Positions 1-64,000 of a stretch of DNA of 64,000 nt are shown here, piece by piece. This DNA comes from Nocardioides astragali. GTDB lineage: Bacteria > Actinomycetota > Actinomycetes > Propionibacteriales > Nocardioidaceae. A model generated the notes under the pieces. It did not search any database, had not been told where the DNA came from, and was given only the letters and a program-made list of their open reading frames with translations. The DNA is taken from positions 682,001-746,000 of the forward strand of contig NZ_JAFMZM010000002.1 of NCBI RefSeq assembly GCF_024436375.1. Reading direction: 5' to 3'. The translations under genes were made by a program, and so were the position numbers. Position 1 is the stretch's first letter, and every line of letters begins with the position of its first letter.

Positions 1-1356
1 GGGCAGCGTGTGGATCGGGTCGTAGTACTCGTAGTGGCGCGACAGGGCCTCGGCGTCGTCGGCCTCGATCGAGGTGCGGTAGTTCTTCGTCCAGTAGGAG
101 ATGCCGTGCTCGGTGTCGTAGTCGGCGTTCTGGTGCACCCAGCGCTTGCCGACGAACGGCACGTCGCACACGATGCGCGGCGTCGCGAAGCCGGGCAGGT
201 AGCCCATGATGTGGTGCTGCAGGCGCTGCGCGTCGGCGAGCGAGACCCGCCAGTGCTCCGAGAACGGGATCATGTCGCACATGTAGAAGTAGTAGGGCAT
301 GATCTGCGCGCCGTCGAGGAGGCGGAAGCAGAGGTCGAGCAGCGTGTGCGGGTCGGCGTTGACGCCGTTGAGCAGCACACCCTGGTTGCGTACGTCGCGC
401 AGGCCGGCGTCGAGCATCGCCCGCGTCGCCTCGGCGACGATCGGCGTCACCGAGGCCGCGTGGTTGGCGTGCGTGTGCATCGCCAGCGAGACGCCGCGCG
501 AGCGGGCGAGCTGGGCGACCCGGTTGACGCCCTCGACCACGTCGGGCTGCAGCCAGTGCTGCGGCAGGCCGATCAGGGCCTTGGTGGCGAGCCGGATGTC
601 GCGGATGTTCTCGATCTCGAGGACGTCGGTGAGGAATGCCTCGAGGCGGGGCCACGGCATGTTGGCCACGTCGCCACCGGAGACCACCACGTCGCGCACC
701 GAGGGCGTACGACGCAGGTAGGCCATCATGTCGCCGAGCCGGTCGTTGGGCTTGGCCGCGAACTTCAGCTTGTCGATCACCGGGGTCGAGTTGCCCACGA
801 GGTCCATGCGGGTGCAGTGGCCGCAGTACTGCGGGCAGGTCGGCAGCAGCTCGGCGAGCACCTTGGTGGGGTAGCGGTGGGTGAGGCCCTCGGTCGCCCA
901 CATGTCGTGCTCGTGCAGCGAGTCGCGTGTGGCGTGCGGGTGCGAGGGCCAGTCGGTGCGACGGTCGCTGAACACCGGGATCATGTAGTGCCGGATCGGG
1001 TCGGCGTAGAACTGCTCCGTCAGCGACCCGGCACCGGACGGCTCGAAGGCCGGGACCATCGTGTTCATCATCTGCGGCGGCACGAGCATCGACATGGTCG
1101 CGCGCTCGGCCTGGTCGCGCTCGAGGTCGGCGTAGAACCGATCGTCGAGCAGGTCGCCCATGAGCTCGCGCAGCTGCTTGAGGTTCTTGATGCAGTGGGC
1201 GCGCTGCCACTGGACGGAGGCCCAGTCCGCGGCCGTCACGTCGGCCCACCCGGGGAAGCGCGTCCAGTCGGGCTCGACGAGCTCGACCCGCTGGTAGGGG
1301 TAGGGCTGACCGGTGTCGAGTGCCTGTCCCAGTGGGCTGGCGGTCCCGATGCTCAT
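1..1356 (-). CDS. kamA: Lysine 2,3-aminomutase, C-terminus cut by window edge
   Basis: Radical-SAM, PLP-dependent enzyme that converts L-lysine to L-beta-lysine, the first step of anaerobic lysine fermentation. The leftward reading frame starts MSIGTASPLGQAL at an ATG (1354-1356) preceded by a strong AAGGAG ribosome site. The radical-SAM cluster CPQYCGHC is visible with Cys at residues 174, 178 and 181, and 452 codons lie in the window. The frame is still open at base 1, so the last residues and stop are missing. It is divergent from kdd-kamD-kamE-kal, which fits one pathway. Family assignment is from motif and context; paralogues such as EpmB are shorter and lack this neighbourhood. Confidence 0.93.
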   Translation of the reverse strand, partial: MSIGTASPLGQALDTGQPYPYQRVELVEPDWTRFPGWADVTAADWASVQWQRAHCIKNLKQLRELMGDLLDDRFYADLERDQAERATMSMLVPPQMMNTMVPAFEPSGAGSLTEQFYADPIRHYMIPVFSDRRTDWPSHPHATRDSLHEHDMWATEGLTHRYPTKVLAELLPTCPQYCGHCTRMDLVGNSTPVIDKLKFAAKPNDRLGDMMAYLRRTPSVRDVVVSGGDVANMPWPRLEAFLTDVLEIENIRDIRLATKALIGLPQHWLQPDVVEGVNRVAQLARSRGVSLAMHTHANHAASVTPIVAEATRAMLDAGLRDVRNQGVLLNGVNADPHTLLDLCFRLLDGAQIMPYYFYMCDMIPFSEHWRVSLADAQRLQHHIMGYLPGFATPRIVCDVPFVGKRWVHQNADYDTEHGISYWTKNYRTSIEADDAEALSRHYEYYDPIHTLP

Positions 1357-1526
1357 GAGATCTCCTTGAAGCGGACCCCGGATGGCTCCGGGGGCAGGCC
1401 GAACGGCGCGCCGGTTGTGTGGGCGCCGCCACATCTGAAAGAGTACGCGGAGAACATACGGTGAGTCCAATGCCACGCCGTAAGATTTGTTGTCGATGTC
1501 GCGCTTGACGAGAAGGACCTCCTGTT
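1357..1526. promoter_or_regulatory. Divergent kamA / kdd promoter region
   Basis: A 170-bp gap between the two outward-facing transcription units of the lysine pathway. It holds a short inverted repeat, TGTGG (1418-1422) and CCACA (1429-1433), around a GC core, and the kdd ribosome site AAGGACC. I see no cobalamin-riboswitch box, although the pathway uses adenosylcobalamin. The operator role of the repeat is inference. Confidence 0.4.
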
Positions 1527-2594
1527 ATGAACGCCCCGACGGACATCCGCACCGGTGATCCGACCGGTCTGCACCGGGTCCTCGACGACGCCGTCGTGCT
1601 GCCGCAGGCGGCCCAGCGCCTCGACACCCGCGCCGAGCTGTGGCCCGACGAGGTCCGGGTGCGGGTCGAGCGCCTCAACCTCGACGCCGCGTCGTTCCGC
1701 CAGCTCGAGCGCAAGCACACGTTGTACGGCGAGACAGACGGCGACGCCGTCCGCGCGGAGGTCCTCGAGATCGTCGGCACGCGCGGCAAGATGCAGAACC
1801 CCGTGACCGGATCCGGTGGCATGCTCGTCGGCACCGTCGAGGAGGTGGGCCCCGAGTCCCCGCTCGGCCTGGCGGTGGGTGACCGGGTCGCGACCCTCGT
1901 CAGCCTGACCCTGACCCCGCTCGTCATCGAGGACGGCCTGGCCGGGTGGGACGGCCGAAGCGAGCAGGTGCCCTGCGACGGCTACGCCGTGCTCTTCGGC
2001 CGCTCGATCGCCGCCGTGATCCCCGACGACCTCGATCCGGCCCTCTCGCTGAGCGTCATGGACGTGTGCGGGGCACCCGCTCTCACCGCTCGCGTGGTGG
2101 GGGAGTACGTCGAGAAGGGCACCACCCCGGTGGTGATGGTGATCGGTGGCGCCGGCAAGTCCGGCTCCCTCAGCCTCGCAGCAGCGCGCGCCGCCGGAGC
2201 GGAGCGCACCATCGGCGTCGTCCCGCACCAGGGTGAGCGCGACCTGCTCACCGACGCCGGGATCGCCGACGTCGTCACGATCGCCGACGCACGCGACCCG
2301 ATCACCCTGCGCGACGCCGTCACCGCTGCAGGCGGGCCGGCCGACGTCACCGTCGTGTGCGTCGACGTCCCAGGCTGCGAGGGAGGGGCGATCCTGGCCA
2401 CCGCCGAGGGCGGCACCGTCATCTTCTTCTCCATGGCCACCAGCTTCAGCGCCGCGGCGCTCGGGGCGGAGGGCCTGGCCGCCGACGTCACCATGCTCGT
2501 CGGCAACGGCTACGTGCCCGGGCACGCGGCGTACGCCATGGAGCTGCTGCGCGCCGACGCCGGCGTCCGCGGGCTCTTCGAGCGGAGGCTCTGA
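1527..2594 (+). CDS. kdd: L-erythro-3,5-diaminohexanoate dehydrogenase
   Basis: Oxidative deamination of 3,5-diaminohexanoate to 3-keto-5-aminohexanoate with NAD(P), the third step of lysine fermentation. The 355-aa protein has the typical N-terminus of the family (LDTRAELWPDEVRVRVERL) and a Rossmann glycine loop GGAGKSGS near residue 207. It starts at ATG 1527, about 10 bases after an AAGGACC site. The stop overlaps the next start by one base (TGATG), so kdd and kamD are translationally coupled. The identity is well supported by the flanking aminomutase genes. Confidence 0.92.
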   Translation: MNAPTDIRTGDPTGLHRVLDDAVVLPQAAQRLDTRAELWPDEVRVRVERLNLDAASFRQLERKHTLYGETDGDAVRAEVLEIVGTRGKMQNPVTGSGGMLVGTVEEVGPESPLGLAVGDRVATLVSLTLTPLVIEDGLAGWDGRSEQVPCDGYAVLFGRSIAAVIPDDLDPALSLSVMDVCGAPALTARVVGEYVEKGTTPVVMVIGGAGKSGSLSLAAARAAGAERTIGVVPHQGERDLLTDAGIADVVTIADARDPITLRDAVTAAGGPADVTVVCVDVPGCEGGAILATAEGGTVIFFSMATSFSAAALGAEGLAADVTMLVGNGYVPGHAAYAMELLRADAGVRGLFERRL

Positions 2595-4180
2595 TGGCAC
2601 GCCCGACCAGCCAGCTCGGACTCGACCGGGCCGACGTACGCCAGGCCCGCACGCTCGCGCGTCAGGTCGGCAAGCCGATCGTCGACCTCGCCACCCGCCA
2701 CACCACCGTCTCCGTCGAGCGCGCCACCCTGCGCCTGGCGGGTCTCGGCGGGGCGGACCCGGACGGCACGCCGTGGGTCAACCGCCTCGCCGACGTCGTA
2801 CGCGCTGACGTCGGCCTCGAGCACGGCGTCAGCCTTCCGGTGTGGGACGCGCTGCTCCGGGGCGACGCGGACGACCTGCTCACACTGGCCCAGAAGGCCG
2901 CGGCCGGCTCGGTGACGTTCCGCGTCCCCGAGGGCAAGGACGCCACGCGCGCCGCCTCTGCCTCCCGCAAGGCCGTCGCGGCCGGCATCAAGCAGATCGA
3001 CCGCCAGCGCATCGCGCGCGAGAAGATGATCGCGAAGGTGGGCGACGCGCCGAGCAAGCCGTGGATCTACCTCATCGTCGCCACCGGCGACATCCACGAG
3101 GACATCCCGCAGGCCCAGGCCGCCGCGCGCGAGGGCGCCGACGTGATCGCCGTGATCCGCTCCACGGGCCAGTCCCTGCTGGACTTCGTGCCCGAGGGCG
3201 CGACGCGTGAGGGCTTCGCGGGCACCTACGCCACCCAGGAGAACTTCCGCCTGATGCGCGCGGCCCTCGACGAGACGTCGAGGGAGCTCGGGCGCTACGT
3301 CCGGCTCACCAACTACGCCTCGGGCCTCTGCATGCCGGAGATCGCGACCCTGGCCGGCCTCGAGCGGCTCGACATGATGCTCAACGACTCGATGTACGGC
3401 ATCTTGTTCCGCGACATCAACCCGATCCGCACCTTCGTCGACCAGCGCTTCAGCCGGCAGATCCATGCCCGGGCCGGGATCATCATCAACACCGGCGAGG
3501 ACAACTACCTCACCACTGCCGACGCGATCGAGGCCGCGCACACGGTCACGACCAGCCAGCTGCTCAACGAGTACTTCGCCAAGGAGGCGGGGCTCGAGGA
3601 CTGGCAGCTCGGCCTGGGCCACGCGTTCGAGATCGACCCCGAGGTGCCCGACTCGTTCCGTCTCGAGCTCGCCCACGCGATGCTCGCCCGCGAGCTGTTC
3701 CCCGACGCGCCCCTCAAGTGGATGCCCCCGACGCGCCACATGACCGGTGACATCTTCAAGGGCTACCTCCTCGACGGCTTCTTCAACCTCGTGGGCGCGC
3801 TCACCGGGCAGGGCATCCTGCTCGTGGGCATGATGACCGAGGCCGTCGTGACGCCGTGGATCTCCGATCGCGACCTCGCGCTGCAGAACGTCCGCTACGT
3901 CATGAACGCCGCCGGCAAGCTGCACGAGGACTTCCGTCCCGCGCCCGACGGCTTCATCGCCAACCGCGCCCGCGAGGTCCTGGGCGAGGCGATCGGCCTG
4001 CTCGAGGAGATCAAGGACGACCGCAGCACCCCGGGCCAGCCGCCGCTGCTCTCGGCCATCGCGGACGGCACCTTCGGCCTCATGAAGCGGCCCCCCGACA
4101 AGGGCCGCGGCCTCGACGGTGTCGCCCGGAAGGCACCCGACTACTACAACCCGGCGACCGAGATCCTGGAGGGACAGTGA
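2594..4180 (+). CDS. kamD: Lysine 5,6-aminomutase alpha subunit
   Basis: Large subunit of the adenosylcobalamin- and PLP-dependent D-lysine/L-beta-lysine 5,6-aminomutase, which makes 3,5-diaminohexanoate. The 528-aa product (MARPTSQLGLDRADVRQART) has the usual length of KamD. It forms a TIM-barrel-type subunit that pairs with KamE. I chose the start at 2594 because it overlaps the kdd stop by one base; the frame is open further upstream, but that part lies inside kdd. A 52-bp spacer separates it from kamE. Confidence 0.93.
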   Translation: MARPTSQLGLDRADVRQARTLARQVGKPIVDLATRHTTVSVERATLRLAGLGGADPDGTPWVNRLADVVRADVGLEHGVSLPVWDALLRGDADDLLTLAQKAAAGSVTFRVPEGKDATRAASASRKAVAAGIKQIDRQRIAREKMIAKVGDAPSKPWIYLIVATGDIHEDIPQAQAAAREGADVIAVIRSTGQSLLDFVPEGATREGFAGTYATQENFRLMRAALDETSRELGRYVRLTNYASGLCMPEIATLAGLERLDMMLNDSMYGILFRDINPIRTFVDQRFSRQIHARAGIIINTGEDNYLTTADAIEAAHTVTTSQLLNEYFAKEAGLEDWQLGLGHAFEIDPEVPDSFRLELAHAMLARELFPDAPLKWMPPTRHMTGDIFKGYLLDGFFNLVGALTGQGILLVGMMTEAVVTPWISDRDLALQNVRYVMNAAGKLHEDFRPAPDGFIANRAREVLGEAIGLLEEIKDDRSTPGQPPLLSAIADGTFGLMKRPPDKGRGLDGVARKAPDYYNPATEILEGQ

Positions 4181-4232
4181 TGGGTTTCGAGGCTCGCTCC
4201 GCTCGCACCTCCGGGACCGAAGGAGTGAAGCG
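4181..4232 (+). repeat. REP-like palindrome in kamD-kamE spacer
   Basis: The spacer contains GCTCGCTCCGCTCGC (4192-4206). The same sequence occurs inverted at 11837-12003 and a related one at 5007-5022. It looks like a short dispersed palindromic repeat inserted between the two subunit genes of one enzyme. The kamE ribosome site AAGGAG follows it. A role in mRNA processing or stability is inference. Confidence 0.5.
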
Positions 4233-5006
4233 ATGAGCCTGGTCCGGCCCTACGGCGACACCACGGGCGACGGCATGGTGCAGCTGTCGTTCACTCTTCC
4301 CATCGAGCACTCCAAGGTGGCGGAGGGTGCCGCGGTCCAGCTCGCCAACAAGATGGGCATGGACCCGGCGCTGGTCGTGCACGCCAAGCCGATGGGGGAT
4401 GGCTTCACGTTCTTCGTCGTCTACGGCCGGGTCAACCACCTGGTCGACCCGAGCACCGTGGAGGTCGTCGAGCGCGACTACCCGCTGCTGACGCCCAAAG
4501 AGGCCAACGCGGCGATCAAGCGGTCGCTGCGGCGGCGGCTGGTCGTGGTCGGCGGGTGCATCGGCACCGACGCCCACACCGTCGGCATCGACGCGATCCT
4601 CAACATCAAGGGGTTCGCGGGGGAGAAGGGCCTGGAGTACTACCGCGAGCTCAAGGTCGTGAACCTCGGCGCCCAGGTCTCCGTGCCGCAGCTGGTGGAG
4701 GCCGCCCGCGAGGAGAAGGCCGATGCCGTCCTCGTCTCCCAGGTCGTCACCCAGCGCGACGCCCACCTGCTCAACACCCGCGAGATGTCCGCGGCGTTCC
4801 GCGAGGCCTACCCGGCCGCCAAGCGCCCGCTCCTCGTCGTCGGCGGTCCCCGCTTCGACGAGACGATGGCCGACGAGCTCGGGGTCGACCGCGTCTTCAC
4901 CCGGGGGACGACGCCGGGCGAGGTCGCGTCGTTCATCGTGCACCGGCTGACCTCACCCCGCACCCCCAGCAGCCCCGCCACCACCACCACTGAGAAGGCC
5001 TCATGA
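4233..5006 (+). CDS. kamE: Lysine 5,6-aminomutase beta subunit, cobalamin-binding
   Basis: Small subunit carrying the cobalamin-binding Rossmann domain. The base-off motif DxHxxG is visible as DAHTVG (D113, H115, G118). The PLP lysine is in NIKGFAG (K126). The 11-residue gap between this His and Lys matches the spacing known for the clostridial enzyme (H133/K144). The 257-aa protein starts at ATG 4233 after AAGGAG; upstream in-frame codons fall in kamD and the repeat spacer. It ends in a low-complexity Ser/Thr/Pro tail. Confidence 0.94.
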   Translation: MSLVRPYGDTTGDGMVQLSFTLPIEHSKVAEGAAVQLANKMGMDPALVVHAKPMGDGFTFFVVYGRVNHLVDPSTVEVVERDYPLLTPKEANAAIKRSLRRRLVVVGGCIGTDAHTVGIDAILNIKGFAGEKGLEYYRELKVVNLGAQVSVPQLVEAAREEKADAVLVSQVVTQRDAHLLNTREMSAAFREAYPAAKRPLLVVGGPRFDETMADELGVDRVFTRGTTPGEVASFIVHRLTSPRTPSSPATTTTEKAS

Positions 5007-5086
5007 GCGAGCGCAGCGAGCGAATCGTCCAACACAGTGCGACAGGTGTCTCATGCGCGCACGGAGCGAAGCGAGTACGCGCATGA
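5007..5086 (+). repeat. Palindromic repeats between kamE and kal
   Basis: Directly after kamE lies GCGAGCGCAGCGAGCG (5007-5022), a relative of the repeat between kamD and kamE. Further on, TCATGCGCG and CGCGCATGA form 9-bp arms of a hairpin around GGAGCGAAGCGAG. The kal start codon lies in or just after its right arm, so the hairpin could limit initiation. The regulatory effect is inferred. Confidence 0.5.
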
Positions 5087-5484
5087 GCGAGAGCACCCGC
5101 GTCGGCACGGTCGTCACCCACCGGCGCTACGTCCCCTACTCGCACGCCCACTACGCCGGCAACCTGGTCGACGGCGCCTACAGCCTCGGCCTGTTCGGCG
5201 ATGTCGCCACCGAGATGTGCATCCTCCTCGACGGCGACGAGGGCCTCTTCGCGTCCTACTCCGACGTCCAGTTCAGGGCACCGGTCCGTGCCGGTGACCT
5301 CCTGGAGATCACCGCGACGCTGGTCCGGGAGGGCACCCGCAGCCGGGTCATGGAGTTCGCCGTGCACGTCGTCGGGCGGGGCGCCCCGACCGACGACGCC
5401 CCGGGTGCGGCGCGGCTGCTCGACCCGCCGGTCACGGCCACCACGGCCACCGGCACCGTCGTCGTCCCACCGCGCGCGGACTGA
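5083..5484 (+). CDS. kal: 3-aminobutyryl-CoA ammonia-lyase
   Basis: Hot-dog-fold enzyme that removes ammonia from L-3-aminobutyryl-CoA to give crotonyl-CoA, the late step of lysine fermentation. The 133-aa product begins MSESTRVGTVVTHRRYVPYSHAHYAGNL and keeps the short hot-dog length. The ATG at 5083 is preferred. An upstream ATG at 5053 would add ten residues coded entirely by the palindromic repeat. The intervening cleavage enzyme (Kce) is not in the window and may lie beyond kamA. Confidence 0.88.
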   Translation: MSESTRVGTVVTHRRYVPYSHAHYAGNLVDGAYSLGLFGDVATEMCILLDGDEGLFASYSDVQFRAPVRAGDLLEITATLVREGTRSRVMEFAVHVVGRGAPTDDAPGAARLLDPPVTATTATGTVVVPPRAD

Positions 5485-5489
5485 CGCTC

Positions 5490-5511
5490 GGCGTGTCATG
5501 TGCGACACGCC
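5490..5511 (+). terminator. Hairpin terminator after the kam operon
   Basis: Perfect 8-bp stem GGCGTGTC / GACACGCC with a 6-base loop, five bases after the kal stop. No clear U tract follows, as is common in high-GC actinobacteria. Confidence 0.65.
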
Positions 5512-5894
5512 GCAGGCCCGCAAAATTTCACGAGCGAGTTTCGGCCGGGCGTGATGCGTTGACCTGCAGTTTCGCGCGTTCTCGCAGGTCACCCCCATGT
5601 TGACACCTCTTCGTCTCGGAGGCATCGTTCCCCGCGTCCGCCTGTGCAGCTCGCGGGTGGCGCCATCGGCAGTGGGGAGTCAGACGTGGGGTACGCGAAG
5701 CCAGCGATGCCCATCGTCCGCCGACCCGTCGAGGGCGTCCCGCGGGGGCTGGATGCGGGAGGAACCTCGGGGCCGTAGACAACTTCGCGCGATCGTCAGC
5801 CAGGGGATCGCGCGTTGGTCCGAAGCCCCCTCGTTCCTCCCGCTCCGCTGCAGGCTGCCCACGACGTGAACCGCCGTCGGCTACGGTCTGACGC
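5512..5894. other. Gene-free stretch with nested stem-loops
   Basis: No convincing gene in this stretch. It holds GACCTGC / GCAGGTC arms (about 5560-5590). A nested structure follows: outer arms GCGGGAGGAAC (5755-5765) and GTTCCTCCCGC (5833-5843) enclose CGCGCGATC (5786-5794) and GATCGCGCG (5806-5814). It may be a structured leader or ncRNA upstream of lnt; this is inference from base pairing only. Confidence 0.45.
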
Positions 5895-7433
5895 GTGCCG
5901 CTGCGCTGCCTCCTCGCCCTCGTCGGCGGACTCGTGCTGGCAGCGGCGTTCGAGCCCGTCGGACTCGCCTGGCTGATGCCGCCGGCGATCGCGGCGCTCA
6001 TCTTCTCCGTGCGCGGGCTGCGCCCGGGCCGCGCCTGGATCCCGAGCCTGCTCTTCGGCATCACGTTCTCCTACGCCGTCATGGTCTGGATGCGCGCCGT
6101 CGGGACCGATGCCTGGATCGCCATGTGTGCCGTCGAGGCGGCGTTCTTCGTCCCACTGGGTGTCGGGCTGTCCTGGAGCCTGCGGCTCCGCGCCTGGCCG
6201 GTCTGGACGGCGTTGTGGTGGGTCGGGATCGAGACCTGGCGCAGCGGCTTCCCGTTCTCCGGCATGCCGTTCGGGCGGCTGGTCTACGCCTCGGCGGACA
6301 CGCCGTGGGCCGATGCCCTTCCGTGGATCGGGACCACCGGAGTGAGCTTCCTCATCGCGCTCACCGGGACGACTCTCGCGTGGTTGGTCCTGCAGGTCCG
6401 GTCCCCGTCACGTCGCGCGTACGCCGTCGTGGGAGCGCTGGCCGTCGTGACCGTCGCGCCGCTCCTCGTGCCCTTCCACGTCGAGGAGAGCGGCACCACG
6501 ACCGTGGCCGCGGTGCAGGGGAACGTCCCCGGCACGGGGCTCGACGTGGTCGCGGTCCACCGCGAGGTCTCGGCCAACCACGTCCGGATGACCGAGCAGC
6601 TCGCCGCCGCGGTGGCCGCGGGGGAGGAGCCGGCGCCCGACTTCGTGGTGTGGCCGGAGAACTCCACAGCCGTGGACCCGTTCACCGATCCCGAGGTCGG
6701 CGCCGGGATCGTCTCCGCCTCGGACGCCATCGGGGTGCCCATCGTCGTCGGCGGCATGTCCAACGACCCGCTCGACGAGGCCAACGTGCTCAACCAGGGC
6801 ATCGTCTACCGTCCGGGCCTGGGCAGCGGGGACCGCTACACCAAGCGGCACCCGGTGCCGTACGGCGAGTACATCCCGTTCCGCGGCAGCCTGATCCCGT
6901 CCTCCTACGGCAAGCTGCGGCTGGTGCCCCGCGACATGGTGCGCGGCACCAGCCTCGAGCCCCTGCGCGTCGGCGAGGTGCGAGTCGCCGACGCGATCTG
7001 CTTCGACGTGGCCTACGACGAGGGCATCAGCGGACAGGTCGCGCGGGGAGCGCAGCTGGTGACCGTGCAGACCAGCAACGCCATGTTCAGCCTCACCGGC
7101 CAGCTCGGTCAGCAGTTCGAGATCAGCCGGCTCCGCGCCCAGGAGACCGGCCGCTGGGTGGTCGTCGCCGCGATCAACGGCATCTCCGGCGTCGTACGTC
7201 CAGACGGGCACGTCGTCGCCTCGATCCCGGCCCGCCGTGAGGGTGTGCTCGTGGAGACCATCGGCCTGAGCAGCACGCTCACGCCTGCCGTCCGTCTCGG
7301 CGTCTGGCCGGCGCGCTTCTCCCTCGCCTTCCTCATAGGCCACACCGCCTTCGTCCTGGTGACCTATCGTCAGCGGCGACGTCGGGCCGATCGCTCCGAC
7401 GACCAGTCAGAGGAGCGAGGTACCACTGCGTGA
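5895..7433 (+). CDS. lnt: Apolipoprotein N-acyltransferase
   Basis: Integral membrane enzyme that N-acylates the lipoprotein cysteine. The N-terminal third (residues 1-200) is a set of hydrophobic membrane helices. The C-terminal two thirds is a nitrilase-type domain with the Glu-Lys-Cys triad visible: E255 in VVWPENS, K317 in [12 protein letters not shown], and C369 in [11 protein letters not shown]. 512 aa is the normal length. GTG start; the GTGA overlap with the next gene signals coupling. In mycobacteria the same two activities form one protein (Ppm1), so the adjacency supports both calls. Confidence 0.93.
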
Positions 7434-8182
7434 GTGTCGAAGGCCTCGGCCGCTGCGTGATGGTCGTCCCGACCTACAACGAGTCGGAGAACATCGAGTG
7501 GATCGTCGGTCGTCTGCGTGCGGCCCAGCCCGGTGTGGACGTGATGATCGTCGACGACAACAGTCCCGACGGCACCGGTGCCGTCGCCGATCGGCTGGCC
7601 GCCGCGGACGACGCGATCAGCGTCGTGCACCGGACCGAGAAGGCAGGGCTGGGCGCCGCCTACCTCCACGGCTTCGACGTGGCGCTGAAGGCCGGCTACG
7701 ACGTGATCGGGGAGATGGACGCCGACGGCTCGCACCAACCCGAGCAGCTGCAGCGCCTCCTCGACGCCCTTGGCACCGCGGACCTGGTCATCGGCTCGCG
7801 CTACGTGCCGGGCGGATCGGTCGTCAACTGGCCGATCCAGCGGCTCGCGCTCTCGCGCGGCGGCAACCTCTACGTCCGTCTGCTGCTCGGCATCAAGGTC
7901 AAGGACGCGACCGCCGGCTATCGCCTCTTCCGTCGCGCCACGCTCGAGGCGATCGACCTTGGGTCTGTGAGGTCTACTGGATACGTGTTCCAGACCGACC
8001 TCGCCTACCGCACCCTCGCCCGCGGGATGCGGGTCACGGAGGTGCCGATCGAGTTCGTCGAGCGCGAGCGCGGCAACTCCAAGATGAGCGGGCAGGTGGC
8101 CCGTGAGTCGCTGCGGATGATCACCCGGTGGGGGCTGTCCGAGCGCCGCGCCCAGCTGAGCAGGAGCAGGGGGAAGGCGTGA
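7430..8182 (+). CDS. ppm: Polyprenol monophosphomannose synthase
   Basis: Family 2 glycosyltransferase that transfers mannose from GDP-mannose to polyprenyl phosphate, the donor for lipoglycan and protein mannosylation outside the membrane. The 250-aa protein has the nucleotide-binding start [15 protein letters not shown], the DDNSPDGTG loop and the metal-binding [12 protein letters not shown]. There is no C-terminal membrane domain, as in actinobacterial enzymes that rely on the adjacent Lnt. Its GTG start overlaps the lnt stop and its own stop overlaps the fxsA start, making a tight three-gene operon. Confidence 0.92.
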
Positions 8183-8712
8183 CCCACCCCCAGGCTCGGC
8201 GAAGCCCGGCTGGCCGGCGCAGGTGGCTGCGCCCGGTGCTGGTGGCGGCCTTCGTGCTCGTGCCGCTTGCGGAGATCTGGGCGATCCTGCAGGTCGGCCA
8301 GCTGATCGGCCCCTGGTGGACGATCGTGCTGCTCGTCCTCGACAGCATGCTCGGAGCCTGGCTGATCCGTCGCGAGGGCGGCCGGGCGTGGCGGGCACTG
8401 CGCGAGGCGCTCCAGGGTGGCCGGATGCCCGCCCGCGAGCTCGCCGACGGGGCGCTGATCCTGATCGGCGGCACCCTGATGCTCAGCCCGGGCTTCGTCC
8501 TGGACCTCGCCGGCCTCCTCCTGATCCTGCCCTTCACCCGGCCGGTGGCCCGTCGGCTGCTGACCTCGGTCGTGGAGAGGCGCCTCGTCGTCGTACCGGG
8601 CGCGGGCCTCGGTGGCTTCCCCGGACCAGGACCCGGCGGAGCCTTCCGAGATGGACGACGCCCCGGACCGGGGGCCGAGGGGCCGGTGGTCCGGGGCGAC
8701 GTCGTCGACTGA
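8179..8712 (+). CDS. fxsA: FxsA family membrane protein
   Basis: 177-aa membrane protein of the FxsA (suppressor of F exclusion) family. After a basic N-terminus ([13 protein letters not shown]) come three or four hydrophobic helices with the family segments [14 protein letters not shown] and [22 protein letters not shown]. It ends in a Gly/Pro-rich cytoplasmic tail. The GTG at 8179 overlaps the ppm stop (GTGA) and is preferred over an upstream in-frame ATG inside ppm. The cellular role in actinobacteria is not known. Confidence 0.85.
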
Positions 8713-8721
8713 GTCGAGCGG

Positions 8722-9102
8722 TCAGGAGACCCGCTTCTTCTTGTTGGCCCGGTGCAGGTGCGCGGGGCCGATCTCGCCGCCGCGCAGCAGCTCAAGGCGC
8801 TCCTTGAGGATGTCCTCGAGCTCCTTCTCCGAGCGGCGCTCCAGGAGCATGTCCCAGTGCGTGCGGGCCGGCTTCTCGACCTTCTCCTCGGGGAGGATGC
8901 CCGCGGTGCTGAGTGCCTCTGCCCCGCAGCGTGGGCACTCCCACATCGCCGGGATGTCGGCCTCGACCGACATGGTGACCTCGAAGTCATGACCCTGCTT
9001 GCACCGATATCCGACCTGCTGCCGAGCCGCGAACTCGATCCCGCGCTCGTCCTCGAAACTCTGGCCGCCGAGCCTCGCGCCACGCAGTGTGCGCTCCGCC
9101 AC
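8722..9102 (-). CDS. rbpA: RNA polymerase-binding protein RbpA
   Basis: Small actinobacterial RNA polymerase accessory factor that binds the primary sigma factor and stabilises open complexes. The product starts VAERTLRGARLGGQSFEDERG and contains the central domain with YRCKQGH and WECPRCG cysteines. The C-terminal sigma-interaction segment THWDMLLERRSEKELEDIL is present. I place the start at GTG 9102, eight bases after GGAGG; the GTG at 9111 lies on that ribosome site. About 126 aa, the family norm. It faces fxsA tail to tail. Confidence 0.94.
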   Translation of the reverse strand: MAERTLRGARLGGQSFEDERGIEFAARQQVGYRCKQGHDFEVTMSVEADIPAMWECPRCGAEALSTAGILPEEKVEKPARTHWDMLLERRSEKELEDILKERLELLRGGEIGPAHLHRANKKKRVS

Positions 9103-9292
9103 CGTGCCCACCTCCAGTAGGGTTTGCTGACCCCGTTGTGTTTGTGTACCGGGTTAAAGGTGGGACGAGCCGGACCGTTGTCCATGACGCCGCTCGTGAC
9201 GACGCGGCTCGCCCCTGTGATCCTTCAACGGTAGCGGGGTGGGCCACATTCCGGGGATTCGCTGGGGCATGCGTCACGCTCAGGCGAGACGT

Positions 9293-9314
9293 ACTTCACC
9301 CCCAGGGGTGGAGT
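9293..9314 (-). terminator. Hairpin after the UMF1-type permease gene
   Basis: ACTTCACCCC and GGGGTGGAGT pair as a short stem (one G-T pair) 34-55 bases beyond the permease stop on the minus strand. The rest of 9103-9347 should contain the rbpA promoter; I see no unambiguous box. Confidence 0.45.
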
Positions 9315-9347
9315 GAGGTTCGCGTCGTCGGCCGGAGGCACCGCACC

Positions 9348-10709
9348 TCAGATGACGGCGGGCACGTCGTTGCCGGCCTCGCGGATGCCGCGTTCGGTGT
9401 CGACCCGCGTCAGCAGGAGCCCGCCCACCACGAAGAAGGCGATGAGCGCGAAGATCGCTGGCCGGTAGGAGTCGGTGAGCGCCAGGACGATGCCGAACGT
9501 GGCGGTTCCGAACCACGACGTGCCGCGGTCCATGGCGTGGTAGAAGCTGAAGTACTCCGCTTCCTTGCCACGGGGGATCAGCAAGGAGAAGTAGGACCGG
9601 GCGAGCGCCTGGGTGCCGCCGAGCACGATGCCGATCGCGGCTCCGAGGATGAGGAACAACGGCACGTTGCCCGCGGGCAGGAAGAGGGCGATCGTCACGA
9701 TCGTGCTCCAGATGCCCAGCCCGACCAGGATGGTGCGCTTGGCTCCCCACCGTCCGGCGAGGCGCCCGAAGACCAAGGCACCTCCGAAGGCCACGAACTG
9801 GACCATCAGGATCGTCGCGATCAGGATGGTTTGCGAGTGGCCCAGCTCCTCCGACCCGAAAACGGTCGCCGACGCGATGACTGTCTGGATGCCGTCGTTG
9901 AAGAAGAGGTAGGCGAGCAGGAAGGTCAGTGCCATGGGGTAGCTGCGCATGTCGCGCAGCGTGGCGGCCAGCTGCCCGAAGCTGCGCTTCAGGGCGTTGC
10001 CCTCGACGTGCTCCACGTCGACCGGGGGGTGATCCTTCAGCCTGAGGAACGGGATGAACGTGAAGCCTGCCCACCACGCCGCGGCGGAGAGCATGCAGAG
10101 TCGCGCTGCCAGGCCCTCGCTCAGGGCCAGCGCGTCGTGTCCGAGGAAGACCACGAGGTTGAGGACCAGCAGCAACCCGCCACCGAGGTAGCCGAACGCC
10201 CAGCCGCGGGAGGAGACCCTGTCGCGTTCGTTCTCGTCGGAGATGAGCGGCAGGATGGAGTCGTTGACCACGCCGGCCGCGGCGAAGAGCAGGTTGCCGA
10301 ACACGATCCCGATCGCGGCGAGCTGCCAGTTGTCATCCGTGGCGAAGAAGATGAGGGCGGCGAAGAACGAGCCCGTCCAGGCCAGCATCGCCAGCAGGCG
10401 CTTCTTGTTGGCCACCCGGTCGGCGTACGCCCCCAAGGGCGGCAGGATCACTGCGGACAGGATCGTCGACACGGTGATGAGCCAGAAGAACAGCGAGTCC
10501 GGCGGGAGGGAGAGCGGGCCGAGCTCGAACCGCCCCTCCTCGCCGCCGACCGCGTTCTCGGCGAGATTGATGAAGTAGGGACCGAAGAAGACCGTGCCGA
10601 TGGTGGTGGTGTAGGCACTGTTGGCCCAGTCGTACCAGTACCAAGCCTTCTGTTCCTCGGCCTGCGCGAGCGGCTTGAGGTTGGCGATCCCGCCGTCGAT
10701 CTCGCTCAT
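9348..10709 (-). CDS. MFS transporter, UMF1/Atg22-like
   Basis: 453-aa polytopic protein with about 12 hydrophobic helices. The N-terminal motif WYWYDWANSAYTTTI is typical of the UMF1 (Atg22-like) branch of the major facilitator superfamily. Helix loops carry GAYADRVANKKR and FGRLAGRWGAKR, the repeated MFS loop motif. Its ATG overlaps the stop of the upstream phosphodiesterase by one base, so the two are coupled. Substrate is unknown; an export role for products of lipid turnover is possible but unproven. Confidence 0.85.
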   Translation of the reverse strand: MSEIDGGIANLKPLAQAEEQKAWYWYDWANSAYTTTIGTVFFGPYFINLAENAVGGEEGRFELGPLSLPPDSLFFWLITVSTILSAVILPPLGAYADRVANKKRLLAMLAWTGSFFAALIFFATDDNWQLAAIGIVFGNLLFAAAGVVNDSILPLISDENERDRVSSRGWAFGYLGGGLLLVLNLVVFLGHDALALSEGLAARLCMLSAAAWWAGFTFIPFLRLKDHPPVDVEHVEGNALKRSFGQLAATLRDMRSYPMALTFLLAYLFFNDGIQTVIASATVFGSEELGHSQTILIATILMVQFVAFGGALVFGRLAGRWGAKRTILVGLGIWSTIVTIALFLPAGNVPLFLILGAAIGIVLGGTQALARSYFSLLIPRGKEAEYFSFYHAMDRGTSWFGTATFGIVLALTDSYRPAIFALIAFFVVGGLLLTRVDTERGIREAGNDVPAVI

Positions 10710-11536
10710 CAGTCACCTTCCGGAGCCGGCTCGAGGCCGTGCCACTGTCCGCGGGCGCGGAGCACGTCCCTGAGTATGTCCGTGCGATCGGTCATGATGC
10801 CGTCGACACCACGGTCGAGGAGGGTGTTCATCTCGACCGGGTCGTCGATGGTCCAGACGTGCACCTGGACGCCGGCGGCGTGGGCGCGACGTACGAGCCC
10901 GCGCGAGGCCACGGTGAGCGGGCCCCGCTTGTGCGGGACCTGCAGCGCCACGGGACGGCCGCGGGTCAGCCACCGCGCCAGGCGTCCGCTGGGGATGAGG
11001 ACGAAGGCCACGACCTCCAGAGGGTGGGCCGACGTCGCGACGCGTCCGCGCGTACGCCGCCGGAACGCTCCCATCCGCCGGACGGAGAAGGACCCGACCA
11101 GCACGCGGTCCCACGCCTCGCGCTCGTCGACGAACGCGGCCAGCGCCTCCACGGCGCCCTCCGACTTGAGGTCGATGTTGAACCTCGCATCGGGGAAGGC
11201 GTCGAAGAGTCCCGCCAGGGTCGGTACGGGCTCCGAGCCGCCGATCACCGCCCGCTGCACCTCGCCGTACGTGCTCTCGGCGATGCTTCCGGTGCGGTCG
11301 GTGACCCGGTCGAGCACCGTGTCGTGGAAGGCCAGGAGGACGCCGTCGCTGGTGACGTGGACGTCGGTCTCGAGGTAGGTGTAGCCGAGGTCGACGGCAT
11401 GGGTGAACGCCGCCAGCGTGTTCTCCAGGCCCTCGATGTCGGGGTGGTAGGCGCCGCCGCGGTGGGCGAAGGCCAGCGGTCGCGGCGAGTCGAGGTACTT
11501 CGACGCAGGAGGTCGTGGCGCGTGCGGTGACTTCAC
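10709..11536 (-). CDS. Glycerophosphodiester phosphodiesterase
   Basis: TIM-barrel GDPD enzyme that hydrolyses deacylated phospholipids to glycerol 3-phosphate and an alcohol. Catalytic-site motifs are visible: FAHRGGAYHPDIEGLENT (general acid/base His and metal Glu), ETDVHVTSDGVLLAFHD, and a C-terminal VQVHVWTIDDP. There is no signal peptide, so it is probably cytoplasmic. 275 aa is typical. It is the first gene of a two-gene operon with the permease. Confidence 0.9.
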   Translation of the reverse strand: MKSPHAPRPPASKYLDSPRPLAFAHRGGAYHPDIEGLENTLAAFTHAVDLGYTYLETDVHVTSDGVLLAFHDTVLDRVTDRTGSIAESTYGEVQRAVIGGSEPVPTLAGLFDAFPDARFNIDLKSEGAVEALAAFVDEREAWDRVLVGSFSVRRMGAFRRRTRGRVATSAHPLEVVAFVLIPSGRLARWLTRGRPVALQVPHKRGPLTVASRGLVRRAHAAGVQVHVWTIDDPVEMNTLLDRGVDGIMTDRTDILRDVLRARGQWHGLEPAPEGD

Positions 11537-11571
11537 GCGAGAAGTATGGCCGCGAGGGGTACCGTCAGGGG

Positions 11572-11832
11572 ATGGAGAGCATGACCTGCCCGCGATGCGG
11601 CGACGACATGGATGAGCGGACCGTCGGCGAGGCCACGGTCAGTCAGTGCCCCGAGGGACACGGCGTGTTCCTCGCCCGCGCGGACCTGGGCCTGCTGATC
11701 GAGGCGGAGAACGACTGGCACCGCAACGCCGGCCAGCACACCGCACCGATGCCGCGGATCACCGCCGACATGACCGCGCCGCCGTCGGTCGGCAAGCAGT
11801 CGCGTGCATGGGTGGAGACGCTCTTCAGTTAA
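11572..11832 (+). CDS. Small zinc-finger protein, TFIIB-type domain
   Basis: 86-aa protein with CPRCGDDMDERTVGEATVSQCPEGHGVFL, a zf-TFIIB type zinc ribbon (Cys-x2-Cys and Cys-x3-His) followed by an acidic helix DLGLLIEAENDW. Such proteins are common in actinobacteria and of unknown function. The ATG at 11572 gives the compact domain; an earlier in-frame ATG would run back over the GDPD promoter. It converges on the XRE-MurA gene, and the gap is filled by an inverted-repeat element. Confidence 0.8.
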   Translation: MESMTCPRCGDDMDERTVGEATVSQCPEGHGVFLARADLGLLIEAENDWHRNAGQHTAPMPRITADMTAPPSVGKQSRAWVETLFS

Positions 11833-11833
11833 C

Positions 11834-12003
11834 TTGGCTCGCTCCGCTCGCCGTGTCCGGGAGATCAGCCATCGCCGTCCGCGTCGCGACGACGCCTGCA
11901 GGAGGAGGGCTGCAGCCGGGGGAGCGCAGCGGAGGAGGGTTCCGCAACGACGACGAAGGCGCCGTCTTGCGGCGACGCGGACACGGCGAGCGGAGCGAGC
12001 CAA
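11834..12003. repeat. 170-bp element with 26-bp perfect terminal inverted repeats
   Basis: Bases 11834-11859 are the exact reverse complement of 11978-12003 (26/26). The repeat contains GCTCGCTCCGCTCGC, also present in the kam operon. The element fills all but seven bases of the gap between two convergent genes. Its 118-bp interior is GC-rich and has no open frame of note. It could act as a bidirectional terminator or be a MITE/REP-type miniature element; I see no transposase and no target duplication. Confidence 0.85.
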
Positions 12004-12009
12004 TCAGAC

Positions 12010-13542
12010 TTAAATGTCTCGAAACGTCTCGATGTTGGCGCCGAGCTCGTTGAGTCGCTCGGCGAGGTCCTCGTAGCCGCGGTGGATGACGTACGTCGAC
12101 CGCAGCACGCTGCGGCCCTTGGACGCCAGCATCGCGAGCAGGATCACGACGGCGGGGCGCAGTGCCGGGGGACACACGATCTCCGCCCCGGAGAAGTGCG
12201 TCGGGCCGTCGACCAGCACCCGGTGGGGGTCGAGCAGCTTCACCTGGGCGCCGAGCTTGTTGAGCTCGGTGAGGTAGATCGCCCGGTTCTCGTAGACCCA
12301 GTCGTGCAGCAGCGTCTGGCCCTCGGCCACGGCGGCGATGACCGCGAAGAACGGCAGGTTGTCGATGTTGAGGCCGGGGAACGGCATCGGGTGGATCTTG
12401 TCCAGCGGCGCACGCAGCTGCGAGGCGTGCGTGGTGAGGTCGACCAGTCGGGTCTCGCCGTTGTTGGCGACGTACTCCTCCGACCGGTCGTAGCGGAAAC
12501 CCATCTCCTCCAGCGTCGCGAGCTCGATCTCGAGGAACTCGATCGGCACCCGGCGGATGGTGATGGAGGACTTCGTGACGATCGCGGCTGCGAGGAGCGA
12601 CATCGCCTCGATCGGGTCCTCGGAGGGGGCGTAGTCGACGTCGACGTCGATGGACGCCTTGCCGGTGACCCTGAGCGTGGTGGTGCCGATGCCTTCCACG
12701 ACCACACCGAGCCGCTGGAGGTAGAAGCACAGGTCCTGGACCATGTAGTTGGACGAGGCGTTGCGGATCACGGTGGTGCCCGGGTGGAGCGCGGCCGCCA
12801 TGAGGGCGTTCTCGGTGACCGTGTCCCCGCGCTCAGTCAGCACGATCGGGCGGGTGGGCTCGATGGCTCGGTTGACGCTGGCGTGGTAGCTGCCCTCGCT
12901 GGCCTTCACGTCGAGCCCGAAGGGACGCAGGGCCGCCATGTGCGGCTCGACGGTGCGCTCTCCGAGGTTGCAGCCGCCGGCGTAGGGGAGGTCGAACTCG
13001 TCGTAGCGGTGCAGCAGCGGCCCGAGGAACATGATCACCGACCGGGTGCGCCGGGCTGCCGTCTCGTTGATGGCGGCGAGGTTGAGCTCGGCGGGCGGGA
13101 TGATCTCCAAGTCGTTGTCGTCGCCCACCCACCTGGTGGCGACACCGAGCGAGTTGAGCACCTCCAGCAGCCGGTTGACCTCCTCGATCCGCGCGACCTT
13201 GCGCAGCGTCGTACGTCCCTTGTTGAGCAGGGACGCGCACAGCAGCGCGACGCCGGCGTTCTTGGACGTCTTCACGTCGATCGAGCCGGAGAGCGTGGTG
13301 GGCCCGTCGACGCGCAGATGCGTCGGTCCGGCGCCGAGGGCCACGATCTCGGAGTCGAGGGCGGCGCCGATGCGAGCGAGCATCTCGAGGGAGAGGTTCT
13401 GGTGACCCTTCTCGATGCGGTTGATCGCGCTCTGGCTCGTGCCGAGCAGCTCCGCCAGCTGGTGCTGGGTGAGGCCGCGGTGCTTGCGCGCGTCGCGGAT
13501 GAGGTTGCCGATACGACCCTTGTAGTCAGCCATGCCGAACAC
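12010..13542 (-). CDS. XRE-regulator / MurA-like fusion (UDP-GlcNAc 1-carboxyvinyltransferase)
   Basis: 510-aa fusion. Residues about 5-70 form an XRE helix-turn-helix (RKHRGLTQHQLAELLGTSQSAINRIEKGHQ). Residues about 75-505 are an EPSP-synthase-type MurA fold that transfers enolpyruvate to UDP-N-acetylglucosamine. The MurA loop cysteine is kept in PYAGGCNLGERTVEPH. This fused form recurs in actinobacteria as a second MurA. Start ATG 13542, or Met4 at 13533. An 18-bp palindrome lies three bases before the start, so autoregulation is likely. It may couple wall-precursor state to transcription. Confidence 0.88.
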   Translation of the reverse strand: MFGMADYKGRIGNLIRDARKHRGLTQHQLAELLGTSQSAINRIEKGHQNLSLEMLARIGAALDSEIVALGAGPTHLRVDGPTTLSGSIDVKTSKNAGVALLCASLLNKGRTTLRKVARIEEVNRLLEVLNSLGVATRWVGDDNDLEIIPPAELNLAAINETAARRTRSVIMFLGPLLHRYDEFDLPYAGGCNLGERTVEPHMAALRPFGLDVKASEGSYHASVNRAIEPTRPIVLTERGDTVTENALMAAALHPGTTVIRNASSNYMVQDLCFYLQRLGVVVEGIGTTTLRVTGKASIDVDVDYAPSEDPIEAMSLLAAAIVTKSSITIRRVPIEFLEIELATLEEMGFRYDRSEEYVANNGETRLVDLTTHASQLRAPLDKIHPMPFPGLNIDNLPFFAVIAAVAEGQTLLHDWVYENRAIYLTELNKLGAQVKLLDPHRVLVDGPTHFSGAEIVCPPALRPAVVILLAMLASKGRSVLRSTYVIHRGYEDLAERLNELGANIETFRDI

Positions 13543-13544
13543 GG

Positions 13545-13562
13545 TATCTCAAATATGAGATA
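13545..13562. promoter_or_regulatory. Palindromic operator before the XRE-MurA gene
   Basis: TATCTCA and TGAGATA (7-bp perfect arms, 4-base spacer) stand at -3 to -20 from the start codon. The AT-rich palindrome is conspicuous in this GC-rich genome and is the size expected for an XRE dimer. Binding by the encoded protein is inference. Confidence 0.7.
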
Positions 13563-13616
13563 ACGCCACACGCACGTCCGGGGCGCCGCTCGGACCGCCG
13601 TGGCAGGATCGCGACC

Positions 13617-14633
13617 ATGCGAGCCACCACCATCCACGCTCCCGGCGACATCCGCTTCGAGGAGGTCCCGGACCCGGTCATCGAGCAGCCTACCGACGCG
13701 ATCGTGAAGGTGGTCGCCGGCTGCATCTGCGGCTCGGACCTCTGGCCCTACCGCGGCGCCAACGACATCGACAGCGGATCCACGATCGGTCACGAGTGCG
13801 TCGGCGTGGTCGAGGAGGTGGGTTCGGCGGTCAAGGACTTCAGGCCGGGCGACTTCGTGATCGTGCCCTTCTGCCACTGCGACAACACCTGCGCGCACTG
13901 CGAGGCCGGTGTCCAGTCGGTCTGCGACAACCTCGGGTTCACCGCCAGCGGCCAGGGGGAGTACTCCCGGGTCACCCAGGCGGACGGGAGCCTGGTCAAG
14001 ACCGACGGCATGCCCGACGCGTCACTGATCCCCTCCCTGCTGACCCTCTCCGACGTGATGGCGACCGGCTGGCACGCCGCCGTCGCGGCCGGGGTGCAGC
14101 CGGGCGGCACGACGGTCGTGATCGGCGACGGGGCGGTCGGCCTCTGCGGTGTCCTGGCCGCGTCGCAGCTCGGTGCGGAGCGCGTCATCGCGATGTCGCG
14201 CCACGAGCCGCGCCAGGAGATCGCGCGGGCCTTCGGTGCCACCGACATCGTCGCCGAGCGAGGCAAGGAGGGCGGCGCCCGCATCGCCGAGCTGACCAAG
14301 GGGATCGGTGCCGACGCGGTGCTCGAGTGCGTCGGCACCGACGAGGCGATGAAGACCGCGTTCGCGGTCGCACGTCCCGGCTCGACGGTCGGCTTCGTCG
14401 GCGTGCCGCACGGCGTCGAGCTGCCGGTGCGTCGGATGTTCCAGAAGAACGTGGGCCTCGCCGGCGGCATGGCGCCGGTGCGCCGCTACCTGCCCGACCT
14501 CCTGGAGCGGGTGCTGTCCGGTGCCATCGATCCCGGTCGAGTCTTCGACCTCACACTGCCCCTGTCCGAGTCCGCCGAGGGCTACCGGGCGATGGACGAG
14601 CGCCGCGCGATCAAGGTCCTCCTCCAGCCGTGA
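13617..14633 (+). CDS. Zinc-dependent alcohol dehydrogenase family protein
   Basis: 338-aa medium-chain dehydrogenase. The catalytic zinc site is seen in CGSDLWPYRG and GHECVGVVEEVG. The structural zinc site has the cysteines of CHCDNTCAHCEAGVQSVC. The NAD(P) loop is VVIGDGAVGLCGVLAA. The closest described groups are threonine-dehydrogenase-like and quinone-type alcohol dehydrogenases; the substrate cannot be told. Start ATG 13617. The end overlaps the PhoD gene start (GTGA), suggesting one operon. Confidence 0.85.
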   Translation: MRATTIHAPGDIRFEEVPDPVIEQPTDAIVKVVAGCICGSDLWPYRGANDIDSGSTIGHECVGVVEEVGSAVKDFRPGDFVIVPFCHCDNTCAHCEAGVQSVCDNLGFTASGQGEYSRVTQADGSLVKTDGMPDASLIPSLLTLSDVMATGWHAAVAAGVQPGGTTVVIGDGAVGLCGVLAASQLGAERVIAMSRHEPRQEIARAFGATDIVAERGKEGGARIAELTKGIGADAVLECVGTDEAMKTAFAVARPGSTVGFVGVPHGVELPVRRMFQKNVGLAGGMAPVRRYLPDLLERVLSGAIDPGRVFDLTLPLSESAEGYRAMDERRAIKVLLQP

Positions 14634-16444
14634 GCGGGTCCGACGGCTCCGACGGCACCCTCGTACTGGGTCCCCTCCTGCGCTACGTCGACGACACCTC
14701 TGCGGCCGTCTGGGTCGAGACCCGCGACGCCTGCACCGTGACCGTGAGCCGGGGAGCGGCGACGGCGAGTGCGCGCACCTTCGCCGTCCACGGCCACCAC
14801 TACGCCCTCGTCGAGCTCGGCGACCTCGAGCCGGGCACCACCGAGGCCTACACCGTGACCGTCGACGGCGAGAGCGTCTGGCCCGAGCCCGGATCCGCGT
14901 TCCCTGCCCCGGTGATCGCCACTCTCGAGCCAGGTCGACCGCTGCACCTCGCCTTCGGCTCCTGCCGGACGTCGGTGTCCCACGACGAGCGCGGCAACCG
15001 GAGCCACGGGGTGGACGCCCTCCGCGCCTGGGCGTTGCGCACCGCGGGCCTGGTCGCCGCCGCCGATCCTGACGACCCCGACCTGTCGCCGCAGCGTCTC
15101 CCCGACCTGCTGCTCTTCCTGGGCGACCAGGTCTACGCGGACGAGACCACCGACGAGATGCGGGCCTTCATCAGGTCACGGCGCGACATCGAGCAGCCGC
15201 CGTGGACCGAGCTGAAGGACTACGAGGAGTACGCCCATCTCTACAGCCTGGCGTGGGCCGACGCCGCCAACCGGTGGCTGCTGTCGACGGTGCCGAGCGC
15301 GATGATCTTCGACGACCACGACATCCGCGACGACTGGAACACCTCCGAGGCCTGGCGGCGCACGATGGAGGCCACCTCGTGGTGGCACGGCCGCATCGTC
15401 GGCGGGCTGGCGTCCTACTGGGTCTACCAGCACCTTGGCAACCTGTCACCCGCCGAGCGCGCGCAGGACGAGCTGTACGCCCTGGTGCGGGCGCACGAGG
15501 GAGTCGACGAGCTCGACCTGAGCGAGGTGATCGATGCCTTCGCCGACCGGGTCGACCAGCAGCCGAAGACCTATCGCTGGAGCTACCGGCGCGACTTCGA
15601 CACGCAGGCCCGCCTGGTGGTGGTCGACTCCCGGGCGGCCCGTGAGCTCGACCCCGACTCGCGGGCCCTGCTCGACCCCGTCGAGGCGGCGTGGCTCGAC
15701 GAGCAGCTCCGCGGCGACGTCGACCACCTGCTCGTGGGGACGTCCTTGCCGTTCCTGCTGGCCCGTGGGTTGCACCACCTCGAGGCGTTCAGCGAGGCAC
15801 TGGCCCACGGTGCGTGGGGACGCGGGGGCAGCCGGGTCGGGGAGAAGGTGCGTCAGCTCGTCGACCTCGAGCACTGGGGCGCCTTCCAGGCCAGCTTCCA
15901 GCAGGTCGCCCGCCAGGTGATCGCGGTCGCGGCGGGGGAGCGGGGGCGCGCACCCTCGACGGTGACCTTCCTGTCCGGCGACGTGCACCACAGCTACGTC
16001 AGCGAGGCGAGGCCCACCGACGTCAGCCGGCCGGTGCGGTCGACGATCCTGCAGGCGGTGTGCTCCCCGATCCGCAACCCGCTCTCGCGCAACATGCGGT
16101 TCGCCACGGCGGTGAGCTCGTACGGCGTCGCCGGCCCCGTCGGACGGCTCGCCTCCAGGTCCACACGTGTCGCGGACTCTCCGCTGACCTGGCGCTACGC
16201 CGAGGGGCCGTGGTTCGACAACAACCTGGCGTGCCTGCAGGTGGACGGTCCGAGCCTGCGGATGTGGTGGGTGACCGGTGAGGTAGTCGACGACCACGAG
16301 CGCCCGCGGCTGGCCAAGGTCGCGAGCTATGCGCTCGACGAGCACGGCCGGCCGCCGAGCCCGGGCCGCGTGGTGCACCGGCTACGGCGAGGCGTCGCGC
16401 GACGCTTCCGTGCGAAAGTCAGGGATCGCGTCAGACAGCGCTGA
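14630..16444 (+). CDS. Alkaline phosphatase D family protein
   Basis: 604-aa metallophosphoesterase of the PhoD-like superfamily. Metal-ligand motifs are in order: GSCR near residue 110, LFLGDQVYADE, IFDDHDIRDDWN, and FLSGDVHHSYVSE. There is no signal peptide at the chosen GTG start (14630, overlapping the dehydrogenase stop), so it is probably cytoplasmic, unlike secreted PhoD. It ends in a very basic tail (RRGVARRFRAKVRDRVRQR). Substrate is unknown. Confidence 0.82.
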   Translation: MSGSDGSDGTLVLGPLLRYVDDTSAAVWVETRDACTVTVSRGAATASARTFAVHGHHYALVELGDLEPGTTEAYTVTVDGESVWPEPGSAFPAPVIATLEPGRPLHLAFGSCRTSVSHDERGNRSHGVDALRAWALRTAGLVAAADPDDPDLSPQRLPDLLLFLGDQVYADETTDEMRAFIRSRRDIEQPPWTELKDYEEYAHLYSLAWADAANRWLLSTVPSAMIFDDHDIRDDWNTSEAWRRTMEATSWWHGRIVGGLASYWVYQHLGNLSPAERAQDELYALVRAHEGVDELDLSEVIDAFADRVDQQPKTYRWSYRRDFDTQARLVVVDSRAARELDPDSRALLDPVEAAWLDEQLRGDVDHLLVGTSLPFLLARGLHHLEAFSEALAHGAWGRGGSRVGEKVRQLVDLEHWGAFQASFQQVARQVIAVAAGERGRAPSTVTFLSGDVHHSYVSEARPTDVSRPVRSTILQAVCSPIRNPLSRNMRFATAVSSYGVAGPVGRLASRSTRVADSPLTWRYAEGPWFDNNLACLQVDGPSLRMWWVTGEVVDDHERPRLAKVASYALDEHGRPPSPGRVVHRLRRGVARRFRAKVRDRVRQR

Positions 16445-16577
16445 GCACGCGGTCTCGACCGTGGGCGCAGTCGCAGGTGTCGGAGCACGGCAGGTAGGTG
16501 TGGCGCCCGTGGCCGCAACGCGTGCACGGGATGTCGTGCGACAAGTGCACCGAGCTGGTCTCGACGGTGTCCCACAT
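16431..16577 (-). CDS. 48-aa cysteine/histidine-rich protein
   Basis: Short frame starting MWDTVETSSVHLSHDIP with a compact metal-binding pattern: CTRCGHGRHTYLPCSDTCDC, six Cys and several His within 25 residues. This arrangement recurs in small actinobacterial zinc proteins. Its 3' end overlaps the end of the phosphatase gene by 14 bp, tail to tail. The start at 16577 gives the compact domain. Function is unknown. Confidence 0.55.
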   Translation of the reverse strand: MWDTVETSSVHLSHDIPCTRCGHGRHTYLPCSDTCDCAHGRDRVLSAV

Positions 16578-16773
16578 GGTCCTGATCCCATCTGCTGTGT
16601 CGTCCTGTGATGCTGAGACGTCGAGCGTGGCACCGCATGACGCCGGACATGCCCGAACCCGCCCACAACTGCCCGATCCGGGGCACGAATGACCCGTTCG
16701 GGCCATGGGTCGGTGGCCCGTTCACGGGGCTGGGCCGCCGCCTTCTCAGCAACGACGCACCTAGGATCACCGC

Positions 16774-17895
16774 ATGGGTGCGGGGAAGGCTCACGAGCTG
16801 TCGCGGCAGCAGGCCCGTCGGATCGCCGTACGCGCGCAGCTGCTGGACGCCGACCGTCCGACCGACGCTCTCGACGTGATCCGCCACCTGGGGTTCCTGC
16901 AGGTCGACCTGACCGACGTCGTCGCGCGGCACGCCGACCTCGCACTCTGGACCCGGCTGGGGTCGTCGTACGCACCCGCCGACCTGGAGGAGCTGGTCGG
17001 TGACGGCGCGGTGGTGGAGCTCAAGGCGATGCTCCGTCCCAGCGAGGACGTCGCGCTCTTCCGGGCCGACATGGGGGCCTGGCCGGGCGAGCCGCCACTG
17101 AGGGAGTGGCAGGAGGACGTCCGTGACTGGGTGGCCGCCAACGACGGCTGCCGCCGCGAGATCCTGGCGATGCTCAGGTCGGAGGGCCCGACGGCGGCGC
17201 GCGACCTCCCGGACAGCTGCGAGGTGCCGTGGCGCTCGACGGGCTGGACCAACAACAAGAACGTGATGAAGCTGCTGGAGTGCATGGAGTCGCGCGGCGA
17301 GGTCGCCGTCGCCTCCCGCGCCGGCCGCGAGCGCCAGTGGGACCTCGCCGAGCGGGTCCACCCCGGCGATCCGGCGGTGCCCGCGGAGGAGGCGCACCGC
17401 ACGCTCGCCGAGCGGCGTCTGCGAGCCCTCGGTGTCGCGCGTCCGCGTGCGCTCGAGGCGTGGCACGAGCCGTACGACGTCCGCGACGTCGGCGAGCCCG
17501 CCCGCGTCGAGGGCGTGCGCGGGCTGTGGCGGGTCGACCCCGCGCTCCTCGACCTCGTGGGGGACGACGGGTTCGAGGGCCGCACGGCGATCCTCTCGCC
17601 GCTCGACCGGCTGGTGTTCGACCGCAAGCGGATGGACGAGCTCTTCGACTTCGACTACCAGCTCGAGATGTACGAGCCGGCCGCGCAGCGCCAGTGGGGC
17701 TACTGGGCGATGCCGGTCCTCGACGGCGACGAGCTCGTCGGCAAGGTCGACGCCACCGGCGACCGGGAGGCGGGGGTGCTGATCGTCGACGCCGTCCACG
17801 AGGACGGCGACTGGTCCGCCCGGCGGCGGAGCCGGGTGGAGGCGGCGATCGAGGCGCTGGCCGGTTGGCTCGGGCTCCAGGTCGCTCACGGCTGA
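16774..17895 (+). CDS. Winged-helix DNA glycosylase, YcaQ/AlkX family
   Basis: 373-aa member of the HTH_42 family, whose characterised members excise alkylated bases and unhook interstrand crosslinks. The catalytic Q-x-D motif is seen as QVD in LGFLQVDLTDVVARHADLALWTRL, the arrangement of the YcaQ branch (AlkZ has Q-x-Q). The distal part has ILSPLDRLVFDRKRMDELFDFDYQLEMY, typical of the C-terminal beta domain. Start ATG 16774. It stands alone. Confidence 0.85.
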   Translation: MGAGKAHELSRQQARRIAVRAQLLDADRPTDALDVIRHLGFLQVDLTDVVARHADLALWTRLGSSYAPADLEELVGDGAVVELKAMLRPSEDVALFRADMGAWPGEPPLREWQEDVRDWVAANDGCRREILAMLRSEGPTAARDLPDSCEVPWRSTGWTNNKNVMKLLECMESRGEVAVASRAGRERQWDLAERVHPGDPAVPAEEAHRTLAERRLRALGVARPRALEAWHEPYDVRDVGEPARVEGVRGLWRVDPALLDLVGDDGFEGRTAILSPLDRLVFDRKRMDELFDFDYQLEMYEPAAQRQWGYWAMPVLDGDELVGKVDATGDREAGVLIVDAVHEDGDWSARRRSRVEAAIEALAGWLGLQVAHG

Positions 17896-17964
17896 CCTCG
17901 CCGGTATCACCACGCCGGCGCCGGCCTCCTCAAGGGGTAACACACTCACTCTCGGAGGTCACTC

Positions 17965-19821
17965 ATGCCTGACGTTCCTGATGTCCCGGTGGTCAACACG
18001 CTCGAACACCTCGCCCGGCAGCGGTGGGAGATCGCGCGCATCCGACCCGAGCTCTTCTGGCCGTGGTGGAACCCGGTCCCGGTCAAGCTGCTGCTCGTCA
18101 CCGATGGCCTCGACTTCGGTGACGGCGACTTCGGCCTGTCGGCCTTCATCACCAGCCTGCTGAACGACGGCCGTCGCTACGCCCGGTTCGACATCACCCT
18201 CGGTCACCTCCAGTCCGGGGTCAGCGACCAGGCGATGCTGATCCGCGAGTCCCGGATCAGCAAGCGGATCAAGGGCTTCCGCTTCGACGTCACCACCCAC
18301 TTCACGCCGACGATGTACGACGAGGTGTGGCTGTTCGGCGTCGAGACCAACTTCAAGCGGGCGGAGTACGGGACGCGCAGCTCGAGCAGCAGCTATCCGG
18401 CCGACCGTCTCGCCGACGCCGAGCTGGACCGGCTGACCGCCCACATGAACGGCGGACGCGGACTGTTCGCCACAGGGGACCACGCCTCGCTCGGCGCTGG
18501 CCTGGGGAGAGCTGTCGACCGGGCCCGCAACATGCGCCACTGGGCAGACTTCGGCAGCGGCGAGATCAGCATGGACGGGCCCTACCGCAACGACTCCAAC
18601 GCCGCCGGTCACGACCCCGGGTTCCAGTTCAGCGACCAGAGCGACGACGTGCCGCAGCGCCTGGACCTGGAGCTGTTCCGGACACCCACCGGGCTCTTCC
18701 GCGAAGAGCGGTATCCGCACCCGATCCTCTGCAGCCCGACCGGGCGCATCGACGTGTTTCCCGACCACCCGCACGAGGGCGAGGTGCGGGTGCCGCCCGA
18801 TCTCGGTCTCACCTGTCGCGACGGCAGCGCGGAGTATCCGCAACGCACCGACGGCTCGGGGCAGGAGGAACCGATGATCATCGCCCGGGGCAGGGTGGCG
18901 GCGGGCAACACCGCCTCGGCCCTGGCAGGGAAGCCGGGCAACAAGCAGGCGACCGTCGCGCACGGGTTCGGGGTGCTGTGCGCCTACGACGGGCACCGGG
19001 CGGGGGTGGGCCGAGTGGTGACCGACTCCACGTGGCACCACTTCGTCAACGTCAACCTCATCGGCATCTTCGAGGGCGGCATCTTCGACAACTTCGTCCG
19101 GTCGGGAGAGGACCCCACGAAGCACACGGGATTCCTGGCAAGCGTCCAGGGGCAGGAGGTGCTGAAGAAGATCCAGCACTACTACGTCAACACGGCGGTC
19201 TGGCTCGCCCCGCCGGGACTGATCCAGGCCATGAACGACCGGCTCTGGTGGGACCTGCTGTGGAGCGACCGGGTCGTCGAGGCGACCCTGCTGGATCCGG
19301 GGATCACGATCGCGAACGTCAAGCTGCACGAGTTCTACGAGATCGGGTCGCAGGCCCGCGACGTCCTGGGACGACGGGCGACGGTGTGCCGGTCGCTGCA
19401 CTTCGTCATCCCCTACCTGGACAGGGTCTGGGAGGAGTTCGTGCCGTGGGTGGACCCGTGGGGTCCGGTGGCCCGTGACGGCTTGCCCGAGCTGCCCTGG
19501 ATCGACCCCGAGCCGCTGCTGAACGTCGCTCTCGGCGGTGCTCTCGTGGCATTGCGCGAGGCGTACCCCTATCCCACGGCGAAGCCGCCACGTTTCGGCG
19601 AAAGGGAGGCAGCGATCGTGACCCGCGGGATGGCCACCGCCCTCTCCGCCGGGATCCGGGACCTGCAACGCGACCTCGGCTCACTGTCGCAGGTCGCGGA
19701 GGCCGGCGTCGCCCGGGTGGAGCAGGCCGCCAGGGCCCCGGAGAAGCGCGCGAAGGGCGCTGTCAGGAGCCCAGCGAAGACCCCGGCGAAGCCGCCCGCC
19801 AAGGGCGCACGCAAGAAGTAG
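17965..19821 (+). CDS. 618-aa protein of unknown function, basic histone-H1-like tail
   Basis: I do not recognise a named family. The first 350 residues alternate strands and helices with VKLLLVTDGLDFGDGDFG, HMNGGRGLFATGDHASLG and VAHGFGVLCAYDGHRAGVGR. That pattern recalls class-I glutamine-amidotransferase/ThuA-like folds but without a Cys-His pair I can assign. The last 40 residues are Lys/Ala/Pro-rich (KTPAKPPAKGARKK), as in histone-H1-like tails. There is no signal peptide or membrane helix. Start ATG 17965 after GGAGG. It stands alone before a strong hairpin. Confidence 0.7.
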   Translation: MPDVPDVPVVNTLEHLARQRWEIARIRPELFWPWWNPVPVKLLLVTDGLDFGDGDFGLSAFITSLLNDGRRYARFDITLGHLQSGVSDQAMLIRESRISKRIKGFRFDVTTHFTPTMYDEVWLFGVETNFKRAEYGTRSSSSSYPADRLADAELDRLTAHMNGGRGLFATGDHASLGAGLGRAVDRARNMRHWADFGSGEISMDGPYRNDSNAAGHDPGFQFSDQSDDVPQRLDLELFRTPTGLFREERYPHPILCSPTGRIDVFPDHPHEGEVRVPPDLGLTCRDGSAEYPQRTDGSGQEEPMIIARGRVAAGNTASALAGKPGNKQATVAHGFGVLCAYDGHRAGVGRVVTDSTWHHFVNVNLIGIFEGGIFDNFVRSGEDPTKHTGFLASVQGQEVLKKIQHYYVNTAVWLAPPGLIQAMNDRLWWDLLWSDRVVEATLLDPGITIANVKLHEFYEIGSQARDVLGRRATVCRSLHFVIPYLDRVWEEFVPWVDPWGPVARDGLPELPWIDPEPLLNVALGGALVALREAYPYPTAKPPRFGEREAAIVTRGMATALSAGIRDLQRDLGSLSQVAEAGVARVEQAARAPEKRAKGAVRSPAKTPAKPPAKGARKK

Positions 19822-19834
19822 CCGAGCCGATCGG

Positions 19835-19860
19835 GCCGGCCCGGGTCCGCCCGGGCCGGC
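19835..19860 (+). terminator. 11-bp stem terminator after the orphan gene
   Basis: GCCGGCCCGGG and CCCGGGCCGGC pair perfectly around a TCCG loop, 14 bases after the stop codon. No U tract. Confidence 0.75.
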
Positions 19861-19988
19861 TCCGGATCCTGGGGATGGGGCGGGGATGGGGCGGGCGGTC
19901 ACACTCGTGCCCGTCCGGACGTCGAACTGGCAGGATTGCCCGCAGCACGCGGGAGCAGGCACCGGCCAGCAGACAGGGGACGCGCAGC

Positions 19989-22348
<2,360 letters not shown>

Positions 22349-22352
<4 letters not shown>

Positions 22353-23026
22353 GGCTGCTTCTCCACGGGCTGGGCGCGACCAGTGGCGTGTGGCGTGGCC
22401 ACGACGGTGCGGCGCCCGACCTGCCCGGGCACGGCTCGGCTGCGTGGGACGCGCCCTACTCGTTCACCCGGCATGCCGAGGCGGTCCTGCCGCTCCTGGG
22501 CGCGGAGCCGGCGACCGTCGTCGGGCACTCGATGGGCGGCGTCGTCGGCCTCGTCCTGGCTGCCATGGCGCCGGACCGCGTGCGGCTCGTGGTCGGGCTC
22601 GGCATCAAGGTGTCCTGGCCGCCGGAGGACGCGGCGCAGGCAGCAGCGATGGCGGAACGGCCGGTGGCGACGTACGACACCCGTGACGAGGCGGTCGACC
22701 GGTTCCTCCGGGTCTCGGGGCTGGTCGGACTCGTCGCCCCGGGCGACCCGATGGTGGACGAGGCCGTCGTCGACCGCCGCACGGCGGGGGAGGGGAGCGG
22801 GTGGCGGCTGGCGCAGGACCCGCGGACCTTCGAGGCCGGGGTCCCGGACATGGCGGGACTGCTCGCGGCCGTCGCCTGTCCGGTCGTGCTGGCCCGCGGC
22901 GAGCACGACGCGATGGTCACCCACGAGCAGCTGGCCGCTCTGGTGCCGGACCCGGTGACGCTGCCGGGGCTGGGACACAACGTCCACGTCGAGGACTCGT
23001 CCGCCGTGCTGGCGCTCCTCTCCTGA
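22349..23026 (+). CDS. Alpha/beta-fold hydrolase
   Basis: 225-aa hydrolase with oxyanion motif LLHGLGATSGVW, nucleophile elbow GHSMGG, acid in LARGEHDAMVT and histidine in LPGLGHNVHVED. The ATGA overlap with the UvrA-like gene shows translational coupling. The cap domain is short. Substrate is unknown. Confidence 0.83.
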
Positions 23027-23046
23027 CCGCCTGCGAGGATGGCGCC

Positions 23047-23958
23047 ATGAGCCGCACCGACCTCCGCGAGGCCATCGCGTCCCGTCCCGTCGTCCTCGAC
23101 GGCGGACTCGCCACCTTGCTGGAGCGGCACGGCCACGACCTCTCGTCCGACCTCTGGTCCGCGCGGCTGCTCCGCGACGACCCCGCTGCGATCGAGCGGG
23201 CGCACCGCGAGTTCTTCGAAGCCGGTGCCGAGGTCGCCACGACGGCCTCCTACCAGGTCTCCTTCGAGGGCTTCGGCGCGGCCGGTGTGGACCGGGACGA
23301 GGTGGAACGGCTGCTGCGGCGCAGCGTGGAGCTCGCTGCCGCCGCGCGCGACGCGGCGGCACCCGACGGCTGGGTCGCGGCGTCGGTCGGGCCCTACGGC
23401 GCGGTGCTCGCCGACGGCTCGGAGTACCGCGGCGACTACGACCTTGACGTCGCCGGTCTCCGCGCGTTCCACCGGCCGCGGCTCGACGTCCTGTCCTCGA
23501 CCGTCGGCGAGGGCGCCGACGTGCTCGCGGTCGAGACGATCCCGTGCCTGGCTGAGGTCGAGGCAGTGCTGGCCGAGCTCGACGGCACGGGCGTGCCGGC
23601 CTGGCTGTCCCTGTCGGCCGCCGACGGGCTCACCCGCGCCGGTGAGCCCCTGGGCGAGGCGTTCGCGATGGCGGCGAGCGTGGCCGAGATCGTCGCCGTC
23701 GGGGTCAACTGCACGACGCCTGCGGACGCGCGCGACGCCGTTCCGCTCGCCGGTGCGCACGGGGCAGCCGTCGTCTACCCGAACTCCGGCCAGTCGTGGA
23801 ACGCCACGACACGCGCGTGGGAGGGCCGCTCCGCCTTCCACGGCGACGACGTCTCCGCGTGGGTCGCCGCCGGTGCCCGGCTGGTCGGCGGATGCTGCCG
23901 CGTCGGTCCGGAGGACATCGCGTCCCTGCGAGACGCGCTGGCGCTCACCCGCTCGTGA
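23047..23958 (+). CDS. mmuM: Homocysteine S-methyltransferase
   Basis: 303-aa zinc enzyme that methylates homocysteine, usually with S-methylmethionine or S-adenosylmethionine. The N-terminal VVLDGGLATLLERHGHDL and the zinc cysteines in VGVNCTTP and LVGGCCRVGPEDI are all in place. Start ATG 23047, 20 bases after the hydrolase stop, probably the same operon. Its 3' end overlaps the end of the convergent HelR gene by 14 bases. Confidence 0.9.
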   Translation: MSRTDLREAIASRPVVLDGGLATLLERHGHDLSSDLWSARLLRDDPAAIERAHREFFEAGAEVATTASYQVSFEGFGAAGVDRDEVERLLRRSVELAAAARDAAAPDGWVAASVGPYGAVLADGSEYRGDYDLDVAGLRAFHRPRLDVLSSTVGEGADVLAVETIPCLAEVEAVLAELDGTGVPAWLSLSAADGLTRAGEPLGEAFAMAASVAEIVAVGVNCTTPADARDAVPLAGAHGAAVVYPNSGQSWNATTRAWEGRSAFHGDDVSAWVAAGARLVGGCCRVGPEDIASLRDALALTRS

Positions 23959-26137
23959 GGACCACCAGCCGCTGCGTGGCCCGCGTCATCGCGACGTAGC
24001 GGTCGACCGCGCCGGTGACGCCGTCGCCGAGACGGTCGGGGTCCACCAGCACCACCAGGTCGAACTCGAGCCCCTTGGCGAGCTCCGGCGTGAGCGAGCG
24101 GACGCGGGGAGTGCCGGCGTACGTCGGGTCGCCGATGACGACGGCGGTGCCCTCGGCGTGCTCTGCCAGCCACTCCTCGACGATCGTGTCGCGGTCGGCT
24201 GCAGGGGAGTGGAGCACCGGGATCCCGCTCTCGCGGATCGAGGTCGGGACGTTGGCCGCTGGCAGCGCAGCGCGGATCACCGGCTCCGCCTCGGCCATCA
24301 CCTCCGCCGGGGTGCGGTAGTTGATGGTCAGGGGAGCGATCGTCACGTCGGGCAGGCCGATGCGGTCCAGGCGCTCGGCCCACGACTCGGTGAATCCGTG
24401 ACGTGCCTGGGCGCGGTCGCCGACGACCGTGAAGCTGCGCGAGGGGCAGCGGCGCAGCAGCATCTCCCACTCCGCGTCGGTGAGCTCCTGGGCCTCGTCG
24501 ACGACGACGTGGGCGAACGGCCCCGAGAGCAGGTCGGGATCCGCGGTGGGGAGGGCGTCCTCGTCCACCAGCGCGGTCTGGAGGTCGTGGTGGACGAGCA
24601 TCGCCACCAGGCCGTCGCCGTACTCGTCGGCGCCGCTCTCGCGCGCGGTCGTACGGAGGTCGTCGATCACCTCGGTCATCCGTGCCCGCTCCCTGGCGTC
24701 GGCGGCAACCGTACGACGTCGCCGCCGCGACGCCTCGGGGTCGCCCAACCGCAGCCGGGCGGCGTCGAGCAGCGGCAGGTCGGCGTACGTCCACGCCTCG
24801 GGGTCCGAGCGGCGGAGGGCCCTGACCTCGTCGGGCTCGAGCCACGGGGCACAGTGGCGCAGGTAGGCCGGCACCGTCCAGAGGTCTCCGACGAGGTCGG
24901 TGTGCTCGATGAGGGGCCACGCCCGGTCGAAGGCGTCGCGCAGTGCGCTGTGGCGGTCCAGCACCGCGCGGAAGTCGCCGGGTGACAGCTCGTCGGGGTC
25001 GACCGTGTCGGCCAGCTTGTCGACCAGGATGGTGAGGATCTCCTCCCACACGTCGTCCCGGGCCACGTTGTGCGGAGTGCCGGGATCGGGGGAGTCGAAG
25101 GCCTCCGCCCACTCGGCGACCGTCAGCCGGACGTCGGCCCACGGCGTCTCGACGAGCAGCGGGTCGCTGGGTGGCTCCTCGTAGAGCGCGACGGCCGGCT
25201 CGATCGCGGCGACCATCCGGGCGTCCGCCTTGAGCTGGGCCACGCGGTCGTCGACCTCAGGACGGGCGAGCGGAGCCTCGGGCACGAGGTCGCGCACCGT
25301 GCAGGTCTGCACGCCCTCCTCCCCGAGGCTGGGCAGCACGTCGCTGACGTAGGCGAGGTAGGGCTCGTGGGGTCCGACGAACAGCACGCCGCCGCGGCGG
25401 TGACCGAGCCGCGGGTCGGCGTAGAGGAGGTAGGCCGTGCGGTGCAGCGCGACGACCGTCTTGCCGGTGCCGGGTCCGCCGTCCACGACGAGCGCGCCCT
25501 TCGAGCCGGCGCGCACGATGGCGTCCTGGTCGGCCTGGATGGTGCCCAGCACGTCACGCATACGGGCGGTGCGGCTCCCGCCGAGGGTGGCGATGAAGGC
25601 GGACTGGTCGTCCAGCGCCGCGGTGTGCCTCAGGCCCTCCTCGGTGAAGGCCTCGTCCCAGTAGTCCACGATCCTCCCGCCAGCCCACCGGTAGCGGCGG
25701 CGGCTCACGAGGCCGTGCGGGTGGGCGTGCGTGGCGGCGAAGAACGGCTCGGCGGCGGGGGAGCGCCAGTCCACCAGCAGTCGCCGTCCGTCCGGGTCCG
25801 CGAGCCCGAAGCGGCCGATGTACGTCGGCTCCGGGCGGTCGTCGTGGACGACGCGGCCCAGGCAGAGGTCGAGGTCGAAGCGACGGAGCGCGCCGAGGCG
25901 GGCCGTCATCCGGTGCACCTCCAGGTCGCGGTCGAGGGCGGCCTGGCCGTAGCCGGCGCGAGCCTTGCGAGTGGTGGCGAGGCTCTCCTCGAGCTCGGCG
26001 ATCGCGTGCTCGAGGCTGGTGGCGATCGCGCGGAAGTGCGCACGGTCGTGGCCGATGAGAGCGGGGTCGGTCTTGGCGGAGAGGGTGTCGGGGAGGGCGA
26101 AGGGTGCGGTGTCCTGGTGTCGTCGGGGCGGCATCAC
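23945..26137 (-). CDS. helR: HelD-family RNA polymerase motor, probable HelR
   Basis: 730-aa superfamily-1 helicase-like ATPase of the HelD type, which removes RNA polymerase from stalled complexes. The actinobacterial HelR branch protects the polymerase from rifamycins. An N-terminal coiled coil (about 30-75) precedes Walker A GGPGTGKTVVALHRTAYLLY and Walker B VVVDEAQELTDAEWEMLLRRCP. The motif-VI region is RYVAMTRATQRLVVL. Start ATG 26137 or the adjacent ATG. A rifamycin-associated inverted repeat 24 bp upstream strongly supports HelR over generic HelD. Confidence 0.88.
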   Translation of the reverse strand: MMPPRRHQDTAPFALPDTLSAKTDPALIGHDRAHFRAIATSLEHAIAELEESLATTRKARAGYGQAALDRDLEVHRMTARLGALRRFDLDLCLGRVVHDDRPEPTYIGRFGLADPDGRRLLVDWRSPAAEPFFAATHAHPHGLVSRRRYRWAGGRIVDYWDEAFTEEGLRHTAALDDQSAFIATLGGSRTARMRDVLGTIQADQDAIVRAGSKGALVVDGGPGTGKTVVALHRTAYLLYADPRLGHRRGGVLFVGPHEPYLAYVSDVLPSLGEEGVQTCTVRDLVPEAPLARPEVDDRVAQLKADARMVAAIEPAVALYEEPPSDPLLVETPWADVRLTVAEWAEAFDSPDPGTPHNVARDDVWEEILTILVDKLADTVDPDELSPGDFRAVLDRHSALRDAFDRAWPLIEHTDLVGDLWTVPAYLRHCAPWLEPDEVRALRRSDPEAWTYADLPLLDAARLRLGDPEASRRRRRTVAADARERARMTEVIDDLRTTARESGADEYGDGLVAMLVHHDLQTALVDEDALPTADPDLLSGPFAHVVVDEAQELTDAEWEMLLRRCPSRSFTVVGDRAQARHGFTESWAERLDRIGLPDVTIAPLTINYRTPAEVMAEAEPVIRAALPAANVPTSIRESGIPVLHSPAADRDTIVEEWLAEHAEGTAVVIGDPTYAGTPRVRSLTPELAKGLEFDLVVLVDPDRLGDGVTGAVDRYVAMTRATQRLVVLTSG

Positions 26138-26160
26138 GCCGTGCAGTGTGCGGGACCGAT

Positions 26161-26180
26161 GGGGCCTTGCGGCAAGCCCC
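26161..26180. promoter_or_regulatory. Rifamycin-associated element (RAE)
   Basis: GGGGCCTTGCGGCAAGCCCC, an imperfect inverted repeat. It matches the 19-bp element known upstream of rifamycin-resistance and helR genes in actinomycetes, apart from the central base. It lies between helR and the divergent MFS gene. On the plus strand TTGCGG (26167-26172) lies 17 bp before TATACG (26190-26195), so the element overlaps the -35 of a likely MFS promoter. Confidence 0.82.
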
Positions 26181-26279
26181 CTGATGGCCTATACGTTGAG
26201 AGTGGAGGCAGTCCTTCCAGCGAGAAGGGGTGACGCCTCCCGGTCCCGGCGGCTCTGAGCGGGTGCGAGGCTGTCCCGC

Positions 26280-27518
26280 GTGACCAGGACCGACGATCTC
26301 GCGTCCGCGCCGTTCCAGCGCTACTGGCGAGCCGGCGCCGTGTCGGGCATGGGCACGTACGTCACGGTGTTCGCCCTGCAGGCGCTGGTCCTCCTGACCC
26401 TCGAGGGCACGGCGACGGACGTCGGCTGGCTCAACGCGGCGCGCTGGTTGCCCTACCTCGTCTTCGGCCTCGTCATCGGCGCGATCGTCGACGGGAGGCG
26501 CCGGCTGCCGCTGATGGTGGGCACCGACCTGCTGCAGGCCGTCCTGCTGCTCACGATCCCGCTGCTGTGGTGGCTCGGCATGCTGTCCCTGCCCGCGCTC
26601 ATGCTGATCGTCTTCGCCTACGGCTCCGCCGCCGTGGTCAACATGTCCGCCACCATGTCGTTCCTGCCGCGCCTGGTCGGCCCGGGACAGCTGCAGCCGG
26701 CGCACGCGCGCATCGACGGGGCCGACGCGGTGTCCTCGATGGCGGGACCGGCGCTCGGCGGGCTCCTCGTGAGCGCGGTCGGGGCGCCCTTGACCGTCGT
26801 CCTCGACTCCCTGACGTACCTCTACTCCGCGCTCGCCCTGCGCCGGATCGACCTCGACGAGCCGCCGGCCCGCACCGGCGTCACCGCTCGAGGGCTGGTG
26901 AGGGACGTGGTCGAGGGGGTGCGGTGGGCCTACGGGGGCTCCGGGCTCAGGACCTTGGCGCTCGCGACCCACGGGTGGTTCGTCGGCAACGCGATCGTCG
27001 GGGTCGTGCTCGCGCCGTACGCCCTGCTGACGCTGGACCTCACTGCCTTCCAGTTCGGCATCGTCGGAGCCGTCGGGGGAGTCGGCGCCGTCATCGGCGC
27101 AGCCATCACCACCGCGGTGGGGCGGCGGCTCGGGACCGGTCGCACGATCATCGTCTGCCACCTCGTGACGACCGTCGGCGTCGCCGCGATGCTGCTGGCC
27201 GGGAGGGACGTGTCGACCGCCGCGGCCGTCGCCTTCCTCATGACCGGACAAGGCCTCTACGGACTCGCGATGGGGATGAGCAACTCCCACGAGATGAGCT
27301 ATCGCCAGCTGGTGACACCGGACGAGCTGCAGGCGCGCACCAACACCACGTTGCGCTCGCTCAACCGAGCCGTCGTCGTGGTCGTCGCGCCGATCGCGGG
27401 AGTCCTGGCCGACGCGTGGGGCATCGGGGCCATGCTGGCGGCCGCGGCCGTGGTGTTCGCCCTCGTCGCGGCCGGTCTGGCCTCGACGTCGTTCCGCAGG
27501 GTGCGCGCGCCTGCATGA
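26280..27518 (+). CDS. MFS exporter, divergent from helR
   Basis: 412-aa major facilitator with about 12 hydrophobic segments. It has the N-terminal FQRYWRAGAVSGMGTYVTVFALQ and a short GAIVDGRRRLP loop typical of the enterobactin-exporter/macrolide-efflux-like branch. GTG start 26280. It shares the intergenic region and RAE with helR, so inducible drug efflux is a reasonable inference. Confidence 0.82.
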   Translation: MTRTDDLASAPFQRYWRAGAVSGMGTYVTVFALQALVLLTLEGTATDVGWLNAARWLPYLVFGLVIGAIVDGRRRLPLMVGTDLLQAVLLLTIPLLWWLGMLSLPALMLIVFAYGSAAVVNMSATMSFLPRLVGPGQLQPAHARIDGADAVSSMAGPALGGLLVSAVGAPLTVVLDSLTYLYSALALRRIDLDEPPARTGVTARGLVRDVVEGVRWAYGGSGLRTLALATHGWFVGNAIVGVVLAPYALLTLDLTAFQFGIVGAVGGVGAVIGAAITTAVGRRLGTGRTIIVCHLVTTVGVAAMLLAGRDVSTAAAVAFLMTGQGLYGLAMGMSNSHEMSYRQLVTPDELQARTNTTLRSLNRAVVVVVAPIAGVLADAWGIGAMLAAAAVVFALVAAGLASTSFRRVRAPA

Positions 27519-27534
27519 GGACGCGGGGGAGCGG

Positions 27535-28401
27535 TCACCGGCCCGCTGACGTCTCCGTGCGCCAGAGCCAGCGAAGTGCGTCGGGGAGGAGGACGCCGGC
27601 ATGGTTGGTGTTGTGGCCCCCGTCCCCGAGCACCAGCCGGAAGTCGTAGCCGGACTCCGCCAGGGCCGCTGCCACGCGGAGGTTCTCGGCCAACCAGTTG
27701 TAGTCGGGCCCGTTCCAGTCCAGGTCCCGATGGCCCGCCTGCAGGAAGACCCGCAGCGGCCGCGCCGGCTCGGACGGGATGAGACGCGGATAGGGATTGC
27801 CGTCGGGCATCTGGGCGAAGCTGGACACGAAACCGATCAACTTCGCGAACCCGTCGGGCCGGTGCCAGGCTGCGGTGAAGGCCGCGTTGCCGCCACTGCT
27901 GTGACCGCACAGGCCCCGGTAGAGCGGATCGTCGCTGATCGGGGCGTGCTCACCCACCAGTGGTAGCACCTCGTCGAGCAGGAAGTCGGCGTAGCGGCTG
28001 TCGAATGCGTCGTACTCGACGTTCCTGTTGGTGCGCTCGTGCGGGTCGTCGGTCTCCGGGAAGACCCCCGGGTCGACGAAGACGCCGACCACCGGAGGGA
28101 TCGCACCGGAGTGGATCAGGTTGTCCAGGACGATCCCGCCGCGGACGTCGTCGTCCGGGTCGAGGTAGCCCCCGCCGTCCTGGAAGACCATGCACGGCAG
28201 CGGCTCGTCAGGTGGCGCCGTCGCGGGGACGTGGACCCACACCGTGCGGCTCGTGCCCGGGTAGGCGGTGCTCCCGGTGATCTCGAATACCGTCGTCCGG
28301 CCTGCAGGCACGTCCGGACGCCGAGACGAGTCGGGCCCGTGCTCGTACTCGACGTCGGACTGGTCGATCGGAAGCGGGCGGTACGGCACGCGAGTCCCCA
28401 T
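27535..28401 (-). CDS. Esterase, enterochelin-esterase-like
   Basis: 288-aa alpha/beta hydrolase of the Fes/esterase-D type. An N-terminal beta-sandwich-like part (TVFEITGSTAYPGTSRTVWVHVP) is followed by the hydrolase core. That core has MVFQDGGGYLDPDDDVRG, nucleophile GHSSGGNAA, and a C-terminal DGGHNTNHAGVLLPDALRWLW carrying the histidine. No signal peptide. It converges with the MFS gene with a 16-bp gap. It could hydrolyse a siderophore or a carbohydrate ester. Confidence 0.8.
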   Translation of the reverse strand: MGTRVPYRPLPIDQSDVEYEHGPDSSRRPDVPAGRTTVFEITGSTAYPGTSRTVWVHVPATAPPDEPLPCMVFQDGGGYLDPDDDVRGGIVLDNLIHSGAIPPVVGVFVDPGVFPETDDPHERTNRNVEYDAFDSRYADFLLDEVLPLVGEHAPISDDPLYRGLCGHSSGGNAAFTAAWHRPDGFAKLIGFVSSFAQMPDGNPYPRLIPSEPARPLRVFLQAGHRDLDWNGPDYNWLAENLRVAAALAESGYDFRLVLGDGGHNTNHAGVLLPDALRWLWRTETSAGR

Positions 28402-28449
28402 GTCCGCGAACCTAGCGCCGGCTGTCGGCCCTGTGCACGTTGCGGCGGG

Positions 28450-31047
28450 TCACCTCAGGGTGAAGGGCACCTTGCCGCGGCTGCTCTTCGTCGTCGCCGA
28501 TCCCAGGTACGTCGCCGTGACCCGGTGCCTGCCTGTGCCGAGCAACTTGAGCTGCCTCTCCGACAGCACGAGGACGGCCTTGCCGTCCTTGATGCTGACC
28601 GTCTTGACGATCACGATCCGATCCACCTTGAACCTGACCCTGCCCGTCGCTGCGGCGGCGAGTCCGATCTTCACCCGCGCCACCACCTTGACCGGCTTGC
28701 CGGGCTTCGGTGAGGACACGGCCACGGTGGTCGACGACACCAGCAGCCCCGAGGCCGTCGGAGCGAGTGGGGGAGACGACGACGTCGGTGCCGACGTCGT
28801 CGTGGGCGTGTCGGTGGGCGTGTCCGTCGGTGTGTCGGTGGCCGTGTCGGTGGGCGTGTCGATCGGAGTGATCGGCGGCGGCGGGGGCGGCGACGCTGCC
28901 ACCTCTGCGAACGTCGCCGCGGCGTGGGCGGCGGGGTCGGAGGCCGGGGAGGCGGTGACCAGGCCCGACTGGTGGAGGAGATAGCGCGTGCTGTCGGTCC
29001 ACATCCGGTAGGAGTGCATCGACGCGTCGGCGAGGCCGGGAACGCGGCGGAAGGTCGCACTGTCGGCGAAGCCCTGGGTGTCGTCGGTCTGCTCCACCCA
29101 GACCTCTCCGTCGGGACGCACGCGGAGGTAGCGGCCCGGGAAGTTCACGGACTCGAGCGAGATGCCGAGCGGTCCGGCGAGGCCGGTCACGATCCGGAAC
29201 TCGGAGTCCTGCGCCGGGAAGGGATCGACACCGATCCGGGCACGGAATCCGAAGTGGCGGACGTACTGGTTCGTGGTGCCCGAGAGGCGAAGGCGGCGGA
29301 CCGTGCTGGCGGCCGACAGCTTCCATTGCTGGTCAGCACCGCCGGTGTTCTGCCACTGGATGGCCGCCGCGCCATCTGCTGTGGAGGAGCCGCCGATGGC
29401 AATGGTCTTGCCGCTGTGGACCGCTGTCACGCGGAAGTAGCCGGAGTCGGTGTGTGTCAGGGTGAATCGTTGGTGGTTGCTGCCGGTGTCGTCCCAGACC
29501 TGGACCTTGGCGCCGTTGGCGGTGGAGGCGCCGTTGATGTCGACGACACGTCCGCTGAACGCACGACGGATCCGGTACTGGCCCGTCCCGAGGTCCTCGA
29601 CGATCCATTGCTGGCTGTCGTCATGGAACGGGTCGACGACGGTCTGCTGCTCGACGACGGTGCCGTTGGCGGTGCCGTTGCCGCGCGCCGTCAGGGCCTT
29701 GCCGCTGTGGCGTGCGGTGAGCACGTAGACACCGGTCGGGACCCGCGTGGGGATCGGGCCGCGGTAGTGGGTGAGCGTGGTGAAGCCGAGGTGGTCGAAG
29801 GTGCTGGGGTGCATGCCGGCCGCTGGGCCGCCGTCGGGGCGGTTGGCGGCGGCCTTCTGCTCGACCTCGGGGATGTGCAGGCCGAGGCGATGCGCGTAGT
29901 GGCCCACGATCGTGTCCCAGATGGTCCGCGACCCACCGCGCGAGTCGTCGGCGGCGATGACGGCCTGGGTGTGAGGCGCACCGGTCGTGCCGTTGCGCCA
30001 CGAGTAGTAGGCGAACGGGACGTCCTTCATGTTGTTGTAGCGGGCGACGTACTCGGCGCCGGCCAGGAATCGCTTGTCGGCGTAGCCGTAGAGGTCGATG
30101 CCCTGGTTCCACGCCATCTCGCAGATCGACGCCATCAGCCCGACGCCCATGAGCGTGTGCGGCGTATCGCGGCCACTTTCCTGCCACTGGCCGAGCGTGG
30201 GGGAGTGCAGGATCGGGACGGCGTGGTTGATGGACCCGTTCCCGGCCCCGGCCTTGAAGTAGGCGATGGCCTCGTCGATCTTCGCCTGGTCGTCGCACAG
30301 GACACCGATCGCGAGGATGGAGGCCATGTTGCACAGGTCCCAGTTGGCCCAGTAGTTCTCCACGTGGGCGCCGTTGTGATTCACCAAGAAATGGTTGTTC
30401 ATCGGGTAGAACACCCGGAGCATCATGTCCTTGAACGTCGCGAAGTCCGCGTCGGCCCAGCCTGGGTAGGTCCGCATGATCTCGGCCGCGTTGGCCAGCT
30501 GGTATCCGTAGATCCCGGCGGCGAGGAAGCGGGACGAATCGCCCGTGACCTCGGTGAGCGTGGATCCCCAGGCGTTGAGGAGCCGGACGGCGTTCTTCGC
30601 GTGGGCTTCATCCTCGGAGATCTTCCACCGCAACGCGTTCTGGTATGCCGCAGCCGCGTCGTTGAAGAGCAACGCGACGTTGTCGGGGGAGGCGCCTCGC
30701 CTGATGACCGAGGTCGCGCGCGGCCCCCAGTTGGTCTGCGAGTTCCTGCTCGCGACCAGCTGGTCCCACGCGGCCTTCCACGGCTGCTCACCGGCCCGCA
30801 CCTTCTCGCGCATCCGGGCGAAGTCAGCCTCGGTGTGCAGGAGCGCGGGATGGCTCACCGCAGCGTGTGCCATCGGTGCACTCGCGACGAAGCCCGTCGG
30901 GAGAGCGGTGACGCCCGCCGCGGCAAGAAGTCCCTTGATCACCGGACGTCTGGCGACGAGTCGGTCGATCGGGCCGAGGAGATCGGGGGATGCGATTCCA
31001 TCTGCGGGGTGGGCGGGCTTGATCACTGCGGCCTCCGAGGGCTCCAT
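28450..31047 (-). CDS. Secreted alginate-lyase-like enzyme with ricin, AbfB and Ig-like modules
   Basis: About 865 aa. A twin-arginine-type leader (RRPVIKGLLAAAG...AHAA) is followed by an alpha/alpha-barrel alginate-lyase domain (about 65-430; NHNGAHVENYWANWDL). Next come a ricin-type trefoil (about 440-590; QQW repeats), an AbfB-like trefoil (about 600-720; YVRHFGFRARI), a Thr/Pro/Asp linker of PTDT repeats, and a terminal Ig-like domain. The Met at 31047 is chosen because the 26 residues before it overlap the operator palindrome. It probably degrades a uronic-acid polysaccharide outside the cell. The exact substrate is not visible. Confidence 0.82.
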   Translation of the reverse strand: MEPSEAAVIKPAHPADGIASPDLLGPIDRLVARRPVIKGLLAAAGVTALPTGFVASAPMAHAAVSHPALLHTEADFARMREKVRAGEQPWKAAWDQLVASRNSQTNWGPRATSVIRRGASPDNVALLFNDAAAAYQNALRWKISEDEAHAKNAVRLLNAWGSTLTEVTGDSSRFLAAGIYGYQLANAAEIMRTYPGWADADFATFKDMMLRVFYPMNNHFLVNHNGAHVENYWANWDLCNMASILAIGVLCDDQAKIDEAIAYFKAGAGNGSINHAVPILHSPTLGQWQESGRDTPHTLMGVGLMASICEMAWNQGIDLYGYADKRFLAGAEYVARYNNMKDVPFAYYSWRNGTTGAPHTQAVIAADDSRGGSRTIWDTIVGHYAHRLGLHIPEVEQKAAANRPDGGPAAGMHPSTFDHLGFTTLTHYRGPIPTRVPTGVYVLTARHSGKALTARGNGTANGTVVEQQTVVDPFHDDSQQWIVEDLGTGQYRIRRAFSGRVVDINGASTANGAKVQVWDDTGSNHQRFTLTHTDSGYFRVTAVHSGKTIAIGGSSTADGAAAIQWQNTGGADQQWKLSAASTVRRLRLSGTTNQYVRHFGFRARIGVDPFPAQDSEFRIVTGLAGPLGISLESVNFPGRYLRVRPDGEVWVEQTDDTQGFADSATFRRVPGLADASMHSYRMWTDSTRYLLHQSGLVTASPASDPAAHAAATFAEVAASPPPPPPITPIDTPTDTATDTPTDTPTDTPTTTSAPTSSSPPLAPTASGLLVSSTTVAVSSPKPGKPVKVVARVKIGLAAAATGRVRFKVDRIVIVKTVSIKDGKAVLVLSERQLKLLGTGRHRVTATYLGSATTKSSRGKVPFTLR

Positions 31048-31109
31048 GGATCTGATGGATACGGGAAGCTGCGGAGCGATGGCCCCCGCGAAGCGCCGCA
31101 ACGCTAAGA

Positions 31110-31125
31110 GTGTTAGCGCTAACAC
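31110..31125. promoter_or_regulatory. LacI-type operator
   Basis: GTGTTAGCGCTAACAC, a perfect 16-bp palindrome with the central CG of LacI/GalR-family operators, 63 bp before the lyase start. No LacI-family gene is adjacent. The nearest candidates are the TetR gene and the XylR-type gene 2-3 kb away. Confidence 0.78.
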
Positions 31126-31187
31126 CCAGGCGCGTCAACGCGCGTGCCTCGACTTTGGACTGGGAGGGGGAAGACCCTGAAGATGGG

Positions 31188-31211
31188 TTGACACAAAAAG
31201 CACGACCGTGC
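31188..31211 (+). promoter_or_regulatory. Probable promoter and operator of the TetR gene
   Basis: TTGACA at 31188-31193 is followed, inside the spacer, by the palindrome GCACG-AC-CGTGC (31200-31211). The GTG start follows 12 bases later. The position suggests autorepression. Confidence 0.45.
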
Positions 31212-31223
31212 CACTCTGGACTC

Positions 31224-31811
31224 GTGAGCAAGGGAGTGCAGACCAAGACCGCCATCCTCGACGAGGCGATCGCGCTGGCATCGAAAGTCGGCTTCAACGC
31301 GCTGACCATCGGGCAGCTGGCGGAGTCGACGGGGATGAGCAAGAGCGGGCTGTTCGCGCACTTCAAGTCCAAGGAAGCGCTCCAGCTCGAGACGCTCGAG
31401 CGGGGGCGTGAGCGCTTCACCGACCTCGTGATCCGGCCCACGTTGGCAGCGCCCCGCGGCATTGAGCGCGTTCGTGCGCTCGCTGACGCCTGGCTGATCT
31501 GGGAGACGGAGGCACTCCAGGGTGGGTGCATCTTCGTCACCGGGTCGATCGAGTACGACGATCAGCCAGGCCCCATGCGAGATGCGCTGGTGCGCAACCA
31601 GCGCGACTGGGCGGAGTTCATCGAGACAGTCACCCGTACGGCCGTCAGCGAAGGCGACTTCCGCGCGGATCTCGACGTGGAGCAGTTCGCGTTCTCGCTC
31701 CAGGGCTTGATGTACGCGTTCCACCACACCGCGCGCCTGCTGCGCGACCCGAAGGCCCTCGAACACATCCGACGCGGGCTCGACCAGCTGATCGAGTCCG
31801 CCAGCGCCTGA
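31224..31811 (+). CDS. TetR family regulator
   Basis: 195 aa. N-terminal helix-turn-helix (AGCL-like: FNALTIGQLAESTGMSKSGLFAHFKSKEALQ) and a TetR_C_6-like C-terminal domain (VRALADAWLIWETEALQGGCIF). The GTG at 31224 gives the usual TetR N-terminus KTAILDEAIALA. It is followed by a hydrolase gene after 58 bp and likely controls it. Confidence 0.87.
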   Translation: MSKGVQTKTAILDEAIALASKVGFNALTIGQLAESTGMSKSGLFAHFKSKEALQLETLERGRERFTDLVIRPTLAAPRGIERVRALADAWLIWETEALQGGCIFVTGSIEYDDQPGPMRDALVRNQRDWAEFIETVTRTAVSEGDFRADLDVEQFAFSLQGLMYAFHHTARLLRDPKALEHIRRGLDQLIESASA

Positions 31812-31869
31812 CGGCAGCTTCCGGTCGAGCGACGGCTCGACCCTTCACTCTCGAGAAGGAGACAGAGCA

Positions 31870-32805
31870 ATGTCACGAGGAAGAAACAGCACGATCGTTC
31901 GTGCACGAAACCGTGCACTCGGGGCGTCCTTTCGCTACGCCGAGCACCTGCTGCCCGGTCCGGCGGGTCGGCTCGCCCGGGACCTGTGGTTCACGGCTCC
32001 GCCACGGATGGCTGAGCTGCCGGTCCCGGACGGGGGCGAGTCCTTCGAGGTCGAGGCCCAAGGCCATGTGGTGCGCGGGCGCGTGTGGGGCGACGGTGTC
32101 GACTCGGCTCGGCCCCTCAAGACGGTCTATCTCGTGCACGGTTGGGGCGGGCGTGGCTCGCAGTTCGGTGCGATGGTCGAGCCGCTCCTCGAGTCCGGCC
32201 ACCGGGTGGTCATGCTCGACGCGCCGGCACACGGCGACTCCGACCACGGCCCGGCGGGGCCGCGGCGCACCAACGGCGTCGAGTTCGCGAAGGCACTGGA
32301 CGCGGTGTTCTGCAGGTTCGGGCCGGCGGAGGCCGTGGTCGCACACTCGCTCGGCACCATCGCGACCTACCTGGCGCTGCGGTTCGGCTGGCTCGGCACG
32401 AACAGGCTGATCCTCATCGCGCCGATGGTCGAGTCACAGTCGCTGTTCGACCAGTTCCAGGCAGCACTGGGCTTCGGCGCGCGCACCCGGCGGGCGTTCG
32501 ACCGCTCGATCCTCGAGTGGGTCGGGATCCCGGTGGCCGAGTTCGACGCACGGTTCCAGGCCGCACACGTCCACCCGGTGCCCACGTTGGTCATCACCGA
32601 CCGTGGCGACCGCCAGACGCCGTACGACGACGTTGCCGACTTCGCGGACTCGATCGGTGCGCCGCTGGTCACGACAGACGGCCTCGGGCACCGGAAGATC
32701 CTCCGCGACCGTGAGGTCATCGGGCACGTGGTCGACTTCGTCGAGGGCCGGGGGATCGGGGGCCGTCGGGTGTCGGACAGCTCCGACGGGTCGTCCGTCG
32801 CCTGA
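31870..32805 (+). CDS. Alpha/beta hydrolase
   Basis: 311 aa. Oxyanion motif VYLVHGWGGRGSQF, DAPAHGDSD, nucleophile in VAHSLGTIATY, acid in ITDRGDRQTP and histidine in GLGHRKILRD. The basic N-terminal segment and the lack of a signal peptide suggest a cytoplasmic enzyme. Start ATG 31870 after GAGAAGGAGA. TetR-controlled by position; substrate unknown. Confidence 0.83.
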   Translation: MSRGRNSTIVRARNRALGASFRYAEHLLPGPAGRLARDLWFTAPPRMAELPVPDGGESFEVEAQGHVVRGRVWGDGVDSARPLKTVYLVHGWGGRGSQFGAMVEPLLESGHRVVMLDAPAHGDSDHGPAGPRRTNGVEFAKALDAVFCRFGPAEAVVAHSLGTIATYLALRFGWLGTNRLILIAPMVESQSLFDQFQAALGFGARTRRAFDRSILEWVGIPVAEFDARFQAAHVHPVPTLVITDRGDRQTPYDDVADFADSIGAPLVTTDGLGHRKILRDREVIGHVVDFVEGRGIGGRRVSDSSDGSSVA

Positions 32806-32846
32806 ACCAGTGGGGGAGCGGAGCGGCCACCCCTGCGCCTTGCTGT

Positions 32847-33134
32847 TCAGCCAGTCCGCCGGGGCAGCGGCACCACGGGGGTCGTAGCGCGGGCGTCCTC
32901 CTCGATGAGGTCCGCAACCAGCTGGACGCGCCCCCCGGGAAACCAGTCGAGGAGGCTTCCGCCGTGCTCCCGGGGCCACTGGACCAGGACCCACCAGTCG
33001 TCGCCCTCATTGCTGGCAGGGTCGTGGTCGACCGCCTTGGCGCGCATCCCGCCCGTGTACTCGACACCGTCGACCTCGACCCTCACCTCAGGGAGGTCTT
33101 GGCCATGGAACGTCTCGCGGATTCGACGGGTCAT
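32847..33134 (-). CDS. Hypothetical protein, 95 aa
   Basis: MTRRIRETFHGQDLPEVRVEVDGVEYTGGMRAK... then DDWWVLVQWPREHGGSLLDWFPGGRVQLV. It looks like a compact beta-rich cytoplasmic protein, seen widely in Nocardioides-like genomes as a hypothetical. Start 33134 chosen over upstream Met because the core begins there. Converges with the hydrolase gene. Confidence 0.65.
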   Translation of the reverse strand: MTRRIRETFHGQDLPEVRVEVDGVEYTGGMRAKAVDHDPASNEGDDWWVLVQWPREHGGSLLDWFPGGRVQLVADLIEEDARATTPVVPLPRRTG

Positions 33135-33344
33135 GGCGTGAGTGTGGGGCCGGCGAGCCAGACGAATCGCCAACTTCGCGCGATCTGCGGAGAACATGCC
33201 GCATACCTTGACCTTGACTCCACGTCACCCCGTGATCGGCTCAGCGGGATCACCTAGCCGTCCCTGGGGTGAGGCGGTGGCGGTGGGTCGCGGGGCCTCA
33301 CGACCGTTGCCCTCACTGTCCTGCTCCGACAGGCCCGATGCGTT

Positions 33345-34487
33345 TCATCCCACGGCTCGGCGGTATTCCCCCGGGGTCTTGCCGGTGTGCCTCTTGAATG
33401 CGACGCCCATGTATTCGGAATGCCGGAAAGCGAGCCGCTCGGCGATGCGGTGCAACGTCCAGTCCGTCGAGGACAGGAGCACGGCGACGCGATCCATCCG
33501 GACGCGGGTGATCTCGTGGTGCACCGTCCGGCCAACGGTCAGGGAGAAGCGTTGGTCGAGCGCTCGCCGGGAGAGGCCGACGTGCCCGAGAACGTCCGCC
33601 ACGGTGATGCTCTGCGTGGAGTGGTCGCGGATGAATCGGAGTGCCTCGGCGACGAGCGGATCGTCCACGGCGAGGATCTCCGACGACTGCCGAGACACGA
33701 CTCGTGTCGGGTCGATCAGCCGCAGGCCCGGCTCGAGGGAGCGGCCGTCCATCATCTGGTCCAGGAGCTCCGCGGCGAGGGAGCCCATCTGCTTCGTGTC
33801 CGGCTCGATGCTGGACAGCGGGGGGGACGTCAGGTTCCCGATGAGCTCGTCGTTGTCGACGCCCATGACGGCAACCGCGTCGGGAACCGGCAGCCCCGCG
33901 AGCGTGCAGGCTTCCAGCACCTCCTGGCCGGCGATGTCGTAGCAGGCGAGCACCCCCACCGGCTTGGGAAGGCCGGCGAGCCATGCGGCGAGGCGCTCGC
34001 GGTCGACCGAGCGCATGCCCGACGGGACCATCTGGTAGTCGTGGGTGGTGGCACCGCGCGCGCGCACGTGCTCGGCGAACCGGGTCGCGCGCTTCAGCGA
34101 CCAGGCGAACCGTTCGTCACCGCAGAACGCGAAGTGCCGGAGGCCCCGCTGCTCGAAGTGCTCGACCGCCCAGCGCGAGATCGTTTCGTCGTTCGTCTCG
34201 ACCCCGGGCAGCTCGGGGAGGAGCCGGGCCGCGCTCAGGTCGACGGTCGGCAGTCCGAGCCGCGCGATGAAGGCGGCCGTCTCGGGGTTCTCGATGCGCG
34301 CGAGCACGCCGTCGCCCCGCCACCCCTCGAGCCAGGAGAAGTCCGTCTCCTGGCGGCTGTGCTCGCCGAGGTACATGAACCACCCGCCCCGCGCCTCGGC
34401 GTACGAGCGCACGCCCATGAGCAGGCCCCGCGCATAGGCGTTGGACGTCTCGACGAGCAGGGCGACGTGACGGGTCGGCGGGGGCAT
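33345..34487 (-). CDS. XylR-type regulator: LacI-like sensor with AraC DNA-binding domain
   Basis: 380 aa. Residues 1-265 form a periplasmic-binding-like sugar sensor of the LacI type (GVRSYAEARGGWFMY, AVMGVDNDELIGNLTSPPLSSIEPD). Residues about 275-378 carry an AraC double helix-turn-helix (VLGHVGLSRRALDQRF, IAERLAFRHSEYMGVAFKRHTGKTPGEYR). This is the architecture of xylose regulators. It is divergent from the sugar oxidoreductase gene and probably activates it when a sugar binds. Confidence 0.88.
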   Translation of the reverse strand: MPPPTRHVALLVETSNAYARGLLMGVRSYAEARGGWFMYLGEHSRQETDFSWLEGWRGDGVLARIENPETAAFIARLGLPTVDLSAARLLPELPGVETNDETISRWAVEHFEQRGLRHFAFCGDERFAWSLKRATRFAEHVRARGATTHDYQMVPSGMRSVDRERLAAWLAGLPKPVGVLACYDIAGQEVLEACTLAGLPVPDAVAVMGVDNDELIGNLTSPPLSSIEPDTKQMGSLAAELLDQMMDGRSLEPGLRLIDPTRVVSRQSSEILAVDDPLVAEALRFIRDHSTQSITVADVLGHVGLSRRALDQRFSLTVGRTVHHEITRVRMDRVAVLLSSTDWTLHRIAERLAFRHSEYMGVAFKRHTGKTPGEYRRAVG

Positions 34488-34506
34488 GCCAGAAATCTAA
34501 GTGACG

Positions 34507-34522
34507 ATGCACGATCGCGCAT
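34507..34522. promoter_or_regulatory. Near-perfect palindrome between divergent sugar genes
   Basis: ATGCACGATCGCGCAT, symmetric except one base pair, sits in the 91-bp gap between the XylR-type regulator and the oxidoreductase gene. Candidate operator. Confidence 0.45.
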
Positions 34523-34578
34523 GGCTGCGCCCCGATCGCCGTCCGTAGCGTGCTCGGCACCTACCAAGGAGGCCGACG

Positions 34579-35712
34579 TTGAGTGGACAAGTACGGGTGG
34601 CGATCGCCGGGCTCGGATTCGGTGCCGAGTTCATCCCGATCTACCAGGCGCATCCCGACGCCGAGATGGCGGCAATCTGTCAGCGGTCCGAGGACTCACT
34701 GACCAAGGTCGGTGACGCGTTCGGCGTCGCCAAGCGCTTCACCAGCTTCGAGGAGATGCTGCGCGACCCCGACATCGACGCCGTCCACATCAACACCCCG
34801 ATCCCCTCGCACGCCGAGCAGACGATCGCCGCCCTGCGGGCGGGCAAGCACGTCGCGTGCACGGTCCCGATGGCCACGACGCTCGACGAGTGCCGCGCCA
34901 TCGTGGCCGCCGTCCGCCAGTCGGGCAAGAAGTACATGATGATGGAGACGGTCGTGTACTCGCGTGAGTTCCTGCACGTGAGGGACCTGGTCGTCGACGG
35001 CACGACCGGCCGCATCCAATTCCTGCGCGGCGCCCACCACCAGGAGATGGCCGGCTGGCCCGGCTACTGGGAGGGCCTGCCGCCCATGCACTACGCCACC
35101 CACGCCGTGAGCCCCGTGCTGACCCTCGCCGGTGCGCTGGCGGAGAGCGTGGTGTGCCTCGGGTCGGGCCGGATCTCGCCGGAGCTGACGGGTCGCTACG
35201 GGTCGCCGTTCGCCGTGGAGAGCGCGCTCCTCACGCTGCGCGACTCTCCCGTAGGAGCCGAGATCGCGCGGTCGCTGTTCGAGACGGCCCGCGAGTACGT
35301 CGAGAGCTTCACCGTGTACGGCGACCGCGCCACCTTCGAGTGGGAGCAGACCCAGGGCTCGGGACACGTGCTGCACGTCGGCGAGTACCCCAAGCAGATC
35401 GAGATCCCAGACTTCGCCGACCGCCTGCCGTCGGAGATCGCGAGGTTCACGACCCGGGGCGTCTACGACGACCAGCACGAGCACCTGTCGTTCGTCCAGG
35501 GCGCGGGCCACGGCGGTTCGCACCCGCACCTGGCGCACGAGTTCGTCCGGAGCATCGTCGATGACCGCGCTCCTGCGATCGACGAGGTGACGGCCGCGAA
35601 CTGGACGTCGGTCGGCATCTGCGCCCACGAGTCGGCGATGAAGCAGGGCGCTCGGATCCCGATCCCGGACTACGCCTCGTTGGCTGAGGGCGCCACCGGG
35701 GGCGACAGGTGA
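34579..35712 (+). CDS. Gfo/Idh/MocA-family sugar oxidoreductase
   Basis: 377-aa NAD(P)-dependent oxidoreductase. Rossmann start VRVAIAGLGFGAEFIPIYQ, then INTPIPSHAEQTIAALRAGKHVACTVPM with the EKP-like position replaced by TVP, and a C-terminal beta-sheet domain. TTG start, justified by AAGGAGG six bases upstream. Coupled to the next gene by GTGA overlap. With the adjacent isomerase it resembles 3-keto-sugar or inositol-type pathways; the actual sugar is unknown. Confidence 0.85.
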   Translation: MSGQVRVAIAGLGFGAEFIPIYQAHPDAEMAAICQRSEDSLTKVGDAFGVAKRFTSFEEMLRDPDIDAVHINTPIPSHAEQTIAALRAGKHVACTVPMATTLDECRAIVAAVRQSGKKYMMMETVVYSREFLHVRDLVVDGTTGRIQFLRGAHHQEMAGWPGYWEGLPPMHYATHAVSPVLTLAGALAESVVCLGSGRISPELTGRYGSPFAVESALLTLRDSPVGAEIARSLFETAREYVESFTVYGDRATFEWEQTQGSGHVLHVGEYPKQIEIPDFADRLPSEIARFTTRGVYDDQHEHLSFVQGAGHGGSHPHLAHEFVRSIVDDRAPAIDEVTAANWTSVGICAHESAMKQGARIPIPDYASLAEGATGGDR

Positions 35713-36590
35713 GGTCACCGCGGCCGATCGGGGTCAACACGTGGGTATGGACCTCGCCGCTGACCGACGACCGGCTCGCCGCGCTGGCGCCGCGCGTCGC
35801 GGGCTGGGGGTTCGACGCGATCGAGCTACCGGTGGAGGAGGTCGGCGACTGGGATGCCCAACAGGCGGCGAAGCTGCTCGAGTCACTCGGGCTGACGGCC
35901 ACGCTCGTCGCCGCCATGCGACCGGGCCGCGAGCTGGTGGTGGCCGACTCCCGCACGATTGCCGCCACCCGTGACTACCTGTGCCGGCTGGTCGACATAG
36001 CGCACACGGTCTCGTCACCCGTGGTCGCCGGGCCGCTCTACGCATCGGTGGGACGAACGTGGCGGATGACCGAGAGCGAGCGTCGGGCGTGCTACAGCCA
36101 GCTCCGGGAGAACCTCGCGCCCGTCGTCGAACACGCCCACGGCGCCGGGGTCACGATCGCCGTGGAGCCGCTGAACAGGTTCGAGACGAGCGTGATCAAC
36201 ACCGTCGACCAGGCGATCGAGGCCCTCGACGGCCTGCCGACCGACGCCTGCGGGCTGGGCCTGGACACCTTCCACATGAACATCGAGGAGCAGGACATCC
36301 CCGCGGCCATCAGACGCGCCGGCGACCGGGTCGCGCACGTCCAGGTCTGCGGCAACGACCGGGGCGCACCGGGTGCGGACCACATCGACTGGCCGGGGAT
36401 CGTTGAGGCGCTCGACGAGGTGGGCTACGAGGGGCCAATGACGATCGAGTCGTTCACACAGGACAACGAGACGATGGCGACGGCAGCGTCGATCTGGCGT
36501 CCCCTGGCGCGGAGCCAGGACGCCATCGCCGTCGACGGCCTGTCCTTCCTCACCGGGCTCGTGAGGGGAGGGATGCCCGTCGCCCGCTGA
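35709..36590 (+). CDS. Sugar phosphate isomerase/epimerase (TIM barrel)
   Basis: 293 aa. Xylose-isomerase-like barrel: GVNTWVWTSPLTDD at the start, metal ligands in TIAVEPLNRFETSVIN, GLGLDTFHMNIEE, HVQVCGNDRGAPGADHIDW and MTIESFTQDN. This pattern matches D-tagatose/D-psicose 3-epimerases. The GTG start overlaps the oxidoreductase stop. Confidence 0.87.
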   Translation: MRSPRPIGVNTWVWTSPLTDDRLAALAPRVAGWGFDAIELPVEEVGDWDAQQAAKLLESLGLTATLVAAMRPGRELVVADSRTIAATRDYLCRLVDIAHTVSSPVVAGPLYASVGRTWRMTESERRACYSQLRENLAPVVEHAHGAGVTIAVEPLNRFETSVINTVDQAIEALDGLPTDACGLGLDTFHMNIEEQDIPAAIRRAGDRVAHVQVCGNDRGAPGADHIDWPGIVEALDEVGYEGPMTIESFTQDNETMATAASIWRPLARSQDAIAVDGLSFLTGLVRGGMPVAR

Positions 36591-36690
36591 CATCCCTCCC
36601 GGGAACCGCGGGCGCCGGCGCACGCCGGTCCTTGTCCCCTCTTCCTCATCCCTATCCGCATCCGAAATGACGAAAGACGGTGAGTGGACT

Positions 36691-39600
36691 ATGCGACGAC
36701 GCAACCAGTCCATCGTTCTCACGGTGTTCCTGGCCTTCGTGGCCTCGACCCTTCCCGGCACCATGCTCAGCTCCGCCCAGGCCCACGACGAGTACGACGT
36801 CCTGTTCTTCCACAAGACGACCGGGTTCCGTCACGACTCGATCCCCGCCGCCATCACCGCGGTCGAGGAGCTCGGCGTCGAGCACCACTTCTCCGTGACC
36901 GAGAGCCAGGACGCCTCGGTGTTCTCCGACGCAGGGCTTGCCGAGTACGAGGCCGTCGTGCTGTTCACCGACGGCGAGAACACGCTCGACGTCGGCCAGC
37001 GAGCCGCGTTCGAGCAGTTCGTCAAGGACGGCGGCGGGGTCGCCGGCCTGCACTCGTCGTCCAACATGGACAAGAGCAACTGGCAGTGGTGGTCCGACCT
37101 CATGGGCGGAGCCTTCTTCAAGAGCCACCCTTCGGGTGCGGACCAGTTCCAGGAAGCGACCGTCCGCGTCGAGGACGCGACCCACCCGTCGACGGCCGAG
37201 CTGCCGGCGGAATGGGTCCGCTCGGATGAGTGGTACAACTTCACCGCGAACCCGCGAGAGGCGGGTGTCCACGTCCTCGCCTCGCTGGACGAGTCGACGT
37301 ACTCCCCGGGCGGCGACGCCATGGGCGACGACCACCCGATCGCCTGGTGCTCCAACTACGACGGCGGCCGCAGCTGGTACACGGCGCTGGGGCACAACCC
37401 CGAGCACTACTCCGAGCCGCTCCTGCGGAAGCACATCCTCGGCGGCATCCAGTGGGCTGCCGGCGTCGCCGAGGGTGACTGCGGTGAGCCTCGCGAGGCG
37501 GTCCCCACCGAGGCGTCGTTCGAGAAGGTCGCCCTCGACGACAGCACCGCCAACCCGATGGAACTCGCCGTCGCGCCCGACGGGCGGGTCCTGTACGTCG
37601 AGCTGGCGGGCGCCGTGAAGCTGTACGACCCGGAGACGGGCGCCGTCACGAAGGCGGGCCAGATCCCGGTGCACCGGGGCAACGAGAACGGCCTGCTGGG
37701 CATCGCGCTCGACCCGGACTTCGAGACCAACCCGTGGGTATACCTGTTCTACAGCGCGCCATCTCCGGAGGTGCAACGCGTCGCACGGTTCACCCTCGAC
37801 GGCGACTCGCTGGACATGGCTTCCGAGAAGGTGCTGCTCGAGTTCCCCCACCAGCGTGAGGTGTGCTGCCACTCGGCCGGCTCCATGGCCTTCGGACCGG
37901 ACGGCAACTTGTTCATCTCGACCGGTGACGACACGGCGCACTTCGCGTCGGACGGCTTCGCGCCGATCGACGGACGCATCCACGACGAGCACACGAGTCA
38001 AGACGCCAAGCGCTCGTACGACGCGCGGCGGACGTCCGGGAACACCAACGACCTGCGGGGCAAGATCCTGCGGATCACGCCCGAGGACGACGGAACGTAC
38101 TCGATCCCGGAGGGCAACCTCTTCCCGCCGGGGATGGAGAAGACCCGTTCCGAGATCTACACGATGGGCCATCGCAACCCGTTCCGGATCGCCGTCGACG
38201 ACGAGACGGGCTGGGTCTATGCGGGCGAGGTCGGGCCGGACGCTGGCGCCGACAACCCCAACCGCGGGCCCCGGGGCTACGACGAGTGGAACCAGATCCG
38301 TGAGTCGGGCAACTACGGATGGCCGTACTGCATCGCGGACAGCCAGCCGTACCGGGCGTGGGACTTCGCGACCGGCACCGCAGGCGAGTCCTTCGACTGC
38401 GAGAACGGCCCGAAGAACGAGTCACCGTTCAACACCGGCCTGGAGACCGTGCCGCCGGTGAAGGACGCGTTCGTCTGGTACCCGTACGGCGCTTCGCCCG
38501 AGTTCCCGGAGATTCCACAGGGTGGCGGCCGCTCCGCATACGCGGGCGCCGTCTACCACTACGACGAGGATCTCCTGGGGGACGGACAGTTCCCGAAGTA
38601 CTACGACGACGCAGTGTTCGTCATGGAGTGGTCGCGGAAGTGGATCGGGATGCTGCGGCTGGACGAGAACGGCCACTACGCGGGCTTCGAGCGGTTCATG
38701 CCGGGGACCCAGTTCCGCAGCCCCCACGACATGGCATTCGGGCCGGACGGTGCGATGTACCTGCTCGAGTGGGGCGTCGACTTCAACTACGGCGGCGGTG
38801 GTGTGAATCCCGACTCCGGCCTGTACAAGATCAACTACACCGACGGGGCGCGGACGCCGGTCGCGAAGGCGGCTGCTGACCGGGACTCGGGGCCTGCTCC
38901 ACTCGAGGTGGCGTTCTCCAGCGAGGGCAGCCACGACCCCGACGGTGACGAGCTGACCTACACCTGGGACCTGGGCGACGGGACGACCTCCGACGAGGCG
39001 AATCCGACGCACACCTACACCGAGCCGGGCGAGTACGCGGTCCAGCTGACGGTCGCGGATCCGTCGGGACGCTCCAGCAGTTCGAACCTCACGATCGTCG
39101 CCGGCAACACGCGACCCGAGGTGACGCTCGAGCTGCCTGCCAACGGCCAGGTCTTCGGCTGGGGCGACGCGATCCCCTTCCGGGTCTCCGTGTCGGACCC
39201 TGAAGACGGCTCCGGCCCGGCGATCGACTGCGAGCGGGTGAGCGTCCAACAGGGGCTGTACCACGACGAGGGCGGCAATGCGCACGTGCATCCCGGGCTG
39301 TCCCAGACCGGCTGCGAGGGTGTGCTCCAGACCCAGGCCGACGCCGAGCACGGAGACTCCGCGGACATCTCGCTCGTCGTCACCGCGAACTACACGGACC
39401 TCGGTGGTGAGTCCGGCTCACCTGAGCTGACCGGCGGCGTGTCCCACGTCCTCCAGCAGCACCGGAAGCAGACGGAGCACTTCAGCGATGCGTCCGACGA
39501 CATCGCCGTGGGCGCCGCGAACGACGCGCAGACCGGCGGCGGTGCCGCGATCACGGGTCAGGATGGCGCGTGGGCGTCGTACGAGCCCTACAACCTCAAG

Positions 39601-41352
39601 GGTGTCGACGAGATGACGCTCCGGGCCAAGGCGGAGGACGACGCCACCCTCGAGATCCGCCGGGACACCCCGGACGGCGAGCTCCTGGGCACTGCCAACA
39701 TCACGGGCTCGACCGAGGTCGGTCGGACCGCCGGCCCGGACGGGTTCGGCACCGCGGTGCGGCTGAACGGCGGGAGCGCGCTGCAGTACGTCGAGATGCC
39801 GGAGGGGCCCCTCCGCGACGTCGAGGACTTCACCGTCTCGACGTGGGTCGACTGGGACGGGAGCCAGACCTGGGCCCGGATCTTCGACTTCGGCTCAGGG
39901 ACCGGCAACTACATGTTCCTCACGCCCGCGGCCGGCGGCACCGGGAACCTGCGGTATGCGATCACGACCGGGTCCGGCGAGCAGACGATCGAGGGCCCGG
40001 CCCTGCCGACGGACGGCTGGCACCACGTCGCAGTGACCCTCTCAGGCACCACAGGGACGCTGTACCTCGACGGCGAGCCGGTGGGGACGAACACCAACAT
40101 GACGCTGAGCCCGGCCGACCTCGGAGCGACCGACCAGAACTGGATCGGAGACTCGCAGTGGGAGCCCGATCCGCTCCTCAGCGGATCAGTCGACGACTTC
40201 AACGTCTTCGACCGGGCACTGCCGCCGGCCGAGGTCGCGTCGATGATGGACGGCGCCGGCGGCGACGTCGGCGGAGGCAATGTCGCCTGGTACCAGTTCG
40301 ACGAGGACGGTGGCAGCATCGCGGTCGACTCCTCCGGTATCGGCAACGACGGGACCGTGGTCGTGTCGGACGACGCCGCAACCTGGCAGGACGTGGTGGT
40401 TGACCTCAGCGATGCCCAGGGAAGCTTCCCGCTCCACCTCGTCTTCCCGGACGAGAAGGTCCGCGTCAACTGGATGGAGCTGAACAAGGGGTCGACGACC
40501 AACACCGCGCCCGTGGCTGTCGGCGACACCTACAGCACGGACGAGGGCACCGCCCTCACGGTCGACGCGCCCGGCGTGCTGGCCAACGACACGGACGCCG
40601 ACGGCGATCCGCTCACAGCCGTCGGCGCCGGGCAGCCGGATCACGGCGAGGTGACCTTGGAGTCGGACGGTGGGTTCGCCTACACCCCCAAGGCCGGGTA
40701 CACCGGCACGGACACGTTCACCTACCGCGTGGACGACGGGACGGACACGTCGGCCCCGGTGATCGTGACGATCGCGGTGCGGGACGTCGGTCCGACCAAG
40801 ACGCAGATCACGGGCTCCGTGACCGCTCACCGCTACGGCACCGAGGGCGAGGTGGCGGTGACCGTCACTCCGGCGGCCGCCACCGGTGAGGTGGAGGTGG
40901 TGACGGGCTCGAGAAGGCTCGCCACGGGCACGCTGGTGGGAGGCAAGGCCGACCTCGTGCTGCCGGCCAGGTCCCTGCGACCCGGGACCCACGACCTCAC
41001 CCTCCGCTATGTCGGCGACGATGCTCACCAAGGATCTTCGACGACGCTGAGCGTGATCGTTCGCAAGGCCGCACCCCGAATGAACGTGAAGGCGCCCGCG
41101 GCGGTCAGGCGCGGGGGCCGGCCGAAGGTCAAGGTCACGATCTCAGCGCCGAACGGCGTGCCCGTGACCGGCCAGGTGACGTTGAAGCTCCAGGGAGGCA
41201 AGGCGATCACCCGCAGGCTCGCCAACGGCCAGACGACGGTGCGGCTGCCGAAGCTGACGAAGCTCGGTAGGCAAGTGGTGAAGGTGGTCTACCGCGGCAG
41301 TCCGCTGCTGGAGAGCGTGGCGAAGGCGATCCGCATCACTGTCAGACGCTAA
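36691..41352 (+). CDS. Giant secreted ThuA / sugar dehydrogenase multidomain protein
   Basis: About 1,553 aa, secreted. Sec signal MRRRNQSIVLTVFLAFVAST...SSAQA. ThuA domain about 33-255 (VLFFHKTTGFRHDSI, GVAGLHSSSN). PQQ-type glucose/sorbosone dehydrogenase propeller about 272-715 (GNENGLLGIALDPDF, TMGHRNPFRIAVDD). PKD domain about 720-810. A carbohydrate-binding sandwich (about 930-1265) is interrupted by a LamG domain (about 1010-1225). A cadherin-like module about 1270-1365 and Ig-like modules to the end follow. An alternative ATG at 36667 adds eight residues. It likely oxidises sugars outside the cell for the adjacent pathway. Confidence 0.86.
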   Translation: MRRRNQSIVLTVFLAFVASTLPGTMLSSAQAHDEYDVLFFHKTTGFRHDSIPAAITAVEELGVEHHFSVTESQDASVFSDAGLAEYEAVVLFTDGENTLDVGQRAAFEQFVKDGGGVAGLHSSSNMDKSNWQWWSDLMGGAFFKSHPSGADQFQEATVRVEDATHPSTAELPAEWVRSDEWYNFTANPREAGVHVLASLDESTYSPGGDAMGDDHPIAWCSNYDGGRSWYTALGHNPEHYSEPLLRKHILGGIQWAAGVAEGDCGEPREAVPTEASFEKVALDDSTANPMELAVAPDGRVLYVELAGAVKLYDPETGAVTKAGQIPVHRGNENGLLGIALDPDFETNPWVYLFYSAPSPEVQRVARFTLDGDSLDMASEKVLLEFPHQREVCCHSAGSMAFGPDGNLFISTGDDTAHFASDGFAPIDGRIHDEHTSQDAKRSYDARRTSGNTNDLRGKILRITPEDDGTYSIPEGNLFPPGMEKTRSEIYTMGHRNPFRIAVDDETGWVYAGEVGPDAGADNPNRGPRGYDEWNQIRESGNYGWPYCIADSQPYRAWDFATGTAGESFDCENGPKNESPFNTGLETVPPVKDAFVWYPYGASPEFPEIPQGGGRSAYAGAVYHYDEDLLGDGQFPKYYDDAVFVMEWSRKWIGMLRLDENGHYAGFERFMPGTQFRSPHDMAFGPDGAMYLLEWGVDFNYGGGGVNPDSGLYKINYTDGARTPVAKAAADRDSGPAPLEVAFSSEGSHDPDGDELTYTWDLGDGTTSDEANPTHTYTEPGEYAVQLTVADPSGRSSSSNLTIVAGNTRPEVTLELPANGQVFGWGDAIPFRVSVSDPEDGSGPAIDCERVSVQQGLYHDEGGNAHVHPGLSQTGCEGVLQTQADAEHGDSADISLVVTANYTDLGGESGSPELTGGVSHVLQQHRKQTEHFSDASDDIAVGAANDAQTGGGAAITGQDGAWASYEPYNLKGVDEMTLRAKAEDDATLEIRRDTPDGELLGTANITGSTEVGRTAGPDGFGTAVRLNGGSALQYVEMPEGPLRDVEDFTVSTWVDWDGSQTWARIFDFGSGTGNYMFLTPAAGGTGNLRYAITTGSGEQTIEGPALPTDGWHHVAVTLSGTTGTLYLDGEPVGTNTNMTLSPADLGATDQNWIGDSQWEPDPLLSGSVDDFNVFDRALPPAEVASMMDGAGGDVGGGNVAWYQFDEDGGSIAVDSSGIGNDGTVVVSDDAATWQDVVVDLSDAQGSFPLHLVFPDEKVRVNWMELNKGSTTNTAPVAVGDTYSTDEGTALTVDAPGVLANDTDADGDPLTAVGAGQPDHGEVTLESDGGFAYTPKAGYTGTDTFTYRVDDGTDTSAPVIVTIAVRDVGPTKTQITGSVTAHRYGTEGEVAVTVTPAAATGEVEVVTGSRRLATGTLVGGKADLVLPARSLRPGTHDLTLRYVGDDAHQGSSTTLSVIVRKAAPRMNVKAPAAVRRGGRPKVKVTISAPNGVPVTGQVTLKLQGGKAITRRLANGQTTVRLPKLTKLGRQVVKVVYRGSPLLESVAKAIRITVRR

Positions 41353-41361
41353 CCGCGACGC

Positions 41362-41400
41362 GACGCGAGCCCGGACGAGCCGTTCGTCCGGGCTCGCGTC
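41362..41400 (+). terminator. 17-bp perfect stem terminator
   Basis: Arms 41362-41378 and 41384-41400 are exact complements around a GCCGT loop, ten bases after the giant gene. It separates that gene from the dif region. Confidence 0.85.
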
Positions 41401-41626
41401 TGGCTCGCTGGGTCCCAGACGCCCGGGTCGTCGCCAATCACAGTTGGGGGCTGGTCGAAACCGTCGTGCTCGAGTTGAGCAGCGAGCAAGGTCGTCTTGT
41501 CCTCAAGGCTGGCGGCCCAGCGGACTACCACATCGGACGCGAGCTACGGGCTCATCGGGAGTGGCTTCGACCCTGGGCTATGACGGGGCATGCCTTTTGG
41601 GCACCCTCGTGCCAGGCGCAGCCTTG
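41401..41626. other. Chromosomal flank left of the element, no gene assigned
   Basis: No gene I can support. An open frame from 41466 runs through this stretch into the Rep half, but its first 54 residues look unlike any Rep and are probably non-coding chromosome. This is likely the original left flank of dif. Confidence 0.5.
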
Positions 41627-42146
41627 TACGCCGATAACTGACACCGTGGGGGACTGGACAGTCTCGACGTGGCTCCGTCTCGCGGCTCCGTACGGGGCTG
41701 GTCAGATCGCCCAGGCGGTGGTTCCGATCACTGGCCCTGAGGGCTGGCTGAAGTATCTGAGCAAGCACGCGTCTCGGGGTGTGGCTCACTACCAACGTCA
41801 GGGCAAGCCGGCCGGCTGGCAGTCCACTGGCCGGCTCTGGGGGAAGTCATCCGCCGGGTGGCCTCGGGTGGAACCGGTCCACGGTCAGATGGATGACCTG
41901 ACGTTCCGTCGGATGCGTCGAATGGTCCGCTCCTACGTCGTTGCTGAGGCACGCGCTGCGCTACTCGCTGCTCGTCCCGGCACTCCTGCTCATGCGGCTG
42001 CTCGTCGGCGTCTGACGTGGGCTCGTCGGATGCTGCGCTGCAACGATCGCAGCCTCTCGGCGGTGCGCGGCTTCTCGGGGTGGGTGCCCGGTCCTGCGCT
42101 CGTGTCTATGGCGCTGGCTGCGGGTTGGACCGGTGAAGTGAAGTGA
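41466..42146 (+). CDS. C-terminal half of rolling-circle Rep (split gene, chimeric frame)
   Basis: Only 41640-42146 is Rep. It reads on from the shared Pro-Ile-Thr-Asp, then TVGDWTVSTWLRLAAPYG and the catalytic motif GWLKYLSKHASRG. There Y (41754) and K (41763) form the Y-x-x-K nicking motif of HUH rolling-circle proteins. The C-terminus is Arg-rich. In the integrated state the frame is preceded by 54 codons of chromosome with no Rep similarity. It becomes the 3' half of an intact rep only after excision. The stop is followed by an 8-bp stem GAACCGGT/ACCGGTTC. Confidence 0.85.
   Translation: MLELSSEQGRLVLKAGGPADYHIGRELRAHREWLRPWAMTGHAFWAPSCQAQPCTPITDTVGDWTVSTWLRLAAPYGAGQIAQAVVPITGPEGWLKYLSKHASRGVAHYQRQGKPAGWQSTGRLWGKSSAGWPRVEPVHGQMDDLTFRRMRRMVRSYVVAEARAALLAARPGTPAHAAARRRLTWARRMLRCNDRSLSAVRGFSGWVPGPALVSMALAAGWTGEVK
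41627..41654 (+). other. Left attachment site: XerC-type arm plus degenerate arm
   Basis: TACGCCGATAA (XerC-side arm, 41627-41637), centre CTGACA (41638-41643), then CCGTGGGGGAC, which does not resemble a XerD arm. That last arm would come from the element. Confidence 0.82.
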
Positions 42147-42150
42147 CCCC

Positions 42151-42173
42151 GAACCGGTCCCGCCAACCGGTTC
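42151..42173 (+). terminator. Stem-loop after rep
   Basis: GAACCGGT (42151-42158) and ACCGGTTC (42166-42173) with a 7-base loop, four bases beyond the Rep stop. It could be a terminator or part of the replication origin. Confidence 0.55.
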
Positions 42174-42193
42174 CTAGGTCTACCGTTCACCGC

Positions 42194-42334
42194 ATGGACC
42201 TCAACTGCCCAACGTGTGGTGACCGGCTCATCGTCATCCCTAACGATGACCCTGCGTACGGACCCTCCACGCTCTACCTGTGTGAGACAGCCGGTGCAGC
42301 GCACGTCCCGCTTGGCTGGACCCCCGACCAGTAA
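42194..42334 (+). CDS. 46-aa zinc-ribbon-like protein of the element
   Basis: MDLNCPTCGDRLIVIPNDDPAYG... then LYLCETAGAAHVPLGWTPDQ. It has one CPTCG knuckle and a later Cys/His pair. ATG 42194 lies 20 bases after the stem-loop. Small, so coding is likely but not certain. Confidence 0.5.
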   Translation: MDLNCPTCGDRLIVIPNDDPAYGPSTLYLCETAGAAHVPLGWTPDQ

Positions 42335-42443
42335 CACGGGGGTAGGTTCCGCACTTGTCGCCGCAGATTCGGGTGGATCGATGGTCCGGTGTGGGTGAGG
42401 CCGCGTACGGTCTGGTCGGCAACGGACTGACGAGGGGGAGCAC

Positions 42444-43091
42444 ATGGCAGGCGTAAGCGACGGGCTGCGGACAACCACTACGTCTGCGTCGATCTCGGTG
42501 GGGGACAGCCAGCACTGGATCAACCACCCGTGCCCGCACTGCGGGGCGGCCCAGATCGTAAGGATCGGGATAGTGGTGAACAGTTCTAACAACATCCTGA
42601 GCGACGAGTCGGCGTGGTACCGCTGCCCGTCATGCCGCCAGGGGATCGTCCGAGTGAAGGGCACCTATTACCCGTCCGCGCAGCCGCTCCGTGTGCCGAT
42701 GGGTCTGCCCGCGGTGGACGACCGCATCTGGGGCGAAGTGCGTACCTGCTTAGGCGTGGGCGCTCACACCGCAGCCGTCATGCTCTGTCGCAAGCTCCTC
42801 TTTCACATCGCCGTGGCGCACGGTCTAGCGCCGAAGGATGCGAAGGACCGCGCCCCGGGCTACTGGACTGCGGTCGAGCACCTCGAAAACGAAGGGCTCA
42901 TCACCAAGAAGATGCGGCCCTGGGTTGATCGCATCAAGGACGTCGGCAACGACGCCAACCACGAGGTAACTCCCATCGGTCCTGATGACGCGCTCGACGT
43001 CGCAACCTTCACCGAACAGTTGCTCGTGCTGGCCTACGAGATGGACGCGCTAATGACAGACCCCACGTCGGCCGCGCCCGAGTTGGCTTGA
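42444..43091 (+). CDS. DUF4145 protein with N-terminal zinc ribbon (element cargo)
   Basis: 215 aa. N-terminal zinc ribbon with CPHCGAAQ and CPSCRQG (about 30-70). The C-terminal DUF4145 domain (about 85-205) has WTAVEHLENEGLITKKM and RIKDVGNDANHEVTPIGPDDALD. DUF4145 domains are HEPN-like helical bundles often fused to restriction or other defence proteins. Start ATG after GAGGGGGAG. Codon use is less GC-biased than in chromosomal neighbours. A defence or maintenance role is inference. Confidence 0.78.
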   Translation: MAGVSDGLRTTTTSASISVGDSQHWINHPCPHCGAAQIVRIGIVVNSSNNILSDESAWYRCPSCRQGIVRVKGTYYPSAQPLRVPMGLPAVDDRIWGEVRTCLGVGAHTAAVMLCRKLLFHIAVAHGLAPKDAKDRAPGYWTAVEHLENEGLITKKMRPWVDRIKDVGNDANHEVTPIGPDDALDVATFTEQLLVLAYEMDALMTDPTSAAPELA

Positions 43092-43638
43092 GGTCTGCGA
43101 CTGCGAGGCTGCTCGGCTCCGCAGATTCGGTCCCTCCCGGTGGACGGGACGGCCCTGGCGCTGCGGGCGTACCGCAAGCGACGGAGTCGCGAGGAACGCC
43201 CGGGGTGCCTGGGCTGCTTCGTGCGCTAGAGGGTTCGGTACGGCGATTCGCTGACTCAGTGTTGGTGGCTCGGCTAATCTCACCTGTACGCGGCAACTGA
43301 CTATGTAGCGCGTGATGAGGGTTCCCCTAGTGAGGGACAGGCACCGGTAGCACCCGCCACCGGCCCAGAGGAAATGCCGACGACATGCAGGCGGGAGTCC
43401 TGTCTCGTCGTCGGAAGGGCCCGTCATGGGCGCTCGTTCTGCCCTCGTCCATCAGTGTCACTCGGTCGGTCATGCTGGGTGCATCGTCTGCGCGCCTGTG
43501 GTGCGTGAACGTCACTTGCGCGCGGCGAGCCTGCGGGGTGGGTGTGGGGCCTCTCGGGTAGCCCCTTCGGGGACCCGGCGCCCGACGAAGGAGGGCGTTG
43601 GGGAGGGGCGGGGCCCCACACCCGCAGGCTCGCCGCCC
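43092..43638. other. Gene-free origin-like region with stem-loops
   Basis: No gene seen. It has CCGACGAC (43377-43384) pairing with GTCGTCGG (43407-43414). A very large imperfect stem runs from 43522-43551 to 43612-43636, enclosing CGGGT...CCCC-TTC-GGGG...ACCCG (43555-43577). Such structures are typical of single- or double-strand origins in rolling-circle elements. Origin function is inferred. Confidence 0.55.
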
Positions 43639-43896
43639 CTAGGAGGCACGTCGGCGGAACCACCTCAGTCGTCGCCGTTGGACGGGCAGGGGCATGTGCC
43701 AGGTCTTGGCCTCGGTCCGCGCTACGTCGAGTTCCTCGCGTCGGACTGCTGCTTGCCGGACTGCTTGACGGCTGACGTTCAGGGCGCGTCCGATCTCGGC
43801 CCAGGTGGCTCCATCAGCTCGTGCTGCGTCGACCATAAAAGTCGTTGCGGCATCGAGGGTCTCTCTGGCGTGTCGCAGGGCCTCGAGGTGCTCCAA
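43639..43896 (-). CDS. Small helix-turn-helix protein of the element
   Basis: About 85 aa. Helix LEALRHARETLDAATTFMVDAARADG followed by the helix-turn-helix GATWAEIGRALNVSRQAVRQ, then a basic tail ending RRRLRWFRRRAS. It starts at TTG 43896 at the latest; the frame stays open upstream without a clear ATG or ribosome site, so the start is uncertain. It is the only leftward gene in the element, and a copy-number or rep repressor is plausible. Confidence 0.7.
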   Translation of the reverse strand: MEHLEALRHARETLDAATTFMVDAARADGATWAEIGRALNVSRQAVRQAAVRREELDVARTEAKTWHMPLPVQRRRLRWFRRRAS

Positions 43897-44243
43897 GGGT
43901 CGCTGTGGGCCGTGGGTGATCGGGTGGAGCGTTGCCAGGGTCCTGCTGACCCACCACCGCGCTGTGGGTGCCTGCCTCGGTGCTCACAGCAATCGATCTT
44001 GTCACCGATCATGCGAATTCGACCCTGCATCTCGTCAACACCAATTGACGAATGCGAATACCGCTAACAGCGAGTTAGCACTGAATTGCTGGGGGAGTCG
44101 TCGGCGTGCCTCGGGGGGCCGTCCCTTGATTAGTAGTTGCATATCTCGACAGGGCCCCCAACCGGGACCCCTCACAACCAAAAAGAATGACCCCCGCGAG
44201 ACGGCAATCTCCGGGGGTCAGATCACCAGTCAGGACAAGTGAC
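43897..44243. other. Control region between the HTH gene and rep
   Basis: No gene. It holds the palindrome GCTAAC-AGCGA-GTTAGC (44063-44079). A hairpin TGACCCCCG (44188-44196) / CGGGGGTCA (44212-44220) is followed on the minus strand by TTCTTTTT, a classical intrinsic-terminator shape for leftward transcription. It is less GC-rich than the flanking chromosome. Confidence 0.55.
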
Positions 44244-44705
44244 GTGGCGACCTTCAAAGCGTATGCGAACGGGGCGACGATGGGGCGAGGCAACAACGCT
44301 CCGAAAGGCGGGAAGCGTGGCTGTGTCGACGGCTGGTCACGCTCAGCGGTCCGTCGGCATCTGGAGTTCCTCTACAGCGTCGATGTGCCCAGGCTGGACG
44401 GCTCTGGCTTCGGCGTCACGCTGACCGTCAGGAACACACCGCCGACCCACACCGAGTGGATGAGCCTCCTGCAGAAATTGATCCGAGAGTTCCGAGCTGC
44501 AGGGTTGAGCCGGTGGCACTGGGTGGTGGAGTGGCAGAGACGGGGCACGCCGCACCTGCATCTGGCTGTCTACGCCCCTGACGGCTGGACTCCATCCGGT
44601 TCGCCGATAACTGACATTATGTCAGTCAGCGTTTGCGCATTGTCTCCAGATCCCTCCCCCGTACGAAGCCAAACGAGGCGGCTCGTCTGGACACCCATGG
44701 AGTAG
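44244..44705 (+). CDS. N-terminal half of rolling-circle Rep (split gene, chimeric frame)
   Basis: Rep portion 44244-44615, about 124 aa. Motif 1 is GFGVTLTVRNTP. Motif 2 is WVVEWQRRGTPHLHLAVY, with the metal-binding H-x-H of HUH endonucleases (His at 44553 and 44559). It stops resembling Rep at Pro-Ile-Thr-Asp inside the attachment core; the next 30 codons are chromosome. The GTG at 44244 is preferred to ATG 44187, because the latter lies on a hairpin. Joined to the left half it gives about 291 aa (310 from the ATG). Confidence 0.85.
   Translation: MATFKAYANGATMGRGNNAPKGGKRGCVDGWSRSAVRRHLEFLYSVDVPRLDGSGFGVTLTVRNTPPTHTEWMSLLQKLIREFRAAGLSRWHWVVEWQRRGTPHLHLAVYAPDGWTPSGSPITDIMSVSVCALSPDPSPVRSQTRRLVWTPME
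44600..44627 (+). other. dif: dif site (XerC/XerD recombination), right attachment site
   Basis: TTCGCCGATAA (XerC arm), CTGACA (centre) and TTATGTCAGTC (XerD arm): the 11-6-11 plan of bacterial dif sites. It carries the actinobacterial hallmarks CCGATAA and ACATTATGTCA. It marks the replication-terminus region. The XerD arm is chromosomal; the XerC arm belongs to the integrated element and is coding sequence of rep. Confidence 0.88.
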
Positions 44706-44980
44706 CTGGGGCCGCTCCCGTTTGTATCGCCCCCGGTTCCCCTGCTGCCTGGCGGACGGCACCGCTTGCCTGCGACACCTTCGCACTGATCGGTTGCACA
44801 GACACGCAGCCCGAACGGTGAGGGCGATACGCAGCCCGTGGTAGGTGTGCATAGCGTCACGAACAGCGCCCGCTGACCCGTCCCCGCCGAAGCTGTCAGC
44901 CGATGCCGCGTCCACACGGGTGGGTGCAACCCCGAGAATTGCCGCACCCCCACTGAGTTGCAGGAAGGCAGCGTTCGGCC
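44628..44980. other. Chromosomal flank right of dif, no gene assigned
   Basis: Apart from the last codons of the chimeric Rep frame (to 44705) I see no gene here. Frames present lack ribosome sites and domain features. It probably is the non-coding right flank of dif plus the promoter of the nuclease gene. Confidence 0.5.
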
Positions 44981-45955
44981 ATGACCACTTCGACCCGCCT
45001 GCTCGGGGTAGCCACCGGCGCGATCGCGCTGGTGCTCACAGTGGCGGTCGTGATCCTCGGTCGACCCGACGCCGGGCGTCCGGCCGGCTCGCCGGACCCC
45101 GCTCGGACCCCGGGCAAGCTTCAGACCAGCCAGCCCCTGCCGGGCCGGGTGGAGAGGATCCTCGGAGTGGTCTCCTTCAACGCGCTTCAGTACCAGGAGC
45201 TCTCGCACGCAGCCGAGGACTGGGAGCGGCTCGCGTCGAACCCCGCAGTCGACCTCATCGGCTGGCAGGAGACGAAGTCGCCGCCGTTCAGGAAGCTCTA
45301 CCCCCGGTACCGTTCCCGTGGGTGGGAGACTTGGTACTGGCCGGACCCGGACGGTCCGATCCAGCTAGCCATCAGCTGGCGCACCTCGCTGCTGAAGCTG
45401 CTCGACGTGTCTTTCGAGAAGGTGCACCTGGGCGGTTACCCGCGCGAGACGGACTCGCCGTTCCCTGCCCGTTGGGTCGTGGTCGCGAAATTCCGGCACC
45501 GGCACACCGGGCACGCGGTCACGCTCGTCAACACCCATGTCAACCAGCACATCGAGACCCTCTCCGGGGCGTTCCGCGACAACCTCAACGCCCGCCGCGC
45601 GAAGCAGCACCTCGCCCGGCTCGCCGCGGGGTGGCGGTCCACCCCCGGGGACGTCGTGGTGGGCACCGGCGACTACAACTTCGACCACGTCAGAGACGTG
45701 GAGGCCGAGCCGGCGGGCGGGATCACTCGGACGTTCCGCGGCCTGGCGTCCTCGTCGTACGACGTTCTCGGGTTGGACGGCCTGCTGCCTACCCGCAACG
45801 GCCGCTGGATCGACTACGTCTTCCTCGCCGACCACACGATGCGCTCGCGCCGCAACCCCGGCGGCGTCGCCCAGTTCCAGCGGCACCGCGTGCTCAGCGG
45901 GTACCACTCGGACCACGCGCCCCTGCTGGCCCGCATCCGCCTGTACGCCGACTGA
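44981..45955 (+). CDS. Exported endonuclease/exonuclease/phosphatase-family protein
   Basis: 324 aa. One N-terminal membrane anchor or signal (LLGVATGAIALVLTVAVVILG) and then an EEP-type metal phosphodiesterase. Motifs in order: VVSFNALQYQE, IGWQETKS, LVNTHVNQHI, VGTGDYNFDH, IDYVFLAD and YHSDHAPLLARI. These supply the metal and catalytic Asn, Glu, Asp and His. Substrate may be extracellular DNA or a phospholipid headgroup. Confidence 0.82.
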   Translation: MTTSTRLLGVATGAIALVLTVAVVILGRPDAGRPAGSPDPARTPGKLQTSQPLPGRVERILGVVSFNALQYQELSHAAEDWERLASNPAVDLIGWQETKSPPFRKLYPRYRSRGWETWYWPDPDGPIQLAISWRTSLLKLLDVSFEKVHLGGYPRETDSPFPARWVVVAKFRHRHTGHAVTLVNTHVNQHIETLSGAFRDNLNARRAKQHLARLAAGWRSTPGDVVVGTGDYNFDHVRDVEAEPAGGITRTFRGLASSSYDVLGLDGLLPTRNGRWIDYVFLADHTMRSRRNPGGVAQFQRHRVLSGYHSDHAPLLARIRLYAD

Positions 45956-45980
45956 AGCCCATCGGTGCTGCTGAGACCGG

Positions 45981-46733
45981 TCACGCGGACTCGCAGACAC
46001 AGATTTGGAGCGGCGAATCCACGCCGAACGGTCGACCCGACCAGTCGCCGAAGCGCTCGACCAGCCGAAGCCCACCGAGCGCGACGAGCAGCGGCAGCTC
46101 CTGCGGAAAGATGCTCCTGATCTCGAGCGGTGCGACGACGAAGTCCGGCTCGGAGCTGGTCGAGAGGTACCAGGTCCCGCGTGTCACCTGCGCGGGCGCG
46201 TCGTAGTTCTCAGCGACGTCGACGCTGACGTCGCCACGATCGGGATCCACGAACGACAACGACTCCCGCGCTCGCCGCACACCATCGGCTTCGGCAAGTA
46301 GGCGAACGCTCGGGCTGAACACGTCGAAGACGAACCGTGCTCCAGGGGCCAGGTGTCTCCGAACCGACCGGAAGCAGCTCACCAGGTCCTCGGCCTCGTG
46401 CAGATGCAGGAGGGAATTGGCTGCGATGAACACGAAGTCGAATGTGCGGCCCAGATCGAAGGCCCGCATGTCGCCCTGCACCCATTCCACTGCCACACCG
46501 CGCTCGTTCGCCTTGCGTCGCGCCTCAGACAGCATGTCCGACGAGAAGTCCAGACCGACACACGGGTGCCCATCGGACGCGATCGGGATCAGCTTCTGCC
46601 CGGTGCCGCACCCGAGTTCCAGCACACGCCCGCCATGCCGATCGGCGTAGTCCCGGTAGAACTCGACCGCGGACTCGCCGCCCGGAAACATGAGGTCGTA
46701 CAGCCTCGCGTGGGAGTAGAACGATCGACTCAT
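45981..46733 (-). CDS. Class I SAM-dependent methyltransferase
   Basis: 250 aa. Start MSRSFYSHARLYDLMFPG at 46733 overlaps the upstream stop (TGATG). SAM-binding motif I VLELGCGTGQKLIPIA, then GLDFSSDMLSEARRKA and VQGDMRAFDLGRTFDFVF. The C-terminal beta-rich part is typical of small-molecule methyltransferases. Second gene of a two-methyltransferase operon. Confidence 0.85.
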   Translation of the reverse strand: MSRSFYSHARLYDLMFPGGESAVEFYRDYADRHGGRVLELGCGTGQKLIPIASDGHPCVGLDFSSDMLSEARRKANERGVAVEWVQGDMRAFDLGRTFDFVFIAANSLLHLHEAEDLVSCFRSVRRHLAPGARFVFDVFSPSVRLLAEADGVRRARESLSFVDPDRGDVSVDVAENYDAPAQVTRGTWYLSTSSEPDFVVAPLEIRSIFPQELPLLVALGGLRLVERFGDWSGRPFGVDSPLQICVCESA

Positions 46734-47536
46734 CAGCCCACAACCGTGGCGTCGCGACGTGGCTGCAGCCCTGGCAACGGGCGCAGCTTGAACATGAGGA
46801 TGCCGAGATACTTGTCCATGACTGCCTGCTTGTGGGGATAGCGCTCGGCGGCTTCGGCAGGCATCTGGGGCTCGACCGCCGCCTCGATCCACAGCCCAGC
46901 CGCACTGAAGGTGTTCAGCAGGTCCGACATCGTGTACGGCCGCTTGGTGAGGGTGACCTGTTCATCCCAGTTTCGGTGCCGGTAGGCGAACGATTCGGTG
47001 GCGAAGTACTCCTCCCCCAGCGAGGTCCCCTTCTGCTCCGATCGTTCGATCGCGTATCGCACTGGCTGGGTCCGAGTGAGCAGGATGAAGCCGTCCTCGG
47101 TCAACATCTCGCGCGCGGTCTGCAGCGCCCGGACCGGGTCCGCGGCGTACCCGAACGACTGCAGGAACAGGATCCGGTCGAATCGCCGGCCGGCGAGCCC
47201 CGGCACCGCCGCCAGATCGGAGAGATCGCCCTCGAGGAGCTCCACACGCGGCGGCGGCGCGATGAAGTTCCCGCTGATGTCGACACCGACCGAGGCGGCG
47301 GCCCCGTCGCCGGCCAGCTGCGCGATCTTGGCCCCGTTGCCGCAGCCGGCGTCCAGGACGGCGAGTCCGGTGACGTCGCCGAGGAGAGCGCGCTGCGCCG
47401 GCCACTCGACGAGCCGATCCAGCGAGTCCTCGCGGGCGCGTGCCTGTTCGAAGCCCGACGCGAGCGTCTGCCACGGGCGGCTCGAGTCGCCACCGACTGC
47501 GCCAGCCGGGCCTGCGCCCGAGGTGTCCTCATCCAT
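46733..47536 (-). CDS. Class I SAM-dependent methyltransferase
   Basis: 267 aa from MDEDTSGAGPAGAVGGDSS. Motif I is VLDAGCGNGAKIAQLA, then GVDISGNFI, LLEGDLSDLAAV and FDRILFLQSFGYAAD. The C-terminal YPHKQAVMDKYLGILMFKLRP is seen in methyltransferases acting on small metabolites. Start 47536 is chosen because upstream in-frame codons lack the domain. Coupled to the downstream methyltransferase; perhaps two steps of one small pathway. Confidence 0.83.
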   Translation of the reverse strand: MDEDTSGAGPAGAVGGDSSRPWQTLASGFEQARAREDSLDRLVEWPAQRALLGDVTGLAVLDAGCGNGAKIAQLAGDGAAASVGVDISGNFIAPPPRVELLEGDLSDLAAVPGLAGRRFDRILFLQSFGYAADPVRALQTAREMLTEDGFILLTRTQPVRYAIERSEQKGTSLGEEYFATESFAYRHRNWDEQVTLTKRPYTMSDLLNTFSAAGLWIEAAVEPQMPAEAAERYPHKQAVMDKYLGILMFKLRPLPGLQPRRDATVVG

Positions 47537-47764
47537 GAGCGAATGATGCCGGACGACCGATCCGTCTCGCCTTCGCCCTCTCCAGACACCGCGCACGCGC
47601 GATCCGTTGGGTCGATCGTCAACCCATCCGGGACGGATGTCTCGCAGAACGAAGGCCAACCGGGACCATGAGACACCTCTACTGGGGTGTGGCCCGATGT
47701 CGTCCCAGCGCGGTACCAAAGTAGGGCTGGCCCTCGGCCGGCACTATCCCTGGGAGGGACGCTG

Positions 47765-47980
47765 ATGGAGCTGAGAAGCGGACTGAGCAGAGTCACCGAC
47801 CGAGCCACGTGGCAGGCACGACGGGCCTCGTTCATGGCGAAGCTCAAAGCAACCAAGACGGTGTGGTTCCCCCCGCAGTCGGGCGGAGCTGCGTCGACGG
47901 CCAAGAAGACGACGAAGAAGGCAGCAAAGAAGACGACCCGCACTGCCAAGCGCACGACGAACGCGACGAAAGCCAGCTGA
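47765..47980 (+). CDS. 71-aa basic protein with H1-like Lys/Thr tail
   Basis: MELRSGLSRVTDRATWQARRASFMAKLKATKTVWFPPQSGGAAS followed by TAKKTTKKAAKKTTRTAKRTTN. The tail resembles histone-H1-like nucleoid proteins. ATG 47765 after GGGAGGGAC. Function unknown; DNA or RNA binding is likely from charge. Confidence 0.55.
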   Translation: MELRSGLSRVTDRATWQARRASFMAKLKATKTVWFPPQSGGAASTAKKTTKKAAKKTTRTAKRTTNATKAS

Positions 47981-48181
47981 GGGCTGGCGATCGCTGAGCC
48001 CTGCAGAGGTTCGCGGCCACGTACCGAGCCCCGCAGCGACAAGGAACGGGAGCGCCGGCTCGACATTGGTGTCGGCCTATCAGCGAGGCGGCGGCCCAAG
48101 GCGTGCCTCACCCCATTGGGTGAAGTGATCTGGTAGGCATGTCGCGGCCCATGTCGTCGTCGTACTCGGGAGTCATCTTTC

Positions 48182-48349
48182 ATGGACGCCAAGAAACTGT
48201 TGCTTGCCCTCGTGGTGGTGTTCCTCGGGTGGTGGATGTTCACCGACCCCAGGGGTCTGGCGGAAGCCGCCACCACTGGTGCCGGCACGCTATGGGTGCT
48301 GGCGACCCAGTTGTTCCGGGCCCTCGTCCACTTCTTCGGCGTCCTGTAG
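48182..48349 (+). CDS. 55-aa membrane protein
   Basis: MDAKKLLLALVVVFLGWWMF, TDPRGLAEAATTGAG, then LWVLATQLFRALVHFFGVL. Two hydrophobic segments around a short loop. Nine bases separate it from the PH-domain gene, so the pair is probably an operon. Similar two-helix proteins accompany PH-domain genes in actinobacteria. Confidence 0.65.
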   Translation: MDAKKLLLALVVVFLGWWMFTDPRGLAEAATTGAGTLWVLATQLFRALVHFFGVL

Positions 48350-48358
48350 GCCACGCTC

Positions 48359-48865
48359 ATGCTGGCCGGGCCGGACATCCGGCGACACCTCCTTCGCGAG
48401 GAGGGCGAGGTGATCGTCGACGAGGTCCGGCACCACTGGATCGTCTACGTCCTCCCAGCCCTGGAAGCCGCCCTCGGCGTGGCCCTCGTGCTCTGGACTG
48501 CGGTCGTCCGCGCCGACCTCGCCTGGCTGCCGTTCTCGGTCGGCCTGTGCGTCCTCGCACACGCAGGCTGGCGGGCGATGCGCGAGCACATGGACCGGTT
48601 CGTCATCACCAACATGCGCGTCTTCCGCGTCCACGGAGTTCTGTCGCAGCAGCTCGCGACCATGCCCCTGACGCGCATCCTCGACATCACGGTGAGCAAG
48701 CCGCTCCACGGACGACTCCTGGGCTTCGGCCACTTCTGCTTCGAGTCGGCGGCGCAGGAGCAGGGCCTGCGCGACATCACCTACGTCGGACGCCCGGACG
48801 AGCGCGACCTGGCGATCCAGCGCGTCGTCCAACGCTCGGGCCTGCGCGGCCCCAGGGTCCACTGA
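48359..48865 (+). CDS. Membrane protein with bacterial PH domain
   Basis: 168 aa. Two membrane helices (IVYVLPALEAALGVALVLWTAVV and a second near 75-90) precede a bacterial PH domain: DRFVITNMRVFRVHGVLSQQLATMPLTRILDITVSKPLHGRLLGFGHF. Membrane-associated; role unknown. The ATG overlaps no other gene. Confidence 0.8.
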   Translation: MLAGPDIRRHLLREEGEVIVDEVRHHWIVYVLPALEAALGVALVLWTAVVRADLAWLPFSVGLCVLAHAGWRAMREHMDRFVITNMRVFRVHGVLSQQLATMPLTRILDITVSKPLHGRLLGFGHFCFESAAQEQGLRDITYVGRPDERDLAIQRVVQRSGLRGPRVH

Positions 48866-48961
48866 CGTGCCCCGTGCTGTCCTTCACCGGACGGCGGATT
48901 CACGCGGTGACGGGCTGGTCCCCGCAGCGTTCGGCACAACGCGGCCCAGTACCGTTCGGCA

Positions 48962-49402
48962 GTGATCCGTGAGGCAACGCACGACGACTTCCCCGCCGTT
49001 GTGCGGCTCTATCGTCAACTGCACCCGAAGGACCCGATCCTCGAAGACGGCGCCGACCAGGCCGCATTCGACGAGATCCTGAGAACCCCCGGACTGACTC
49101 TGCTCGTCCTCGAAACAGACGGTGTCGTGGTTGCCACGACCTACCTCAACGTCATCCCGAACATGACGCGCAGCGCCGCTCCGTACGCCGTGATCGAGAA
49201 CGTCGTCGTCGACCAGACACTGCGTGGAACGGGGCTCGGAAAGCAGATCATGGCGGCAACCCTCACCGCCGCGTGGGACGCAGGGTGCTACAAGGCCATG
49301 CTGCTCACGGGCTCGAAGACGCCCGCAACTCACGCGTTCTACCGCGCTTGCGGCTTCTCCCCCGACGCGAAGACGGCCTATCTCGCCCAGCCGGGACCGT
49401 GA
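48962..49402 (+). CDS. GNAT-family N-acetyltransferase
   Basis: 146 aa. IREATHDDFPAVVRLYRQL, acetyl-CoA loop VVVDQTLRGTGLGKQIMAATL and the C-terminal THAFYRACGFSPDAKTAY are typical of GNAT enzymes. GTG start at 48962. Substrate unknown. Confidence 0.87.
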   Translation: MIREATHDDFPAVVRLYRQLHPKDPILEDGADQAAFDEILRTPGLTLLVLETDGVVVATTYLNVIPNMTRSAAPYAVIENVVVDQTLRGTGLGKQIMAATLTAAWDAGCYKAMLLTGSKTPATHAFYRACGFSPDAKTAYLAQPGP

Positions 49403-49582
49403 ACGACGCGTCGCCACAGCGCGCGTCAACCCCTACGGCTACCGGGACACCACTCCCCCAGGTCGGGGGCGACCGCAGGCCGAGATTCTGTGCCTGAGCT
49501 CTTGTGCCGGTCGCGGGCGATGCGCTTCGATCCGGTTGAGCGTTCATCTAGACGCTTCGACTGACTCGGAAGTGAGGCGCAG

Positions 49583-50788
49583 GTGGGTGTGCACGTGGGC
49601 AGGATCAGGAGCTCTCTGCTGGCCGTCGTGTTGGCGGCGGCCGTCTCTGTGCCCGGCGTCACGAAGCCGGCCTCGGCCGAGGTCAGCACGCCCTCGAGCG
49701 TGGCCCAGATCGTGGCCGCCATGGGCGCGGGCTGGAATCTTGGAAACGCACTGGAAGCCAACGCCAACGGATATCCCAGCGAGACGGCATGGGGCAATCC
49801 GGTCATCACTCAAGCGCTCATCGACGATGTCAGGGCGGCAGGATTCACATCGATCCGGATCCCAGTCTCCTACCTGCGACACATCGGACCCGGCCCGAAC
49901 TACACGATCAACTCTGGGTGGCTGAACAGGGTTCAGCAAGTGGTCGACTACGCCCACAGCCGGGGCCTGCACGTGATCATCAACATGCACGGCGACGGTT
50001 ACAAGTCGATCCCCTACGCCTGGCTCATCTGTGACGCGGCCGATCAGAGCGCCATCAAGGCCAAGTATCGGAAGGCCTGGCAGCAGATCGCGACCCGGTT
50101 CCGCGGCTACGACCACCGCTTGGTCTTCGAGTCGATGAACGAGAACTTCGACGGGCAGTACGGCCGTCCGACGCAGCCGTGCTACTCGAACATCAACGCC
50201 TACAACCAGATCTTCGTGGACACCGTCCGGAGAACTGGCGGGAACAACAGCTCGAGATGGTTGCTCGTCCCCGGCTGGAACACGAACATCGACTACACCG
50301 CCGGCAACTACGGCTTCGTGATCCCGACCGACTCCCACCGTTCCCGCTCCATCCCGAGCAGTGAGAAGCGGATCATGATCTCCGTTCACTACTACTCCCC
50401 CTGGGACTTCGACGGCGAGGAGAGCGGCACCATCACTCAATGGGGAAGCGCGGCGACCGATCCGTCGAGAAGGTCGACCTGGGGACAGGAGGACTACCTG
50501 GAATCACAGCTGAAGCTGATGCACGACACGTTCGTCGTGCGCGGGTACCCGGTCGTCGTCGGCGAATACGGTTCGGTCGACAAGACGTCGTTCGACGCGT
50601 CGAACAACAGGTACCGCGCGGACTTCGCGTACGCCGTCACGGCCACCGCGAAGAAGTACGGCGCGGCGACCTTCATCTGGGACAACGGCGTGAACGGGCG
50701 CTATGGCTTCGGGCTGTTCGACCGACACACCCGTTCGGTGACCCAACAGGAGATCGTCGACGACATCAGGTACGGCGCTGGCTCGTAG
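49583..50788 (+). CDS. Secreted GH5 endoglucanase
   Basis: 401 aa. Sec signal (RIRSSLLAVVLAAAVSVPG...ASA) and one glycoside hydrolase family 5 domain. The family motif GAGWNLGNALEAN is near residue 48, the acid/base Glu is in VFESMNENFDG, and the nucleophile Glu is in VVVGEYGSVDK. There is no carbohydrate-binding module. GTG start 49583. Likely cuts beta-1,4-glucans outside the cell. No cellulose-type operator was recognised in the 180 bp upstream. Confidence 0.88.
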   Translation: MGVHVGRIRSSLLAVVLAAAVSVPGVTKPASAEVSTPSSVAQIVAAMGAGWNLGNALEANANGYPSETAWGNPVITQALIDDVRAAGFTSIRIPVSYLRHIGPGPNYTINSGWLNRVQQVVDYAHSRGLHVIINMHGDGYKSIPYAWLICDAADQSAIKAKYRKAWQQIATRFRGYDHRLVFESMNENFDGQYGRPTQPCYSNINAYNQIFVDTVRRTGGNNSSRWLLVPGWNTNIDYTAGNYGFVIPTDSHRSRSIPSSEKRIMISVHYYSPWDFDGEESGTITQWGSAATDPSRRSTWGQEDYLESQLKLMHDTFVVRGYPVVVGEYGSVDKTSFDASNNRYRADFAYAVTATAKKYGAATFIWDNGVNGRYGFGLFDRHTRSVTQQEIVDDIRYGAGS

Positions 50789-50825
50789 CAGCCAGAGGCA
50801 CGTCGCGCTGCTCTTGAGTACCTGC

Positions 50826-51653
50826 TCAACCCGGCAGCCGAACGCCAGGAAGCGACGAGACGACACCACGGGACGTGGCACCGCTCGGTGTCCCGGGCTG
50901 GAAGGCCACGCTGATCCGTCCGCTGACGTGGTCGCGCGCGACGTGGGCGCGTACGCCGTAGACGTCGGCGATGAGCGAAGGCGTCAGCACTTCTTCGGGG
51001 CGCCCTCCCGCGACGACACGCCCCTGCTGCAGGACGAGCACGACGTCACAGAACATCGCGGCGAGGTTCAGGTCGTGCAGGGCGATGATCGCGGTCACCG
51101 GCAGCTCGGCCACGAGAGCGAGCAGCTCGAGCTGGTGCCGGATGTCGAGGTGGTTGGTCGGCTCGTCGAGGAGCAGCTCGCGGGGCTCCTGCGCGAGCGC
51201 GCGGGCGATGTGGGCACGTTGGCGCTCGCCGCCGGAGAGCGTGTGCCAACGGTGCCTGGCCTTCTCCGTCAGTCCCACATGCTCGAGCGCCCGGTCGATC
51301 GCACGCTCGTCCTGCGCGGTGTCGCCTCCGAGCAGAGACCGGTGCGGCGTACGACCCAGGCGTACGACCTCGCGCACGATGATGTCGGCGTCGGTCTCCG
51401 CGTGCTGGGTGACCGTCGCGACGGCACGGGCGATCTCACGCCGCCGCATCCCCGAGAGATCGGCGCCGTCCAGCGTCACGGTGCCTGAGTCAGGTCGCGC
51501 GGCTCCCTGCAGCAGGCGCAGCAGGGAGGACTTCCCCGATCCGTTCGGGCCGAGCAGGGCAACGGTCGACCCGGGCACGGGCTGCACCGACACGCCGTCG
51601 ACGACGAGCGTGCCGCCGCGCCGCCAGGAGACTCGGTCGGCCTGGAGCGTCAT
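50826..51653 (-). CDS. Iron-siderophore ABC transporter ATPase
   Basis: 275 aa FecE/FepC-type ATPase. Walker A GPNGSGKSS, Q-loop in TVTQHAETDADI, signature LSGGERQRAHIARAL, Walker B LLLDEPTNHLD, and a switch His in ALHDLN. Start ATG 51653 overlaps the permease end by four bases. Third gene of the IdeR-controlled importer. Confidence 0.9.
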   Translation of the reverse strand: MTLQADRVSWRRGGTLVVDGVSVQPVPGSTVALLGPNGSGKSSLLRLLQGAARPDSGTVTLDGADLSGMRRREIARAVATVTQHAETDADIIVREVVRLGRTPHRSLLGGDTAQDERAIDRALEHVGLTEKARHRWHTLSGGERQRAHIARALAQEPRELLLDEPTNHLDIRHQLELLALVAELPVTAIIALHDLNLAAMFCDVVLVLQQGRVVAGGRPEEVLTPSLIADVYGVRAHVARDHVSGRISVAFQPGTPSGATSRGVVSSLPGVRLPG

Positions 51654-52645
51654 GCGTGTCCCCTCCGCCGCACGAGGAGCATCGCGAAGACGGGGACACC
51701 GACGAGGGCCGTCCCGACTCCGACCGGCAGCGGCGTCGGGGCGAAGACCACGCGGGATGCGGCATCCACCCACACCATGAACACCGCACCGAGCACGGCC
51801 GTGGCAGGGATGACCCGGGCGTGACGGTGTCCGAACAGGAGGCGCGCTGCGTGTGGGAGGACGAGTCCCACGAAGCCGATGGCGCCGGCGACGCTCACGA
51901 GCGTCGCCGTCAGGAGCGCGGTGAGGACGAGGAGGAGCACACGCGTGCGTGCCACGTGGATGCCCAGCGACGCGGCGACGTCCTCGCCGAAGGCGAACGC
52001 GTCGAGGGAGCGCGCGGACGCGAGGCAGATGACACCCCCGGCCGAGACGACCGCGGCGAGCAGGGCGACGTCGTCCCAGCGCATGCCCTCGAGCGACCCG
52101 AGGAGCCAGAACATGACTCCGCGGGTCTCGTCGGCGTCGGCGAAGCCGAACACGACGAGCGAGGTGACGGCGGCGAAGAACTGTGAGCTCGCGACGCCCG
52201 CGAGGACGACGCTCGACGTGCCGCCACCCGAGAACCGCGCGAGCAGGAGGACGACGCCGAACGCCGCGAGCGCGCCGACGAACGCGCCTCCTGACATCCC
52301 GAGCGCCCCTCCCCCGAGTCCCAGGACGCCGATCAGGACCGCACCCGTGGAGGCACCCGACGACACCCCGAGCACGAACGGGTCCGCCAGCGGGTTGCGC
52401 AGGAGCGACTGCAGGATCGCCCCGCACAGCCCGAGCCCTGCACCGCAGGCCGCGGCCACGAGCGCGCGCGGGAGCCGCTCCTCCCACACGATCGCGTCCT
52501 CCGAGGCGCGCACAGGGATGTCGGTCAGGCGCACGTGGTTGAGGAGGATGTCGCGAACGTTCACGAGCGAGACGTCAGCGGGTCCGAGCGTCACCGCGAC
52601 ACCGACGGAGAGTGCAAGAGCCGCGACGGCAGCGGGGCCGAGCAC
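51650..52645 (-). CDS. Iron-siderophore ABC transporter permease (FecCD)
   Basis: About 331 aa with 9-10 membrane helices. FecCD motif region LPRALVAAACGAGLGLCGAILQSLLRNPLADPFVLGVSSGAS and the ATPase-contact loop GAIGFVGLVLPHAARLLFGH. The GTG at 52645 leaves no basic N-terminus. The same frame runs back through RRWRGSAHTLAAV to a CTG that overlaps the binding-protein stop, so the true start may be that CTG. Confidence 0.87.
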   Translation of the reverse strand: MLGPAAVAALALSVGVAVTLGPADVSLVNVRDILLNHVRLTDIPVRASEDAIVWEERLPRALVAAACGAGLGLCGAILQSLLRNPLADPFVLGVSSGASTGAVLIGVLGLGGGALGMSGGAFVGALAAFGVVLLLARFSGGGTSSVVLAGVASSQFFAAVTSLVVFGFADADETRGVMFWLLGSLEGMRWDDVALLAAVVSAGGVICLASARSLDAFAFGEDVAASLGIHVARTRVLLLVLTALLTATLVSVAGAIGFVGLVLPHAARLLFGHRHARVIPATAVLGAVFMVWVDAASRVVFAPTPLPVGVGTALVGVPVFAMLLVRRRGHA

Positions 52646-52707
52646 TGCGGCCAGCGTGTGGGCGCTCCCCCGCCAGCGCCTGACACCGACCGTCGCGGTG
52701 AGGGTGC

Positions 52708-53757
52708 TCAGAGCTCGTCCTCCTGCGTGTCCCGCCAGGCCCGGATCTTCTCGAGCCCGTCGACGAAGCGGATGGACGGATTCATCTCCGCGCCATGGAG
52801 GGCGATGAACCGCCCCTCTTCGACAGCGTCGAGGGTCCGCGTGAGCGGGTCCTCCCGGAGGAACGAGATCTTGTCGTCGAGACGGTCACCCGGGAACCGG
52901 TCGCGCTGCAGGTCACCGAGCACCAGGATGTCAGGATCGGCGTCGACGACCGTCTCCCAGCCCACGGCCGGCCAGTCGTCCGTTGCGTCGCCGAACACGT
53001 TCTCCATCCCCGTCGTCCTGGCCAGGAGGGAGGCGGATCCGAGTCCGCCGGCGACGTACGGCGTCTTGGTGTCGGCGAACCAGAACATGACGGTGCGCCC
53101 GTCGAAGTCGATCCCTTCGGTTGCCGTGGCCGCGCGCTCCTCGAGGTCGGCGATGAGTGACTCGCCGCGACCCTGGACGTCGAAGATCTCCGCGAGCTCC
53201 CGGATCTCCTGGTAGAGCGCGTCGGTGGTGAGAGCCGTGGTCCGGCTGCTGCCGCCGTTGACGCTCACGCCGTTGTCGCAGTCGGTCGGCGACAGGTAGG
53301 ACCCGATCTCCGTCTCGCCGAGCCGGTCGCGCGTCACGACGCCCGTCTCGTTGAAGTGCCGGCCGAAGGACGCGGTGACGAAATCCGGGTCGGCGCCGAG
53401 CAGGACCTCGTACGTCGGGGCGTCGTCCGCCAGCCGCGGGACCGACGCGTTCGCGCTGGAGAGGGAGTCGAGCACGGGATCGGTCCACGACGCCGTGCCC
53501 ACCAGGCGGTCCTCGAGGCCGAGCGAGAGCAGGATCTCGGTCGAGTTCTGGTCGAGCGAGACGACGCGCTGGGGTGCGGACTCAATCGTGACCTCGTGGC
53601 CGCAGTTGTCCAGCACGAGCGGATAGCTCGTGCCTCCTTCTCCCCCGACCGCGTGGGCCTCGGTCTCGACCACCTCGGAGGCGCCACATCCCGTGAGCGC
53701 GAGGACGGAGAGAACGGAGATCGCTCCGGTGAGAGCGCGCGTTCGTGTGATGACCAT
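52708..53757 (-). CDS. Siderophore-binding lipoprotein of the ABC importer
   Basis: 349 aa. Lipoprotein signal MVITRTRALTGAISVLSVL with lipobox LTGC, then a type-III periplasmic-binding domain: CGHEVTIESAPQRVVSLDQN, GTASWTDPVLDSL, DPDFVTASFG, DPDILVLGDLQ. It captures a ferric siderophore (or heme/B12 as alternatives) and delivers it to the permease. First gene of the operon, about 55 bp after an iron box. Confidence 0.9.
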   Translation of the reverse strand: MVITRTRALTGAISVLSVLALTGCGASEVVETEAHAVGGEGGTSYPLVLDNCGHEVTIESAPQRVVSLDQNSTEILLSLGLEDRLVGTASWTDPVLDSLSSANASVPRLADDAPTYEVLLGADPDFVTASFGRHFNETGVVTRDRLGETEIGSYLSPTDCDNGVSVNGGSSRTTALTTDALYQEIRELAEIFDVQGRGESLIADLEERAATATEGIDFDGRTVMFWFADTKTPYVAGGLGSASLLARTTGMENVFGDATDDWPAVGWETVVDADPDILVLGDLQRDRFPGDRLDDKISFLREDPLTRTLDAVEEGRFIALHGAEMNPSIRFVDGLEKIRAWRDTQEDEL

Positions 53758-53811
53758 GGGACTCCTGGTGCTTCGTGGCCCCGTGGGGGCCCTGCCTGCC
53801 GATCCGAGCAA

Positions 53812-53830
53812 TGAGGTTAGCCTAACCTTA
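53812..53830. promoter_or_regulatory. IdeR/DtxR iron box
   Basis: TGAGGTTAGCCTAACCTTA, close to the 19-bp DtxR/IdeR consensus TTAGGTTAGGCTAACCTAA. Placed before the siderophore importer, so repression under iron sufficiency is expected. Confidence 0.88.
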
Positions 53831-53868
53831 GTAGGCGGTGCGACCGAGTCGGGCAGGTCTCGTCTACG

Positions 53869-54492
53869 GTGCATCACGTGCTCGACCACGAGGAGATCGT
53901 CCGCCTGTACGGCCCGTGGCTCCCCCGCACACCGCGAGACGCCGCAGCCCTGTTCGAGGGGTACGCCGGTCTGTGGTGGATCGCAGGCGGCTGGGCCATC
54001 GAGGCATTCACTGACATCCGCCGCCCGCACGACGACGTGGATCCGAGCATCCCGCGATCCGGCGTGGCCTCGCTCCACCAGCACCTGTCCGGGCGTCTCG
54101 ACGTCTGGCAGGCGGACGACGGCAGCCTCCGCCCGATCGTCGATCCGACGGACCCGGTGTCGGAGACCTGCGAGAACCTCTGGCTGCGACCGAGCGGCGC
54201 GGACCCATGGGAGTACGACGTGATCCTGATGGACGCCACTCCGACGACATGGACCTACAAGCGCCACCCCGGGACCAGCCTCCCGATGTCGAAGCTGCTG
54301 TGGGCACGGGACGGCGTTCGCTACCTACGTCCGGAGGTCCAGCTGCTGCACAAGGCGCCCGGGCTCAGGACCAAGGACCAGGCCGACTTCGACGCCTGCG
54401 CGCCCCTCCTGGACCACGAGTCCCGGGCATGGCTCCGGGACGCCCTGTGCACCGCTCATCCTGGCCATCCATGGCTCAGTGACCTCCAGTGA
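53869..54492 (+). CDS. Nucleotidyltransferase-fold protein
   Basis: 207 aa. WWIAGGWAIEAFTDIRRPHDDVDPSI is the nucleotidyltransferase active-site loop (G-G-x...D-x-D), as in aminoglycoside 2''-adenylyltransferase-like proteins. The distal region has YLRPEVQLLHKAPGLRTKDQADFD, typical of that group. GTG start at 53869 (or the GTG three codons later). Divergent from the iron importer. Substrate unknown. Confidence 0.78.
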   Translation: MHHVLDHEEIVRLYGPWLPRTPRDAAALFEGYAGLWWIAGGWAIEAFTDIRRPHDDVDPSIPRSGVASLHQHLSGRLDVWQADDGSLRPIVDPTDPVSETCENLWLRPSGADPWEYDVILMDATPTTWTYKRHPGTSLPMSKLLWARDGVRYLRPEVQLLHKAPGLRTKDQADFDACAPLLDHESRAWLRDALCTAHPGHPWLSDLQ

Positions 54493-54504
54493 GCCGCACA
54501 ATGA

Positions 54505-56001
54505 TCACTCGCCAATCCCCGCCAAGGGCGCCAGGGGCAGCGTCACGTGGAACGTGCTGCCCTCACCGGGCGTGCTGTCGACGGTGACCTCGCCGCCGTG
54601 TGCGGCCACGATGGTGCGCACGATGTGGAGACCTATCCCGGTGCCCGAGATGAGTCGCCGCGCCGCCTCGTCGCCGCGCACGAACCACGCGAACACATGC
54701 TCGCGCTCGGCCTCATCGATCCCCATTCCCGTGTCGCTGACGCACAGCCGTAGATGATCGGCGTCACCCTGCAGCCCGAGCGTGATCGTCCCACCCCTCC
54801 CGGTGTACTTGACCGCGTTGGAGACCAGATGGTCGACCACCTGTCGGAGACGCTGACGGTCTACTGAGGCGAACATCCTCGGTGGGGTTTCGCACCGCAG
54901 GGTCAGCCCGGACGCGTCGACCTTGGCGCGCCACGTCTCGACTGTCTCGCCGAGCAGTGCCACGAGGTCGACGTCTGTGCGCTGCAGCTCCAGCCCAGCT
55001 TCAAGGGCTTGGGCCACCTGGAGCAGGTCACCCACCAAGCTCCCGAGCCGTAGCGCGTTGCGCTCGATCGCGTGCAGCTGCGGTTGAATGCTTGGAGGAA
55101 GGTCCTCGTTCTCGACGAGCAGCTCCAGGTGGGCAAGCACCACCGTGAGCGGTGTACGGAGCTCGTGGGAGACCGACGCCAAGAACTGCTCCTTGACCCG
55201 GAGTGCGCGCAGGAGGTCGGTGATCTCCTTGTAGGCCAGGGCCGACCCCGTCACCTCGCCCTCGTGGTCGCGGACCCTGCGGGCAGACACCGAGAATGCC
55301 GCGCGGTTGGCGGGGTCGGACCCAACCCACACCCGGACGTCGTCGAACTCCTCACCTTGCATGGCTCGGTAGGACGGTAGCTGTTCGCGGGGCAAGGGAG
55401 TCCGGCCGTCGGGACCATAGACCGCGCCCGGCTGCCCCGCCCTGCCGTCGTGGCCCTCGGGGTACTGCAGGCTCATCGTCTCGGCGTGGCGGCGGTTCAT
55501 GCGTTGGTAGCTGCCGTCGCGGCCGAGCAGCAGCAGACCGACGTCGACGGTGTCGAAGATCGCCTCCAAGGTCCGCCGCTCGCACTCCAGCGCTCGGTTG
55601 GCAACGGCCAGCCGGGCCTCGGATGCGTGCTGCTCGGTGATGTCGAGGAACTGGGTGACGAAATGGAGGATGGTCCCGTCCTCATGCCGGACGGGCGCCG
55701 AGGACATGTCGGCCCACAGCACGGTGCCGTCCGCCCGCAGATATCGCTTGCGCAACCGCAAGGAGTCGATCTCGCCGGCGACCGCCTGCTTCAGCAAGGT
55801 GGTGCTCGCCACGATGTCGTCCGGGTGGGTGATGTCCTGGACGCGTTTGGATCGCAGTTGTTCCGGCTCGTACCCCAGCATGTCGCACAGGGCGCGATTG
55901 ACCACCAGGATCCGTCCGTCGAGGTCCACCAGGCCCATGCCGATCGGTGAATGCTGCAGCGTCAGCCGCCACGACTCTTCCGTCCCCCGAGTGCGGTCCA
56001 C
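54505..56001 (-). CDS. PAS-domain sensor histidine kinase
   Basis: 498 aa, no membrane segment. Two PAS domains (about 12-125, IGMGLVDLDGRILVVNRALCDMLGY; about 145-265, GLLLLGRDGSYQRMNRRHAET). HisKA has phospho-His in SVSHELRTPLTVVLAHLE. HATPase has N-box HLVSNAVKYTGRGG, DTGMGIDEAE and GTGIGLHIV. No response regulator is adjacent, so it is an orphan kinase here. Likely cytoplasmic redox or light-type sensing; the ligand is unknown. Confidence 0.9.
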   Translation of the reverse strand: MDRTRGTEESWRLTLQHSPIGMGLVDLDGRILVVNRALCDMLGYEPEQLRSKRVQDITHPDDIVASTTLLKQAVAGEIDSLRLRKRYLRADGTVLWADMSSAPVRHEDGTILHFVTQFLDITEQHASEARLAVANRALECERRTLEAIFDTVDVGLLLLGRDGSYQRMNRRHAETMSLQYPEGHDGRAGQPGAVYGPDGRTPLPREQLPSYRAMQGEEFDDVRVWVGSDPANRAAFSVSARRVRDHEGEVTGSALAYKEITDLLRALRVKEQFLASVSHELRTPLTVVLAHLELLVENEDLPPSIQPQLHAIERNALRLGSLVGDLLQVAQALEAGLELQRTDVDLVALLGETVETWRAKVDASGLTLRCETPPRMFASVDRQRLRQVVDHLVSNAVKYTGRGGTITLGLQGDADHLRLCVSDTGMGIDEAEREHVFAWFVRGDEAARRLISGTGIGLHIVRTIVAAHGGEVTVDSTPGEGSTFHVTLPLAPLAGIGE

Positions 56002-56158
56002 CGGTTCTCCTCACTGCGACTCTGGCGTACGGCAGCGTCCGCAGACAGCTCCTAGCCTGCCGTGGCGATACGGCTCGATCCTGGTCACGCCGTCTCCCCT
56101 GTGCAGGCAGAGGGTCCACCGGTTCGTTCCCGGTCCGTGTACCCCTTCGCGACCGGGC

Positions 56159-56653
56159 TCATGAGCAAGCCGTGACGAGTCCGACGAACAGCACCGAAAC
56201 CTTGCTGCCGGGATGAGACGCGGCGGTCGCCGAGGTCCATGTGGTCGATCCCGTCAGGAACGAGCTGACTCGGACGGTGAAGCTCCCGGCCGGCAGGTCG
56301 CCGGCGGCGTACGTCACGCTGTAGCTGCCCTGGCCGGACTCGGGGACGAGGTCCGTCCGCCGGACGGCGCCGCTCGAGTCGACCAGCTGTGCCCGGTAGG
56401 TGTAGCGCGGGTCCTTGCTGGGCCACGAGAAGGTCAGCGGCACCAGCACGCCGGTCCCATCGCAGTCCACGGTCGTCGGTGGCAGTACCTCGTGGGCGCC
56501 GAGCGTGGCGCCACTGACGGCCGCCGAGTCGGTCCACGCCGCCCAGGAGGCGGACGCTTGCGACACGAAGAGCGATCCGCCCAGTGCGAGCAGGGTGGCG
56601 ACACAGGTGGCGCGTCTCCCGCCCGTGAGCAGCGCCTGGAGGAGCCGGGTCAT
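56159..56653 (-). CDS. Secreted protein of the SipW/TasA cluster
   Basis: 164 aa. Signal-like segment ATCVATLLALGGSLFVSQASASWAAWTD, where the SWAAWTD resembles the start of SipW-processed proteins. Then a fibronectin-like beta domain (FSWPSKDPRYTYRAQLVD). Its start overlaps the preceding TasA-like stop (ATGA). Probably an exported surface or fibre component. Confidence 0.7.
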   Translation of the reverse strand: MTRLLQALLTGGRRATCVATLLALGGSLFVSQASASWAAWTDSAAVSGATLGAHEVLPPTTVDCDGTGVLVPLTFSWPSKDPRYTYRAQLVDSSGAVRRTDLVPESGQGSYSVTYAAGDLPAGSFTVRVSSFLTGSTTWTSATAASHPGSKVSVLFVGLVTACS

Positions 56654-57288
56654 GACACGTCCGAGGTGCCGGTGAACGTGATGCCGACCGTGGTGGTCGC
56701 ACCCTGCAACGCGGGCGCCGCGTTCGTCGGCAGCATGACCTGGACGCAGACCTTCTCCGTGGCGCCGGGCGCCAGCAGCCGGGCGGACGAGAGCAGCGGG
56801 CCGGCGAGGCTGGCGGCAGAGCCCGAGAGTGCCGCACCGGCACAGGTGGTCGCTGGCGCGCTTCCGGTGACAGTGGTGTCGCCCGTGACCTTGGCGACGA
56901 GCGCGGCGCCCAGCGACTTCCCATCGGCGTTGGTGGCGGAGGTCGCCGCGGTGTACGACAGCGGGGCGGTGCCGTTGTTGCGGATCGTCAGGACGGCCGC
57001 GGTCGAGTTCCCCGGGACCATGGGTGCGATGTCGAGCGTCGTGTAGCCGGTGACCTGGTCCTGACCGTCGACGCGCAGATCGAGGGTGCCACTCGTGATC
57101 GCGGTGCCGCTCACCTGCACCTCGTCCGTCCAGTGGGCATAGGTGCCCGGGGTGGCGAGGGCGAGCACCACGGCGAGGCAGAGCACGGCCCGGACGCGGG
57201 CGGAGCGCAGGACGCCGCGGTCCCCCGAGCCGCGGCGGACTGAGCTGTGCCTCGGCCCGGCGTGCCTCGGTGCGCGGTGCCTAGACAT
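56650..57288 (-). CDS. TasA/camelysin-like secreted protein
   Basis: 212 aa. Basic N-terminus, hydrophobic AVLCLAVVLALATPGTYAHWTDEVQVSGTAITSGTLDLRV: the A-H-W-T-D context and the following beta-sandwich are typical of TasA/CalY-like, SipW-dependent proteins. It overlaps the signal peptidase gene by eight bases. Confidence 0.78.
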   Translation of the reverse strand: MSRHRAPRHAGPRHSSVRRGSGDRGVLRSARVRAVLCLAVVLALATPGTYAHWTDEVQVSGTAITSGTLDLRVDGQDQVTGYTTLDIAPMVPGNSTAAVLTIRNNGTAPLSYTAATSATNADGKSLGAALVAKVTGDTTVTGSAPATTCAGAALSGSAASLAGPLLSSARLLAPGATEKVCVQVMLPTNAAPALQGATTTVGITFTGTSDVS

Positions 57289-57826
57289 GCCGGGCCCTCG
57301 TGGCGCGGGGGGCGCGGCGTCGGTCGCGAAGGCCCGACCCGACGAGCACGATGGCGTAGCCGAACAGCAGCGCAGCCACGACGTAGATCCCCATCTGGCG
57401 TTCCCTCCCGGTGAGCAGGTTGCTCACGTAGCCCAGGTACGGCACGGCGTACCACTTCTCGCCCCTGATCTGCACGGGCCGGACCCAGGCCCGGTCCGGC
57501 ACCTCGTTGGCGTCGCCCTTGGTCTGGAAGACCGGCACGCCCTCGTCGTCGACCGCCTGGCTGGTCACCCGGTGCGTGACGACCGTCGGTTGCTCGGACT
57601 TCAGCTGGTAGGTGATGACCGTGCCCACCCCGATGTCATCGGCGGGAGCGGGTTTCACCACGATCAAGGTGCCCGGCGGCAGGCCAGGCTCCATCGATCC
57701 GGTGAGGACGGTGTAGGGCGTCGCCCCGGCCAGGCGTGGCACGACCACCACCAGCGCCAGCGCCGAGAGAGCGGCGAGCAGCACTGTCCAGGTGGTCACG
57801 CGCCACGCCCAGCCGAGCACCGACAT
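57281..57826 (-). CDS. sipW: SipW-type signal peptidase I
   Basis: 181 aa. S26B (ER-type) signal peptidase with Ser44 in TVLTGSMEPGLPPG and His85 in VVTHRVTSQ in place of the Lys of ordinary enzymes. It has an N-terminal and a C-terminal membrane helix. It should process the three secreted proteins beside it. Confidence 0.9.
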   Translation of the reverse strand: MSVLGWAWRVTTWTVLLAALSALALVVVVPRLAGATPYTVLTGSMEPGLPPGTLIVVKPAPADDIGVGTVITYQLKSEQPTVVTHRVTSQAVDDEGVPVFQTKGDANEVPDRAWVRPVQIRGEKWYAVPYLGYVSNLLTGRERQMGIYVVAALLFGYAIVLVGSGLRDRRRAPRATRARHV

Positions 57827-57846
57827 CAGCTATCAGCAATCAGCTG

Positions 57847-58416
57847 TCAGGCGTGGGTCTGGGTGAGCGACACGGTCAGGGCGTCCAGCGTGGCAGTCAT
57901 CTCCTGCGCCGTGGTGCCCGCCGTCGCCGAGCTGAACGTCACGCTCACCGCGGCACTCAGCACGTCCCCATCGTTGGCGCTCGTGATCGCAGCGCCGTCG
58001 GCGATGGTGGCCGCCGCCGGATCCTCCAAGGGGTCGGCGTCGATCGTGTAGTCGGCATCCGCGGTCAGGGCCGAGACGAGGTCATTGGTCTCGTCGAACG
58101 ACGGACTCGCGAGGCCGACGGTCGCGGCGAGGTGCTCGCCGGTGGCGTTCACCGTGTAGGTGCAGGTGCGGGTGATGACGTCCCCGGGCACCACGAGGGT
58201 GGTGCCTGGGACGAAGGCGCCCCCGCCGCCGGCCCCGTCCAGCGTCCACGCAGTGCAGGTCTGGCCGGTCTCCTGGGTGAGGCTGAGCGAGCCCGACTTG
58301 ATGGCGCCGCCGGCGATGGTCTTGCTGTCGTTCCACGACGCCATGGTGCTGGCGCCGCCGAGGAGCAGGACGGCGGCCGCGGTGGCCGCACACGCCGCCT
58401 TGGTGTTCTTGTGCAT
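57847..58416 (-). CDS. Alternate-type signal peptide protein (SipW substrate)
   Basis: 189 aa. [34 protein letters not shown] is the alternate-type signal with the A-S-W-N-D cleavage context. The mature part is beta-rich with [17 protein letters not shown]. First gene of the cluster; promoter in 58417-58568. Likely a fibre or surface-layer subunit. Confidence 0.82.
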
Positions 58417-58568
58417 GAGGTCCCCTGTCGATGCGGCCGAGCCCCGATGGGCCGGCACAGGGCAACTGCAACAGAGCGGTAACAACCCTGTGGGAGATCT
58501 GTTGCATATAGCCCGAAGGGGCCACGCGAGGCCTGGGAAAGCCCCACTCGGGTCAACCCGAAAGGGTG

Positions 58569-58585
58569 GTCCGGGCTCCCCGGAC
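58569..58585 (-). terminator. Hairpin after the winged-helix regulator
   Basis: GTCCGGG and CCCGGAC around CTC, four bases after the regulator stop on the minus strand. Confidence 0.7.
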
Positions 58586-58589
58586 ACAG

Positions 58590-58877
58590 CTAGTCGACGA
58601 CGTCGATGAGCTCCCGCAGCGCGGCGACGTGCTCGTGGAGTGCGCGCCTGCCCACATCGGTCAGCCCGACCCACGTCGTGCGCCGGCCCTCGTGGGTCCC
58701 CTTGCGGCTGCGCACGTAGCCGGCGCTCACCAGGGCGGAGACGTGCTTGGACAGCACCGAGTCACTGACCTGGAGCGCTTCGCGCAAGGTGGAGAACTCG
58801 GCCTCCGCCACCGCCGTCAGCGTGGTCACGAGCTGCAGTCGGGCCGGTGCATGGATGAGCGGGTCGAGGTCCGGCAT
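58590..58877 (-). CDS. Winged-helix transcriptional regulator (ArsR/MarR-like)
   Basis: 95 aa. MPDLDPLIHAPARLQLVTTL then helix-turn-helix FSTLREALQVSDSVLSKHVSALVSAGYVRSRKG and wing GRRTTWVGLTD. Such single-domain regulators repress an adjacent membrane-protein gene. Its ATG overlaps the membrane-protein stop (TGATG). Probable target: the twin palindromes at 59432-59478. Confidence 0.85.
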   Translation of the reverse strand: MPDLDPLIHAPARLQLVTTLTAVAEAEFSTLREALQVSDSVLSKHVSALVSAGYVRSRKGTHEGRRTTWVGLTDVGRRALHEHVAALRELIDVVD

Positions 58878-59440
58878 CAGCCCACGACCATCAGGACCAC
58901 GAACCCGAGGGCAGCGACCAGTGCCAGCATGGCCAGCACCTGCGGCGACACGCCTCGTGCGTGCGTCGCGGGGTCGGCACGGTAGGCGTCCCACCACTGG
59001 CGGGCGCCGAGCGCGTACCCCACTCCCCCCATGACGGCGGCAAGACCGACGAGCCACCACTGCGAGTCGAACGCGGCCCAGGTCGCCCCGCCGAAGCCCC
59101 ACACGTAGGCGACGGAAGATGTCGTGCCGGTCCCGAGCACGACACGGCCGGTGAGGCCGTCCACCCGCACTCCGTTGATCCGGCGGAACCGGTGGAGGAG
59201 CCATGTCGCCACGGCGAGGAACACTCCCAGCCCGGCCAGCAGGAGTCCCAGCCCGAGGGCCGACTGCTCCGCGATCCCGACTGCCGCCGTGCCGATCTGG
59301 ACCGCGACGGCGCCGGCAAGAGCCGGATGCAGGCCCCGCGGCAGCTTCAGACCGGTGGTGAGCCGGCCTCGGGCGAGGTCTGCTGCTGCGAGGCGGGCGC
59401 GGGCGTCGTCGGGGCCGTCGAAGCGGGTCTCACTTTCCAT
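58877..59440 (-). CDS. Membrane protein co-transcribed with the regulator
   Basis: 187 aa from MESETRFDGPDDARARL. Four or five hydrophobic helices (AGAVAVQIGTAAVG, LGLGLLLAGLGVFLAVATWLL, SVAYVWGFGGATW, VLAMLALVAALGFVVLMVVG). No recognised family. The start codon lies inside the first operator palindrome. Confidence 0.75.
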   Translation of the reverse strand: MESETRFDGPDDARARLAAADLARGRLTTGLKLPRGLHPALAGAVAVQIGTAAVGIAEQSALGLGLLLAGLGVFLAVATWLLHRFRRINGVRVDGLTGRVVLGTGTTSSVAYVWGFGGATWAAFDSQWWLVGLAAVMGGVGYALGARQWWDAYRADPATHARGVSPQVLAMLALVAALGFVVLMVVG

Positions 59441-59478
59441 GTTGGAAAGTCTAGGCACTACTTTCCAACATGGCAAGT
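59432..59478. promoter_or_regulatory. Twin operator palindromes
   Basis: ACTTTCCATGTTGGAAAGT (59432-59450, perfect 8-bp arms) and ACTTTCCAACATGGCAAGT (59460-59478, one mismatch), 28 bp apart, about 2.7 helical turns. The first overlaps the start codon of the membrane-protein gene. Strong candidates for binding by the co-transcribed winged-helix regulator. Confidence 0.75.
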
Positions 59479-59566
59479 AGCGGGCTGCGGCGTGCCTCTC
59501 CGCTCGCGCTCATCGTCAAGCCCTGATCGCCGCTCGATCAGCGCCGCCGGGTGCGAAGGTGGACAG

Positions 59567-59962
59567 ATGATCGACGATGCAGGATTCGACGACCTCATGG
59601 AGCTTGTGGTGCACGGCTTCGAGGTGGCAGGTGTGGCCGTCCTCGTGCTGGGCGCCATCGGCGCCTTCGTCCATGCCGCCTGGACGGCGCGACGTGCCGG
59701 CCCGCGGTCGGCGTACGAGTCCGCGCGGCGGAGCGTGGGGCGAGCCATCCTCCTGGGACTCGAGCTGCTGATCATCGCCGACATCGTCCTGACGATCACG
59801 GTCGACCCGACCCTGGAGAGCGCGCTGGCTCTGGGCCTCATCGTGCTGGTGCGGACCTTCCTCAGCTTCTCCCTCGAGGTCGAGCTGGAGGGGACGCTGC
59901 CCTGGCGCAAGGCGTCCGCGTCGGACAGGACCGGGACGCTCGTCCCCCGCGACAGCGCCTGA
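59567..59962 (+). CDS. DUF1622 membrane protein
   Basis: 131 aa with three hydrophobic helices and the family segment GRAILLGLELLIIADIVLTITVDPTLESALALGLIVLVRTFLSFSLEVELEG. ATG 59567 after GGACAG. Function unknown. Confidence 0.85.
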   Translation: MIDDAGFDDLMELVVHGFEVAGVAVLVLGAIGAFVHAAWTARRAGPRSAYESARRSVGRAILLGLELLIIADIVLTITVDPTLESALALGLIVLVRTFLSFSLEVELEGTLPWRKASASDRTGTLVPRDSA

Positions 59963-60027
59963 GCCGCAAGTTCCCGAGGCGGTCGTGAGGTCGGCCAGCA
60001 CTTGTCTCTCCGCCTAGGTTGGGAGCC

Positions 60028-60867
60028 ATGGCTGAGATCCCGACGTACGCCCTCAACGACGGCAGCGCCCTGCCGGCGATCGGCTTCGGCACCTACCCGC
60101 TGCGCGGCGAGGACGGCACCGCTGCCATCGCCAGCGCGCTCGAGTGCGGCTACCGGCTGATCGACACGGCCGTGAACTACGAGAACGAGAAGGAGGTGGG
60201 CGAGGCGATCCGCCGCTCCGGCGTGCCGCGCGACGAGGTCCTCGTGGCCAGCAAGATCCCCGGCCGCCACCACGCGTACGACGACGCCATCGCGTCGGTG
60301 CACGGGTCCCTGGAGCGGCTCGGCCTCGACCACATCGACCTCCACCTCATCCACTGGCCCAACCCGGGGCGAGGCCTCTACGTCGAGGCGTGGCGCGCCC
60401 TCGTGCAGCTCCGCGAGGACGGGCTCGTCCACTCCATCGGAGTCTCCAACTTCACCGAGGAGCATCTCCGGCGCATCATCGACGACACCGGCGTGACTCC
60501 GGCGGTCAACCAGATCGAGCTCCACCCCCGCTTCCCGCAGCAGCGGATGCGCGACGTGCACGAGCGCCTGGGCGTACTCACGGAGGCGTGGAGCCCCATG
60601 GGCAAGCGCCGCGCGCCGCTGGAGGAGTCGGCGGTGACGGCCGCTGCCCAGGTGTACGACGTCACCCCGGGCCAGGTCATCCTGCGCTGGCACGTGCAGC
60701 TCGGCTCGCTGCCGATCCCCAAGTCCGCCGACCCGCGCCGCCAGGCCGAGAACCTCGACGTCTTCGGCTTCGAGCTCACCGACGACGAGATGGCCGCTAT
60801 CACCTCGCTCGCCGAGGACGACGGACGGCTCTTCGGCGGCGACCCGGAGACCCACGAGGAGATGTGA
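60028..60867 (+). CDS. Aldo/keto reductase
   Basis: 279 aa. AKR5-like barrel with LPAIGFGTYPLRGEDG and the catalytic tetrad in RLIDTAVNYENEKEVGEAI (Asp, Tyr), VASKIPGRHH (Lys) and LHLIHWPNPG (His). NADPH-loop is LPIPKSADPRRQAENL. ATG 60028; an ATG three codons earlier is also possible. Substrate unknown. Confidence 0.9.
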   Translation: MAEIPTYALNDGSALPAIGFGTYPLRGEDGTAAIASALECGYRLIDTAVNYENEKEVGEAIRRSGVPRDEVLVASKIPGRHHAYDDAIASVHGSLERLGLDHIDLHLIHWPNPGRGLYVEAWRALVQLREDGLVHSIGVSNFTEEHLRRIIDDTGVTPAVNQIELHPRFPQQRMRDVHERLGVLTEAWSPMGKRRAPLEESAVTAAAQVYDVTPGQVILRWHVQLGSLPIPKSADPRRQAENLDVFGFELTDDEMAAITSLAEDDGRLFGGDPETHEEM

Positions 60868-60887
60868 GGGCGTCCGGCCGCTCGGAG

Positions 60888-63416
60888 TCAGGGGCTCGGG
60901 GACGGTTCGGACGTCGGCGACGTGGATGGCTCCGGCGAGACAGGTGACGTCGACGCGGTGGAGCTCGGTGACGGCGTGGGTGTCAGCGTCGTGCTCGTCG
61001 GGGACTCCGTGGGAATGGGAGTCGGCGTGGGAGTTGGAGTCGGCGTGGGAGTTGGTGTCGGCGTCGTCGACGACGTGCTCGACTCCGTGGGCGTGGGCGT
61101 GAGGGTCGTGCCCGGGTCCGTGGGTGTGGGTGAGCTGGTCGTGGGGGACGGCGTGGGAGTAGAAGTCGACGTCGAGGTGGTCGAGGACGGCGAGGGTGTG
61201 GGACTGGACGTCGTCACGGGCGGCGCTCCCACCAGGATCTCGACGATCTCGTCCTTGAAGCCGTCGAGCTGCTCGGTGATCTCCGTGAGCGAGTAGGAAC
61301 CGATGTTGTGCGCGAACTGGATGAGGCGGTCCCACACCCCCGCGAGGGCGAGGAGCTGCTCCTCCCCCGGCTCCCCCGGGATCGACAGCACCAGCTGGCT
61401 GGCGACGGCCGCGGTGATGCAGGAGTGGCAGTCGTAGTTGGCCGCGACAGCGAGGTTCTGCGGCACGATCACCTGGGCGTCGTCCATGATGAGCACCACC
61501 TGGAACGCCACGGCCACGGCGACACAGTCGGAGCATGACGCATAGGCATGCGCCTCGTTGACGTTGAGCACCTGGTCGTCCTGCGCCCACACCAGGGCGA
61601 AGGCGACGTCATAGGTGACCGAGTCGTCCGTGGTGTTGACCGCCAACGCCTGGTTGTCCCCCTGCTCCGGCGGGAGCGGCTGGTCGAACGGGAACACCCA
61701 CGCGTCGTCGTCCGGGCTCGGCCCAGGAGTCGGGCTCGGTGTCTGGGACCCGGGGGCCGACTCCGTCGGATCGAGTGACGGGGAGGGAGACGGCTCGGGC
61801 TCGTCCTGCGTGGTGTCGTCCTCCTCGGTCGGGACCAGCACCATCGAGAGGACCGGGTCCTCCTTCGTCGGCAGGACGCTGCCCTCCTCGAAGGCGGCCA
61901 CGAGGGGATCACCGCTGGAGAGCCGTTCGCGAGCGGCTGCGCCGATCGGGAGCGCCGGTTGCGCTGGAGCCGCAGCGGTGTCGTCCGCCGCCGCGCTCAC
62001 AGGGGTGCCTGCCGCTGCCCTGAAGAGGCTCGCGACGGTGCCCGTCTCGCCCGGCGCGATCGGCTCGTAGGCGCCTGGGTGCGGCCACCAGGCCCACGAC
62101 AGACCGGTGACGAGCGTGGCGCTCAGCGCGGCCGCCGTCACGCGCTTCACCTGCGAGCCGCGGCTCCAGTCGGACAGCCCGCGGAACCACCGGAGCCCGA
62201 GCCGCCCCAGGATCACGGCGCACGCCAGGACCGGCAGGACCACACCCAACAGCTGCAGCGCGTGGCCCGCCACGTCCACGAGTCCTCCGGAACGCCAAGC
62301 CTCCGAGACTCCCGCGGCGTCGTCGCGCATCGCCGCGCCTGCGGTGCCCAGCAATCGCGGCACGGCGGCCACGAGGGCGACCAGCATCAATGCCATCAAG
62401 GGCACGGTCACCAGGACCCACAGGGTGATCACGACACGCGCCCAAGGCGTCAACACCGCGTTCTCCGGTGCCTTCCACCGGTGCGGCAACAGACCCAGCA
62501 GGGTCGGTCGGATGCGCTGGTAGAGGTCGGGGACCCCCGCGAGGTCAGCCAGCAGGTGATAGCCGTCGAAACGCAGCAACGGGAGCAGCTGCTGGGCCAT
62601 CTGCAGCACCTGCGTCGCGACCAGCAGCAGGAGCGCCTCCCAGCCCGTCGACCACCACCACACGTAGGTGAGCACCACGACGATGGCGTTGAAGTACAAC
62701 CCACCCAGGTCGGTGCGGATCCGACCCGCCCTCCCGAGCCGGTAGCTGTCGGTGACATCGGTGTAGAACGCGGGCCACACGACGTACAGGCCCGCCCCCA
62801 TGGCACCCGGTTCGGCTCCGCTGTAGCGGGCGGCCGCAGCGTGCCCGAACTCGTGGAAGCCGCCGGCGATCACCGACACCACGAAGACCAGCAGGAGGAG
62901 GTGCGGGCGCTCGAAAGCGTCGTACGCCGACGCGCCGAGACCTCGCTCGAAGAACACCCAGCCGATCACCGCGACGAAGCCGACGATCACGACGAGCGCC
63001 AGCAGAGGACGGAACAGCACCCGGAACGGGTCCGTGAGACGGCGCGTGGTGCTGGGGTCGGTGACGGCGAACCGGGGGTTGAGACCCAGCAACGGGTCGC
63101 TGCGCTTGAGCTCGGGGTCGGAGCCGTCGGCGTTCCTGAGCAGTCCGAGGGGACGCAGGTGCGAGTCGACCAGCGTCCTGACATCGGCCTCCGTCACGGC
63201 GCGCCCGGACGCGCGCCCGACCACCTCCGCGACCTCCGCGTGGGTCCGGGTGCCGTCGGCGGCCTGCAGGACGAGGTACAGCAGGCTCGTCAGCTGGAGC
63301 ACCTGACCGTCGCTGCGCCTCACCAGGGCCGGCGGGGTCCGGTAGCCGGACCCCTCCATCTCCCCGATCAGCTGGACTCCGTCGACCCGGGTCGGCGCGT
63401 CGACCAGCGTGGTCAC
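60888..63416 (-). CDS. M50-type membrane zinc metalloprotease with Ser/Thr/Pro tail
   Basis: 842 aa. An N-terminal winged-helix/PqqD-like part (1-110) precedes a polytopic M50 domain (about 130-450). The zinc site is HEFGH (H188, E189, H192) and a second ligand region is LLRFDGYHLLADL (D284). An extracytoplasmic domain follows with two Cys repeats (CSDCVAVAVAFQVVLI and CHSCITAAVASQLVLS). The tail is a Thr/Pro/Ser-rich repeat. Start is GTG 63416, overlapping the upstream stop. It resembles the putative peptide zinc metalloproteases of actinobacteria. Confidence 0.84.
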   Translation of the reverse strand: MTTLVDAPTRVDGVQLIGEMEGSGYRTPPALVRRSDGQVLQLTSLLYLVLQAADGTRTHAEVAEVVGRASGRAVTEADVRTLVDSHLRPLGLLRNADGSDPELKRSDPLLGLNPRFAVTDPSTTRRLTDPFRVLFRPLLALVVIVGFVAVIGWVFFERGLGASAYDAFERPHLLLLVFVVSVIAGGFHEFGHAAAARYSGAEPGAMGAGLYVVWPAFYTDVTDSYRLGRAGRIRTDLGGLYFNAIVVVLTYVWWWSTGWEALLLLVATQVLQMAQQLLPLLRFDGYHLLADLAGVPDLYQRIRPTLLGLLPHRWKAPENAVLTPWARVVITLWVLVTVPLMALMLVALVAAVPRLLGTAGAAMRDDAAGVSEAWRSGGLVDVAGHALQLLGVVLPVLACAVILGRLGLRWFRGLSDWSRGSQVKRVTAAALSATLVTGLSWAWWPHPGAYEPIAPGETGTVASLFRAAAGTPVSAAADDTAAAPAQPALPIGAAARERLSSGDPLVAAFEEGSVLPTKEDPVLSMVLVPTEEDDTTQDEPEPSPSPSLDPTESAPGSQTPSPTPGPSPDDDAWVFPFDQPLPPEQGDNQALAVNTTDDSVTYDVAFALVWAQDDQVLNVNEAHAYASCSDCVAVAVAFQVVLIMDDAQVIVPQNLAVAANYDCHSCITAAVASQLVLSIPGEPGEEQLLALAGVWDRLIQFAHNIGSYSLTEITEQLDGFKDEIVEILVGAPPVTTSSPTPSPSSTTSTSTSTPTPSPTTSSPTPTDPGTTLTPTPTESSTSSTTPTPTPTPTPTPTPTPIPTESPTSTTLTPTPSPSSTASTSPVSPEPSTSPTSEPSPSP
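61021..61062. repeat. 18-bp tandem repeat coding Thr-Pro units
   Basis: GTCGGCGTGGGAGTTGG units at 61021-61038 and 61039-61056 differ in one base and start a third copy. On the minus strand they code the TPTPTP stretch of the protease tail. Prone to length variation by slippage. Confidence 0.7.
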
Positions 63417-64000
63417 TGAGTGGTGTCGCCGCTCGTGCCGTCGCCCGTGGCGGCCTCAGTGGCGGGATCAGTGGCGGGATCAGTGGCAGCGTCAGTGGTC
63501 GTGCCCGCCGCCTCAGTGGTGGTGCCGGAGGCGTCAGTGGTGCCGACGGCGTCGGTGGTCTCCGACGGCGTTGCGGCCGCCTCGTCGTCATCCGCGGACG
63601 CAGTGTCGGTGTCGACCGGCTCGACCGACGACTGGTTGATGTCTGACGTCTGGTGCGACGTGGCATCAGCCGATCCACTGATGGTCTGGGTGATGATCGC
63701 GTCCTGCTGGGCGATCGCAGTGGCCTGGGAGTCCTCGGAGAGGATGTTGGCGGCCACCGAGGCGTCGATCGGCGCCGCCACGTTGGCGTTGGCCGCGATC
63801 GCTCCGTTGATCGGGGCCGCCAGGTCTGCGTCGAGGTCGACGTTGACGTCCACGTTGAGCAGGTCGCCCGAGAGCAGGTCGCCGGTGTCCAGCCCGCCGG
63901 TCACGTCGTCCAGGACCTGCTCGACGGTTCCCACCACGTTGCCGGCCGTGTCCAGGACCTGGCCGGTGAGAGGATTGAGCGCGCCGATCACGTTGCCGGC
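63413..64000 (-). CDS. Asp/Ala/Thr-rich protein, N-terminus beyond window
   Basis: At least 195 aa, open at the right edge. Repeats of AGNV...G (AGNVIGALNPLTGQVLDTAGNVVGTVEQ), VNVDLDADLAAPINGAIAANANVAAPIDASVAANIL, then a Thr/Ala/Asp tail (TDAATDPATDPATEAATG). Low complexity, no Cys. It overlaps the M50 gene by four bases (GTGA), so the two are made together. It is a good candidate for the protease's partner or substrate. Confidence 0.65.
   Translation of the reverse strand, partial: AGNVIGALNPLTGQVLDTAGNVVGTVEQVLDDVTGGLDTGDLLSGDLLNVDVNVDLDADLAAPINGAIAANANVAAPIDASVAANILSEDSQATAIAQQDAIITQTISGSADATSHQTSDINQSSVEPVDTDTASADDDEAAATPSETTDAVGTTDASGTTTEAAGTTTDAATDPATDPATEAATGDGTSGDTTQ

What the first reader, a model, noticed from the sequence alone, without database searches (positions are those of the whole stretch)
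41627..44627. Rep gene split by dif integration: excision would rebuild an intact rolling-circle initiator
The 15-bp core CGCCGATAACTGACA occurs at 41629-41643 and 44602-44616. The right copy ends a frame with Rep motifs 1 and 2 (GFGVTLTVRN, HLHLAVY). The left copy begins a frame with motif 3 (WLKYLSKHA). Both frames read Pro-Ile-Thr-Asp through the core in the same phase. Joining 44244-44615 to 41643-42146 gives one 291-aa Rep with all motifs in order. The element has no recombinase. It is therefore probably an IMEX whose replication gene contains its own Xer site: integration silences Rep, and excision by host XerC/D restores it. I know of Xer-integrated phages and elements, but not of one that uses the site inside rep as a switch.
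Basis: partly seen in the sequence, partly recalled or inferred. Interest (0 to 1): 0.96.

Follow-up and report, generated by a model that had tools for sequence, protein, structure and literature searches.

The report
Rep gene split by dif site
In this Nocardioides genome a 3-kb, likely mobile element sits at what is probably the chromosome's dif site with its predicted replication gene cut in two by that site, while relatives carry the same gene whole where copies lie in tandem, so excision or tandem copies would likely switch the element's replication back on.

Summary
A 2,973-bp element (41629-44601) lies at what is very probably the chromosomal dif. Its two 15-bp cores are the only exact copies in the genome. 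The left core opens a Rep frame holding the predicted catalytic tyrosine; the right core, part of an intact 28-bp dif, closes the HUH half. Both read Pro-Ile-Thr-Asp in the same phase.

Nature supplies whole genes: a 291-aa database protein (95% identical over the N half) and tandem copies in two Nocardioides genomes, where the internal junction encodes an intact Rep. Seventeen proteins (one the window's) leave Rep homology as PI[STR]D-IM, the reading through dif. Thirteen that cross the site carry PITD, PISD, PIMH or PIMN, all readings of dif variants seen in the genus. Pfam PF23343 spans the core, so the catalytic domain itself is divided.

Best reading: a mini-IMEX with a "suicidal" initiator gene, whole only in circles or at tandem junctions. 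Excision, silencing and any regulated switch are untested. Closest precedents are phage XacF1 (attP inside a regulator gene) and archaeal suicidal integrases; my paper searches found no case with a replication initiator.

The parts
41629..44601 (+). Whole element, 2,973 bp from left core to just before right core
   Evidence: Direct 15-bp repeats; relatives of 2,691-3,143 bp bounded the same way
41629..41643 (+). Left core: XerC-side arm plus 6-bp centre, no XerD arm (attL)
   Evidence: 4 of 11 positions match the XerD arm of the window's dif
44600..44627 (+). Complete dif-like site (attR); the core is 44602-44616
   Evidence: Same form in 194 of 215 genus genomes; near the antipode of dnaA in two one-contig relatives
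44244..44615 (+). Rep N half with the HUH motif; its frame stays open past the core to 44705
   Evidence: PF23343 E 2.8e-8; 95% identical to P0001 residues 1-124
41631..42146 (+). Rep C half with the predicted catalytic tyrosine helix; its frame is open upstream to 41466 or further
   Evidence: Aligns to P0001 C half, about 90% identical
42143..42334 (+). Small ORF (63 aa) overlapping the rep stop codon; no family match at or below E 0.05
42444..43091 (+). Cargo ORF, 215 aa, DUF4145 with a zinc-ribbon-like N terminus
   Evidence: PF13643 39.5 bits over the cut-off; phrog_1305 E 4.1e-17
43639..43896 (-). HTH protein, 85 aa, shared by all the relative elements compared
   Evidence: phrog_686 E 5.1e-10; blastp matches in G030, G073a, G073b, G028a and G028b
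44126..44150 (+). Conserved 25-bp block upstream of rep; candidate origin or operator
   Evidence: Present in the window, G030 and both G073 elements
44188..44220 (+). Conserved hairpin just upstream of rep with changes on both sides of several pairs
   Evidence: only three lineages aligned

Best explanation
This is a 2,973-bp, likely mobile element whose predicted rolling-circle rep gene runs straight across its own likely Xer attachment site, so that in the copy found at the chromosome's probable dif site the gene is cut between its HUH strand and its predicted tyrosine helix, and excision as a circle or insertion of a second copy in tandem would likely rebuild the whole gene. Shown: the split, the shared phase, the intact dif at the right end, whole rep genes at tandem junctions in two relatives, and many split and whole homologues. 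Inferred: that host XerC and XerD do the recombination, that a lone integrated copy cannot start replication, that circles form, and that the intact Rep nicks an origin near the conserved block upstream of rep. The attachment site resembles that described for phage TLCphi (XerC arm and centre present, XerD arm absent), so each integration would leave a full dif on the right, which lets further copies stack. A lone copy is probably replication-silent; a circle or a tandem junction is probably replication-competent.
For: Same phase through every core inspected, whole or split. Natural whole Rep of 291 aa (P0001), 287 aa at the N. daeguensis tandem junction and 285 aa at the G073 tandem junction. 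PF23343 spans the core in P0001 (profile 4-98 over residues 58-166; core at 121-124). 17 of 72 N-half relatives read PI[STR]D-IM. 13 of the 30 C-half-only proteins among 120 listed start exactly two residues past the core. 13 proteins that cross the site carry PITD, PISD, PIMH or PIMN, readings of dif variants seen in the genus. The site's Ile codon is ATA, the only ATA in each of seven rep pieces. XerD and a XerC-like gene present in the host.
Against: No circle, no exact empty site and no expression data. The left junction has hardly any XerD arm, so excision may be rare. Three of the six genomes with rep matches hold remnants or a partly decayed array (G044, G128, G028). A lone copy could be a collapsed tandem array; the assembly cannot exclude it. 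The structural match to known HUH enzymes is weak (no PDB hit at E 0.001; best 5.8e-3). No excess shuffling of halves at the core was found.
Confidence: 0.8

Rival explanations
1. Passive by-product: the site lies in rep only because that linker tolerated it. Integration is effectively one-way, the split copy is a dead remnant, and only free circles matter. There is no switch.
For: Decayed remnants in G044 and G128 and a partly decayed array in G028; missing XerD arm in the five element sites compared; altered dif arms lower excision in Legionella (PMC9765430, passages).
Against: Both halves in the window are open and about 90-95% identical to a whole relative; whole rep at tandem junctions; XacF1, with attP in a gene at dif, reaches an equilibrium of integrated and free forms (PMC5666396 abstract).
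Confidence: 0.35
2. Tandem-driven element: the integrated tandem array is the productive state, as in CTXphi, and the lone copies seen are losses or collapsed assemblies.
For: Tandem arrays with whole rep at the junction in G030 and G073; P0006, a whole Rep of 276 aa, is listed on a 630,675-bp contig (context not seen); CTXphi phage production depends on tandem copies (PMC4246890, passage).
Against: Lone split copies: the window in a 904-kb contig, G028 in a one-contig chromosome where the junction does not rebuild rep, and four pairs of halves listed with equal contig lengths. The G030 repeat could also reflect a free circle in the assembly graph.
Confidence: 0.3
3. Phage satellite: the element is packaged by a related filamentous phage that also uses dif, and the split is part of a lysogeny-like state.
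For: Viral contig L066 carries a related Rep (47% identity), a Zot-family gene and a full dif; the C half is related to a Pf3 protein.
Against: No morphogenesis gene among the five window-element ORFs tested; relatives in plasmid records are mostly tiny plasmids; in L066 dif lies outside rep.
Confidence: 0.2
4. Chance: two unrelated gene fragments happen to abut a repeated dif core in the same phase.
For: Two fragments meet in the same phase by chance in one case of three; the window alone cannot exclude it.
Against: Natural whole genes, tandem junctions and recurrent split forms.
Confidence: 0.01

Closest known systems
Inovirus XacF1 of Xanthomonas citri (PMC4076744 passages; PMC5666396 first third of the text and passages)
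   Same: No own integrase; integrates at host dif by XerC/D; attP lies inside an ORF that is split on integration; integrated and free forms reach equilibrium.
   Different: The split ORF12 is a possible regulator, not the replication initiator; XacF1 is a 7.3-kb virus with coat genes; its host is a proteobacterium.
Archaeal suicidal integrases, SSV1 / pTN3 / pT26-2 type (PMC8371274, passages)
   Same: The attachment site lies inside the element's own gene, which is split into N and C parts on integration.
   Different: There the split gene is the recombinase itself; the review calls gene-disrupting recombinases exclusively archaeal. Here the recombinase would be the host's and the split gene is the initiator.
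TLCphi-type IMEX of Vibrio cholerae (PMC4246890, passages)
   Same: attP with XerC arm and central region but no real XerD arm; uses dif; described as reversible.
   Different: Satellite phage of another phylum. I saw no statement in the passages that its site lies in its replication gene.
REP_ORF2-G2P initiators of phage Pf3 and tiny plasmids (e.g. X. citri NC_010887)
   Same: Homologous Rep.
   Different: The site-less Reps aligned here have no PIxx site between motif 2 and motif 3. I did not inspect Pf3 or NC_010887 for such a site.

Membership tests
IMEX (integrative mobile element exploiting Xer) | Carries a dif-like site and sits at the host dif | tested here: met
   Core shared with dif; full dif at the right end
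IMEX (integrative mobile element exploiting Xer) | No recombinase of its own | tested here: met
   No integrase in the main ORFs; no PF00589 hit inside
IMEX (integrative mobile element exploiting Xer) | Integration depends on host XerC/XerD | not testable with these tools
   Genes present; activity needs experiment
TLCphi-type attP | XerC arm and centre present, XerD arm degenerate | tested here: met
   3-4 of 11 XerD-arm positions match in the five element sites compared
TLCphi-type attP | Encodes a XerD activator (XafT) | tested here: inconclusive
   No such family among the Pfam matches of the five element ORFs tested; a diverged one could be missed
REP_ORF2-G2P HUH initiator (PF23343) | Pfam match over the cut-off | tested here: met
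   Window N half 34.4 bits, P0001 36.5, G030 41.9, G073 37.4; cut-off 27.8. The C half alone has none
REP_ORF2-G2P HUH initiator (PF23343) | HUH motif and tyrosine helix in one fold | tested here: inconclusive
   Confident model of P0001, but best PDB match only E 5.8e-3 (4er8)
REP_ORF2-G2P HUH initiator (PF23343) | Nicks an origin | not testable with these tools
   Needs an assay
Suicidal integrase | The split gene is a tyrosine recombinase | tested here: not met
   The split gene is PF23343 Rep; it works like one in being self-split, it is not a member
Inovirus (filamentous phage) | Zot-like morphogenesis ATPase and coat genes | tested here: not met
   None in the main element ORFs tested; a Zot-family gene is present in the relative L066

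The most novel reading that the evidence does not exclude
A suicidal replication initiator: a bacterial mobile element that has written the host's chromosome-dimer-resolution site into the catalytic domain of its own Rep, so the host's cell-division recombinase sets whether the element can replicate (off as a lone insert, on as a circle or tandem array), with the Rep peptide changing along with the host's dif.
Probability: 0.45. Interest if true: 0.87.

Novelty: new variant of a known kind. Interest (0 to 1): 0.75.

Why it matters
Xer-using elements are known to borrow the host's dimer-resolution enzymes for integration. Here the same site would also decide whether the replication enzyme exists at all, which would tie replication of an element to a chromosome-segregation event without any repressor. 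It also gives a sequence signature (P-I-x-x followed by I-M when integrated at dif, mostly by Asn/Thr/Ser and then Val- or Ala-Gly when whole) by which integrated and rebuilt copies can be told apart in sequence collections. It extends the archaeal idea of a self-splitting gene to a bacterial initiator.

Tried and rejected
Chance origin of the split: rejected by natural whole genes. Swapping of Rep halves at the core: tested by comparing N-half and C-half identities in 66 pairs of 12 site-bearing Reps and 190 pairs of 20 site-less Reps; Pearson correlation 0.81 against 0.56, so no sign of extra shuffling. The whole Rep at the G073 junction takes its N half from one element and its C half from the next, but the N halves of the two are identical, so I do not call it a chimera in sequence. 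Circular forms: four viral scans gave one distant relative with dif outside rep and no terminal repeat; one plasmid DNA search gave no match. Exact empty site: a left-flank search in 58 genomes (9 with a match) and a comparison of both flanks with 30 dif loci found only partial synteny (right flank, G027 and a short piece in G001). Wider taxa: 6 of 341 family genomes, all in the genus; 1 of 394 class genomes, the window's own. Defence function of the cargo: no PADLOC match for the three ORFs tested. RNA families: none. Promoters: none by consensus.

Correction: an earlier count said 14 C-half proteins start at residue 126; the recount is 13.
Full report
OBSERVATION. The 15-bp core is present at 41629-41643 and 44602-44616; in the 5.17-Mb genome no other copy has fewer than two mismatches. 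The right copy is part of TTCGCCGATAACTGACATTATGTCAGTC (44600-44627). A site of this form (CGCCGATAANNNACATTATGTCA, up to one mismatch) occurs in 194 of 215 genomes of the genus, with two matches in three of them and none for the reversed control in the table. In two one-contig relatives it lies near the antipode of dnaA: G028 has dnaA at 2,990,166 and dif at 1,000,297 of 3,998,545; G073 has dnaA at 3,824,588 and dif at 1,782,067 of 4,110,100. So this is very probably the chromosomal dif. The host has a XerD (TIGR02225, 336.2 bits, over the cut-off of 329.6) and a XerC-like gene (TIGR02224, 306.4 bits, under the curated 335.15).

THE TWO HALVES. The open frame from the right (N half) and the open frame into the left (C half) both read the core as Pro-Ile-Thr-Asp. 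The N half matches PF23343 over profile positions 4-64 of 99; the C half matches nothing alone; the whole natural homologue P0001 matches 4-98 over residues 58-166, with the core at 121-124. Hence the core cuts the catalytic domain. In an AlphaFold2 model of P0001 (55 sequences, mean pLDDT 88.2, pTM 0.83) the core lies in a loop between strand 103-111, which holds the HUH motif, and helix 126-137; Tyr162 sits in helix 156-177. No PDB match reaches E 0.001; the best is a HUH enzyme, 4er8 (probability 1.00, E 5.8e-3). That the HUH histidines and this tyrosine form the active site is recalled knowledge of the superfamily.

NATURAL WHOLE GENES. In N. daeguensis (L007, by length and content the same contig as G030:C28) the element is tandem: cores at 5987, 8678 and 11369, two identical 2,691-bp copies, a whole 287-aa Rep across the internal core and a split C half at the left end; the right end with dif lies at the end of another contig. 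In G073, a one-contig chromosome, two elements of 3,101 and 3,143 bp stand in tandem, with a C half at the left, a whole 285-aa Rep at the junction and an N half running into dif at the right. Their right parts, about 1 kb with the HTH gene and the N half, are 98-100% identical while the rest is not. In G028 a rep element (2,923 bp) is followed by a second element (2,787 bp) without a detected C half, so its internal junction reads PITD-TGT and stops; both halves of the first element still meet the core in the common phase.

FAMILY-WIDE SIGNATURE. Of the 120 C-half relatives listed (of 535 found), 30 align only to the C-terminal part of P0001; 13 of the 30 start exactly two residues past the core, and four carry PI[ST]D preceded by other residues. 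Of 72 N-half relatives, 17 (one is the window's) leave homology as PI[STR]D-IM, the reading of dif through its XerD arm; a further one (P0134) has PISD followed by other sequence. Four pairs of N and C halves are listed with equal contig lengths (4,158, 4,542, 6,781 and 2,499 bp), which suggests lone integrated copies. Thirteen proteins carry the site and run on into the C part: PITD 5, PISD 6, PIMH 1, PIMN 1 (three of them are incomplete at one end or frameshifted later). In the 30 host dif loci fetched (of 194 genomes with the site) the same phase reads PITD 14, PISD 11, PIMH 2, PITN 1, PIIY 1, PIMD 1; PIMN is what the dif of G119 would read. So this stretch of Rep follows the dif variants. 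The Ile codon is ATA, the only ATA in each of seven rep pieces, while 79 of 81 Ile codons of five neighbouring or cargo genes are ATC (one ATT, one ATA). This points to a constraint on the DNA site rather than on the protein. The site-less Reps aligned have no PIxx there.

MECHANISM. Shown: site in rep, split lone copies, whole gene at tandem junctions. Inferred: XerCD recombines core with core. The five element sites compared match the window's dif XerD arm at only 3-4 of 11 positions, like attP of TLCphi, whose integration is described as reversible (PMC4246890, passages). Integration would regenerate a full dif on the right, which explains stacking. A lone copy then probably lacks an active Rep; a circle or a tandem neighbour restores it. 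In Legionella, altered arms lower excision (PMC9765430, passages), so excision here may be rare and tandem insertion the main route back. Whether the truncated N half (open to 44705) has a role of its own is open; in XacF1 a 5' deletion of the split ORF12 made the integrated state very unstable (PMC5666396).

RANGE. Six of 215 genus genomes have a rep match at E 1e-8: the window's own, G028, G030, G044, G073 and G128. G044 keeps only residues of about 85-128 and G128 a degraded N half. None of the other 25 genera in the 341 family genomes and none of 393 other genomes sampled from the class has one; these searches score a limited number of candidates per genome. The genus is named from the N. 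daeguensis contig matched to G030, which is ranked as same genus.

NOVELTY. Paper searches (listings; passages of six papers, and of PMC5666396 also the first third) found attP inside a phage regulator gene (XacF1) and archaeal suicidal integrases, but no replication initiator split by a dif site. Phage phiLf, which I recalled as a possible case, could not be checked: I found no paper on its attP in the listings. Many subscription papers are outside the library, so absence is weak evidence. I class it as a new variant of the IMEX kind.

Noticed in passing
window 44126-44220: A 25-bp block (TTGATTAGTAGTTRCATATCNCGAC) and a strong hairpin with changes on both sides of several pairs precede rep in three lineages: candidate origin, operator or attenuator.
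   Followed up: partly
L066 720-2288 and 3686: IMG/VR contig of 3,814 bp with a Zot-family gene, a related Rep and a complete dif outside rep; looks like a filamentous phage or prophage.
   Followed up: partly
L069 (G002), minus strand, reverse-complement positions 5040 and 6417: A half-site lies 1,377 bp before dif, so another, shorter element without a detectable rep may sit there.
   Followed up: partly
L021 4090-10334: Cargo differs between the two G073 elements: a Mutator-family transposase in one, a GNAT acetyltransferase in the other.
   Followed up: partly
window 41424-41628: Left flank next to the core; its frame opens into the Rep C half, and a piece of it (about 41424-41566) matches places about 4 to 5.5 kb from dif in G140 and G078. 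Possibly a relic of an older dif-linked gene.
   Followed up: no
L070 (G021), dif on minus strand: A short remnant, GWTPPGS-PITD, stands in front of dif (L047), as if an element was lost or decayed.
   Followed up: no
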